Origin: Desulfobacterales bacterium
GTDB lineage: Bacteria; Desulfobacterota; Desulfobacteria; Desulfobacterales; JALSRD01
Direction: 5' to 3'
Assembly: GCA_026984935.1 (NCBI GenBank)
Contig: JALSRD010000077.1
Span: forward strand, 1 to 43,405
DNA: 43,405 nucleotides
The translations under genes and the position numbers were made by a program. Shown one piece after another: positions 1 through 43,405 of this stretch; position 1 is the stretch's first letter; each line of letters begins with the position of its first letter. The notes beneath the pieces are model-generated. The model searched no databases. It worked only from the letters and a program-made list of their open reading frames with translations, and was not told the DNA's origin.

Positions 1-215
1 TGCGGAGATCAGGGGTCCACGATCAGAATCGAATTTTTTGCCATAAAATGCGTGCAAATCGGCAATTGTCAAGGCAGGGAACGGGTCCATTTTCGGGAAT
101 GAATGTAGGCTTTGCGTTGCCGAAAATGCCGGGTTCGCAAATGCCGGCGACAGATGCCGTATCGCCGCCGTTTGGTGCTGGACGACTGGAAAAGGTGGGG
201 GTGAGTGAAGGCGAT
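1..215. other. No recognisable gene
   Basis: This left-edge stretch carries only a short open frame (48-269) that runs into the tRNA and terminator on the other strand. It has no convincing ribosome-binding site and no recognisable protein sequence. I see no repeat or RNA structure here apart from the tRNA terminator described next. Confidence 0.5.
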
Positions 216-250
216 AAAAAAAGGAGTTTGCCGAAGACGGCAGACCCCTT
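216..250 (-). terminator. Rho-independent terminator of tRNA-Ala
   Basis: Read on the minus strand, arms starting AAGGGGT and ending ACTCCTT close a 13-bp stem with one mismatch around a TCTT loop. The stem is followed by a run of T. It begins 8 bases past the encoded CCA of the tRNA, where a tRNA terminator is expected. Confidence 0.8.
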
Positions 251-257
251 GATTTTT

Positions 258-333
258 TGGTGGAGCTGAGGGGGATCGAACCCCTGACCTCATGACTGCC
301 AGTCATGCGCTCTCCCAGCTGAGCTACAGCCCC
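258..333 (-). tRNA. tRNA-Ala (anticodon GGC)
   Basis: The minus strand folds as a complete cloverleaf of 76 nt. The acceptor stem pairs GGGGCTG with CAGCTCC (one G-U). The D arm contains AGCTCAGCTGGGAGAGC and the anticodon loop is CTGGCAG, giving anticodon GGC. The T arm contains GGTTCGATCC. The discriminator base is A and the 3' CCA is encoded in the DNA (258-260). GGC reads the alanine codons GCC and GCU. The gene stands alone between its own promoter and terminator. Confidence 0.95.
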
Positions 334-347
334 GCAACGGTGGATGT

Positions 348-376
348 CTATTACCGGTAAACGGGGGAGCTGTCAA
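348..376 (-). promoter_or_regulatory. Sigma70-type promoter of tRNA-Ala
   Basis: On the minus strand a consensus -35 box TTGACA (376-371) is followed after exactly 17 bases by TAATAG (353-348). The -10 box ends 14 bases before the first base of the tRNA, so the leader is very short. The -10 box is only a partial match to TATAAT. Confidence 0.7.
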
Positions 377-581
377 TACAAAATTACAGGCGCCCCACCC
401 GTCGGCGGGCGGCGCTGGTCCGCGCTGGAAACAGCTGTCTGAAGAAGCGCAGTCCGGAAATAAAACCTGTCGCTTATTGACAAAGTTCAAGAAAAAATTT
501 AATAGATAAAGTTTTAAAATTGAATTCGCCCGTACCGCCTCTCATAGGGCCTGGGTAAAACCGATGCATGCGAGGCATGCT

Positions 582-818
582 ATGCTGGATCCGAGTCGTT
601 TGGCGCCGCCGGCAAGTGCCGCTCCGGCCGATGCGTTCAAGGAGTTTGACGCTACTGAGCTGTACTGTCCGCGCTGCCGGCGGGCCGTTCCCGTGCGCAA
701 GCGCCTGTTTCTGGTGCTCCCGGAGGGCGACAAGTACGAATACCGGTGCGCTTTTTGTGCCGCCTCAGTCGGAACCAAGCTCGACCGCCGCCAGAAGCCG
801 CTGACCGGGAGTTTATAG
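582..818 (+). CDS. Small zinc-ribbon protein
   Basis: This encodes a cytoplasmic protein of 78 residues with no signal peptide or membrane segment. Two cysteine pairs, CPRC near residue 29 and CAFC near residue 56, are about 24 residues apart and form a probable four-cysteine zinc ribbon. The ATG at 582 was preferred to the ATG at 564 because GAGG lies 7 bases before it. The gene precedes the PpiD-like foldase gene on the same strand with a 74-base gap, so the two may be co-transcribed. The function is unknown; a metal-binding or nucleic-acid-binding adaptor is possible. I cannot name a family with certainty. Confidence 0.7.
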   Translation: MLDPSRLAPPASAAPADAFKEFDATELYCPRCRRAVPVRKRLFLVLPEGDKYEYRCAFCAASVGTKLDRRQKPLTGSL

Positions 819-892
819 CGCCGCCGCATGAAGTGTCCGAAGATCCGTAATGGGCCCGCAGGCGGCCGTAAAGAGATCTGTAAGGGAAAAAT

Positions 893-2785
893 ATGCTCAG
901 TTTGATGCGCAAAAATGCCGGCACCTGGCTGATTAAGATCCTGCTGGGGGCCATTGTCATCGTATTCGTTTTCTGGGGTGTCGGCAGCTACAGCTCCCGG
1001 CGCGCCAACCGTGTGGCGCTGGTCAACGGCGAGCCGATCTCCGTGAAGGCCTACCACAAAACCTATAATCAACTGATCGAGCAGCTGAAACGGCGCTTCG
1101 GCAGCAGTCTGACCGACGAAATGATCAAGAACCTGCAGGTCAAGCGCCAGGCCATAAACCGCCTGATAGACCGCAAACTGCTGCTCGACGAGGCCCGGCG
1201 CCTGAACATCAAGGTCAGTGAAGCGGAGTTGGCCGAAACCATCAAGAATCTGCCGGTTTTCCAGACCGGCGGACATTTCGACCGGCGCCGTTACCAACTG
1301 GTGTTGCAGCGCTTCCGCATGTCGCCTGAGGATTTCGAGGTCGCACAGCGGGAAGACATGGTCGTCAGCCGCCTGCAGGACTTTGTGACCGGTATGGTCA
1401 AAGTGTCGGATCCGGAGGCGCGCTGGTGGTTCGACTGGCAGAACACCAAAGTGCGCATCAACTATGTGCTCTTCGATCCCCGGCATTACACGGATCTGAA
1501 AATTTCGGATAAAGAAATCCAGTCTTTTTATGACCAGCACAAAGAGCAGTACAAAACCGACCCGTTGCGGAAAGTACGCTACATCCGTTTCGATCCGGCG
1601 CATTTTGCATCTTCGGTGAAGATCGACGCGCAGGCCATACGGGATTATTATGATGCCCATCCCAAGGAGTTTGAAAAACCCAAGACCGTGGAGGCGCGGC
1701 ATATTCTGTTCAAGGTGGCGCCCGACGCCTCGCCCGGGACTGTGAAAGCCGCCAGAGACAAGGCCCTGCGTGTTTTGAAAATGATCCGCGACGGCAAGGA
1801 TTTCGCCGCCATGGCCAAAAAATACTCAGAAGGCCCCAGCAAGAGCCGCGGCGGCTACCTGGGATCGTTTACCCGCCAGTCCATGGTCAAGCCGTTTGCC
1901 GACAAGGCATTCGCCATGAAGCCCGGTGAAGTCAGCGAACCGGTGCGCACCCAGTTCGGGTGGCACCTGATCAAGGTGGAAAAAGTCGTGCCGGCATCCA
2001 AGCTCTCCTTCGATGATGCCAAAGACAGGATCCGCAAAAAACTGGTCGCTGAACGCGCCAAAACACTGGCGTATGATGCTGCCGATGACACCTTTGAGGC
2101 TGCCGACGAAAACGAGGACCTGGCAAAAATTGCCGTCGGCCGCCAGCTCGAAGCACGGACCACGGATTTTTTCAGCGCCAAAGGCCCGATCAAGGGCATA
2201 AAGGACTGGCGCAAGTTCGTCGCGGCGGCCTTTAAAATGGAGCCCATGGAGATCAGCGACGTGCAGGACTTCGGTGACGGCTATTACCTGCTGCAGGTCA
2301 TCGATAAACGTCCCGGCAAAGTGCCGGACCTGAAAGACGTGCGTCCGCGGGTGCGGGCCGATGTACTGAAGACCAAGCAGGACCAGCGGGCCCGCAAGGC
2401 GGCCGCAGATTTTCTGGCAGCCCTGAAAAAAGGCCGGTCCATGTCGGCGGAGAGCGCGCGTGTCGGTTTGAAGGTGGTGACCAGCGATGCCTTTGGGCGC
2501 AACGGCGTCATTCCGGGAATCGGATACGAGACAGCCATCGCGTCGGCGGCTTTCAAGCTTTCCAGCAAGAAGCCGTATGCCGACAGGGTTCTGAAGGGCC
2601 GGAAAGGCTACTACGTTATCGCGCTGAAGGCGCGCCTGGCGCCGGACCCCAAGGGATTTGCCAAAGCCTCCGAGGGTATCCGGACCCGCCTTGCGGCGCA
2701 GAAGAAAAGCAAGGTTTTCCGTACCCTGCTTTCCGAGCTGAAAGCCAAAAGCGAGATCAGCATCGAAAAGGAGTACCTGGAGTAA
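893..2785 (+). CDS. ppiD: PpiD/SurA-type membrane-anchored peptidyl-prolyl isomerase
   Basis: This is a 630-residue periplasmic folding factor with the architecture and length of E. coli PpiD (623 residues). A single N-terminal membrane anchor spans about residues 13-31, followed by a SurA-like N-terminal helical chaperone domain (about 35-220). A parvulin (rotamase) domain lies at about 268-366, recognisable from ARHILFKV, the GGYLGSF turn and the closing FGWHLIKV. A further SurA/parvulin-like segment follows to the C terminus. The start has GTAAGGG 6-12 bases upstream. Such proteins assist newly secreted proteins at the inner membrane. Here the gene precedes cytochrome maturation and Qrc genes, so exported cytochromes could be clients; that last point is inference. 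Confidence 0.9.
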   Translation: MLSLMRKNAGTWLIKILLGAIVIVFVFWGVGSYSSRRANRVALVNGEPISVKAYHKTYNQLIEQLKRRFGSSLTDEMIKNLQVKRQAINRLIDRKLLLDEARRLNIKVSEAELAETIKNLPVFQTGGHFDRRRYQLVLQRFRMSPEDFEVAQREDMVVSRLQDFVTGMVKVSDPEARWWFDWQNTKVRINYVLFDPRHYTDLKISDKEIQSFYDQHKEQYKTDPLRKVRYIRFDPAHFASSVKIDAQAIRDYYDAHPKEFEKPKTVEARHILFKVAPDASPGTVKAARDKALRVLKMIRDGKDFAAMAKKYSEGPSKSRGGYLGSFTRQSMVKPFADKAFAMKPGEVSEPVRTQFGWHLIKVEKVVPASKLSFDDAKDRIRKKLVAERAKTLAYDAADDTFEAADENEDLAKIAVGRQLEARTTDFFSAKGPIKGIKDWRKFVAAAFKMEPMEISDVQDFGDGYYLLQVIDKRPGKVPDLKDVRPRVRADVLKTKQDQRARKAAADFLAALKKGRSMSAESARVGLKVVTSDAFGRNGVIPGIGYETAIASAAFKLSSKKPYADRVLKGRKGYYVIALKARLAPDPKGFAKASEGIRTRLAAQKKSKVFRTLLSELKAKSEISIEKEYLE

Positions 2786-2935
2786 TCCGACAGAACAGAT
2801 GGCCGGCTGCGCGGTGCGTGCGCCGGATGCCGGGATTCGCCGCATACAGGACGCCCGGGTTGAACTAGCGGCCGCGGTGGTGAAGAAATCATGGCACCCG
2901 GTGCCAGCCGGCGGATCTGTCCGGGGGGCGACATC

Positions 2936-3163
2936 ATGGATGAGACCAGCAGCGCTCCGGCGCATCCTTCAAAAAAGTGTCCCTATTGTAACATCTACCT
3001 TGAGATCAACGCCAAACGCTGTTACTCCTGCAAAAGGCGGGTGGGGCGGGCCAACCGTGTCGGCATCGCCCGCAAGCCTCTTGACTGGCTGGCCTATCTG
3101 ATATGCATTTTGTCGTGGGCGGCTTTCGGCTTTTATGTCTGGTGGGCATTTCTGCGTAAATAA
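2936..3163 (+). CDS. Zinc-ribbon protein with C-terminal membrane segment
   Basis: This encodes 75 residues. A CPYC pair near residue 15 and a CYSC pair near residue 29 form a short zinc ribbon. A strongly hydrophobic tail (about residues 48-72, rich in Leu, Ile and Trp) is one membrane span. The ATG at 2936 was chosen over the upstream in-frame ATG at 2891 because a GGGGGG tract lies 5-10 bases before it and the protein starts naturally with MDETSS. It sits between the foldase gene and resB in the same direction. Function unknown; small zinc-ribbon membrane proteins of this kind are often membrane adaptors. Confidence 0.7.
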   Translation: MDETSSAPAHPSKKCPYCNIYLEINAKRCYSCKRRVGRANRVGIARKPLDWLAYLICILSWAAFGFYVWWAFLRK

Positions 3164-3242
3164 TTCTGCGGCGGGGGGTCGTTTCCCGCCGGGTGCAGGC
3201 AACGGCATGCAGTCGTAAGCAAATCTCGTGAAAGGAATCTCC

Positions 3243-4616
3243 ATGGGCCAGCCGGCGGACGCCAACGGTCCCCTGAAAAGCATCTGGAGCTTTTTCGCTT
3301 CCGTCAAACTGACGGTTGTGCTTCTGCTGACGCTCGCGGCCACATCGGTTTTTGGCACCCTGATTCCACAGATGGGCAGCCCGGACCGCTACGTGGCCAT
3401 TTACGGAGCCTTCACCTATCGGCTCTTCGCACTGCTGGACCTGTTCGATATGTACCACTCCTGGTGGTTCGAGCTGCTCTTGCTGCTGCTGGCCGCCAAT
3501 ATCGTCATCTGCTCCGTGGACCGGCTCTCCAGCGTGTGGAAAATCGTTTTTGTCAAAAAGCCGCGGTTCAAACTCTCCCAGTTCCAGAAACTCTCGACAC
3601 GGGCGCAATTCGCGGCCAAGCAGGATGCAGACAGGCTCAAAAGCGCCTACGGCCCCTATTTTGCCAAACACTTCCACTACAGCCGCATCGAGCCGCATGA
3701 GAAGGGCTTCTGCGTATTCGCCGAGAAAGGCCGCTGGACCCGCCTGGGAGTGTATATCGTCCACTTGAGCGTTATTTTGCTTTTAATCGGAGGCCTGGTC
3801 GGATCGCTGTTAGGCTTCGACGGCTTTGTCAATGTCGGCGAGGGTGTCACGGTCGATCGTATCCGCCTGCGATCTTCAAAAGGCATACAGCCGCTGGACT
3901 TTGCCATCCGTTGCGACGATTTTACGGTGACCTTCTACAAGTCCGGAGCACCCAAGGAGTACCGCTCCACACTGACCATCCTTGAAAAAGGCCGGCCGGT
4001 GATGAAAAAAGACATCCTGGTCAACCATCCGCTCAACTACCGCGGCATCAATATCTACCAGGCCAGCTACGGCACCCTGGCACCCCAAAAATTCCAGCTG
4101 CGCTTCCAGGACAAAGCCAGCAAAATGGTTTTTAAAAAGCAGGCGGTTATCGGGCGGACCATCGAGCTTCCCGAAAGCCGCGGCAGCCTGCTGATCACCA
4201 AATACAGCGCCACCGCCAGCTTCCGGGGGCATGCCATCGGCGAAGCCCTGGTGGGAAGGCTGACCCTCAAGGGGCATGCCCCGCAACCCATCCTTTTGCC
4301 GCTGCGTTTTCCGAGTTTCGACAAGATGCGCGGGGGTGCCATGGTCATTGCAGTGGACAGCTACGATCCGCGCTATTATACCGGGCTCCAGGTCACGCGT
4401 GACCCCGGTGTTCCCATCGTTTATGCCGGCTTTATCATCATTATCGCCGGATGCTTCATTACCTTTTTCCTGTCCCACCAGAGAATCTGTGTGCAGGTGA
4501 TCCCCAAGGGCAAAGGCGCCGTCGTTACCGTGATGGGGACCAGCAACAAGAACAAAATCGGCATGCCGCAGAAAGTATCGCAGTTGGCGAAAAAGCTGGC
4601 CAAACTCAAACTTTGA
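3243..4616 (+). CDS. resB: Cytochrome c biogenesis protein ResB
   Basis: ResB (Ccs1) works with CcsA/ResC in System II cytochrome c maturation, carrying haem across the inner membrane and ligating it to CxxCH apocytochromes. The 457-residue protein has the family layout. Two N-terminal membrane spans occur near residues 19-40 and 70-90 (with VFGTLIPQ between), a third span near 165-185, a large periplasmic domain, and a last span near 395-415. The ATG at 3243 was chosen over a GTG at 3228 because AAAGGA lies just upstream at the right distance. ccsA follows after 21 bases. The pair sits directly before the multiheme cytochrome operon qrcABCD, which needs this machinery. Confidence 0.92.
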   Translation: MGQPADANGPLKSIWSFFASVKLTVVLLLTLAATSVFGTLIPQMGSPDRYVAIYGAFTYRLFALLDLFDMYHSWWFELLLLLLAANIVICSVDRLSSVWKIVFVKKPRFKLSQFQKLSTRAQFAAKQDADRLKSAYGPYFAKHFHYSRIEPHEKGFCVFAEKGRWTRLGVYIVHLSVILLLIGGLVGSLLGFDGFVNVGEGVTVDRIRLRSSKGIQPLDFAIRCDDFTVTFYKSGAPKEYRSTLTILEKGRPVMKKDILVNHPLNYRGINIYQASYGTLAPQKFQLRFQDKASKMVFKKQAVIGRTIELPESRGSLLITKYSATASFRGHAIGEALVGRLTLKGHAPQPILLPLRFPSFDKMRGGAMVIAVDSYDPRYYTGLQVTRDPGVPIVYAGFIIIIAGCFITFFLSHQRICVQVIPKGKGAVVTVMGTSNKNKIGMPQKVSQLAKKLAKLKL

Positions 4617-4637
4617 CACCCACAACCGGAAAAGCCT

Positions 4638-5486
4638 ATGACAAGCTCCAGCATTTTATCCATTGTCACTTTTATTTACGGATTGGCGGCTTTTCTCTAC
4701 CTGGCCGCCTGGGTTTTCAAAAAGCCACCGGCCGGACAAACCGCTGTCTGGGTCTCGCTGGCCGGCCTGGCCGGCAACCTGGCGGGTATTGCACTGCGCT
4801 GGCGTGAGTCCTACCAGATGGGCATCGGGCATGCCCCGCTGTCCAATCTTTACGAATCGCTGATTTTTTTCGCCTGTGTGCTGACGCTCATCTACCTGGT
4901 TATCGATCGACGCACCGGCAGCCATGTGATCGGCGTTTTCACCGCCCCGCTGGCGTTTCTGGCCATGGCCTACGCTTCGCTGTCCCCCCAGGTCAGCAAC
5001 CGCATTGAGCCCCTCATTCCGGCGTTGAAGAGCAACTGGCTGATTGCCCACGTGATCACCTGTTTCATCGGGTATTCGGCCTTTGCGGTGGCCTTCGGCC
5101 TGAGCATCATGTATCTGATCAAGAACCGGGAGGCGGCTGCAGCCCAAGGGGGCGTTCTGGCGGCACGGCTGCCGGAAACCGCGGTGCTGGATGAATTGAC
5201 CCACCGCATGATTTTGTTCGGGTTTCTGTTTTTGACCGCCGGCATCATCACCGGTGCGGTATGGGCCAATTCGGCCTGGGGCAAATACTGGAGCTGGGAT
5301 CCCAAAGAAACCTGGTCGCTGATCACCTGGTTTATCTATGCCACTTTGCTGCACGCCCGATTGATGCGCGGTTGGCACGGGAAACGCATCGCCGTGCTGT
5401 CGCTGATCGGTTTTACGGCTGTTTTATTTACCTATTTCGGGGTCAATCTGCTTCCCGGACTGCACAGCTACGGTGCACCGGGATAG
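4638..5486 (+). CDS. ccsA: Cytochrome c biogenesis protein CcsA/ResC
   Basis: This is the second half of the System II haem ligation apparatus. The 282-residue integral membrane protein has about eight spans. It carries the diagnostic tryptophan-rich periplasmic loop WGKYWSWDPKETWSL near residue 213, which presents haem for attachment. Conserved histidines outside it (for example in the LIAHVIT segment) are probable haem ligands. The length fits the short bacterial CcsA/CcsB type. It is translated 21 bases after resB with GGAAAAG before the ATG. It carries no fused ResB domain, unlike the single-chain CcsBA of epsilonproteobacteria. Naming varies between CcsA, CcsB and ResC. Confidence 0.92.
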   Translation: MTSSSILSIVTFIYGLAAFLYLAAWVFKKPPAGQTAVWVSLAGLAGNLAGIALRWRESYQMGIGHAPLSNLYESLIFFACVLTLIYLVIDRRTGSHVIGVFTAPLAFLAMAYASLSPQVSNRIEPLIPALKSNWLIAHVITCFIGYSAFAVAFGLSIMYLIKNREAAAAQGGVLAARLPETAVLDELTHRMILFGFLFLTAGIITGAVWANSAWGKYWSWDPKETWSLITWFIYATLLHARLMRGWHGKRIAVLSLIGFTAVLFTYFGVNLLPGLHSYGAPG

Positions 5487-5497
5487 CGGGATTTCTC

Positions 5498-5526
5498 TTG
5501 ACAAAAGCAGGCCCGGAAGGTAGGCA
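5498..5526 (+). promoter_or_regulatory. Possible promoter before qrcA
   Basis: A consensus TTGACA at 5498-5503 is followed after 17 bases by TAGGCA, a poor -10 match. It lies in the 172-base gap between ccsA and the chosen qrcA start, so the Qrc operon could be expressed separately from the maturation genes. The -35 box is the only strong part of this call. Confidence 0.35.
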
Positions 5527-5658
5527 ACGCGGTATCGTTTTCCGGATGCCAGCGTGCATGCGGCATGTGATGCGGCGCCCTGACTTTTCCGGCCCTTTAC
5601 CCGGCATCAGCGGGAAGATATGACCGTCAAAACCAACCTCACCACAGACGGAGTCCCC

Positions 5659-6360
5659 ATGAGCACAGCAGATGAGAAATCGCGCAAGGCGGCCGCCCAG
5701 CCATCTGGCAGCATCCCGACAGCTGAAGAGGGGCCGGCACCGGCGGATACCGCCGGCGGCAAGGTGATGGCGTTTTTTTTCATCGGCCTGGCAGCGAGCC
5801 TCTTCGTGGGCTGGATCGTCTTTCCCAAGCTGCTCTATTCCCAGAAAAAACAACCCATTGACTTCAACCATGCCATGCATGTCCAGGAGGTGGACAACGG
5901 ATGTGAGAGCTGCCATTTTTTCCGCCCGGACGGCACCTTCACGGGGATCCCAAAACTGGACAAGTGTCTGGAGTGCCATGAGGAAGTGCAGGGGGACAGC
6001 GCCGAAGAAAGCCGCTTCGTGAACCAGTATGCGCAAAAGGGGAAAGAGGTCCCCTGGCTTGTGTATGCCAAGCAGCCGGCCTGCGTCTTTTTTTCACATG
6101 TTGCGCATGTGCGCATGGGAAAGATGGACTGCGCCGCCTGTCATGGGAACATCGGCGAGTCACAGCATACACGGGTTTACGAGCAGAACCGCATCAGCGG
6201 CTACAGCCGCGACATCTGGGGCCGCAATATTTCCGGATTCAAGCGTCATACATGGGACAGCATGAAAATGGCGGACTGCGCTGCGTGCCACAAGCGCGCG
6301 GGCGTTCACCAGACCAGCGTTCAGACCGGGAAAGGAGCCTGCTTTGTCTGTCACAAGTAA
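5659..6360 (+). CDS. qrcA: Qrc complex multiheme cytochrome c subunit QrcA
   Basis: QrcA is the electron-entry subunit of the Qrc menaquinone reductase, taking electrons from periplasmic type I cytochrome c3 in sulfate reducers. With the start at 5659 (GGAG 5 bases upstream) it has 233 residues; the in-frame ATG at 5620 has a badly spaced ribosome site. One membrane anchor (about residues 36-57) is followed by a periplasmic domain. Five CxxCH haem sites occur at about residues 82, 103, 158, 207 and 228. D. vulgaris QrcA is described as a hexahaem protein. A single cysteine followed by a histidine (ACVFFSH, Cys about 142) is the only other candidate for a sixth site. It leads the qrcABCD order, which makes the assignment firm. 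Confidence 0.9.
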   Translation: MSTADEKSRKAAAQPSGSIPTAEEGPAPADTAGGKVMAFFFIGLAASLFVGWIVFPKLLYSQKKQPIDFNHAMHVQEVDNGCESCHFFRPDGTFTGIPKLDKCLECHEEVQGDSAEESRFVNQYAQKGKEVPWLVYAKQPACVFFSHVAHVRMGKMDCAACHGNIGESQHTRVYEQNRISGYSRDIWGRNISGFKRHTWDSMKMADCAACHKRAGVHQTSVQTGKGACFVCHK

Positions 6361-6433
6361 ACGTGCCGGTTTTTTCAGGCGCATCCGCGGGCGCTTTCGT
6401 TTCAGCCAATTTACGAGATAAAGGGTGGAAGTT

Positions 6434-8692
6434 ATGAAGATAAACCGGAGACGTTTCTTGGCGTTTGGGATTGGGGGTGCCGTGGGGACGGCCCTTTCAC
6501 CGCTGCCTTGGAAACTGACGGATGATCTTTCCATCTGGACGCAGAACTGGCCCTGGACACCTGTGCCGCCGCACGGGGAGGTGACGCAGGTCGACTCTGT
6601 CTGCACCCTGTGCCCCGGGGGTTGTGGCATCTCGGTGCGCAAGGTGGAAGATCGCGTGGTGAAAATAGAAGGCATGCCGGGCCACCCGGTCAATGACGGG
6701 GGCATCTGCCTGCTCGGTGCCAGCGGCGCGCAGCTGCTCTACGGCCCTTCGAGAATCGAAGGACCGCTGAAGCGCGTCGGCAGGAGAGGCGACGGCCGCT
6801 GGCAGCCCGTGAGCTGGAAGGCCGCGGTTGCTGAAGTCGCCGGAAAACTCGGCGTACTGCGGTCCGGGGGTGAGCCGCACACGCTCGGTTGCCTGCTGAG
6901 GTCTGATCGTGGTACGGTGCCGGGCCTGTTCAGCCGGCTGCTCACCGTTTTCGGGTCTCCCAACTTGATGCGCATGCCGTCGATTCAGGACACCTACGAA
7001 CTGACCCTCTACCAGATGCAGGGCGCCCTGGCCCTGCCGGGGTTCGATGTCGACAACACCGATTTCCTGTTGAGCTTTGGCAGTGGCTATATCCAGGGGT
7101 GGGGTTCCCCGGTGCACATGTTCCGGGCCCACAGCCGCTGGCGCAACCGGGGAGGGCGGGTTGTGCAGGTCGAACCGCGCCTTTCCATCAGTGCGGCCAA
7201 GGCCGACGACTGGCTGGCCATCAAACCGGGTACCGAAGCCGCCCTGGCCATGGGCCTGAGCCATGTCATCATCACGGAGTCGTTGTACGACCGGGATTTT
7301 ATCGAAAACCGCTGCCGGGGATTTGAATCCTGGGTGGATGCCGAGGGCCGGATACAGCCGGGGTTCAAGCAGCGTGTGTTGAACACTTACACGCCAGCCA
7401 AGGTTTCCGAAATCACCGGAATCGCGGCGGCGGATGTGGTTCGACTGGCCCGGGATTTTGCCAAAGCCGCCCGGCCGCTTGCCATATGCGGCCGGGGCCG
7501 CGGCCGCGTACCCGGGGATCTTGGCGCTTTCATGGCGGTGCATGCGCTGAATGCACTTTGTGGAAGCATCCAGCGGGCCGGCGGTGTGTGGGCCGTGCCG
7601 GAACCGGACTACATCAACTGGTTCCAGCCGGAGATGGACAAAGTCGCGGCCACCGGCATGCAGCAAAGCCGGTTGGACGGCGCCGGTGGGCCCCAATATC
7701 CCCTGGCCCGCTATCTGACCAGCTACCTTGCCGAAATCATCAATGCCGGCAAGGGCTACCCACTGAAGGCGCTGCTCGTTGCGGGCGACAATCCCGCCTA
7801 CACCTTGCCGGCCGGCGGGAATGTCAGGAAAGCGTTGGACAGCATCCCTTTCATCGTCAGCTTTTCCTCTTTCATGGACGAAACCACGCGCATGGCCGAC
7901 CTGGTGCTGCCCAACCATATCTATCTGGAACGGCTGGAAGACGTTCCGCTGGCACAGGGTTTTTCGCGGCCGCTGGTGCAGCTATGCAAACCGGTGACGG
8001 CGCCGCAGTTCAACACGCGTCACAGCGGCGATGTGGTCATCGACATTGCCCGGGCGCTGGGGGGCTCCGTGGCAACTGCATTTCCCTGGAAGAGCTACGC
8101 GGATTGTCTCAAGGAGACTCTGGGCGGCAACTTCCAGAAACTGATGCGACAAGTCTACATGGTGGGCCGCGGCACCGGCGCACCCGGGCACAATGCAGCG
8201 TTTGAAACCGCTTCCGGCAAGTTTGAATTCACCAACCCCGAATTTAAAATCCGACCCGACTATGAACCCATCGAAGCTGAAGGTGACGCCGCTTCTTTCC
8301 CGCTGGTTCTGGTGCCCTACGACTCCATGCGGCTGGCCAGTGGATTTGTGGCCGATTCGCCGTTTATGGTGAAAGCGGTCGACGATACTGTTCTGAAAGG
8401 CCGGGACATCCTGGTCGAGATCAACCCGCAGACAGCCAGAAAATACGGCCTGGCCGATGGCGCAATCGCCCTGTTGCGCACCCCAAGAGGCAAGGCGCGG
8501 GTGAAAATATACCATTTCGAGGGTTTGATGCCCGGCCTGGTGGCCATGCCCACAGGGCTTGGACATAGCGCCTATGACGAGTACATCGGCGGCAAGGGCG
8601 TCAACTTCAACCGACTTATCGGCCCCGTGCAGGACCCGGTTTCGGGACTTGATGCCGCCTGGGGAATCCGGGCGAAACTGACCCGGGTCTAA
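6434..8692 (+). CDS. qrcB: Qrc complex molybdopterin-oxidoreductase-like subunit QrcB
   Basis: This is a large periplasmic subunit of the molybdopterin oxidoreductase superfamily, 752 residues. The N terminus has a twin-arginine signal (NRRRFLAFGIGG), indicating folded export by Tat. A Cys-x2-Cys-x3-Cys-x27-Cys motif at residues 57, 60, 64 and 92 binds one [4Fe-4S] cluster. The rest follows the formate-dehydrogenase/polysulfide-reductase fold, including FSSFMDETTRMADLVLP and the C-terminal dinucleotide-binding domain. In D. vulgaris the corresponding subunit is known to lack molybdenum and acts as scaffold and electron conduit. Start at 6434 follows GGTGGA; the upstream GTG at 6425 falls inside that site. 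Gene order with qrcA, qrcC and qrcD excludes a plain polysulfide reductase. Confidence 0.93.
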   Translation: MKINRRRFLAFGIGGAVGTALSPLPWKLTDDLSIWTQNWPWTPVPPHGEVTQVDSVCTLCPGGCGISVRKVEDRVVKIEGMPGHPVNDGGICLLGASGAQLLYGPSRIEGPLKRVGRRGDGRWQPVSWKAAVAEVAGKLGVLRSGGEPHTLGCLLRSDRGTVPGLFSRLLTVFGSPNLMRMPSIQDTYELTLYQMQGALALPGFDVDNTDFLLSFGSGYIQGWGSPVHMFRAHSRWRNRGGRVVQVEPRLSISAAKADDWLAIKPGTEAALAMGLSHVIITESLYDRDFIENRCRGFESWVDAEGRIQPGFKQRVLNTYTPAKVSEITGIAAADVVRLARDFAKAARPLAICGRGRGRVPGDLGAFMAVHALNALCGSIQRAGGVWAVPEPDYINWFQPEMDKVAATGMQQSRLDGAGGPQYPLARYLTSYLAEIINAGKGYPLKALLVAGDNPAYTLPAGGNVRKALDSIPFIVSFSSFMDETTRMADLVLPNHIYLERLEDVPLAQGFSRPLVQLCKPVTAPQFNTRHSGDVVIDIARALGGSVATAFPWKSYADCLKETLGGNFQKLMRQVYMVGRGTGAPGHNAAFETASGKFEFTNPEFKIRPDYEPIEAEGDAASFPLVLVPYDSMRLASGFVADSPFMVKAVDDTVLKGRDILVEINPQTARKYGLADGAIALLRTPRGKARVKIYHFEGLMPGLVAMPTGLGHSAYDEYIGGKGVNFNRLIGPVQDPVSGLDAAWGIRAKLTRV

Positions 8693-8717
8693 CGGCGATT
8701 CTGGATACGAGGTTCTG

Positions 8718-9497
8718 ATGGAAGCAGTCAACCGGCGCAATAGAGCAAAAAAGTACGGTATGGTGATCGACCTGGACAAATGTACCGGCTGCGGCTCATG
8801 TACAGTGGCCTGCATGGCGGAAAACAATATCCCGTTTCGCAAGGACGAGTCGGACAAGCTGCTGAGCATCGCCTGGCTGCATGTTTACAAGTTGACCAAC
8901 GGCAAACCTTTTCCGCACACCGACGTCTGCTACCTGCCCAGACCCTGCATGCACTGTGAAGGACACCACGGGCATTCCCCGTGTGTTTCGGTCTGCCCGG
9001 CCACGGCGACCGATTATGACGAAGAGACCGGCATCGTCAGCCAGATCTACACCCGCTGTTTCGGCTGCCGTTACTGCATGGCGGCCTGTCCGTATCATGT
9101 GCGGCTCTTCAACTGGTGGGACCCGGTCTGGCCCGACGGCATGGAAAAGATGCTCAACCCCGATGTGTCTGTGCGCATGCGGGGTGTGGTGGAAAAGTGC
9201 AGCTTCTGTTATCACCGGCACCAGCGTGCCATGGAGAAGGCCTATCTGGAGGGACGCCGGGAGCTGGAAGAGCACGAATATCAGACCGCCTGCACCCAGG
9301 CCTGCCCGGCCGGCGCCATTACCTTCGGGGATCTCAACAACCCGAAGCATGCCGTTTACCGGCTGAAAAAAAGCCCGCGGGCCTTTCGTCTGCTGGAGCG
9401 GCTGGGGACCCGCCCCAAGGTCTACTACCTGTCGAGCCGCGAATGGGTGCGGCAGGCCGGCGACAATCACCTGCAGCAGGAGAAGCAGAAAATATGA
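8718..9497 (+). CDS. qrcC: Qrc complex iron-sulfur subunit QrcC
   Basis: This is a 259-residue ferredoxin-like subunit of the PsrB/NrfC/DmsB type. Sixteen cysteines fall in four groups: residues 22/25/28/32, 77/80/89/93, 114/117/120/124 and 161/164/192/196. This is room for four iron-sulfur clusters that pass electrons from QrcA/QrcB to the membrane. It lacks a signal peptide, so it is probably exported as a folded partner of the Tat-targeted QrcB. That is inferred from the family. It starts 25 bases after qrcB. The long insert between the third and fourth cysteine groups (about 125-160) is usual in this family. Confidence 0.93.
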   Translation: MEAVNRRNRAKKYGMVIDLDKCTGCGSCTVACMAENNIPFRKDESDKLLSIAWLHVYKLTNGKPFPHTDVCYLPRPCMHCEGHHGHSPCVSVCPATATDYDEETGIVSQIYTRCFGCRYCMAACPYHVRLFNWWDPVWPDGMEKMLNPDVSVRMRGVVEKCSFCYHRHQRAMEKAYLEGRRELEEHEYQTACTQACPAGAITFGDLNNPKHAVYRLKKSPRAFRLLERLGTRPKVYYLSSREWVRQAGDNHLQQEKQKI

Positions 9498-9579
9498 AAT
9501 GCAGCGTCCCCGGGGCGCCTGCTGGAATGAAGATGACGGTACGCTCTGTTAACTGCATGGGATCAGGAGTAAAGCGACC

Positions 9580-10821
9580 ATGAATTCCGGACTCATACCC
9601 GAAGGAGTGAAACGCTGCCCGACTTGGAAGTTTGCCTTGGGGGTTGCCATCGCCGGCGCCGTGCTGCTGTGGGGTGTTTACGCCATGCTGCTGTGCTGGT
9701 TCAAGGGCCTCAACCAGACGAACATGAACAACGCTTACGGGTTTGCGCTCTGGATCTGGGCCGACCTGGCGGTGATCGCCCTGGGCGGCGGGGCCTTTTT
9801 CACCGGCTTTCTGCGTTACATCGTCGGTAAGGATGAGCTCAAGCACATCATCAACTACGCCGTGTTGATCGGGTTTATCTGCTACAGCTCGGCGCTGCTG
9901 ATTCTGGCCATCGACGTGGGCCAGCCGCTGCGCAGCTGGTTTATCTTCTGGCATGCCAACGTACATTCCATGTTGACCGAAGTGGCCTTCTGCCTGAGCT
10001 GCTACTTCGGTGTACTGACCATCGAATATCTGCCGCTGGTGCTGGAAAACCGCAAAATCGACCAGGTGCCCTTTTTCCATCACCTGGGGCACAACATGCA
10101 CCACATCATGGCGGTTTTTGCCGCCACCGGCGCCTTTCTCTCCTTTTTCCACCAGGGGTCGCTGGGCGGCGTGTCCGGCGTGCTCTTCGCCCGGCCCTTC
10201 GGGTTCCGCGAGGGCGTCCTGATCTGGCCCTGGACCTTTTTCCTGTTCACATGGTCCGCTGCCGCCTGCGGGCCCTGTTTTACGATCAGCATCACCAAGC
10301 TGACCGAGAAGGTCACGGGCAAGAAACTGGTCAAAGACAATGTGGTGGAGCTGCTGGCCAAGATTTCCGGATGGATGCTCACCGGCTACATCATCGCCAA
10401 AATCGCCGACACCATCTATTGGGCCGCGGTGACGGCACCTTCCAAGGGCTTCAGAATGATGGATTTCTACTCCCACAATTCCTTTTACGGCCTTTGGATA
10501 CTGATCCTGGAAGTGGGTATTTGCGGTGTATTGCCGGCCGCCATTCTGATCACCGATCGCGGCCGCAGGAACCAAAAAACCCTGGTGACAGCCGTGGTGC
10601 TGGCCTCGCTGGGCGTATGCCTCAACCGCTGGGTAATGGTGCTGCAGATGCTGGCCGTACCGGTGCTGCCCTTTGAAAATTGGGTTCTGTACATCCCCAG
10701 CTGGCAGGAGGTGGCGACGACGGTGCTCCCCGTCGCCTACGGCGTCATCCTGATCATGGTCTCGTACCGCTACCTGCCGGTATTTCCCCAGGAGCCCGAG
10801 TTAAACCCCGTAAAGTCCTGA
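9580..10821 (+). CDS. qrcD: Qrc complex NrfD-type membrane subunit QrcD
   Basis: This is a 413-residue polytopic membrane protein of the NrfD/PsrC family with about ten predicted spans. In Qrc it holds the quinone site where menaquinone is reduced and protons are moved. Histidine-rich segments such as FHHLGHNMHHIM and acidic residues inside spans (for example in MLTEVAFCL) are visible. The start follows CAGGAGT and lies 82 bases after qrcC. A 52-codon membrane ORF begins 19 bases downstream. The long N-terminal hydrophobic region and no fused domain match QrcD and not the shorter PsrC proteins. Confidence 0.93.
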   Translation: MNSGLIPEGVKRCPTWKFALGVAIAGAVLLWGVYAMLLCWFKGLNQTNMNNAYGFALWIWADLAVIALGGGAFFTGFLRYIVGKDELKHIINYAVLIGFICYSSALLILAIDVGQPLRSWFIFWHANVHSMLTEVAFCLSCYFGVLTIEYLPLVLENRKIDQVPFFHHLGHNMHHIMAVFAATGAFLSFFHQGSLGGVSGVLFARPFGFREGVLIWPWTFFLFTWSAAACGPCFTISITKLTEKVTGKKLVKDNVVELLAKISGWMLTGYIIAKIADTIYWAAVTAPSKGFRMMDFYSHNSFYGLWILILEVGICGVLPAAILITDRGRRNQKTLVTAVVLASLGVCLNRWVMVLQMLAVPVLPFENWVLYIPSWQEVATTVLPVAYGVILIMVSYRYLPVFPQEPELNPVKS

Positions 10822-10840
10822 TTGGTTGCGGAGGTAAGGG

Positions 10841-10999
10841 ATGTTTCCTTTTAGTTTTGAATGGGTCTGGAACACGAGCCATCTGGTTTTTCACGGCGGC
10901 CTGTGGTTCGCGCTTTCCATCATGGGTATCGGCATGACCTACTGTATCGTCAAGGCGGTCAGGGATACCTTCAGGAATGAGAAGGATTCGCATCATTGA
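10841..10999 (+). CDS. Small single-span membrane protein after qrcD
   Basis: This is a 52-codon ORF beginning MFPFSFEWVW and ending DTFRNEKDSHH. It has an amphipathic, Trp/Phe-rich N terminus, one membrane span (about residues 15-38, containing GGLWFALSIMGIGMTYC) and a charged tail. A strong ribosome site (GAGGTAAGGG) lies directly before the ATG. The ORF starts 19 bases after the qrcD stop and is followed by a terminator, so it is the last gene of the qrc transcript. The composition is typical of accessory single-span subunits of respiratory complexes. Function is not established; a Qrc assembly or stabilising subunit is the natural guess. It is short enough to be missed by many gene callers. 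Confidence 0.75.
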   Translation: MFPFSFEWVWNTSHLVFHGGLWFALSIMGIGMTYCIVKAVRDTFRNEKDSHH

Positions 11000-11050
11000 C
11001 GCGTGGACTGTGAGGCAGGTTTTTCGGACCCGGCGATCCCGATTTTCCAA

Positions 11051-11095
11051 AAAGCGCTTTTCCGGCCGTGATACCGGAAGGCGCTTTCTTGTTTT
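11051..11095 (+). terminator. Rho-independent terminator of the qrc operon
   Basis: Arms AAAGCGC...CCGG (11051-11065) and CCGG...GCGCTTT (11074-11087) form a long stem with a small internal bulge and an 8-base loop. They are followed by the T-rich stretch CTTGTTTTG. The site lies 51 bases after the small membrane ORF and before murA. Confidence 0.75.
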
Positions 11096-11151
11096 GCCGG
11101 GTCGCTTGGGTTTATGGCCGGCATGCAAACCGCAGACGTTCGTGAGGGCCG

Positions 11152-12405
11152 ATGGATAAGATTGTCATTCAAGGCGGGCACCCGCTGAAGGGCGAGGTGA
11201 ACATCAGCGGCGCCAAGAACGCGGCGCTGCCCATCCTGGTTTCCGCGCTGCTCACCGGCGGATGGAATACGTACACCAATGTTCCGGATCTGCAGGATAT
11301 CGAGAGTATCAAGCTGCTGCTGGCCCACCTGGGCGCGCGGGTGGAATCGGACGGCCACACGGTGCGCATCGATGCCGGCGGGCTGTGTGAACCCGAAGCA
11401 CCCTACGACCTGGTGCGCAAGATGCGCGCGTCGGTGCTGGTGTTGGGACCGCTGGTGGCGCGCCTTAAAAAGGCGCGTGTATCCCTGCCCGGCGGGTGCG
11501 CCATCGGGGCACGGCCCATCAATCTGCACCTCAAGGGCCTGTCTCTGATGGGGGCGGACATTGACATCCGGCACGGCTATGTGGAAGCCGAAGCCCCCCG
11601 CCTGAAAGGTGCTGAGATCTACCTGGACGTCGCCAGCGTGACCGGTACGGAGAACCTGATGATGGCGGCGGTGCTGGCCGAAGGCGAAACGGTTCTGCGC
11701 AACGCCGCGCGTGAGCCGGAGGTGGTGGCGCTGGCCGATGTGCTCAGCCGCATGGGGGCCGACATCCACGGGGCCGGATCGTCGGTGATGCGCATCCGGG
11801 GTGTCCCTTCTCTGAAACCGGTTTCAGCACCCATCGTACCGGACCGTATCGAGGCCGGTACTTTCATGGTGGCCGCCGCCCTGACCGGCGGCGACGTGAC
11901 CGTCTGCGGCTGTGTGCCCGGGCACCTGGGGGCGGTGATCGATAAATTGCGGCTGAGCGGCGCCGAACTGGCGATCCGCGGTTCGACGATTCGTGTGACG
12001 CGCAGCGCACCCATTCAGAGCGTGGACATCAAGACCCTTCCCTATCCGGGTTTTCCAACCGACATGCAGGCCCAGTTCATGGTGCTGATGGCCGTGGCCG
12101 GCGGTTTGAGCATCATCTCCGAAACGATTTTTGAAAACCGTTTTATCCACGTCAGTGAATTGCGGCGCATGGGCGCCGACATTACGGTCTCGGGCAACGC
12201 CGCCATGGTCAAAGGCACGCCGTTTCTTTCGGGTGCGCCGGTGATGGCGTCCGACCTGCGCGCCAGCGCCTGCCTGGTGCTGGCCGGCCTGATTGCCAGG
12301 GGCAAGACCGAGGTCAACCGCGTCTATCACCTGGACCGCGGCTACGAGGCCATGGAAGAAAAATTTGCCCGCCTGGGGGCGGTAATTGAGCGCCGGCCGG
12401 TTTGA
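11152..12405 (+). CDS. murA: UDP-N-acetylglucosamine 1-carboxyvinyltransferase MurA
   Basis: MurA transfers enolpyruvate from PEP to UDP-GlcNAc, the first committed step of peptidoglycan synthesis in the cytoplasm. The 417-residue protein has the normal length. The N-terminal SGAKNAALP contains the substrate-contacting Lys22-Asn23. The mobile loop [10 protein letters not shown] carries the catalytic Cys at residue 116, so the fosfomycin-sensitive Cys form is expected. The final RGYE(A/R)xxEKxxxLGA segment is also present. The ATG follows GTGAGGG. The 3' end overlaps the comEC start by 20 bases, indicating co-transcription. Confidence 0.96.
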
Positions 12406-14977
12406 CATCCCCACGGGCCCAGCTGCCGCCACTGCGGAAAATGCCGGGCGGCTGTTTTTTGCACGACCGGTGTTGCCGCTGCTGGGCGCCCTGGCCGGCG
12501 GCATTCTGACCGCTGCAGCGCTGCCCGGTCATCCGCTGGCGGCGGGCGCGGTGGCCACGACCGCCCTGATCGCCTCGATCGGCGCTCTTTGTCGGCGCCG
12601 GCCGGCTCTGGCGGCACCGCTGCTGCTCATGGGCGCCCTGGGCTATCTAAGCCTGCAGCCCTGGGTGGCGCCGCATTTCGGCGCACAGCACGTCTACCGG
12701 TTTGCAGGGCCCGTTAAATGGCAGATCAGTGGAACGGTCGCCAGCCCGCCCAAGGGCAAAAAGCGGCACCTGCGCTTTATTCTGCAGGTGCATTCGCTTT
12801 CTGCGCCCAACCGCAGAGTTGCCGCAACCGGCCGGCTGAGCGTCACCCTTTACGGCCGTGTTCCTGAACTGCTGTGCGGAGACCGGATCGCTTTTCGCGG
12901 CCGTGTCCGCAAAATCCGCAACTTTTTCAATCCCGGCGGATTCGACTATCAGCGCTACATGGCCTTTAAGGGGGTATGGGTGCGTGTCTTCGCGCAGGCC
13001 GGCAGTGTGACGGTTCTGCAGCGGCATTCCCGTTTGGGTTTCGGCCGGTCGGTCGACAAACTGCGCCGCGGCGTTTTTCGGCAGCTGCAGCAGGAGCCGC
13101 TGGTTTTCGGATCACCGGATGTGCGCGCGGTGCTCGAAGCCCTGCTGATCGGCAACCGCAGCGGCATCACGCCGCAGCTGCGCATGCAATTCAATCGCGC
13201 CGGAGCCTCTCACCTGCTGGCGATTTCCGGCCTGCACATCGGGATCGTGGCGGCGGCCGCTTTCTTTGTTTTCCGCTGGCTGCTGGCCTACAGCCGTTTC
13301 CTGCTGCGGCGGGCCTGGGTGGCCAGGGGTGCGGCCGTGCTGGCACTGTTTCCGGTTGTGTCCTATGGGTTGCTGGCCGGCATGTCGGCTTCCACTCAGC
13401 GGGCGGTGGTGATGGTCGCCGTGCTTTTCCTGGCGCTGGTGGCCGGCCGTCTACACGACCTGCTCAACAGCATTGCCTGGGCGGCTTGGGTGATTCTGAT
13501 CATTTATCCGCCGGCGCTCTTCTCGGTTTCCTTTCAGCTGTCTTTTGTCGCCGTGGGATGGATCGTTTTCGGCCTTTCCAACCCGGCCTTAAAGCAGGTT
13601 CTTGCCAAAGCGGCACCGCAGCGCCCGCTGCGCTGGATTTTATCGCTGCTCATCGTATCCTGCCTGGCCGTTGTCGGTACGCTGCCCTTGGCCATGTTCT
13701 ACTTCAACCAGGCATCGCTGACCGGTATTTTATCCAATTGCCTGCTGGTGCCGCTGGTAGGCTTTGCCGCCGTGCCGCTGGGTCTGGCTGGTGTGGCGCT
13801 GCTGGGGGTGATGCCCGCCGGGGCCCTGTTTTTTCTAAATGCCAGTGCTGCTGCGGTCCGGGCAGGCCTGGCAATAATCGCTTTTTTTGCCCGCCTGCCG
13901 CTGTCGTGGATGGGGACGGTGACGCCTTCGGGCATCGAAATTGCCTGTTACTACCTGTTTTTGGGGGCCCTGCTGTATCTGGGCCGCTCGCCAGGCAAGG
14001 ATGCGGCCGGCACAGTTAAGCGTGCGGAGATTTCCGGCGGGCGGGACGGGACAGCCGGCCTACGCACCCTTTCAATAGACCGGCGGGCACTGCTGGCGGC
14101 TGCTGTGGCCATGCTGGTGTTTTGTGCAGATGCCGGTTACTGGGCCTATGCCCGCTTCTGGCACCGGGACCTGCGGGTGACTTTTCTGGATGTCGGTCAG
14201 GGCAGTGCCGCCGCTGTCGAGCTTCCCGGCGGCCGGGTGATGATGGTCGACGGCGGCGGTTTTTCAGACCCGGACGGCTTCGACGTAGGCGCCCGTATTC
14301 TGGCGCCTTTCCTGTGGCGCAAAAAAATCTGCACGGTCGATACCCTGGTTTTAAGCCATCCCAACAGTGACCATCTGAACGGATTGCTCTTTGTCGCCGA
14401 CCATTTCCACGTGAAAGAGGTGTGGAGCAACGGCCAGCCGGAAGAAACCTGGAGCTATGCCGCTTTCCGGCGTATTGTCAAAAACCGGGGCATCCGGCTG
14501 CCGGCCTTTGACAAGCTTGCGCGGGAACAGCATATTAACGGCGTACAGCTGCAGATCCTGAACCCGCCGCCGGGGTTCATGGAGCTGAGGCAAAAAGAGC
14601 ACTGGCGCACGGTCAACAACAATTCGCTGGTGCTCCGAATGGCCTATGGCGACTTTTCCTTCCTGTTTCCCGGCGACATCGAACGGCCGGCTGAAAAATC
14701 TCTGCTGGCCTGCTGTAGACAACAGCTCAAAAGCAGCGTGTTGCTGGCACCGCACCACGGCAGCCGGTCTTCCAGCTCACCGGCTTTTGTCGACGGCGTT
14801 GCACCGCGTGTGGTGGTGATTTCCTGCGGCTGGCACAATCATTTCCATTTCCCGCACCCGAGAGTACTGGCACGCTACCGACGCTTGGGGTGCCGGATTT
14901 TCACCACGGCGGCCAACGGCGCCGTGACGATGCGAACCGACGGCCGGCACATGGCGATCCGGCCGCAGCGCCCCTGA
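12386..14977 (+). CDS. comEC: ComEC/Rec2-family DNA uptake channel protein
   Basis: This is an 863-residue inner-membrane protein proposed to form the channel for single-stranded DNA entry in natural transformation. It has an N-terminal hydrophobic pair and a DUF4131-like soluble domain. The Competence membrane domain (about residues 260-540) includes the signature [18 protein letters not shown]-terminal metallo-beta-lactamase domain begins about residue 594 with FLDVGQG and contains [10 protein letters not shown] and APHHGS. The start is a TTG at 12386 inside the end of murA; no good downstream ATG exists. Full-length ComEC occurs in many bacteria never shown to be competent. No other competence gene is in this window. 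Confidence 0.9.
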
Positions 14978-15008
14978 AGCGTATATGCCTTCGACCCGTT
15001 GCAGGGTA

Positions 15009-15037
15009 TTGACAAAACAGCTGCGCACATTTTATTG
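15009..15037 (+). promoter_or_regulatory. Weak promoter candidate downstream of comEC
   Basis: A consensus TTGACA (15009-15014) is followed after 17 bases by TTATTG, a poor -10 match. It would drive transcription through the hairpin region into the FmdB-like gene at 15254. Only the -35 box is convincing. Confidence 0.3.
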
Positions 15038-15069
15038 GGTTTGTCGTGTTTGGGCGTTCGCAGACACAA

Positions 15070-15193
15070 TACCACGGGCTTAGCCGTGGATGAAGGCGCC
15101 GTGCCTGCAATTTTCTGCCCGCGAAGCGGCACGGCGAATGCCGCTCAGCCCATGGGGCTGTTGCGCTAAAGCCCCGGGTTTGCCCCGGGGAAT
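15070..15193 (+). repeat. Cluster of REP-like palindromes
   Basis: In the 276-base gap between comEC and the FmdB-like gene, two GC-rich hairpins stand close together. The first is CCACGG-gcttag-CCGTGG, starting near 15072. The second is CCCCGGG-tttg-CCCCGGGG, near 15173-15191. The first is directly followed by ATGAAG, and the same six bases follow the second a few bases downstream. A less perfect palindrome lies between them around 15123-15146. No T-run follows either, so they are not ordinary terminators. The form resembles REP elements or the subterminal hairpins of IS200/IS605-type elements, but no transposase gene is present. Confidence 0.5.
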
Positions 15194-15253
15194 GGGAATC
15201 CATGAAGACTGGTAGGGGATGCTGTAGAAAAGATCAGAAAGGAGGGCCTTCTG

Positions 15254-15748
15254 ATGCCGATTTATGAATTCTACTGCAAAGAGTGCCACACCATCTACAA
15301 TTTTTTCAGCCAACGGGTCAACACCTCCAAAGTGCCGCACTGCCCGCGCTGCAAAACCCCGCGCCTCTCACGCCGAATGTCCGCTTTTGCCGTCACCGGG
15401 CGTGCCAAAGAAGAGGGTGATTCGGATGACCTGCCCTTTGACGAGCACAAGATGGAAAAGGCCATGCAGATGCTTGCCGCCGAGGCCGAGAACATCAACG
15501 AGGATGACCCCCGCCAGGGTGCCAACCTGATGCGCAAGCTCACCGACATGACGGGCCTCGAGCTGGGCCCCGGCATGCAGGAGGCGTTGCGGCGCATGGA
15601 ACAGGGAGAAGACCCGGACCAGATCGAAGCTGAGCTGGGTGATCTGATGGAAAACGAAGAGCCCTTCATTCTGCCGGGCCAGAAGGCCAGGGCCGCCGGC
15701 AGAAGATCCCTGCCGCCCGATCGGGATGAAACGCTTTATGACTTATAG
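15254..15748 (+). CDS. FmdB-like zinc-ribbon protein
   Basis: This encodes a 164-residue cytoplasmic protein. It opens with the FmdB-type zinc ribbon MPIYEFYCKECH followed by CPRC near residue 32. A charged, acidic helical tail (about 50-164), rich in Glu, Asp and Met, follows. Typical FmdB proteins are only 60-110 residues; the long acidic extension is a variant seen in deltaproteobacteria. The ATG has a strong AAAGGAGGG site. It is followed 24 bases later by the macrodomain gene on the same strand. Role unknown; FmdB proteins were named as putative regulators but are not well characterised. Confidence 0.8.
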   Translation: MPIYEFYCKECHTIYNFFSQRVNTSKVPHCPRCKTPRLSRRMSAFAVTGRAKEEGDSDDLPFDEHKMEKAMQMLAAEAENINEDDPRQGANLMRKLTDMTGLELGPGMQEALRRMEQGEDPDQIEAELGDLMENEEPFILPGQKARAAGRRSLPPDRDETLYDL

Positions 15749-15772
15749 GCACCAAAGCCGGGGGGATTTTGC

Positions 15773-16300
<528 letters not shown>

Positions 16301-16514
16301 TCCAATGAGTTGGGCGCCGGCTTCATTGACGCCGGACAAAGGCGATATCCGCCACGGGGTGTGCCCTGGGAAGTGCCTTCGGAGATCAAGGGGGGATACC
16401 GTGGTTACCGGTTTTGGCGGCGGTGCCCGGGGCGTTGGCGGAGTGGAGGCGCCGTACAGGCCGGCACCAAAGTGCACCCGTGACCGTCCGGGTGTTTGGG
16501 ATTTATGGGGAAAC

Positions 16515-17090
16515 ATGCAGCTGCCACATCAAAGGGAATTGGGCCTTGAGGCAACGGAAGTGCTCGTGCAGGTCGAGCAGCGGGCCGCCAACCTGTTCGT
16601 CACGCGCCAGTACTGGTGCGCCGAGTCCGTATTTCTGACCTTAAACCTCGGATTGGGCGGGGGCCTGGACGCCGATACCGCCCTTCGGCTGGCTTCGGGA
16701 CTGGGGGAGGGTGTCGGCGGCAGCGGCTGTGTCTGCGGCGGGCTCAACGGCGGCGCTTTGGCCATCGGACTGCTTTTGGGCAACAGCCGCCCGGGCTGGG
16801 CCACCAAGCGCGATGTCATGCAGGCCGTCCGTTTACTCCATAACCGCTTCAAACAGGATTTTGGCAGCACCTGCTGCCGGGTGCTTACCAAACCGGTGAC
16901 ACCGGGCAGTGCGGCGCATTTTGAGCTTTGCGCGCGGCACACTGGGACCGCCGCCCGCATGGCCGCCCGCATCGTGCTGGCCCGCCGGCCCGACATTCTG
17001 TCAGTCGTCGACTGGAAATTCCTAAAACGCCGTGACTCGGCCCTGGGCGCCGGCTTCAGAATTGCTGCCGAACGGTTGCGCAAGCATTGA
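16515..17090 (+). CDS. C_GCAxxG_C_C-family redox protein
   Basis: This 191-residue soluble protein matches the putative redox-active family named for its cysteine pattern. An early Cys (35, in YWCAESVF) is followed by a glycine-rich GCVCGGLNGGALAIGLLLG segment (Cys 72 and 74), then Cys 120/121 and Cys 139. The start at 16515 was chosen because the protein begins there with the usual helical segment and GGGGAAAC precedes it. The frame is open much further upstream, but that part overlaps the macrodomain gene and is not protein-like. Members are common in anaerobes and are thought to carry metal or thiol redox centres; the reaction is unknown. Confidence 0.75.
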   Translation: MQLPHQRELGLEATEVLVQVEQRAANLFVTRQYWCAESVFLTLNLGLGGGLDADTALRLASGLGEGVGGSGCVCGGLNGGALAIGLLLGNSRPGWATKRDVMQAVRLLHNRFKQDFGSTCCRVLTKPVTPGSAAHFELCARHTGTAARMAARIVLARRPDILSVVDWKFLKRRDSALGAGFRIAAERLRKH

Positions 17091-17152
17091 TCCCGGCTGT
17101 GGGCAGTGCGAATTTTCCCGGGCAGAAGGTCTACCCGATTGCGGGTGTGAGA

Positions 17153-17431
17153 ATGGATCAGCGAAAAAGTACAGGCAGCGTGTTGCTTGTTTTGTCGATG
17201 GGGACGTTCATTTTAGACCGGCTGACGGGCACCGTTTCCGACGCGTTGGGCCGGATGGTCTGCAACGGGCGGTATTTGAAGCCGGTTAGAGGTATGGTGG
17301 GCGACATGTCGTGCGGATTCAATGCCGATATGTACCTGTCCGTTTTCCTGCTTGTTCTTTTTGTTGCGGGCGGTTTGCTGGTGATTGCTTCGGGGAAAAA
17401 GGAAATACGGCAAATCGGCTCAGGGGATTGA
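17153..17431 (+). CDS. Hypothetical two-span membrane protein
   Basis: This encodes 92 residues with a hydrophobic segment near the N terminus (about 8-24) and a second one (about 60-80), ending in a short basic tail. A TTG at 17087 is in frame, but the ATG at 17153 (MDQRKSTG) gives a cleaner protein. The ribosome site is weak (GGGTGTGAGA). It lies between the C_GCAxxG gene and a lipoprotein gene on the same strand. I do not recognise a family. Confidence 0.5.
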   Translation: MDQRKSTGSVLLVLSMGTFILDRLTGTVSDALGRMVCNGRYLKPVRGMVGDMSCGFNADMYLSVFLLVLFVAGGLLVIASGKKEIRQIGSGD

Positions 17432-17468
17432 TTTTCATCTTTGAAGAAAAATACATGGGGGAATATCG

Positions 17469-17894
17469 ATGAAAATAAGTTTTCCGCCATGCAGGAAGGT
17501 GCTTTTACTTTTTGCATTTATCGGCATCGCTGCTTTCCTGTTTTCCTGCGCCAGCGAAGGCCAGCGGCTTCTGAAGGAAGGAGCGTCACCGGCTTATGCA
17601 CAGGGCTACGATGACGGCTGCAGCAGCGGTAAGAGATCCGCCGGCGATATGTTTTCCCAGTTTCATAAAAATGTGCGGCTATTTCAGCAAAACCAGGATT
17701 ATCGCCAGGGCTGGAATGACGGACACGAAGAATGCAGGAATGAATGGCGCAGCATGGATCGTGAACGCAAGTTGTATATTGAGCAGCAGCGGGCGAATGA
17801 TGAGCACTCCCTGATAGAGAACATGAAAAAGCAGCCCTATGTCCCCAAGTTGAGCCCAAGACAGATTGAAGAGCTCAATCGGCTAGGGCATTGA
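17469..17894 (+). CDS. Small lipoprotein with two GYxDG-type repeats
   Basis: This encodes 141 residues. A lipoprotein signal ends in a lipobox (LFSC, Cys27), so the protein is probably lipid-anchored and exported. The mature part holds two related segments, YAQGYDDGCSSGKR (about 44) and YRQGWNDGHEECRNEW (about 78), each with a Gly-Tyr/Trp-x-Asp-Gly core and a cysteine. A charged helix follows. GGGGG precedes the ATG. No enzyme motif is visible; a small envelope-structure role is likely. Confidence 0.7.
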   Translation: MKISFPPCRKVLLLFAFIGIAAFLFSCASEGQRLLKEGASPAYAQGYDDGCSSGKRSAGDMFSQFHKNVRLFQQNQDYRQGWNDGHEECRNEWRSMDRERKLYIEQQRANDEHSLIENMKKQPYVPKLSPRQIEELNRLGH

Positions 17895-17962
17895 GTGCCG
17901 GCAAAGCGGGTACGGTCGGCTTGAATTTGGTGCCGAAGCTTGCGGCTCCAGCGCGACACTTT

Positions 17963-18000
17963 AAGCGGATTGTCAACCGACGGGGCTATCCGCTTTTGTT
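17963..18000 (+). terminator. Probable terminator after the lipoprotein gene
   Basis: Arms AAGCGGAT (17963-17970) and ATCCGCTT (17988-17995) form an 8-bp perfect stem with a 17-base loop, followed by TTGTT. It lies 70 bases after the lipoprotein stop and before a strand switch. The large loop and short T-run make the call moderate. Confidence 0.45.
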
Positions 18001-18145
18001 GTCGGCGACTCTTTGCGGAACCGGCGCTCGGCGGAATGCTCTTTATCGGGATATTCACGGTATGCATGCACATCAGCGCTTTGCCGGGCGGGCGGCTGAT
18101 GGCCAGGATGGGCACCGGAAGCGAAAATGAAAGGCGTATTGCTTT

Positions 18146-18535
18146 TCAGGAAATTTGCTTTCCTCCGGGCAGCAAAGGTGCTGCACCCGGGCGCGTCCTG
18201 CGCAGCAGCCAGATGGCGTAAAAACCAAAAGCCGTGCCAATGGGAACATTACCGATGTTGAGAATCGCAAGTACCCACAGGGAAGCACGGGACCAGTTCC
18301 TGCCGGCATGAAAAGCGCGGCCCGTGGCGATGTGCCAAATGCCGAGCAAACCCAAAAGGAAAAAGAAAGGTGCGATCGAAAGTGCTGCTGGCAGAAGGGG
18401 TTCCTGGCCGATTGCATGATAGGCCGCCATCAGACTGAGAAGAGCGACAAAGGCCAGCGCCAACAGGTATAAACCACCAATGGCCACACAAATGATACTT
18501 ACCCTTCGAATATGTTTGTGAAGATCTGGGCGCAT
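18146..18535 (-). CDS. Hypothetical four-span membrane protein
   Basis: This encodes 129 residues. It has a short basic N terminus (MRPDLHKHIRR) and about four hydrophobic spans, the last being FGFYAIWLLRRTRPG. That ending is common in small DUF-type membrane proteins. GAGAG lies about 10 bases before the ATG. It follows the gene at 18574 on the minus strand by 38 bases, so the two probably form an operon. No catalytic residues are evident and no function can be assigned. Confidence 0.65.
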   Translation of the reverse strand: MRPDLHKHIRRVSIICVAIGGLYLLALAFVALLSLMAAYHAIGQEPLLPAALSIAPFFFLLGLLGIWHIATGRAFHAGRNWSRASLWVLAILNIGNVPIGTAFGFYAIWLLRRTRPGAAPLLPGGKQIS

Positions 18536-18573
18536 CGCTCTGTATCTCTCTGGGTGTTTCTTTTTGCTGTCAT

Positions 18574-18891
18574 TCAGTCAGCGCGCATTCCGCAAAACCT
18601 GCGGGCGATGAACGAAGTCGCCCGGTAAATGATGAAGCCGTTTACCAGGCCGCCCGCCAGAAGAAACAACGTGTTGAACAACATGGAATCGATCTGCAGG
18701 GCTTGGCCCAGCCACATCAGCAGTGATGACCAGGGAAAGGTGACTAAAACGAGATAAATCCCGGCCAAAGAGTCGCCTTTTCCTGCCAGTAGCAATAAAG
18801 CCAGCGATGCAGCAACCGCCATCAGGTACACTGCGGTGAAAACGACGGCCGCTTTAGGGCGCTGCTTTGCGGTTGATATGACAGGTTTCAT
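18574..18891 (-). CDS. Small membrane protein resembling the SCO4225 family
   Basis: This encodes 105 residues with three hydrophobic spans (about 15-37, 43-62 and 70-93). The central GIYLVLVTFPWSSLLMW segment resembles the SCO4225-type family of small bacterial membrane proteins; I recall this by pattern and am not certain. AAGGA lies 9 bases before the ATG. It precedes the four-span membrane protein on the same strand. Function unknown. Confidence 0.6.
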   Translation of the reverse strand: MKPVISTAKQRPKAAVVFTAVYLMAVAASLALLLLAGKGDSLAGIYLVLVTFPWSSLLMWLGQALQIDSMLFNTLFLLAGGLVNGFIIYRATSFIARRFCGMRAD

Positions 18892-18988
18892 GCACGGTTA
18901 TCCTTCAACGATTCACACGCCGTCCCGCTTCGCCGTGTTGGACTGATGTCCGGGCTTTGCGTGGCATCGCCTGAATGGGTAGAAGTCC

Positions 18989-19786
18989 TCACTTCGTGGG
19001 TTTGAATGCCAGGAAACCACCCCTGTCCTTGCTGTTCCAAGACAGGATCAGTTGATTGCCCTGAAAACTGAAACTGGTGGCATGTGCCAGTGCCTGGAGG
19101 TAGCGCTTTTCCAGTTTCATGCTGGCTGCGTCACACATCTTGCGGGTGCTGTCCACGGGCCCTACTTTGATTGCGCCGGCCATCTCACCGTCGTCCTGCA
19201 GTTGCGCAAAGTAACTGTTGCAGCCGCTCTGCCCGGTGATGCGGCCTTTTTGATAGGTCAGGGTGAGCGGTGGCACTGGCGGTGCGTCGTCTCGACTGAA
19301 TTTTGCCAGCACCCAGTGCGTACCGGCCATGTCTCCGGCGGACAACCGGCCCAGGATTTTCACCTTCTGTTCCTCGAGCCCGCTTTTACCCAATTTCCAG
19401 CTACGGACCGCCTTCTGCGACGGGCAACATGCCGGGTCCGTTTTGCCGGCCTGAATGACTTGCAGCCGCAGGATGCCATCTTTGATTTCGCCGCTGCGCA
19501 CCTGTACCCGATCGCCCACAAAAGCGGTGTGGCTGACGATTTTATCATTTTGCATGCCCAGTACTGTCAGGTAGATGAAAGTACCTGTGCCGCCGGGGTT
19601 GTTGACCAGTATCAGAGCGACTTCATCCTGGCCATCGCCGTTGAGGTCTCCGCTGACCTGGAAGTTTTGCTGCTGAAACAGGGAAGGGAGCCTGGATTCT
19701 TCTGACCTGGCCACCGAAACCGTCAGTAACACACTCAGGCACAGCATGATTGCCGGGATCTTGAGATGCAGCGCTGAATTCATCAT
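18989..19786 (-). CDS. Secreted META-domain (HslJ-like) protein
   Basis: This encodes 265 residues. A signal peptide covers about the first 28 residues. An N-terminal domain contains GDLNGDGQDEVALILV, resembling FG-GAP/VCBS calcium-loop sequences. The C-terminal META domain (from about residue 155) is recognisable by GTHWVLAKF, ITGQSGCNSYFA and a later MKLEKRYLQAL segment. META-domain proteins such as HslJ are envelope or stress-linked proteins of unclear biochemistry. The frame is open 56 codons further upstream, but the ATG at 19786 has CAGGAG at the right distance and starts the signal peptide. Two cysteine pairs suggest disulfides. Confidence 0.75.
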   Translation of the reverse strand: MMNSALHLKIPAIMLCLSVLLTVSVARSEESRLPSLFQQQNFQVSGDLNGDGQDEVALILVNNPGGTGTFIYLTVLGMQNDKIVSHTAFVGDRVQVRSGEIKDGILRLQVIQAGKTDPACCPSQKAVRSWKLGKSGLEEQKVKILGRLSAGDMAGTHWVLAKFSRDDAPPVPPLTLTYQKGRITGQSGCNSYFAQLQDDGEMAGAIKVGPVDSTRKMCDAASMKLEKRYLQALAHATSFSFQGNQLILSWNSKDRGGFLAFKPTK

Positions 19787-19999
19787 GAAACTCCTGAAAA
19801 TTTGCGGTTTGTCGATAGGGACCGTCTGGCTGCGCCTCAAGCATGTTTGCACCCGGCGGGTACGAAATGATGTTCGCATAGCCGTAAACTGCTGTGTAGA
19901 GAAACGCCAAAGTTTCCCTCCGGGATTCTGGTGAGCCGCTTGTCCTGCAAACATGCACCCATATTTATCGCTGGGGATAATTGCCGTTACTCTCAGATG

Positions 20000-20617
20000 T
20001 CAGTTGGCGCGCCATGCCCGCCAGGCAAAGGTTTTGCCGGCCTGGGTGAAGGTGCCGTTGATCTGGTTCCCAGTGACCGTTCCCCTGTAATGCTGGTTGG
20101 AGCCCGGGCGGGTAAAGCGCACCTCATGGGTCTTTTTATCGTAGCTGGTGCCGGTGATCGGATCGTTGAAAATCTTGCCGCCGCCGGGGGAAAGATGCAG
20201 TTCACCCTTGTTGTTGTTGGCGTCGATCCACCACTTGCCGGTCGGAAAGTCTTTGGCACCGTTCGTGTTGCCTTCTTCTTTCCAGGCTTTCCAGGCGAAG
20301 ATTTTACCGGCCTGGGTGAAGGTGCCGTTGATCTGGTTTCCGGTCACTGTTCCGCTGTACTGCTGGCCGGAACTCTGGCGGAAGAAATGCAGTTCGCCCG
20401 TCTTTTCGTCAAAAGTGACATTGACGATGGGGTCGTTGAAGATTGTACCCCCCTGACGAGCCAGGTAAAGTTCGCCCTTGTTGTTGTTGGCGTCGACCCA
20501 CCACTTGCCGGCGGGAAATTTTTGCTTGGCAAAAGCCTGTGCGGGCAGCATCAGGCTGCCGACCAAAATCAAGGCTCCAAAGAAGGCCCAATGGGTGTTG
20601 GTAAAAATCTTTTTCAT
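20000..20617 (-). CDS. Secreted protein with two 90-residue tandem repeats
   Basis: This encodes 205 residues. A signal peptide ends near AQAFA (residue 30). The mature protein consists of two near-copies of one beta-rich domain, starting at Phe34 and Phe124 with an exact period of 90 residues. Both copies contain GKWW(V/I)DANNNKGEL and an identical GTVTGNQINGTFTQAGK, and end with FAW(K/R)AW. The strand-turn pattern suggests a small barrel or lipocalin-like fold; this is inference. GGGAGG before the ATG and a good promoter upstream support real expression. I do not recognise a named family. Confidence 0.75.
   Translation of the reverse strand: MKKIFTNTHWAFFGALILVGSLMLPAQAFAKQKFPAGKWWVDANNNKGELYLARQGGTIFNDPIVNVTFDEKTGELHFFRQSSGQQYSGTVTGNQINGTFTQAGKIFAWKAWKEEGNTNGAKDFPTGKWWIDANNNKGELHLSPGGGKIFNDPITGTSYDKKTHEVRFTRPGSNQHYRGTVTGNQINGTFTQAGKTFAWRAWRAN
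20003..20518 (-). repeat. Two in-frame 270-bp tandem repeats inside the secreted protein gene
   Basis: Unit 1 (20249-20518) and unit 2 (20003-20248) share long identical DNA stretches exactly 270 bp apart. Examples are the segment at 20037-20068 against 20307-20338, and the segment near 20202-20240 against 20472-20510. Identity at silent positions points to a fairly recent duplication or to gene conversion between the units. Confidence 0.8.
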
Positions 20618-20679
20618 TGAAACTCCTCCCTTTTGCGACAGCGCGGCCTGGGCGCATAGTTATAGGATAAAATTAGTCT

Positions 20680-20732
20680 AACATAGTGCCTCGATCGATG
20701 GTTGTCAATACACCCTATGAGCACCCTATGAG
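20680..20732 (-). promoter_or_regulatory. Promoter with adjacent 11-bp direct repeats upstream of the repeat protein gene
   Basis: On the minus strand TTGACA (20708-20703), a 17-base spacer and TATGTT (20685-20680) form a good sigma70 promoter 63 bases before the ATG. Immediately upstream of the -35 box are two perfect head-to-tail copies of CTCATAGGGTG (20711-20721 and 20722-20732). Their one-helical-turn spacing and their position next to the -35 box are typical of an activator site. Confidence 0.65.
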
Positions 20733-21038
20733 GGACGCTCATAAGTTTATAAGTTATTACACAATCCAATTTTGTTTCGTTCAGCGAGCATTCCTTCCCG
20801 TCGGTGTATTGTCAGAATAACCGCTATTTGTGTCAGGCCAAATTTCTGTGCCGGTTTCGTCTGCCCATGCCGAACGTTTTCTTTTGTCAAAGGCGCAGTA
20901 GACGGCTTTGACCCGACGATATACGTCTATGGCGGCCTTCAGAGGAGATATTCCTCGGGACGCTTCCGGTGAGTAAAGGCGCGGAAAGTGGGGTTTCAGG
21001 TTACCATTGACAAGTAAAGATCATTGGCTACTGTTATT
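20733..21038. other. Gene-free stretch
   Basis: About 300 bases lie between the promoter region of the repeat protein gene and the end of the DUF202-like gene. An open frame at 20772-20972 (plus) lacks a ribosome site and protein-like composition. A TTGACA at 21007 has no usable -10 and faces the end of the minus-strand gene. Nothing else is seen. Confidence 0.5.
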
Positions 21039-21845
21039 CTAAGATTTGAGCTCAGAAGTCAGGGTTAGAAAATCTTTGAGTTTCCCGGCGAATATTCTCT
21101 CGTACCGAATCGTAACCACAAAGCGTTTCAGGCCAAAAATAGCCGATGCAGCACCCATCACGACAAGAGTACCGTCGAGTATGGTCCATGGGCCAACACC
21201 GAAATAGCGCATCAGTCCGGTTCCAAGCGCGATAAAAGCTAGGCCTGTACGGATGAAAGCTAGTTCAGTCCTACCCTTGGCGAGTACGGAGCGGTAGCTG
21301 GATAGTCCGGTGCGCGTGTCGGCCATGCTCGTGCGGCTCTCTGAAAATTTAGTACGCTTTTTTGCCAATTGGGTACGGCCTGCAGCCAAAGTTGTACGGT
21401 TCTTGGATAGATTAGTTCTCAAACTTGCCAGTCTAGTGCGTTTTGAGGAAAGGTCAGTCCTTGTTTCTGCCCAGTCGCTGCGTTTTTTGGAAAGTATCGT
21501 TCGGTTCTTTGCATATCGACTTCTCAATTCGGAGAGAGAGGTGCGCCGCTCGGCCATTTCAGTACTGCGAGATTGGAATTCGGTCTGCTTGCGCACGAGT
21601 GTTGTTTGGTCTTTGGCCAGGTCGGTCCGGATCTTGGCATCCTCGGTTTGCACCTGTGCCAGGGATGTACGCTCTTCAGCCAAATCAGATCGAATTTTCG
21701 AATTCAGGGTGCGGGATTCGGCCATCTCATTTCTTTTTTCGGCAAGGTTGATAAGATTCTGGGTGAGCTTGTTTTCTTCCTCGGCCAGTGCCACAAGAAT
21801 ATGGCTCACATTCTCGATTTGCTCATCAGCTCTGTTTTTTCCCAT
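21039..21845 (-). CDS. Heptad-repeat coiled-coil protein with DUF202-like membrane domain
   Basis: This encodes 268 residues. Residues 31-205 are 25 consecutive seven-residue units with no insertion or gap. The usual unit is Arg-Thr-x-Leu-Ala-x-x: 20 of 25 begin with Arg, and Thr/Ser and Leu/Met follow at fixed places. The last two units, RTELAFI and RTGLAFI, run straight into a membrane span (ALGTGLMRYFG) and a second span (TLVVMGAASAIFGL). This is the layout of the DUF202/YidH family, whose normal pre-membrane motif is also of the form ERTFLAWIRT. The protein therefore looks like a DUF202 unit whose entry helix has been amplified into a rod of roughly 25 nm if fully helical. GGAGG precedes the ATG. 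Function unknown. Confidence 0.85.
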   Translation of the reverse strand: MGKNRADEQIENVSHILVALAEEENKLTQNLINLAEKRNEMAESRTLNSKIRSDLAEERTSLAQVQTEDAKIRTDLAKDQTTLVRKQTEFQSRSTEMAERRTSLSELRSRYAKNRTILSKKRSDWAETRTDLSSKRTRLASLRTNLSKNRTTLAAGRTQLAKKRTKFSESRTSMADTRTGLSSYRSVLAKGRTELAFIRTGLAFIALGTGLMRYFGVGPWTILDGTLVVMGAASAIFGLKRFVVTIRYERIFAGKLKDFLTLTSELKS

Positions 21846-21997
21846 GGTTTTCCTCCCAGCACGTTGGTAACTTTTGTTTTCGCCTACTTGATTAAGAGGT
21901 CCTTTTGAAAATCATACTTGCCATTTTCAAAGGCCCTGCCAGCTTGTTGTGAGCGGGTGCAATGTGCGAGCCTTCCGGAATTGATTGAGGAATCAAA

Positions 21998-22029
21998 ATT
22001 ATACTAAGTAGCTTGCATAAATTGCAAGC
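21998..22029 (-). promoter_or_regulatory. Promoter with operator-like palindrome before the heptad-repeat gene
   Basis: A perfect -10 box TATAAT (22003-21998, minus) lies 18 bases from TTGCAA (22027-22022). The -35 box lies inside a perfect inverted repeat GCTTGCA-TAAAT-TGCAAGC (22011-22029), which could be bound by a repressor. The promoter would give a leader of about 145 bases. Confidence 0.55.
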
Positions 22030-22071
22030 ATTCACGTCAATTGTGGGAAGTGCATTGAGGGCTGAATTCTG

Positions 22072-22340
22072 GTGCGCCGGTAAAAAACCGGCGGGAGGTA
22101 ATAGGTGCAAGCTCCATACGATGAAGGCGTAGCGCGCCACATCGCCCCCGAGTCATGCGTGCATCTCCGTGAGGTGGTGCGCAAAGCATTGACAGGGGAA
22201 AGTGCGGGGCAGGTTGAGCCGTAAAAACAGGTTGGTTTCGGGGTGCCGGCGGCCTTGGCAACGGTGATGCCGGCGCTGGGATGCAACGGCAAGGACAGCT
22301 GAAAGCCGTTGTATGAGGTGAAATATTGCCGTTGCGCCGG
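22072..22340 (+). mobile_element. Probable 5' fragment of a group II intron (domain I remnant)
   Basis: The segment begins GTGCG, the conserved 5' end of group II introns. A short hairpin CCGG-TAAAAAA-CCGG comes directly after it. Downstream stretches such as ATCGCCCCCGAGTCATGCGT and the CGCAAAGCATTGACAGGGG-like segment match, from memory, domain I of bacterial group II introns. No reverse transcriptase frame and no domain V hairpin follow before the rhodanese-MBL gene. If the identification is right this is a truncated, dead copy. It sits in a gene-free stretch, so it disrupts nothing visible. Confidence 0.5.
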
Positions 22341-22678
22341 CCCTTAAGGGCCGGGGGGAGGGTAACCGTCGGTCAATATCCAGGAGCTTTGATCCCTTTG
22401 ACGGCAGTGCAGAGCCGGTCCGGGGAATTTTCCCTTTGTGTGCGGGCAGCAGAAATCTTGCGATTTTCCATACTCCCGGCCATGCAGGGACGCAGCGCGA
22501 CCCGCGCATCGATTCTGGCTTTTCTGAGCCGGGCCGGTCAATTTTTATGCACGCTTTCCCTGAGCTTAGCGCAACACCTGTGGAACTCTCTTTGGCGCCG
22601 TTTCCTCGTTTTGGCGTCTTCGCGTTAATGATCAGCGGCATATTGTGCTGCGGCAAAGCCCTCTGGCGGGTGTCGACG
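22341..22678. other. Gene-free stretch after the intron-like segment
   Basis: No supported gene is present. Overlapping frames on both strands (for example 22326-22628 plus) have no ribosome site and no family signature. At the left boundary lies an 18-bp perfect palindrome, CCGGCCCTTAAGGGCCGG (22337-22354). No domain V of a group II intron was found. Confidence 0.5.
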
Positions 22679-23824
22679 TCAGGCCCCAGCCGCCGAGGCG
22701 GCGCACTCGTTTTTGCCCAGGTCCATGACGTCCTGCTCCGCTTCGTCGACTTCCAGCAGCCCGGCGTTGATTTCACGGATGCGGGCATATTCCTCCGGCT
22801 GGGGACGCATGTTTTTCTCGATAAATGCAAAAAAGGCGGCTTCGTCGCGGACAGCGTAGATTTCGGCGTTGTTCTCGATGACTTTGCGAAGCGGTGCCGC
22901 AAACACCAGGTTTTCGTCGGCTTCACGCCAGTCCATGTAGTGGCCGGGCAGTATGATGAGTCCGGGGTCCCATTTGAGAATCTTGTCGGTCATGGTTTTA
23001 AAGAGCATGGTCGACCAGGCCTTGGCCATGCCGCCCAAGTCGGGCCGGCCGATGGACAGGATAAAGACCGCATCGCCGGAGATGAGGTAGCGTCCGTCGA
23101 TGAGGTAGCTGGTGCTGCCGGGAGTATGGCCCGGGGTGTGAATGGCGCGCACCTCGGGGCCTTTGTCACGGAAGGTAAAAATATCGCCGTCGGCAACGGC
23201 CGTGTAAGGGAAGCGGGCGCCTGCGAAGTCGGGTTGCGGAGCCATAATCTCAGCGCCTACCTCACGCCGCAGGCGATCGCTGCCTGAGATGTAGTCGGCC
23301 TGGCGATGGGTCTCGAAGGTGCGCGTAATCGCACAGCCGCGGCTATCGGTGAACTGCCGGTAGGCGGATGTGTTTTTGGCCGGATCGAAAACGAACATTT
23401 CTCCGCCGCAGGCCAGCGCGTAGCTCAGCGACGCCTTGCCCGGGCGGCGGAACTGGTAAAGATCGTAAGTTTCGTGGCCGGCCACCTGGACCGGTGCCAG
23501 CAGGTTGCCCCAGGTCCGGATGCCGCCTTCAAGATAAGAGACGTCTTCGTATCCATGTTTTAGCAGGATTTCGGCGACATAGCGTGCGGAGCCCTCCTTG
23601 GCGCATACGATGCGGATCTTTTTGCCCCGCGGGACCCTGGCGACACTCTCGGTTTCAAATTCCATGAATTCGAAATAGGCCACATTGAGCATGTCGAGGG
23701 CGAAGGGCCCTTCCACCTTGAAGCGCTCAAATTCCTCGTCGTTGCGTACATCGAGCAGCAGGAAATCCTCCCGGGTCGTCAAGGCGCTGAAAAGCTCATC
23801 TGCGCGGTAAGATGGAATTTGCAT
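22679..23824 (-). CDS. Rhodanese-metallo-beta-lactamase fusion protein
   Basis: This encodes 381 residues. An N-terminal rhodanese domain (about 1-110) has Cys74 in the active loop VCAKEGSA. A metallo-beta-lactamase domain of the persulfide dioxygenase/glyoxalase II type follows (about 120-320). The usual HxHxDH motif is altered: the sequence reads THRQADY (His173, Gln175, Asp177, Tyr178), so two metal ligands are replaced. Later ligands look intact (HTPGHTPGS, SGDAVF, PGHYMDW). A persulfide or other sulfur-transfer role is suggested by the domains, but dioxygenase chemistry with this site is doubtful. It lies downstream of hcp on the same strand. Confidence 0.85.
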   Translation of the reverse strand: MQIPSYRADELFSALTTREDFLLLDVRNDEEFERFKVEGPFALDMLNVAYFEFMEFETESVARVPRGKKIRIVCAKEGSARYVAEILLKHGYEDVSYLEGGIRTWGNLLAPVQVAGHETYDLYQFRRPGKASLSYALACGGEMFVFDPAKNTSAYRQFTDSRGCAITRTFETHRQADYISGSDRLRREVGAEIMAPQPDFAGARFPYTAVADGDIFTFRDKGPEVRAIHTPGHTPGSTSYLIDGRYLISGDAVFILSIGRPDLGGMAKAWSTMLFKTMTDKILKWDPGLIILPGHYMDWREADENLVFAAPLRKVIENNAEIYAVRDEAAFFAFIEKNMRPQPEEYARIREINAGLLEVDEAEQDVMDLGKNECAASAAGA

Positions 23825-23868
23825 GGGCTACCTCTCGTCAACGGTTCTGAAAGTCGTGATCTGGAAAA

Positions 23869-23921
23869 CCATGGCGGTTTTCAAAGGAAAAAACGGGTTT
23901 TCCCTTCGTAACCGCCACGGC
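23869..23921 (-). terminator. Hairpin/terminator candidate between hcp and the rhodanese-MBL gene
   Basis: AACCGCCACGG and CCATGGCGGTT (one mismatch) form an outer 11-bp stem. Inside it lies GGGAAAACCCGTTTTTT, itself a short hairpin with a T-run on the minus strand. The site begins 17 bases after the hcp stop and could end or attenuate the hcp transcript before the next gene. Confidence 0.5.
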
Positions 23922-23937
23922 TTAAACACTTTTGGGA

Positions 23938-25602
23938 CTACTTACCGTTCATCATGGCCGCGATGTCCTCGGCGACCGTGCCGATGGGCTTGATGTCGAA
24001 TTTTTCCACCAGCACATTGGCCACATTCGGGGACAGAAACGCCGGCAGGGTGGGTCCCAGGCGGATGCCCTTGACGCCGAGGAAGAGCAGCGCCAGCAGG
24101 ACGGCCACGGCCTTTTGCTCGTACCAGCCGATGTCGAATGAGATGGGCAGTTCGTTGATGTCATCCAGGCCGAAGACTTCCTTGAGTTTGAGGGCGATCA
24201 CGGCCAGGGAATAGGAATCGTTGCACTGACCGGCATCGAGCACCCGCGGAATGCCGCCGATATCACCGAGATCCAGCTTGTTGTAGCGGTATTTGGCACA
24301 GCCGGCGGTGAGAATCACCGTGTCCTTGGGCAGGTTTTGGGCCACTTCGGTAAAGTAGTTCCTGGCTCTTTGGCGTCCGTCACATCCGGCCATGACCACA
24401 AAGCGCTTGACGGCACCGGATTTGACGGCTTCCACGACCTTGTCGGCCAGGGCCAGCACCTGGTTGTGGGCAAAACCGCCGACGATCTTCCCGGTTTCGA
24501 GCTCTTCGGGCGGAGCGCATTTTTTGGCCAGTGCGATCATCTCGGAAAAGTCCTTGCTGCCGCCTGGTGTCCTGTCGGCGATATGTTTGGCGCCCGGGTA
24601 GCCCACCGTGCCGGTGGTAAAGAGGCGGTCCAGATAGGTGTTATCCTTTTTCAGCGGCACCAGACAGTTGGTGGTCAGCAGGATCGGCCCGTTGAAAGAC
24701 TCGAACTCCTTGTTCTGATGCCACCAGGAGCCGCCGTAGTTGCCGACCAAATGACCGTATTTTTTAAAGGCCGGATAGTAATTGGCCGGCAGCATTTCGC
24801 CGTGGGTGTACACATCGACGCCCGTGCCCTCGGTCTGCTGGAGCAGCTCTTCCATGTCTTTGAGGTCGTGGCCGCTGATCAGAATGGCCGGATTGCTGCG
24901 GACACCGAGGTTGACCTCGGAAATTTCCGGGTGGCCATAGGCGCTGGTGTTGGCCTCGTCCAGCAGGGCCATGGTGTTGACGGCGGTTTCACCGGCCTTC
25001 ATCACCAGGGCGATCATTTCGTCCACCGGCAAATCCTTGGTGGTGGATGCCAGGGCTTCCATGATGAAATTGTAGATCTCATCTTTTTCTTTGCCCAAAA
25101 CGGCGGCATGCTCGGCATAGGCGGCGATGCCTTTCAGGCCGATGACCAGAAGCTCCCGCAGGGAACGCACATCCTCGTTTTCCGTGGCCAGGACGCCAAC
25201 GGCGCGGGCTTTTTCCGCAAATTCATCGGCGTTGTCGGAAAACCATGTGGCCGCATCGTGCTTTGGCATATCCATGTCTTTGCCGAACTTGGCTTTGTAA
25301 GCCGCCTGCACTTCGCTTTTCAGCGTGTCCCGCCGTTTTAAAGCTTCTTTAATCAGGCCGATGAAGCGTTCGTTGTCCCAGTTGGCATTGGTGATGGTCG
25401 CAAAAAGGGCCTTGGCCGCGAAAAAACCATTGTCGCGGTTGGACATGCCGAGGTCCTTGGCGGTTTCACCGTAAACGGCGATCCCCTTCAGGGCATGAAT
25501 CAGCAGATCCTGCAGATTGGCGGTTTCTTCCGGTTTCCCGCAAACACCCTTGACCGTGCACCCGGTGTTCTTGGCGGTTTCCTGGCATTGAAAACAAAAC
25601 AT
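23938..25602 (-). CDS. hcp: Hybrid-cluster protein (Hcp; hydroxylamine reductase / NO-detoxifying enzyme)
   Basis: Hcp carries a cubane and an unusual Fe-S-O hybrid cluster. It reduces hydroxylamine to ammonia in vitro and acts on NO and S-nitrosothiols in vivo. The 554-residue protein starts MFCFQCQE, and the N-terminal cysteines 3, 6, 15 and 21 (Cx2C-x8-C-x5-C) mark the class I form of anaerobes. Hybrid-cluster ligand segments such as GHDLKDME, the Cys in [27 protein letters not shown] and GQCNDSYS are present. The frame is open 99 codons further upstream, but AAAGGAGG before the ATG at 25602 decides the start. Neighbouring regulators, the FNR-type box and the haoCA genes fit a nitrogen-oxide stress or nitrite-reduction role. 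Confidence 0.95.
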
Positions 25603-25926
25603 ACTTAACCTCCTTTTGATGGTTCCGGTTTTCAGATAAGGCTCCCGGCGAAGATGATTGCGATATTCCTGTGCAGGCTCTTTAAAGCCCGCGTCATCGA
25701 GCGGAAGTGCCCGATTATGTCCGCCAAGAGCTTTATCCGGAAAACACGGTGGTATTGGATGCTGCGATCGTTGTGGACCGTTTTGGCGCACAGCAGCGGC
25801 ATCCTGATATTTTCTCAATATGCTGCTTGAATCCGTTCGTTGCCGGTCGGCACGATGCGACTCTTCCAGCATTGCCCCGGCCGGTATAATATAATGCACC
25901 CTTATCGATGTTTCAAAGCAATTTCC

Positions 25927-25940
25927 TTGATGTAAATCAA
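25927..25940. promoter_or_regulatory. FNR/HcpR-type operator palindrome
   Basis: TTGATgtaaATCAA is a perfect match to the FNR half-site pattern TTGAT-N4-ATCAA. CRP/FNR-family regulators, including HcpR in sulfate reducers, control hcp genes through sites of this kind. It lies about 330 bases before the hcp ATG and about 355 before the PAS-LuxR ATG, so either gene could be the target. No CRP/FNR-family gene is in the window. Confidence 0.7.
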
Positions 25941-26056
25941 TAACCCGTTATTTTTTTCAAAAAAATGCAAAAAGTGTCTGCGGATATCTAATTGGGCCGA
26001 AGGCTGCATGTAAGCAGGCGGCGGCATTTGAAAAATCCGTGCAAACCTGATAAAAT

Positions 26057-26081
26057 AAATTTAAATTCAACAAATTTAAAT
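26057..26081. repeat. AT-rich direct repeat
   Basis: Two perfect copies of AAATTTAAAT (26057-26066 and 26072-26081) are separated by TCAAC, and each contains the palindrome ATTTAAAT. In a GC-rich genome this stands out. It could be an IHF/H-NS-type site or a regulator half-site pair upstream of the PAS-LuxR gene. Confidence 0.5.
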
Positions 26082-26168
26082 ATGCGTTGGCGAATTTCGC
26101 CGTCAGATGGCGAAAGCCCGGCCCGGTATGCGCCTTGAATTTTCCGACAGACCGCCGCCTGCCCGTGT

Positions 26169-26194
26169 TGCGGGAGCGCCGATTTTACCGCATC
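26169..26194 (-). repeat. Dispersed 26-bp repeat, copy B
   Basis: The minus strand matches copy A at 28558-28583 in 25 of 26 positions, with a shared core of TAAAATCGGCGCTCCCGCA. It is intergenic, as is copy A. Confidence 0.7.
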
Positions 26195-26294
26195 TCCTGG
26201 CCGGCCGGGCATTTGCGGCAGGCCAAACAGCGCCATGCCCTGCGCCTTGGATGAGCGGCAAACTCAATGCCTGTGAATTAAGGGTGTTGTATCG

Positions 26295-27638
26295 ATGGTG
26301 AGACGGTTGATGGCGAGAAAAGAGCTGAGCAGGGTCCTCATTGACAGCCTGCCCCATCCGGCCATGCTGGTAAGGAATGATCAGGTTATCCTTTTCGCCA
26401 ACCGCATGGCAAAAGAGGCAGGTGCCCGGGAGGGCACCCGTTGCTGGCAGAGCTTCGGGCTCAGCGAGTTTCTGTCAGGTGATCACAGAGGCGATGTCAA
26501 CGAACATGCCGGGAAACTGCCCCCAGGGGGCACGGGCTGCACTTTTTGCCTCAGACGGGAGGCGATGGCGGAAAAGGCGCTGAAATGCGTGCCGGAGGTC
26601 AGCGCGTTTGGAAAATTCTGGGACACCTACTGGGTACCGGTAACCGACAGTTTGTTTTTGCATTATGCGGTGGATGTAACCCAACGCCGCGTGATGCAAG
26701 CCGCTACACAAGAGAGTGAACACAAATACCGCCTGCTTTTCCAGCAGGCGGCCGATTCCATCGCCATTCTCGATGCGGATACGGGGCATATCGTTGAATT
26801 CAACGACAGAGCCCACGAGAACCTGGGCTATACGCGTGAAGAATTTGCGAAACTCACGATTGCGGATTTCGAAGCAGTGGAATCCGACCGAGAAATCCGG
26901 GCACGCCTGGAAAAGATCCGCACAGCCGGTGCTGACAATTTTGAAACCCGGCACCTGACCAAGACGGGAAAGGTGAGGGATATTGCGGTATCGGCCAGGG
27001 CCATTGAGATAGGCGGGAAGACTTTCGTGCAATCTGTCTGGCGTGACATTACCGTGCAGAAAAACGCCAAACAGGATTTGGAAAAGCGCATTGCCGGGCG
27101 CACGGCAGACCTTTTGGCCGCCAATGCAAAACTGCAGCAGGAAATTCGGAAACGCATTGCAGCGGAAAAGGTCCTGCGGGAAAAAGAAACGCTGTTGGCC
27201 GTGGAAGCCCGCAACCTCAAGGATGCCAACAACGCCCTCAAGCTGATGCTCAGGCAGCACGAGGTGGACAAGAAAGAGCTCGAGGAAAGTGTCCACAGCA
27301 ACATCAAACAGCGCATCAACCCGATCCTGGAGCGCCTCAGAAAAGCTTCCCCCGGCGCCCACCAGCAGCACCTGGTTTTGCGCCTGGAGATGCTGTTAAA
27401 CGATATTGTCTTTCCCTTTGCGCGTAAGATATCCTCGCCGCTTATCGGCCTTACCCCTTCGGAAGTGCAGGTTGCCTGCCTCGTTCGCGAAGGCCGGCGC
27501 AGCAAGGAAATTGCCGCTGAACTGAATTTATCCCAGAATACCGTTGCTTGCCACCGCAGCAAGATACGGCGCAAACTGGGTCTGTCAGGCAAGAGAATCA
27601 ACCTGCGGTCCTATCTGCAATCACTGGAAAAATGGTGA
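26295..27638 (+). CDS. PAS-domain LuxR-family transcriptional regulator
   Basis: This encodes 447 residues. An N-terminal PAS-like domain (about 10-135) contains a CTFC cysteine pair. A second PAS domain (about 145-255) has the typical QQAADSIAILDAD and GYTREEF stretches. A coiled coil follows (about 260-345), and a LuxR-type helix-turn-helix begins near residue 386 (LTPSEVQVACLV, KEIAAELNLSQNTVACHRSKIRRKLG). There is no kinase or receiver domain, so it is a one-component sensor-regulator. It is divergent from hcp across a long regulatory gap, which makes control of hcp or nearby genes plausible. The ATG at 26295 follows AAGGG; another ATG 15 bases on is possible. Confidence 0.85.
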   Translation: MVRRLMARKELSRVLIDSLPHPAMLVRNDQVILFANRMAKEAGAREGTRCWQSFGLSEFLSGDHRGDVNEHAGKLPPGGTGCTFCLRREAMAEKALKCVPEVSAFGKFWDTYWVPVTDSLFLHYAVDVTQRRVMQAATQESEHKYRLLFQQAADSIAILDADTGHIVEFNDRAHENLGYTREEFAKLTIADFEAVESDREIRARLEKIRTAGADNFETRHLTKTGKVRDIAVSARAIEIGGKTFVQSVWRDITVQKNAKQDLEKRIAGRTADLLAANAKLQQEIRKRIAAEKVLREKETLLAVEARNLKDANNALKLMLRQHEVDKKELEESVHSNIKQRINPILERLRKASPGAHQQHLVLRLEMLLNDIVFPFARKISSPLIGLTPSEVQVACLVREGRRSKEIAAELNLSQNTVACHRSKIRRKLGLSGKRINLRSYLQSLEKW

Positions 27639-27654
27639 TTTCCCATCACCATTT
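27630..27654 (+). terminator. Perfect hairpin overlapping the regulator stop codon
   Basis: AAATGGTGA (27630-27638) and TCACCATTT (27646-27654) pair perfectly around a 7-base loop. The left arm includes the TGA stop. The T-run is short (ATTT), so termination may be weak. Confidence 0.4.
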
Positions 27655-27975
27655 AGTCACCGAAAATACAAGATTGCACTTTCCCGCCATTTTATCTAAA
27701 AAAGTATCCTGCAGCTAGTTTGCATGTATAGACAAGTGCAGAAAAAGCAAGCCGCATGTTGGGGCGTATGCCATAGCGACCGGCCAGGCCCCGAAGCGGC
27801 TGATGGGGCCATGCCGGATGCTGCGGGCATCTTTCGCTTTGGGCGGGCGATCGGCTACGGGGTGTTGTTTTGAGGTTTCGACCCGGTGACGCCGCGTTTT
27901 GCAATGATTGAACCTGCCGACCGGCAAGCCGTTTGGGCGGCAATTATCCGACTTCGAACAGACCGGGGGTGACAG
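27655..27975. other. Gene-free stretch
   Basis: About 320 bases lie between the regulator and the receiver gene. Several GC-rich imperfect palindromes occur around 27770-27840 (for example GGCCCCGAAGC...GATGGGGCC). No frame with a ribosome site and no recognised riboswitch are seen. Confidence 0.45.
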
Positions 27976-28362
27976 GTGGAAGGCGGCAAGATCCTGGTGG
28001 TCGATGACGACGAGCAGTTTCAGGGTTTCGTTCAACAGGCTTTGGCACGAGAGGGATATGATGTCCGGCTTGCGGACGATGCGGAAAAAGCGCTGCATAT
28101 CCTGAATAAGGAGACCTTTCCCGTCATGTTCATCGATCTTAAATTGCCGCGCATGAACGGAATCGAGCTCTGCCGCCGGATTTGCAGGGACAAGCCGATG
28201 TCGATACTGTACGCGATATCCGGATTCCCGTCGCTTTTCGAACTCTCCGATTGCCGCGATGCCGGGTTCGATGATTACTTTGTCAAGCCACTGGATACCG
28301 GGCTTATCTGTAAAGCCGCAAAGGTGGCCTTTGAAAAAATCATGCGCTGGAAGACACGATAG
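27976..28362 (+). CDS. Single-domain response regulator (receiver only)
   Basis: This encodes 128 residues, one CheY-like receiver domain with no output domain. ILVVDDDEQ near the N terminus supplies the acidic pocket. The phospho-acceptor Asp54 lies in FIDLKLPRMNG, and the conserved Lys is in DDYFVKPLD. The start is a GTG at 27976 with GGGGGTGAC upstream. No kinase gene is adjacent; the nearest is at 31097. The function may be in phosphotransfer or protein binding. Confidence 0.85.
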   Translation: MEGGKILVVDDDEQFQGFVQQALAREGYDVRLADDAEKALHILNKETFPVMFIDLKLPRMNGIELCRRICRDKPMSILYAISGFPSLFELSDCRDAGFDDYFVKPLDTGLICKAAKVAFEKIMRWKTR

Positions 28363-28756
28363 CGGATGGTTTTTTTTCTGGCATGCACTTCAACCGCGAA
28401 AACAGGCATGAACGCTGCCCGCGTTGCGCATCGCAGCGGGTGGCCGCTATCATTTAGGGACCGCTCGTGTTCTCCGGACCTATCGAACGCAGTTTAGAAG
28501 AAGGGAAAATTGCCCTGGGCGGGTGGTGCATTACCGACGATGCCCTGCAACACAGTCGATGCGATAAAATCGGCGCTCCCGCAGGGCAGACAATTTTGAA
28601 GTCAAAATGGAAGGTTTCCGAACATTCCAATGACGCTAAAAAATATCGCGCTTCATCCATAGACAACCATGAGATAACATTACAATTTTATAAGTTTTCA
28701 AAATTGTCTGTGCAAGATTCAGGTATCAAAGCGCGATCTTAACTTTCTCCGGAACG
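28363..28756. other. Intergenic stretch with repeat; short ORFs not supported
   Basis: There is no convincing gene. Frames on both strands (28467-28742 plus, 28454-28666 minus) overlap each other and include the dispersed 26-bp repeat. They are therefore better explained as an intergenic repeat region than as proteins. Confidence 0.5.
28558..28583 (+). repeat. Dispersed 26-bp repeat, copy A
   Basis: This matches copy B (26169-26194, minus strand) at 25 of 26 bases. A GGGCAG follows in both copies within a few bases, so the true unit may be longer and less conserved at its edge. Confidence 0.7.
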
Positions 28757-28792
28757 TAAAAAACTCCCCTGCCCGTGACCAGGCAGGGGAGT
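28757..28792 (-). terminator. Rho-independent terminator of the haoCA operon
   Basis: An 11-bp perfect stem, ACTCCCCTGCC with GGCAGGGGAGT, closes an 8-base loop. On the minus strand it is followed by six T. It lies 78 bases after the haoA stop and is the strongest terminator in this half of the window. Confidence 0.9.
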
Positions 28793-28869
28793 AGGCGCTG
28801 AGGAAAGGCTTTTTCGCCCCTGTGCAGCGGCCCGGCGCCGCTGCGGCTTTTCCGGCTATCGGCCGCCGG

Positions 28870-30264
28870 TTAGTAGGGCGCTGAGCTGACCACCGTGCTG
28901 ACCGGCTCGATCTTGCCGGTTTTGATGCGCTGGTTGTAGATGTTCTCCATGTCCATGTAAAGCTGGAAGACCTGGAAAAATCCATGCCAGTGGGCGTAGT
29001 CCGGCCCGTTCATGGCAGCGCCCTGGCGCGCCCGTCGGCCGGTGTGATGCCACAGGTAGTACATCAGCTCCTGAAAGCCGTCGTTCCAGGGATCCTTGCC
29101 CAGCAGGTTCTTGGCGGCCAGCTCTTTCTTCATCTTGACCGCCCCGTCCCAGTAAACGTTGTACAGATTGACGGCCCTGTCCAGGGTGCTTTGCTGTACG
29201 CGTACATGGGTGGTGCTGTGGCAGTTGGCGCATACCTTGCGCATGAGCGGGGCGGCTTTTTCACCATCGCCGCGGTCGCCGCTGCGGACGACGGTCTTCT
29301 TGTGCATCAGGTCGTATTTCAGACGCTCCTGCACGTTATGCGTGGGCGTCAGCTCGCCGATGCCGCTCATGTGACAGGTGGCGCAGGTGGGCGCCAGGTA
29401 GTCGCCGGGTTCCCAGGCGTCCGGCGGGCTGTCGTACTTCCACTTTTCTCCCTGAACGGCGTAAAGCTGGCCGTGCTTGCTCTCGTGGTAAATTTCGATG
29501 TTGGGATGGTCCGGCCCCAGGTGGCAGGCGCCGCAGGCTTCGGGTTTGCGGGCGTCCGATATGGAAAAGGTGTGGCGTTCGTGGCAGACGCTGCAGTTGC
29601 CCACCGAGCCGTCCGGGTAGCGCATGCCCACGCCACCGGGCCAGCTGTCGTTGATGGGCTTGTGGTCCGGGCCCAGCTCCACCGTGGTGCCGTGGCACAT
29701 CTGGCAGCCAGAGGCCCGTGCGCCCAGCATGTAGGGTTTGATGCCCTTGGGCGTGCCCGTGTTCCAGGTCAGCTTCAGGTTTGCCTGCCGCGCGCAGCCT
29801 TCGTACCAGAACTGCAGCTTGATCAGCTTGCCGCCGGCCTTTTTGGGATCCATGACCGCCGCCGTGGCCAGTTTGGCATGCCCGCTTTTGAGAAACTGTT
29901 CCACTTCCTGGGGGTGGCAGCGGGAGCAGGTTTTGGAGGATACCATGGGAGAGATAAAGGTGTTCGTCCCTTTCAGGCCTTCGCACTGGCTGGCCATGGG
30001 CGAGCTTTTCTCGACCACGTGGCAGTCATAGCACGAAATGCCCGCATGGCTCATGCGGCCGTCTTTCCACTGGGCGACGATTCCCGGGGACTTTTTGGAG
30101 TGGCATTCGATGCACTTGGCGGCCTCGGGCTTGAATCCTCTCTTGATGACCAGTTCCTTTCTTCCCATGTTCAGGGACTGGTTCTGCGCCCCGGCCGGGA
30201 CCGCCGTTAGCGCCAAAAGCAGGCCGATGCACAGGCTCCCTATTTTGGCTGGCGAAAAGCTCAT
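28870..30264 (-). CDS. haoA: Octaheme cytochrome c of the hydroxylamine oxidoreductase family (HaoA)
   Basis: This encodes 464 residues. A signal peptide covers about 1-26. Eight CxxCH haem sites occur at residues 51, 78, 113, 187, 224, 244, 294 and 345. HAO-family landmarks include [28 protein letters not shown] followed by ESKHG, and the C-terminal [13 protein letters not shown] helix region. In ammonia oxidisers HAO oxidises hydroxylamine. Homologues in epsilonproteobacteria, partnered with a NapC-type protein, are thought to run in the reductive direction on nitrite. The partner gene haoC lies 60 bases upstream, which favours the reductive type here. Whether the tyrosine that cross-links haem P460 is present needs an alignment. 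AAAGGAGG precedes the ATG. Confidence 0.88.
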
Positions 30265-30324
30265 CGCTAAACCTCCTTTCCTTGCCTTTTGTCGGACCTT
30301 GGGTGGGATTGATGGAAAATATGT

Positions 30325-30903
30325 TTATGTTTTCTTTGCAGGTGGTTTTTTAAAGTAAGCCCTGACTTTGTCGCGCAAATTATGGTGCCCCACATGCGGG
30401 TGGCATTCGGAGCAGTGCTTTTGTGTGTCGCCCCGCAGGTAGGCCCGGTGCGCCAAAAACCCTCCGCGCGGCATGCCCGGCGGTGTCAGTACGTGGTGAC
30501 AGTGGCGACAGGCGCTGTCAAAGGTGAATCGCTGCCGGTGCTCATCGGCCTTGCCGATCCAGTCGTAGGTATACGGATCGATATAAAGGTTGTGAATGAC
30601 ATCGCCGATGCCGGTGACCGCTTTGGTGATAAAATACTGGTAGAAATTGCCGTGGGGCAGGTGGCAGTCTACGCATTGGGCCGCAAAACCCTGTGGGTTC
30701 TGCCCGCCGTGAAAGGCCCCCTGCCAAGCTGTGCGAAAGGGGATCATGACGTGGCAGCTGACGCAAAAAGTGTCGGTGTTGGTGGTTTCGATCATAAACC
30801 CCGACGCCAGTACAATGATTGCCATGAGCACGATACCGACCGCCAGCCCGAACCACCATCCTTTTCGGCCGCCGGACTTTTTCGCCGTCGCGACAGGCGC
30901 CAT
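30325..30903 (-). CDS. haoC: NapC/NrfH-type tetraheme quinol-dehydrogenase cytochrome c (HaoC)
   Basis: This encodes 192 residues. One N-terminal membrane anchor (about 15-38) is followed by a periplasmic domain with four CxxCH sites at residues 47, 77, 132 and 164. Features of the NapC/NirT family are the SCHVMIPF and GFAAQCVDCHLPHG segments. Such proteins take electrons from menaquinol and pass them to a soluble periplasmic multiheme enzyme, here HaoA. haoC precedes haoA on the same transcript, as in the haoCA pair of epsilonproteobacteria. GAGGAGGTGATG precedes the ATG. Confidence 0.9.
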   Translation of the reverse strand: MAPVATAKKSGGRKGWWFGLAVGIVLMAIIVLASGFMIETTNTDTFCVSCHVMIPFRTAWQGAFHGGQNPQGFAAQCVDCHLPHGNFYQYFITKAVTGIGDVIHNLYIDPYTYDWIGKADEHRQRFTFDSACRHCHHVLTPPGMPRGGFLAHRAYLRGDTQKHCSECHPHVGHHNLRDKVRAYFKKPPAKKT

Positions 30904-30987
30904 TGCATCACCTCCTCGTCAAGCCGTCTGCAGATACTGCTTTCTGTATTCAGACAAAAAACCTGTATTTTAATAGCAGAAACGCAT

Positions 30988-31024
30988 GTAAAAAAGGGGT
31001 AAAAAGATGTAAAGAAAATGTAAA
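30988..31024. promoter_or_regulatory. Four helically phased TGTAAA-like direct repeats (response-regulator site)
   Basis: GTAAA occurs at 30988, 30999, 31009 and 31020, that is at 11-, 10- and 11-base steps. In three cases it is preceded by T. One-turn direct repeats of this kind are the usual target of OmpR/PhoB-family regulators. The array lies between haoC (minus) and the histidine kinase gene (plus), whose partner regulator is of that family. Confidence 0.6.
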
Positions 31025-31034
31025 ATTTAGAGCA

Positions 31035-31063
31035 TTGATTCTGAGACGCTAATCTGGTAATTT
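31035..31063 (+). promoter_or_regulatory. Promoter candidate of the two-component system
   Basis: TTGATT (31035-31040), a 17-base spacer and TAATTT (31058-31063) lie 10 bases downstream of the phased repeats and 34 bases before the kinase ATG. Both boxes are partial matches; position supports the call. Confidence 0.45.
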
Positions 31064-31096
31064 GCGCAAGGTCTGCATGCATAAGGGGCGCGCCGC

Positions 31097-32731
31097 ATGT
31101 TTCAGCGTTTTAGGCACAAAATTTCCTACAAGTATCTCGCACTGACGGTGGTGCTGGTGGTGCTGGTGTTCGGCACGCTTTCCTGGTGGATTTGCAGGCG
31201 GCATGCGCAGCTGATCATCGAACAGGTGGAAAAGCAGGCCCGTATCCTGTATCGTCAGGTTGTCCTGACCCGCCAGTGGGTTTCCGACCACGGCTATATC
31301 CTGGTGCCGGGTTCCGAAGACGGGAAAGCCGGCCGGTCTGCCGCCGTGGTGTACACCCGCATTACACCGGCCGGCCTGACACGTCGCCTCTCCCGGCGTG
31401 CCCGACACCAGCATCTTTACGCTTTCAGCATCGCCAACTTCAACGGCTTAAACCCTGAAAACCGGCCGGATGCCTTCGAAAGCCGTGCGCTCTGCCGGTT
31501 TCGCAGGGGAGACGTGGATGCCGCCAGCAGCATCGAAGTCATCGGGGGCAGGCATTATTTCCGCTATGCCGCCCCGCTGGTGGTGCGCCGAAGCTGCCTG
31601 GCCTGCCATCATTCCGCAAAGTATTATGTGGGCGGTATCGGCGGGTGTATCAGTGTCAGCATTCCCTTTGAAAATGCCTATCGCGCCATCGCGAAAGAGC
31701 GTCTGATCACCTTTGCATCCATGACGGCCCTGGCGCTGGCCCTGATCGGGGGGCTGTTTTTCTTTGCGCGCCGCATGATCTTCAATCCCATCAGACAGAT
31801 TCGAAACCTGACCGCGCACATCCGCCAAGATGCTTTTGACGGGCAGGCAGTCACCTGCGGAGATGAGCTGCGGGAACTTTCCGGGCTGTGCAGCCGGCTG
31901 GACGAAAAACTGAAGTCCAGTCATCGACAGTTGCAGAGAAAGGTCGCCGAGGCTACCCGCGATCTCTCACAGACCAATCGCGAACTGATGCAGGCCAACG
32001 AAGAGCTTCAGGCCTTAAACGCGGCCAAGGTGGCGTTTTTCAGCGATATTTCCCACGAACTGCGAACGCCCCTGACGGCCATCAAGGGGGCTGCCGATAT
32101 TTTGGCGCGCAAGGCTTCCTGCAACGATCCGGCGTACATCGACATCATCCGCAAGAACAGCGACCACCTGATTCACACCATTTTCGATCTGCTGGATTTT
32201 TCCAGGATCGAAGCCGGCCATCTGGAATTGGACCGCCAGCCGGCCGATATGGTCGAACTGGCAGGCGAGGCGATTTCCGCCCTGCAGGCCGAAGCCGCCC
32301 AAAAAAAGCTGGCGATCCACCTGGATGCGCCGCAATCAGCGATGTTGGTAATGGATCGTCATCGCATCTACCAGGTGGTGTCCAACCTGCTGGCCAATGC
32401 CGTAAAATTTTCACCCCCAAACAGCCGTATCAGGGTGGCTGTTACGCCGGAGGAGCTGGAAATCGGCGTCTGCGTGTCCGATCAGGGGCCGGGCATTGCG
32501 CGGCAGTACCAGCGCGCTGTGTTCAAAAAGTTTTTCCAGGTACCTGGGCAGGACGCTTCCGGCAGCCTCTGCAAGGGATCGTCGGGCATCGGCCTGGCCA
32601 TCTGCAGAGCGCTGGTGGAAGCGCATGGCGGCAGGATTTGGCTGGAGAGTTCACTCGGTCGGGGCAGTCGTTTTGCCTTTGTGCTTCCACGTGAACAGGG
32701 AAAAACAGGCCCGAGTGTGCAGCATGCCTGA
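31097..32731 (+). CDS. Membrane histidine kinase with haem-binding (Tll0287/DUF3365-like) sensor domain
   Basis: This encodes 544 residues. The first membrane span is at about 14-33. The periplasmic sensor domain spans about 35-203, and the second span is at about 204-224. A HAMP-like linker, a coiled coil, a HisKA domain (His320 in SHELRTPL) and an HATPase domain follow. The sensor resembles the Tll0287/DUF3365 type: RQWVSDHGYILVPG near residue 59 and a covalent haem motif CLACHH at 167-172. This suggests haem-based sensing of a redox state or a small ligand such as NO or nitrite. The ligand is inference. The gene overlaps the response regulator by 8 bases and is divergent from haoCA. Confidence 0.88.
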   Translation: MFQRFRHKISYKYLALTVVLVVLVFGTLSWWICRRHAQLIIEQVEKQARILYRQVVLTRQWVSDHGYILVPGSEDGKAGRSAAVVYTRITPAGLTRRLSRRARHQHLYAFSIANFNGLNPENRPDAFESRALCRFRRGDVDAASSIEVIGGRHYFRYAAPLVVRRSCLACHHSAKYYVGGIGGCISVSIPFENAYRAIAKERLITFASMTALALALIGGLFFFARRMIFNPIRQIRNLTAHIRQDAFDGQAVTCGDELRELSGLCSRLDEKLKSSHRQLQRKVAEATRDLSQTNRELMQANEELQALNAAKVAFFSDISHELRTPLTAIKGAADILARKASCNDPAYIDIIRKNSDHLIHTIFDLLDFSRIEAGHLELDRQPADMVELAGEAISALQAEAAQKKLAIHLDAPQSAMLVMDRHRIYQVVSNLLANAVKFSPPNSRIRVAVTPEELEIGVCVSDQGPGIARQYQRAVFKKFFQVPGQDASGSLCKGSSGIGLAICRALVEAHGGRIWLESSLGRGSRFAFVLPREQGKTGPSVQHA

Positions 32732-33446
32732 GAGCCGGCACAAACCTGCGGCCATCCGCGTGCTGGTCGTTGACGACGACGCAGACATCCTCCGGATTCT
32801 GAAAGACAACCTTGAGCTGGACGGCTACCAGACCCTCTGTGCATCCAGCGGCCGACAGGCCCTGGAGCTTTTTCATGCCGGAAATATCCATCTCGTTATT
32901 CTCGACCTGATGCTGCCGGATATCGATGGCATCCAGGTCTGCCGTGCCGTGCGTGCCCAGTCGCAGACGCCCATCATCATGCTGACCGCCAAAGACGCGG
33001 TCACGGATAAGGTGTTGGGCCTGGAAAGCGGTGCCGATGATTATATCGTCAAGCCGTTTGACTACCTGGAGCTTGCCGCGCGTGTGCGTGCCAGACTGCG
33101 CCGTCCGGGATTGCCGGATGGCGGGATGCTGAAAATCGGTGTGCTGCACCTCGATGCCGCCAGCCGTCAGGTGCGGCTCAACGGCGAAAACGTGCCGCTG
33201 ACCAAAAAGGAGTTCGACCTGCTCTGCCTGCTGGCGCGGCATGCCGGGCAGGTGCTCGACCGCGAAACCATCCGCAAAAGTCTCTGGCCGGCCAAGACGC
33301 TGTACCGCTGGAGCCGCACCATCGATGTGCACATTCAGCACCTGCGTGCCAAGCTGGAAACCGGGCATGGCGCTTGCGGCTGCATCGTCACTGTCCAGGG
33401 AGTGGGTTATATGCTCAAACCGGAACGGCTGGCCTCAATCCCGTGA
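32724..33446 (+). CDS. OmpR/PhoB-family response regulator
   Basis: This encodes 240 residues. A receiver domain (about 10-125) has VLVVDDDADI, the phospho-acceptor Asp61 and the Lys in DDYIVKPFDYLE. A winged-helix DNA-binding domain (about 135-235) has LTKKEFDLLCLLARHAGQVLDRETI and VQGVGYMLK. The frame runs 76 codons further upstream inside the kinase gene, but the ATG at 32724 begins the receiver domain and forms the usual coupled overlap (ATGCCTGA) with the kinase. Its likely targets are the phased repeats at 30988-31024, controlling haoCA and itself. The 3' end overlaps that of the convergent MFS gene by 12 bases. Confidence 0.92.
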   Translation: MPESRHKPAAIRVLVVDDDADILRILKDNLELDGYQTLCASSGRQALELFHAGNIHLVILDLMLPDIDGIQVCRAVRAQSQTPIIMLTAKDAVTDKVLGLESGADDYIVKPFDYLELAARVRARLRRPGLPDGGMLKIGVLHLDAASRQVRLNGENVPLTKKEFDLLCLLARHAGQVLDRETIRKSLWPAKTLYRWSRTIDVHIQHLRAKLETGHGACGCIVTVQGVGYMLKPERLASIP

Positions 33447-34643
33447 TCCGTCGGCCGGCGAGGTTCTGCGGATCAGCACCAGAATTGCACTCACCAGCAG
33501 CACCGAAACCAGCCCCAGAGCCGGGAAAACAAACGACAGCCCCAAAGCCGATTCAATATGCTGGACCAGCTTGACAGCCAGGGCGCCGACACCGAAGGTC
33601 AAAACAAACTTGGTGCCGTAGGCCGAATGATGCAGACGTCTTGAGGAAAAACGGGCCACCAGTGTATTTTCGGCCGGCTGCATGCCCAGCAAAAAGAAGA
33701 AGTAGACCATGGCCAGGCCGCCCAGCGCCAGGTTGGCGGCGGCGGCCATTAAAAATACCGCCGGCAGGGTGATCAGATGAAAGGCCAGGTAGCAGTAGCG
33801 GGCATCGAAACGTTGGGCCAGGCGGCCGCCGCTGTACTGGCCGAAAATGCCGGCCAGAAAGATGACGGAGGTGATGCCCGTGGCGACCACGTTACCGGAG
33901 AGGTGCCGGCCCCAAAGAGCGGTCAGGGCGTCGATGAGCCAGGTGCTGCGCAGTTCAAAATAGGCCGGAAAGATCACGGTGGCCCCGCGGTAGGCGATCC
34001 CCCCCAGCATCATGGCCACTAAAAGGATCAGAAAGGCGTTGAGGTTGCCGTTGTCTCCGGCAGCGGCGTTGGCCCGCGCCGGTGGCGATTCGGACAGTGG
34101 AAAGGCCAGCATCAGGGCAATACCGGCAACATTCAAGGCTGCCAGGGTCAGGTAGACGGCGGCCGGCCCCCATAGCCAGTTGATCAGGCCGGCCAGCAAG
34201 GGCGCTGTGGCCAGGCCCAGGTTGCCGGCCATGCCGTTGTACCCCATGCCGAGGCTGACGTGTTCCAGTTCCTTGGAGATCAAACCCAGTCCGGCCGGGT
34301 GATAGATGCCCGAGAAAACGCCCAGCGCCGCCAGTGCGATTTCATAAGCCTGTGGAGAGCCGATCCAGTGCGCTGCCGCCAGACAGCTCAGAGCGCCGCC
34401 CGCGAAAAACAGCAGCATCAGACGTTTGGCACCCCAGCGGTCTGCGAGCATGCCCCAGGGAAGCGCCGTCACACCGAAAAAAAGGTACATCCAGAAAGAA
34501 AGGTCCAGTACGTGGGGCAGGTCAAGCGTCATACGGGAAGTTAAAGGCAGCACCAGCGCCGGAAAAACCAGCATGTGGAAGTGGCTCATGAAGTGGCCGA
34601 AACAGGTGATCAGCAGGATGCGGCGTTCGCGTGGATCGATCAT
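33435..34643 (-). CDS. MFS transporter, fosmidomycin-resistance (Fsr)-like
   Basis: This encodes 402 residues with about 12 membrane spans. The N-terminal CFGHFMSHFHMLVFPALVLPL resembles the first span of Fsr-type efflux proteins. WGMLADRWGAKR is the MFS loop 2-3 signature. The start at 34643 (MIDPRERR) was chosen because the frame upstream is not protein-like, although no clear ribosome site precedes it. It is convergent with the response regulator and divergent from the helicase gene. The substrate is unknown. Confidence 0.8.
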   Translation of the reverse strand: MIDPRERRILLITCFGHFMSHFHMLVFPALVLPLTSRMTLDLPHVLDLSFWMYLFFGVTALPWGMLADRWGAKRLMLLFFAGGALSCLAAAHWIGSPQAYEIALAALGVFSGIYHPAGLGLISKELEHVSLGMGYNGMAGNLGLATAPLLAGLINWLWGPAAVYLTLAALNVAGIALMLAFPLSESPPARANAAAGDNGNLNAFLILLVAMMLGGIAYRGATVIFPAYFELRSTWLIDALTALWGRHLSGNVVATGITSVIFLAGIFGQYSGGRLAQRFDARYCYLAFHLITLPAVFLMAAAANLALGGLAMVYFFFLLGMQPAENTLVARFSSRRLHHSAYGTKFVLTFGVGALAVKLVQHIESALGLSFVFPALGLVSVLLVSAILVLIRRTSPADGSRD

Positions 34644-34841
34644 GGCAGCGGGGAACCTTTCAATGGCGTACAGCGCTTGGTCGTTGACCGGGAGGCAGTC
34701 CCCGGCTGTTCGAAGGGTCGGAGGATTCCCATACCGCAAGCGGCCGGGTCTGTCAACCGGTGCGCGGATGTGATACAGGCGGTGATACCGGATTTAAGAG
34801 CCCTTTGGGCAAGGCCGGTGGAAGAGACGTGGAAAGCACGG

Positions 34842-37106
34842 ATGTCCGCAATGCAGACTGAAAAAAAAGAACCGCCGCTGATCGAATTGCGCGGTCAGGT
34901 CGAACATATTACTTACAGCGATCCCGAAAGCGGCTACAGCGTTGTGCGGCTGAAAGTCGAGGGACGTGGCCATCCGGTGATGGCTGTCGGCAGCCTGGCC
35001 GATCCCGCTCCGGGACAGGTCCTTGCCGTGCGCGGCCACTGGGTGACGCACCCCACCTACGGCCCGCAGTTCAAAGTGGTTTCATACACCACCGGCGTGC
35101 CGGCCACGGCAGCCGGGATCGTCAGGTACCTGGGTTCCGGGATGATCCGCGGCATCGGGCCCAAAATGGCCGTGCGGATTGTCAAACATTTCGGCGATCA
35201 GACGCTGGCGGTCATCGATGGCGATATTGCGCGTCTCGGTGAGGTAGAAGGTATCGGCAAAAAACGCATTGCCATGATCCGCGAAGCCTGGCGGGAACAG
35301 GCCCATATCCGTGATGTCATGATTTTTCTGCAGGGCCACGGTGTCAGCCCGGCCTTCGCGGTCCGTATCTTCAAGCAGTACGGCAGCCGGGCCATCGCGG
35401 CGGTGCGCGAGAACCCTTACCGGCTGGCTGCCGATATCGCCGGCGTCGGATTTGTGACTGCCGACCGCATTGCGCAGCAGCTGGGTGTTGCGCGCGATTC
35501 CGCCCAGCGCATCCAGGCGGGTGTTCTTTATGTTCTGAATCGCCTTGCGGATGAGGGGCACGTCTACTACCCGGATGGATTGCTGGCCGCCAAGTGCTGC
35601 GCGATTCTGGAGGTGACGCGCGGAGCCGTAATGAGTGCCTTTGAACAGCTCGCCATGCAAAAAAGGATTGTCATCGAAGACTGGGATACCGGCTCCGCTC
35701 GCGCAGGGCCCAGCCGGCGCGCGATTTATTTAAGTAAATTCCACGTGTGCGAAGCACACGTGGCGGCCAGATTGAAACGCTTGCTGCAGGCGCCGGCCTC
35801 GGTTCGTCCGGTGGATGGCCGGCGTCTGGCTGGCTGGCTGCGGCAGCGTCTGGGCTTCGAACTGGCCGCAAAGCAGATGCAGGCGGTGCATTGCGCGCTG
35901 TCTGAAAACGTGCTGGTGATCACCGGCGGACCGGGTACCGGCAAGACCACCATCATCCGCGCCGTGCTAGCCGTATTTGAAGCGCTCAAGGCCAAAGTGC
36001 TGCTGGCGGCACCCACCGGACGGGCGGCCAAACGGCTCAGCGAAGCCGCCGCGCACCCGGCCAAAACCATTCACCGCCTGCTGGCGTTCAGCTTTCAAAA
36101 GGGCGGTTTCCAGAAAAACGACCGGCATCCCCTCAATTGCAATCTGCTGGTCGTCGACGAAGCCTCCATGATCGACACCGTGCTCATGCACCATCTGCTC
36201 AAGGCCGTTTCGCCGGGCACCGTGCTGGTACTGGTGGGGGATGTCAACCAGTTGCCCTCGGTGGGCCCCGGCAGCATCCTGTCGGATATGATCCGCAGCA
36301 AGGTCGTGCCGGTCGTTACCCTGGACAGAATATTCCGCCAGGCCCAGGCCAGCCGCATCGTCGTCAATGCCCACCGCATCAACGCCGGCAAAATGCCGCA
36401 GACCGACACGCCGGCAGATGCGCAGCGGACGGATTTCTATTTTATCGAGCGCGCCGACCCGCAGCAGGTGTGCGACCTGATCGTCGAGTTCGTCAAAGAC
36501 CGCATCCCGCAGCGTTTCGGATTCGATGCCGGCAGGGATATACAGGTGCTCACCCCCATGCACCGCGGCGTAGTCGGCGCCGCCAACCTGAACCGCGCGC
36601 TGCAGGCGGCACTCAACCCGGCGAGCCGGAACCTGGCGTGCGGGGGCGGTGGATTCCGCATCGGGGACAAGGTGATGCAGATTCGCAACAATTACGAAAA
36701 GGAGGTGTTCAACGGCGACATCGGCCGTATTATACAACTTAAGGCGGAAAGCCGGCAGTTGCTGATCCGCTTCGAAGAACGTTTGGTGCCCTATGATTTT
36801 TATGAGCTGGACGAGATCGTGCTGGCCTATGCCATATCCATCCACAAATCCCAGGGGTCCGAATACCCGGCCGTGGTGGTGCCCATCCTGACGCAGCATT
36901 ATGTGCTGCTGCAGCGCAACCTGGTGTACACCGCCATCACGCGGGCCCGCAGGCTTGCGGTCGTGGTGGGGACGCGCAAGGCGCTGGGTATTGCCGTGGG
37001 AAACGACAAAACCCAGCGGCGTTATACCCTGCTCGACCAGCGCCTGCAGGGTCGGCTGCCGTCCGGCGCGCCGGCAGCCGACCATGCGACGGGGAAATCC
37101 ATCTGA
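34842..37106 (+). CDS. recD2: RecD2-type ATP-dependent DNA helicase
   Basis: This encodes 754 residues, the normal length for RecD2. An N-terminal OB-like domain (GQVEHITYSDPESGYSVVRLKV) is followed by helix-hairpin-helix repeats (RGIGPKMAVRIVKHFG, VEGIGKKRIAMI and later). The superfamily 1B helicase core has Walker A ITGGPGTGKTT near residue 360, Walker B VVDEASMID, and the late motif AYAISIHKSQGSEYPAVVVP. Motif VI is also present, in NLVYTAITRARR. RecD2 unwinds DNA 5' to 3' and works outside RecBCD. The start at 34842 follows GGAAAG; an ATG 9 bases later is an alternative. The upstream extension overlaps the divergent MFS gene and is rejected. Confidence 0.93.
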   Translation: MSAMQTEKKEPPLIELRGQVEHITYSDPESGYSVVRLKVEGRGHPVMAVGSLADPAPGQVLAVRGHWVTHPTYGPQFKVVSYTTGVPATAAGIVRYLGSGMIRGIGPKMAVRIVKHFGDQTLAVIDGDIARLGEVEGIGKKRIAMIREAWREQAHIRDVMIFLQGHGVSPAFAVRIFKQYGSRAIAAVRENPYRLAADIAGVGFVTADRIAQQLGVARDSAQRIQAGVLYVLNRLADEGHVYYPDGLLAAKCCAILEVTRGAVMSAFEQLAMQKRIVIEDWDTGSARAGPSRRAIYLSKFHVCEAHVAARLKRLLQAPASVRPVDGRRLAGWLRQRLGFELAAKQMQAVHCALSENVLVITGGPGTGKTTIIRAVLAVFEALKAKVLLAAPTGRAAKRLSEAAAHPAKTIHRLLAFSFQKGGFQKNDRHPLNCNLLVVDEASMIDTVLMHHLLKAVSPGTVLVLVGDVNQLPSVGPGSILSDMIRSKVVPVVTLDRIFRQAQASRIVVNAHRINAGKMPQTDTPADAQRTDFYFIERADPQQVCDLIVEFVKDRIPQRFGFDAGRDIQVLTPMHRGVVGAANLNRALQAALNPASRNLACGGGGFRIGDKVMQIRNNYEKEVFNGDIGRIIQLKAESRQLLIRFEERLVPYDFYELDEIVLAYAISIHKSQGSEYPAVVVPILTQHYVLLQRNLVYTAITRARRLAVVVGTRKALGIAVGNDKTQRRYTLLDQRLQGRLPSGAPAADHATGKSI

Positions 37107-37117
37107 AAAACAAGCTG

Positions 37118-37147
37118 TTGACAAACCGTGTGGGATCTTTCTATATG
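37118..37147 (+). promoter_or_regulatory. Promoter of the TRAP binding-protein gene
   Basis: Consensus TTGACA (37118-37123) and, after 18 bases, TATATG (37142-37147) lie about 90 bases before the ATG, directly after the recD2 stop. A TATGAT overlaps two bases later but with poor spacing. Confidence 0.6.
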
Positions 37148-37235
37148 ATGACACCATAAATCCCTTTGCCGCCCGAAACGGCGCAGCCGGCGTGCGGCAG
37201 ATAGAGGCCCGCAAATTCCAAACAAGGAGGGTTCC

Positions 37236-38330
37236 ATGAAAAAAGAGAGACGTCAGTTTATCAAAAAGGCCGGTATCGGCGCTGCCGCCGTGGGTGCCGG
37301 CCTGGCGACCCAGGTCGCTCCGGCCTTTGCCAAGTCCAAGAAATTTAAGTGGAAGATGGTCACCACCTGGCCGCCGCATTTTCCCATGCTCGGCGAGGGG
37401 GCCGACAAGCTGGCCCAGTGGGTGGAGGAGATGAGCGACGGCCGCCTGAAGATCAGCGTTTACGGCGGGGGCGAACTGGTCCCGCCGCTGGGGGGTTTCG
37501 ACGCCGTCAGCCAGGGGACCGTGCAGATGGGTCACGGTGCGGCCTACTACTGGGCCGGCAAGGCGCCGGCGGCGCAGTTTTTCGCCGCCGTGCCTTTCGG
37601 TTTCAACGCCCAGTCCATGAACGCCTGGATTCTCAGCGGCGGCGGCATGAAGCTGTGGGAGGAAGTTTACGCCCCATTCAACGTCAAACCCTTTTTGGCC
37701 GGCAATACCGGCGTCCAGGCCGGCGGATGGTTCAACAAGGAGATCAACTCGATTGCCGACTACAAGGGCCTCAAGATGCGTATTCCGGGCCTGGGCGGCA
37801 AGGTCGTGGCCAAGGCCGGCGGCAACGCCGTGCTGGTGGCCGGCGGTGAGATTTACACCAACCTGGACCGCGGTGTCATCGACGCCACCGAGTGGGTAGG
37901 GCCCTACCATGACAAGAAAATGGGCTTTTACAAGGCGGCCAAGTACTACTACTGGCCGGGCTGGCATGAGCCGGGAACGGCGCTGGAGATGATCGTGGGC
38001 AAGAAAGCCTGGATGTCGCTGCCCAAGGACCTGCAGGCCATCGTGGAGACGGCCGCCTACCGGTCCAACATGTGGATGCTCTCCGAGTTCGAGGCCAAGA
38101 ACAACGCCGCCCTCGAGGAGCTGGTCAACAAGCACCATGTACAGGTGAAGCAGTTTCCGAAATCCGTGCTCAAGGACCTCAAGAAGCTGTCCAAACAGGT
38201 GCTCGACGAGCTGGCCGCCAAGGATCCCATGAGCAAGAAAGTCTATGCGCATTTCCTCAACTTCCAGAAGAACATGAACGCCTGGAACAAACTCACCGAG
38301 GAGCAGTATCAGACATTCAAATATTTGTAG
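37236..38330 (+). CDS. TRAP transporter substrate-binding protein, DctP family (Tat-exported)
   Basis: This encodes 364 residues. A twin-arginine signal (KKERRQFIKKAG) is cleaved after a PAFA motif near residue 31, so the protein is exported folded. The mature protein has the DctP fold. It begins WKMVTTWPPHFPMLGEGADKL and includes the substrate-site region MRIPGLGGKVVAKAGG and the GVIDATEWVGPYHD segment. These resemble the TakP group that binds 2-keto acids. No DctQ or DctM membrane genes lie in the window, so it is an orphan. It has its own promoter and terminator, consistent with a single-gene unit. AAGGAGGG precedes the ATG. Confidence 0.9.
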   Translation: MKKERRQFIKKAGIGAAAVGAGLATQVAPAFAKSKKFKWKMVTTWPPHFPMLGEGADKLAQWVEEMSDGRLKISVYGGGELVPPLGGFDAVSQGTVQMGHGAAYYWAGKAPAAQFFAAVPFGFNAQSMNAWILSGGGMKLWEEVYAPFNVKPFLAGNTGVQAGGWFNKEINSIADYKGLKMRIPGLGGKVVAKAGGNAVLVAGGEIYTNLDRGVIDATEWVGPYHDKKMGFYKAAKYYYWPGWHEPGTALEMIVGKKAWMSLPKDLQAIVETAAYRSNMWMLSEFEAKNNAALEELVNKHHVQVKQFPKSVLKDLKKLSKQVLDELAAKDPMSKKVYAHFLNFQKNMNAWNKLTEEQYQTFKYL

Positions 38331-38356
38331 CAGGCACATACCACCTGGGATGCCGG

Positions 38357-38387
38357 AAAGCGGGGCCGTGGCCCCGCTTTTTTTTTT
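38357..38387 (+). terminator. Rho-independent terminator of the TRAP gene
   Basis: AAAGCGGGGCC and GGCCCCGCTTT pair perfectly around a 2-base turn, followed by a run of T. It lies 27 bases after the stop codon. Confidence 0.95.
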
Positions 38388-38448
38388 GCAGAATCCGGTA
38401 TGCGGGGAAAACTGTGCAGGCTGTCGGCTGGCGGGAACCGCCTGTTGT

Positions 38449-39702
38449 TCAGGGCTGTGCCGGCGGACGCAGCATCAAGGTGGCGCCCAGGCCCATGGCA
38501 CTGATGACCGGCAGTCCCAGAAACACCATGCGATAGCTGCCGGTGAGATCGAAAAAATAGCCGGCCAGCAGTGGTCCGATGGCCCCGCCGAGGGAGGAAA
38601 CGAAGATCATCACGCCGAAAATGGCGCCGTGGGCGGCCGTGCCGAAAAACTCGGCGATCAGCGGCGACATGACGGCAAAAAAACCGCCATGCGCAAATCC
38701 GTAAATAACCGCAAATACGAAAAGCATCCACAGCCGGTCGGCCAGCAGCAGCCAGCCCAGGCTGGCGCACAGGAAAGCAAAGCAGATGGCCAGGGCCCAC
38801 TTGTTCCCGATGCGGTCGCTGGCAAAGCCCATGATAAACCGTCCGGCGATGCTCAGGCCGCCAATGGTAGCCAGCACGCGGGTGGCCGCGCTGCGAGGGA
38901 TGCCCAGGTCGATGGCATGCGGCACGATGTGCAGCACGACGGTGAATACACAGACCAGCAGTAGAAAATAGGCGGTACAGATCAGCCACATTTGCAGGTT
39001 CCGCAGCGCCTGCCTGAAGCTGAAGCCGGTCTCCGCCAAACGGTGGCGGGTAGCCGCCAGCCGCCCGTCACCGTCGGGCAGTAGCCCGTGGCTGGCCGGA
39101 TCGCGCACCAGCAGCTGGGACAGTCCGATGAACAGCACCAGCACCACGATGCCCGCCACAAAGAACGCGGTACGCCAGCCAAAGGCCGTGATCAGCCAGT
39201 TGGTAAACAATGGCATGACCAGCATGCCCACGCCGGTTCCCACCTTGAGAACGCCGCTCATGCGGCCCCTCAGACGCACAAACCAGCGGGCGATGGTGGA
39301 CAGCAGCACCACGTCGGTGCCGCTGATGCCGATGCCCACCAGCAGGCTGTAGAGCAGGTAGAGTTGCCAGAGAGCTGTCATGCGCGACATCAGCAGGTAG
39401 CCGACACCCAGGAAGGCACCGCTGACCGACATGATGAGCCTGGGGCCGACGCGGTCGTTGAGCCGTCCCAGCAGAATACTGAAAAGGCCGTATATGCAGA
39501 AACTGACGGAGACGGCTCCGGATATCCCCGCCCGGGACCAGTCGTAGGCGTTCATCATCGGGTTGAAAAAAACCCCGAAGCTGTTGTAGATCCCCCAGCC
39601 GATGGCCTGCAGTACGAAGGACGCCGCCACCAGGACGTATCCATAAAAAAACCGTCCATTTTCGGTGGGATAAGGCTGCAAGTCGCGGGTTTTGCCAAAC
39701 AC
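38449..39702 (-). CDS. MFS transporter, oxalate/formate antiporter or monocarboxylate-like
   Basis: This encodes 417 residues with 12 predicted spans. The N-terminal FFYGYVLVAASFVLQAIGWG and the loop LLGRLNDRVGPR fit the OFA/MCT branch of MFS, which carries small organic anions. The start is uncertain: GTG at 39702 has AGG 5 bases and GGAAG 9 bases upstream, and GTG at 39708 is also possible. The frame is open 67 codons further but is not protein-like. It is divergent from the GGDEF-like regulator. The TRAP binding protein is convergent to it. The substrate is not known. Confidence 0.82.
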   Translation of the reverse strand: MFGKTRDLQPYPTENGRFFYGYVLVAASFVLQAIGWGIYNSFGVFFNPMMNAYDWSRAGISGAVSVSFCIYGLFSILLGRLNDRVGPRLIMSVSGAFLGVGYLLMSRMTALWQLYLLYSLLVGIGISGTDVVLLSTIARWFVRLRGRMSGVLKVGTGVGMLVMPLFTNWLITAFGWRTAFFVAGIVVLVLFIGLSQLLVRDPASHGLLPDGDGRLAATRHRLAETGFSFRQALRNLQMWLICTAYFLLLVCVFTVVLHIVPHAIDLGIPRSAATRVLATIGGLSIAGRFIMGFASDRIGNKWALAICFAFLCASLGWLLLADRLWMLFVFAVIYGFAHGGFFAVMSPLIAEFFGTAAHGAIFGVMIFVSSLGGAIGPLLAGYFFDLTGSYRMVFLGLPVISAMGLGATLMLRPPAQP

Positions 39703-40047
39703 TTTCACCTGCTTCCATGTGTCGGGGCAGATTTTGCCTCGGCGGTCGGATCCGGAAATTCGGTGACGCACCGAAGCCGCCAAGGCGCCCGTCCGGCCAG
39801 GCGCGCAAACTTCGGCATATCGAGGATATGTCGTGGGTTGCGCAACACAGCCAGACGGAATGCATGGGCGGATGAATGCCATCGTATTGATGAATCGGTC
39901 CACTTAGGTATCACAAACCAGCGGCGACTGCCAGGCGGATGTGCGGTTATGCGATGCCGTCGCCCCGGAGGCCAGGGCAAACCGCAATCGTGTTCAGGCC
40001 CGGTGCAGGCTGTGGCGATGCCGATCACACGAGTTTTGAATCGCAAC

Positions 40048-40077
40048 TTGACAAGCACGGTGGGATGCTGGAGTTAT
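40048..40077 (+). promoter_or_regulatory. Promoter candidate of the GGDEF-like regulator gene
   Basis: TTGACA (40048-40053) is consensus; AGTTAT after 18 bases is a weak -10. The site lies about 35 bases before the start codon, in the 400-base gap between divergent genes. Confidence 0.4.
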
Positions 40078-40110
40078 GGACAGAGAAAAAATCGGAGAAT
40101 GGTAGTACAG

Positions 40111-41394
40111 ATGAAGATTGCGATCGTCGGCGTTAAAAAAAGAATCGATGAAATTCTGGCGAGCCGCGGGGATTCAGACCCCAACATTGAACTGGTTCCC
40201 TACTGCTATGAACACTATACGCAGGCGGTTTCACTGGTCAAAAGCATATGCGATGTGGAAGGCATACTCTTCACCGGTAAATTCCCCTACCAGGTTGTGC
40301 GCAAGCAGCTCGATAGCCGGCTGGTTCTCGACTATCTCGAATATGACGAAAGCTGCCTGATCAAGGTGCTTTTCGCCTTCCGGTCAGATCCGCCGCAAAA
40401 GGTGAGCATCGACACCATCAGCCGCAACACTGTCAAAAAAGTATACAACGAACTCGGCATGAGTTTGAAGCACATCCGCACGGTCCAGCTCGACAGCCAG
40501 ACGGACATCGACGGCATCACCGCCTTTCATCTGCGAAATTACCGGAACATCCCACGCATCCGCCTGTTTACCTGCTTTTACAGCGTGTATGAGGCGCTCC
40601 GGCAACGGGAGATTCCCTGCGAGCTGATTACGCATACCTGTTTTTCCATCAAAAAGGGTGTCAACCATATCCTCAATAAAATCTATTTCCGCCAATCCAG
40701 CAGTGTTCAGCCGGCGGTGGGTGTCATCCAGATAGACGGCTTCGATCGCCTCTGTACCCGCTTTTCTGATGAATTCAGACTCCAGCGGCTGCTCCTGCGT
40801 GTCTACGGGAAGGTGCTGGATTTCCAGGACGACGTCTCTTCATTTGTCGTTTCCATCGGCTCCGGCCGCTACTATTTCATATCGACACGCTTTCTGGTTG
40901 AAAAGTATACCGACAACTACCGGGATTTCCCGCTGCTCTTCGAAATCTTTTCCGGCTTCAATCTGACGGTCAGTGTCGGGGTGGGATACGGGACGAATCC
41001 GATGAACGCCTTTCATCATGCCAAGGAAGCGCTGGTGCTGGCCCAGAAAACGGGAAATGCCGTCAAGATTCTTACTGCGCAAGGGGATGTGATCACACCG
41101 GGAAGCGGGGCCGATGAGACCTACAGGACCCGGTGGTCGGACGAAAAAGTCGGGGAAATCTCAAGGCGCACCGGCATCGGCCCGCGCAACATCGCCAGGA
41201 TCACGGGTTTTCTGGAAAAAAACCAGAGAACCGATGTCACCGTTTACGAGCTGTCGGAGGCGCTGCACATCACCACCCGCAGTGGCAGCCGCCTGATGTC
41301 CAAGCTTGTGGGTGCAGGTTTGGCGCAGGAAATCGGCATGGAACAGATTCGCCGGGGAAGGCCGCGCAAAGTGTTTCGCATTGCTCTTGGATAG
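40111..41394 (+). CDS. Transcriptional regulator with degenerate GGDEF-like domain and winged helix
   Basis: This encodes 427 residues. An N-terminal alpha/beta domain (MKIAIVGVKKRIDEI...) resembles ligand or signal-receiver folds. A central domain (about 205-325) begins VGVIQIDGFDRLC and contains LTVSVGVGYGTNPMNAFHHAKEAL, the pattern of a GGDEF or GTP-cyclohydrolase III domain. It has no GGDEF signature, so it is probably not an active diguanylate cyclase. A C-terminal winged helix (about 355-425) includes VYELSEALHITTRSGSRLMSKLVGAGL. Proteins of this shape occur beside peptide ABC transporters, and the convergent dpp/opp genes here fit. The ATG at 40111 was preferred over 40099; neither has ideal ribosome-site spacing. 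Confidence 0.75.
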   Translation: MKIAIVGVKKRIDEILASRGDSDPNIELVPYCYEHYTQAVSLVKSICDVEGILFTGKFPYQVVRKQLDSRLVLDYLEYDESCLIKVLFAFRSDPPQKVSIDTISRNTVKKVYNELGMSLKHIRTVQLDSQTDIDGITAFHLRNYRNIPRIRLFTCFYSVYEALRQREIPCELITHTCFSIKKGVNHILNKIYFRQSSSVQPAVGVIQIDGFDRLCTRFSDEFRLQRLLLRVYGKVLDFQDDVSSFVVSIGSGRYYFISTRFLVEKYTDNYRDFPLLFEIFSGFNLTVSVGVGYGTNPMNAFHHAKEALVLAQKTGNAVKILTAQGDVITPGSGADETYRTRWSDEKVGEISRRTGIGPRNIARITGFLEKNQRTDVTVYELSEALHITTRSGSRLMSKLVGAGLAQEIGMEQIRRGRPRKVFRIALG

Positions 41395-41494
41395 CAGCCG
41401 TCCATGGGCCGGATGGGCGTTGTGCTGCGGGCATGCGCGCCGCCCCTGCCGGGCTGCCGGAAGCATGTTCTGGATGGGCGTTGCCCGGGCCGGA

Positions 41495-42454
41495 CTATCG
41501 CACCTTGAAACAGCGCACAAAGTAATCCGCTTCGATTTCCACCAGGCCGGGTGCTTCCTGCGTACAGCGTTGTACCCGGTCCGGACAGCGGCTGGCAAAA
41601 AAGCAGCCTTGCGGCAGGTCGATGGGGCTGGGGACTTCCCCGCGGCTCAGTCCGCCGTCTGCAATTTCCGGCCGGCTGATATCGGGAACCGCGGCAAGCA
41701 GCATTCTGGTATATGGGTGCCGGGGTTTTTGGAAAAGCCTGACTTTGGCCCCATATTCCACGATTTGTCCCAGGTACATGACGCTGACCAGGTCGCTGAT
41801 GTGTTTGACCACGCTGATATCGTGCGTGATGAACAGATAGGTAAGCCCGAACTTTTCCTGAAGATCCATGAGCAGGTTCAATATCTGGGACTGTATCGAG
41901 ACATCCAGCGCGGAAACGGGTTCGTCCGCTACCACCAGCGCCGGTTTCAGAATGATGGCCCTGCCGATGGCGATGCGCTGACGCTGACCGCCGGAGAACT
42001 GGTGCGGGTAGCGCTCCAGGTAGGAAAGGTCCAGCCCCACGTCTCCGCAGATCTCCTCAAGCCGCCGGCGCCTGTCGTTCCGGGTCATGCGATGGAAGAT
42101 GTTGAGGGGCTGCTCTAAGATCGACTTCACCTTTTTACGCGGATTCAAGGAAGAGTATGGATCCTGAAAGATCATCTGGATATTTTTCTGGATCGGTCGG
42201 CGTTGCTGCGGCGTAAGGTGCGCAATATCGCTGCCGTTGAAAAGGATGCTGCCCGCATCGATGCGGTAGAGTCCCACGATGCTCTTGCCCAGGGTGGTTT
42301 TGCCGCAGCCGCTTTCGCCGACCAGCGACAGCGTTTTGCCTTTCGGAATCCACAGGGAGACCCGGTTGAGCGCATGGGCACGCCGCGTCTGCATGCAAGA
42401 GACCTTGACCTTGAACGTTTTTACGACGTCTCTGGCTTCGAGAAGGAAGTTCAT
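41495..42454 (-). CDS. Dipeptide/oligopeptide ABC transporter ATPase, DppF/OppF type
   Basis: This encodes 319 residues. Walker A is GESGCGKTT, the Q-loop is MIFQDPYSSLNPR, the signature is FSGGQRQRIAIGRA, and Walker B is ALVVADEPVSALD. The switch His is in [10 protein letters not shown]-terminal cysteine-containing oligopeptide-transporter extension is present (GCFFASRCPDRVQRC), which in relatives binds an iron-sulfur cluster. The ATG at 42454 overlaps the stop of the upstream ATPase gene by 4 bases (ATGA), indicating coupled translation. It powers import of peptides or, in some relatives, nickel; the substrate cannot be told from the ATPases alone. Confidence 0.92.
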   Translation of the reverse strand: MNFLLEARDVVKTFKVKVSCMQTRRAHALNRVSLWIPKGKTLSLVGESGCGKTTLGKSIVGLYRIDAGSILFNGSDIAHLTPQQRRPIQKNIQMIFQDPYSSLNPRKKVKSILEQPLNIFHRMTRNDRRRRLEEICGDVGLDLSYLERYPHQFSGGQRQRIAIGRAIILKPALVVADEPVSALDVSIQSQILNLLMDLQEKFGLTYLFITHDISVVKHISDLVSVMYLGQIVEYGAKVRLFQKPRHPYTRMLLAAVPDISRPEIADGGLSRGEVPSPIDLPQGCFFASRCPDRVQRCTQEAPGLVEIEADYFVRCFKVR

Positions 42455-43405
42455 TTTACCCTGTGGCATGCGACATGGCGACCGTTTATCCAACGTAGCT
42501 CCGGATACTCCAGGCAGTTATCGCCGGCATCCGGGCAGCGGTTCCTGAAATAGCAGCCCGCCGGCAGATCCAGCAAGCTCGGCATCACGCCCGGGATCTG
42601 GTAGAGCCGGTCGCGGGTTTCGTTGAGTTTCGGCAGGCAGGCGATGAGCCCCCTGGTGTACGGATGCAGCGGATGATACAGGATGTCGGATTTTTCCCCG
42701 TACTCCACGATGCGCCCGGCATACATGACCGCAACGCGATGGCACATCTGGGAGACCACGCTGATGTCGTGGGTGATGAGGACCAGTGACGAATCGTACT
42801 GCTCGCACAGTTTCTTCATGAGCATCAGAATTTGCGCCTGAATGGTCACATCCAGGGCGGTGGTCGGTTCATCGGCGATGAGCAGTTTGGGGTTGTTGAT
42901 CAGGGCCATGGCAATGACCATGCGCTGCTGCATGCCGCCGGACAGCTGGTGCGGGTAACTCCGCAGGCGTTTTAGCGGTGATGCAATTCCGACCTGCCGC
43001 AGCATTTCCACAGAGCGTGCCTGCGCTTCTTTGCCGGAAACGTCCTGACGGTGGTAGCAAATGGTCTCTGTGAGTTGCCGCCCGATGGAAAGCACCGGGT
43101 TGAGGGATGTCTGCGGGTCTTGAAAGATCATGGAAATGTGATCCCCGCGAATCGCATCCATTGTGGCGGCATCCAACTGCAGGAGATTGCGGCCCTCCAG
43201 CAGGATTTTGCCGTTGATGATGCGCCCCGGCGGGTCGATCAGACGGATGATGGAAAATCCGGTGATGGATTTGCCGGCGCCCGATTCCCCCACAAGCCCG
43301 AGGATTTCACCTCTCTTGAGGCCGAAGGAGATGCCATCGACAGCCCTTACGACGCCCTTACGCGTAAAGAAATGGGTTTGCAGACCATCGATTCGCAAAA
43401 GTTCC
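42451..43405 (-). CDS. Dipeptide/oligopeptide ABC transporter ATPase, DppD/OppD type (partial, runs off window)
   Basis: At least 318 residues are seen. The frame is open to the window edge, and the first codons read [12 protein letters not shown], the usual start region of DppD/OppD after a few residues, so the true start lies just outside. Walker [10 protein letters not shown]-loop [13 protein letters not shown], signature [14 protein letters not shown], Walker [13 protein letters not shown] and the terminal cysteine motif [15 protein letters not shown] are intact. The permease and binding-protein genes are expected upstream, beyond the window. Confidence 0.92.

Follow-up and report, generated by a model that had tools for sequence, protein, structure and literature searches.

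A DUF202 membrane protein carrying a 25-heptad arginine/threonine rod: a candidate oligomeric stalk in a Desulfobacterales bacterium

Proteins of the DUF202 family (PF02656), of which E. coli YidH is a member, share a membrane domain whose first span is preceded by an R-T-x-L-A lead-in. As a whole word, DUF202 occurs in no title or abstract of the open-licence literature searched; the words prefixed with it in PMC10434189 and PMC6393860 are longer names only (DUF2023, DUF2024, DUF2027). A prior report of a DUF202 heptad rod was likewise not found in that literature, preprints and most subscription journals lying outside its scope.

The closest described system is the yeast VTC complex (PDB 8i6v, 7ytj, 9umg). 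According to PMC9911596, Vtc1, Vtc3 and Vtc4 assemble 3:1:1 into a pentamer that acts together with a polymerase; every subunit contributes three membrane helices, and the five TM1 helices form a channel. The basic residues lining the channel wall include K24 and R31, with R31 at the narrowest ring, where the radius is 1.5 Å. The same study describes channel-residue mutants that lose the vacuolar polyphosphate store and a Vtc1 K24A/R31A mutant in which VTC synthesis activity is raised in vitro.

The window analysed here is a 43,405-nucleotide stretch of DNA from a Desulfobacterales bacterium (contig JALSRD010000077.1, assembly GCA_026984935.1). Its minus strand encodes at 21039-21845, stop codon included, a DUF202 protein of 268 amino acids with an ATG start; the plus-strand frame over the same positions contains stops. 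The G+C content of the gene is 49.8% against 58.3% for the whole window, and is lower in 2.3% of 852 stretches of equal length. Residues 1-30 (21756-21845) form an N-terminal cap that keeps the heptad phase of the rod, as seen in alignment A3 and the register table, and its pattern L..L..E.N.LT is common to most of the rod relatives aligned. Residues 31-205 hold 25 heptads of the form R-T-x-L-A-x-x with a net charge of +19, and are part of a single predicted helix. The preliminary description had located them correctly at 21231-21755; the strand, which it did not give, is minus. The DUF202 domain follows at residues 185-247 (21105-21293) and takes in the final three heptads and two membrane helices. 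Judged by eye, the first span lies at approximately residues 200-216 (21198-21248), in hydrophobic sequence at the end of the first helix of the AlphaFold2 model, and the second at approximately residues 221-245 (21111-21185), within the second helix (all on the minus strand).

The heptad register is unbroken over all 25 units, as it should be over the full length of a parallel coiled coil. The earlier characterization of the heptads as perfect holds for the register and fails for the residue content, because strict RTxLAxx occurs in only 7/25. Position 1 is R in 20 of the 25 heptads, position 2 is T or S, position 4 a large hydrophobic residue and position 5 A or S in 23 each, and the relaxed motif [RK][TSN]x[LMFWYIV][AS] fits 19. 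Unit 1 (residue 31, LINLAEK) has neither R nor T at these positions. Over the 25 units the net charge is -6 at position 3 and +1 at position 6. The periodicity is far above chance: residue identity is 0.33-0.36 at lags of 7, 14, 21, 28 and 35 and 0.03-0.10 at the remaining lags from 2 to 35, and the period-7 information is 280 bits against 76 ± 8 bits in 5000 shuffles (top shuffle 110.6; z about 24). At the DNA level no tandem repeat was found in the window, adjacent 21-mers are 43% identical on average and six codons are in use for the Arg of the rod. Thus the repeat in the window protein is either ancient or maintained by selection acting on the amino-acid sequence.

The preliminary description called the protein DUF202-like, and PF02656 confirms the membership with a score of 34.4 bits over residues 185-247, above the Pfam gathering cut-off of 23.4. 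The last units of the rod do contain the DUF202 pre-membrane motif, as had been suggested for the last two; the Pfam match begins at residue 185, so that three units (185, 192 and 199) lie inside it. The R-T-x-L-A lead-in is continuous with the first membrane helix. PF02656 is found in 16/16 rows of alignment A3, which consists of the window protein, 11 rod relatives and 4 of the 10 rod-receiver relatives described below, with the truncated L052 excluded. One more DUF202 match exists in the window genome (G000), at G000:C100, where a short protein has 4 units; G001, a genome of the same genus, yielded only a short DUF202 protein. DUF202 is present in 4/14 control genomes and in 29/148 genomes of a phylum sample. 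Matches to P0001, a count that takes in receiver-type, tandem-type and short DUF202 relatives, occur in 3/58 genomes and in at least 24/389 of a class sample, the window genome being counted in both. The class and phylum counts are lower bounds, since both are samples and in the class sample no genome had more than six candidates scored.

A fragment of yeast Vtc1 matches PF02656 at 57.9 bits; by its sequence, Vtc1 is clearly a DUF202 protein. When a 14-row DUF202 profile was compared with PDB sequences at E up to 10, only four Vtc1 sequences were returned, at E 0.05-0.08; taken alone, the match to the A1 profile (E 0.05) is weak. The alignment, free of gaps around the motif, places Vtc1 FFANERTFLSW on llAkeRTelAf, which aligns R31 with the heptad Arg, R192 in the window protein. 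K24 of Vtc1, seven residues upstream and outside the aligned stretch, would by extension fall on R185. The Arg stripe of the rod may thus continue a position that faces the pore in VTC. The window protein and Vtc1 share a DUF202-type membrane domain and differ in the number of helices: a VTC subunit has three membrane helices, whereas the AlphaFold2 model of the window protein has helices 5-215 and 221-267 only, a reading made on the model and not by a transmembrane program.

The AlphaFold2 monomer, predicted from 16 sequences, consists of these two helices with an overall pLDDT of 85. The ten-residue mean pLDDT is 88-96 over residues 81-200 and 50-82 over residues 1-70. Because helix 5-215 is unbroken, the rod and the first membrane span are one helix in the model, which bears out the rod shape expected from the sequence. 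Foldseek with the rod model gave no significant match (best E 0.24); Vtc1 chains stood at ranks 3, 6, 9 and 48 with E 0.35-1.5, superposing poorly with an rmsd near 17 Å. No Vtc1 chain was among the 50 matches listed by a second structure aligner, and a PDB sequence search with the single window protein gave only three chance-level matches.

A five-row alignment led to 30 loci: 10 rod (L049-L058), 10 rod-receiver (L060-L068, L070), 8 tandem-type (L069, L072-L078) and two unclassified (L059, L071). A scan of genome contigs with the single window protein gave 90 pattern matches and zero relatives. Viral contigs were considered as a source of rods, and none of their 16 pattern matches was confirmed. 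Because many of the loci come from metagenome-assembled genomes, an unexpected taxon such as Zixiibacteriota (L049) could be an effect of binning.

The survey of heptad number proposed in the preliminary description yielded 16 loci of rod-only architecture from 15 genomes with 11-32 heptads. Among these L052 ends at a contig end, and L054 of Desulforhopalus vacuolatus is a shorter homologue with 181 amino acids and 11 units. L108, the same protein as L057, is uncounted, and L114 is a second rod of that genome (G512). A slightly different counting rule gives 11-31 units in ten rod loci (L053: 28 vs 32). Units were counted by stepping back by seven from the membrane motif, so that any slip would shorten a count and not appear as a slip; the rule behind the 11-32 range tolerates single poor units and gives 24 for the window protein. 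A separate unit count covered 32 loci, 29 from the phylum sample together with L001, L059 and L071. They include 22 short DUF202 proteins with 2-4 units on a lenient count, in contrast to the 25 of the window protein, two rods (L100 and L103, with 22 and 28 units) and two tandem-type loci (L102, L104); L096, L101, L105 and L106 had no anchor in the unit count, and no usable result came from L059 or L071.

The heptads lead into the pre-membrane motif without a change of phase in the rod homologues read. Neither of the two observations that the preliminary description named as refuting it was made. Four loci, picked for their look-alike protein units, were run for DNA repeats, and all contain whole-heptad duplications. 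The tandem arrays have periods of 21, 42, 63 and 84 nt in L113 and L057 and of 21, 42 and 63 nt in L109; the 42-nt units of L057 are 93% alike, and L050 has 105-nt (five-heptad) units that are 89% alike. The congeners G469 and G501 have 21 (L109) and 28 (L113) units, and in these two, the cleanest rods, the unit RTELANK occurs 5 times each. The sequences suggest that rods grow by whole heptads. With the variable unit number and the duplications in relatives, the idea that the rod originated by amplification of the DUF202 lead-in heptad is supported by comparison and goes beyond resemblance.

The rod also occurs with a C-terminal receiver domain, at the ten rod-receiver loci (L060-L068, L070). 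These proteins have the heptad rod and membrane pair of the window protein and differ from it in having 12-14 heptads and the receiver, which Pfam identified in four distinct proteins, all those scanned (L039 = L061, L060, L063, L070), and which was recognised by eye in the others. No published name for them was found. A PPDK_N/PEP-utilizer protein adjoins the rod-receiver gene in 5/5 loci examined (L039-L043), as assigned by Pfam on L039, to which the other four are 50-70% identical. This neighbour is about 855 amino acids long, and its last 300 residues are without a Pfam match in the one scanned.

A third arrangement consists of adjacent genes with 3 and 2 DUF202 units. Nine distinct pairs were found, one locus each (L044, L045, L047, L069, L072, L073, L075, L076, L077), the domains being counted with the profile of A1 as full-length units only; some of the proteins have extra partial matches overlapping the lead-in heptads. 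L074 repeats L073, L078 repeats L047 on the same contig, and further tandem-type loci are cut by the locus end. In the two-unit protein the first unit has degenerated and scores 26-64 bits, compared with at least 90 for the second. MshEN was identified by Pfam in both proteins scanned, one each of the three-unit and two-unit type; the first gene of L076 has an open frame without the MshEN part. In a fold search with the L069 model, 10/11 PDB matches at E ≤ 0.001 were c-di-GMP-bound GSPIIB or MshE domains; the significant matches of the tandem-type model fall on the MshEN part only, with nothing on the ring. A histidine kinase gene lies beside the four loci checked, L044-L047 (Pfam on L044). 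The paired proteins share the lead-in and membrane pair with the window protein and differ in their tandem domains, in MshEN and in having about 5-6 heptad units each, as read in the three-unit proteins. Three plus two units make five, which fits the VTC subunit number. The receiver fusion together with the N-terminal MshEN suggests from domain content that both protein ends are cytosolic.

We favour, with a probability of about 0.5, the reading that the window protein forms a cytosolic, parallel oligomeric stalk, probably pentameric, on a DUF202 membrane ring. Heptad after heptad would have been added to the cytosolic lead-in of DUF202, giving one unbroken helix some 210 residues long, or about 30 nm with a rise of 1.5 Å per residue. 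Several chains, five most likely by analogy with VTC, would be anchored side by side via two membrane helices each, and in the cytosol their long helices would coil around one another as a parallel, left-handed stalk. On a helical wheel at 3.5 residues per turn, positions 4, 1, 5 and 2 are adjacent, with R1 and A5 central. The conserved face L4-R1-A5-T2 would direct R1 and A5 toward the bundle axis, with L4 and T2 packing on neighbouring helices, and the Arg rings of the stalk would prolong the Arg/Lys ring that lines the VTC membrane pore. The length of the stalk would change in whole heptads only. Its probable role would be that of a length-tunable, anion-binding stalk or scaffold on the membrane ring.

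The cytosolic side, the coiled coil, the pentamer, the inward Arg and the function are all inferred, the oligomer from geometry and from homology with the pentameric VTC complex. A straight helix drifts by about 20 degrees per heptad, or about 500 over 25, and a strict stripe therefore implies a supercoil with partners. Such a supercoil would be a parallel stalk, and a five-fold one should its membrane part resemble VTC. Since the predicted helix is continuous, the register strict and position 1 pore-facing in VTC, position 1 should face the axis throughout. Relatives carry receiver or MshEN (c-di-GMP-type) domains, so by their sequences the ring and stalk are likely a signalling-controlled platform or gate. 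Against the stalk stand the single large hydrophobic residue per heptad, which makes a weak classical core, the counter-ions that stacked rings of five Arg would need, and the pTM of the AlphaFold2 monomer, 0.38. The poor superposition of the Vtc1 chains, the weak profile match to Vtc1, the raised in vitro activity of Vtc1 K24A/R31A, the negative searches of the genome for polyphosphate enzymes given below and the failure to see a widely conserved neighbour gene also count against it.

In a bolder and unlikely form of the same idea, the protein would be a natural alpha-helical nanotube of five chains, in which the pore Arg ring is repeated 20-30 times over up to about 30 nm. It would act as an Arg-lined anion conduit or store joined to the membrane pore, with its length set by the heptads and with control of the receiver or c-di-GMP type in relatives. 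A related proposal, that a pentameric Arg-lined tube leads polyphosphate, or some other linear polyanion, toward a membrane pore of the VTC type, draws on the alignment of the heptad Arg with the channel-lining R31 of Vtc1, on the 20 Arg at position 1 and on the net charge of +19, and yet we hold it to be quite improbable. VTC works with a polymerase, whereas the VTC polymerase domain PF09359 has 0 matches in the window genome (99.45% complete) and is matched in 3/14 control genomes. Searches for PPK1 and PPK2, each of which finds matches in control genomes, were likewise negative in the window genome. Each is present in 1/13 rod genomes, both in Desulforhopalus vacuolatus (L054; G469 and G501 excluded), and PPK1 has a class background of 21/192, so that the rod genomes are near this rate and show no excess. 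These results disfavour polyphosphate transport by the window protein, and the VTC pore is itself already just 1.5 Å in radius at its Arg ring (PMC9911596).

A humbler function would be that of a passive spacer, a two- or three-stranded coiled-coil stalk that holds the N-terminal cap or a partner off the membrane while an inherited Arg/Thr stripe serves packing. This is possible though doubtful. Length varies freely among relatives, coiled-coil families match weakly in Pfam, below the cut-off, and a widely conserved neighbour gene was not seen, all of which suits a spacer; it would, however, have no need of fixed R and T, which occupy their positions in 86% and 85% of 353 rod heptads from 16 loci (somewhat high figures, because the counting rule favours such units). 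Large hydrophobic residues are moreover too few for it, and DUF202 in VTC is pentameric (PMC9911596). The charge and the Arg/Thr stripe could instead mark a helix that binds phospholipid or DNA/RNA lengthwise. We regard such a surface-lying or nucleic-acid-binding helix as very unlikely, given that a strict seven-residue stripe kept up through 25 units would spiral around any helix that is straight, that the Arg face also holds conserved L, A and T, and that positions 3 and 6 have the net charges given above. Most improbable is an isolated single alpha-helix of the charged ER/K type, without partners: E3-K7 pairs are present in the cleanest rods, in the RTELANK units of L109 and L113, but the conserved T2, L4 and A5 are needless in helices of this kind.

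These proteins show the lead-in heptad of a family still named a "domain of unknown function" to be a repeatable unit of structure, whose number evolves through whole-heptad duplication. Some bacteria encode DUF202 as 3+2 units, in agreement with the five subunits of the VTC ring. The rods may thus allow tests of the chain number per ring and of the Arg ring as a bacterial pore; should the stalk prove to be a tube lined with Arg, it would count as an unusual helical nanotube of natural origin.

The flanks available, which are short for some loci, show no gene that is widely conserved next to the rod gene. In the window, a gene for a rhodanese domain fused to a metallo-beta-lactamase-fold domain (22679-23824, minus) lies upstream of the rod gene, about 830 bp off. 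At 20000-20617, also on the minus strand, is a gene whose small product has a hydrophobic N terminus resembling a signal sequence and two copies of a W/G/N-rich module that are 67% identical over 79 residues and have no Pfam match above cut-off. A cytidylate-kinase-like (PF13189) gene adjoins the rod gene in 4/16 rod loci (L037, L038, L057 and L058), as found by tblastn in all four and by Pfam on L038 and L057. In L038 the cytidylate-kinase-like and rod frames overlap as called.
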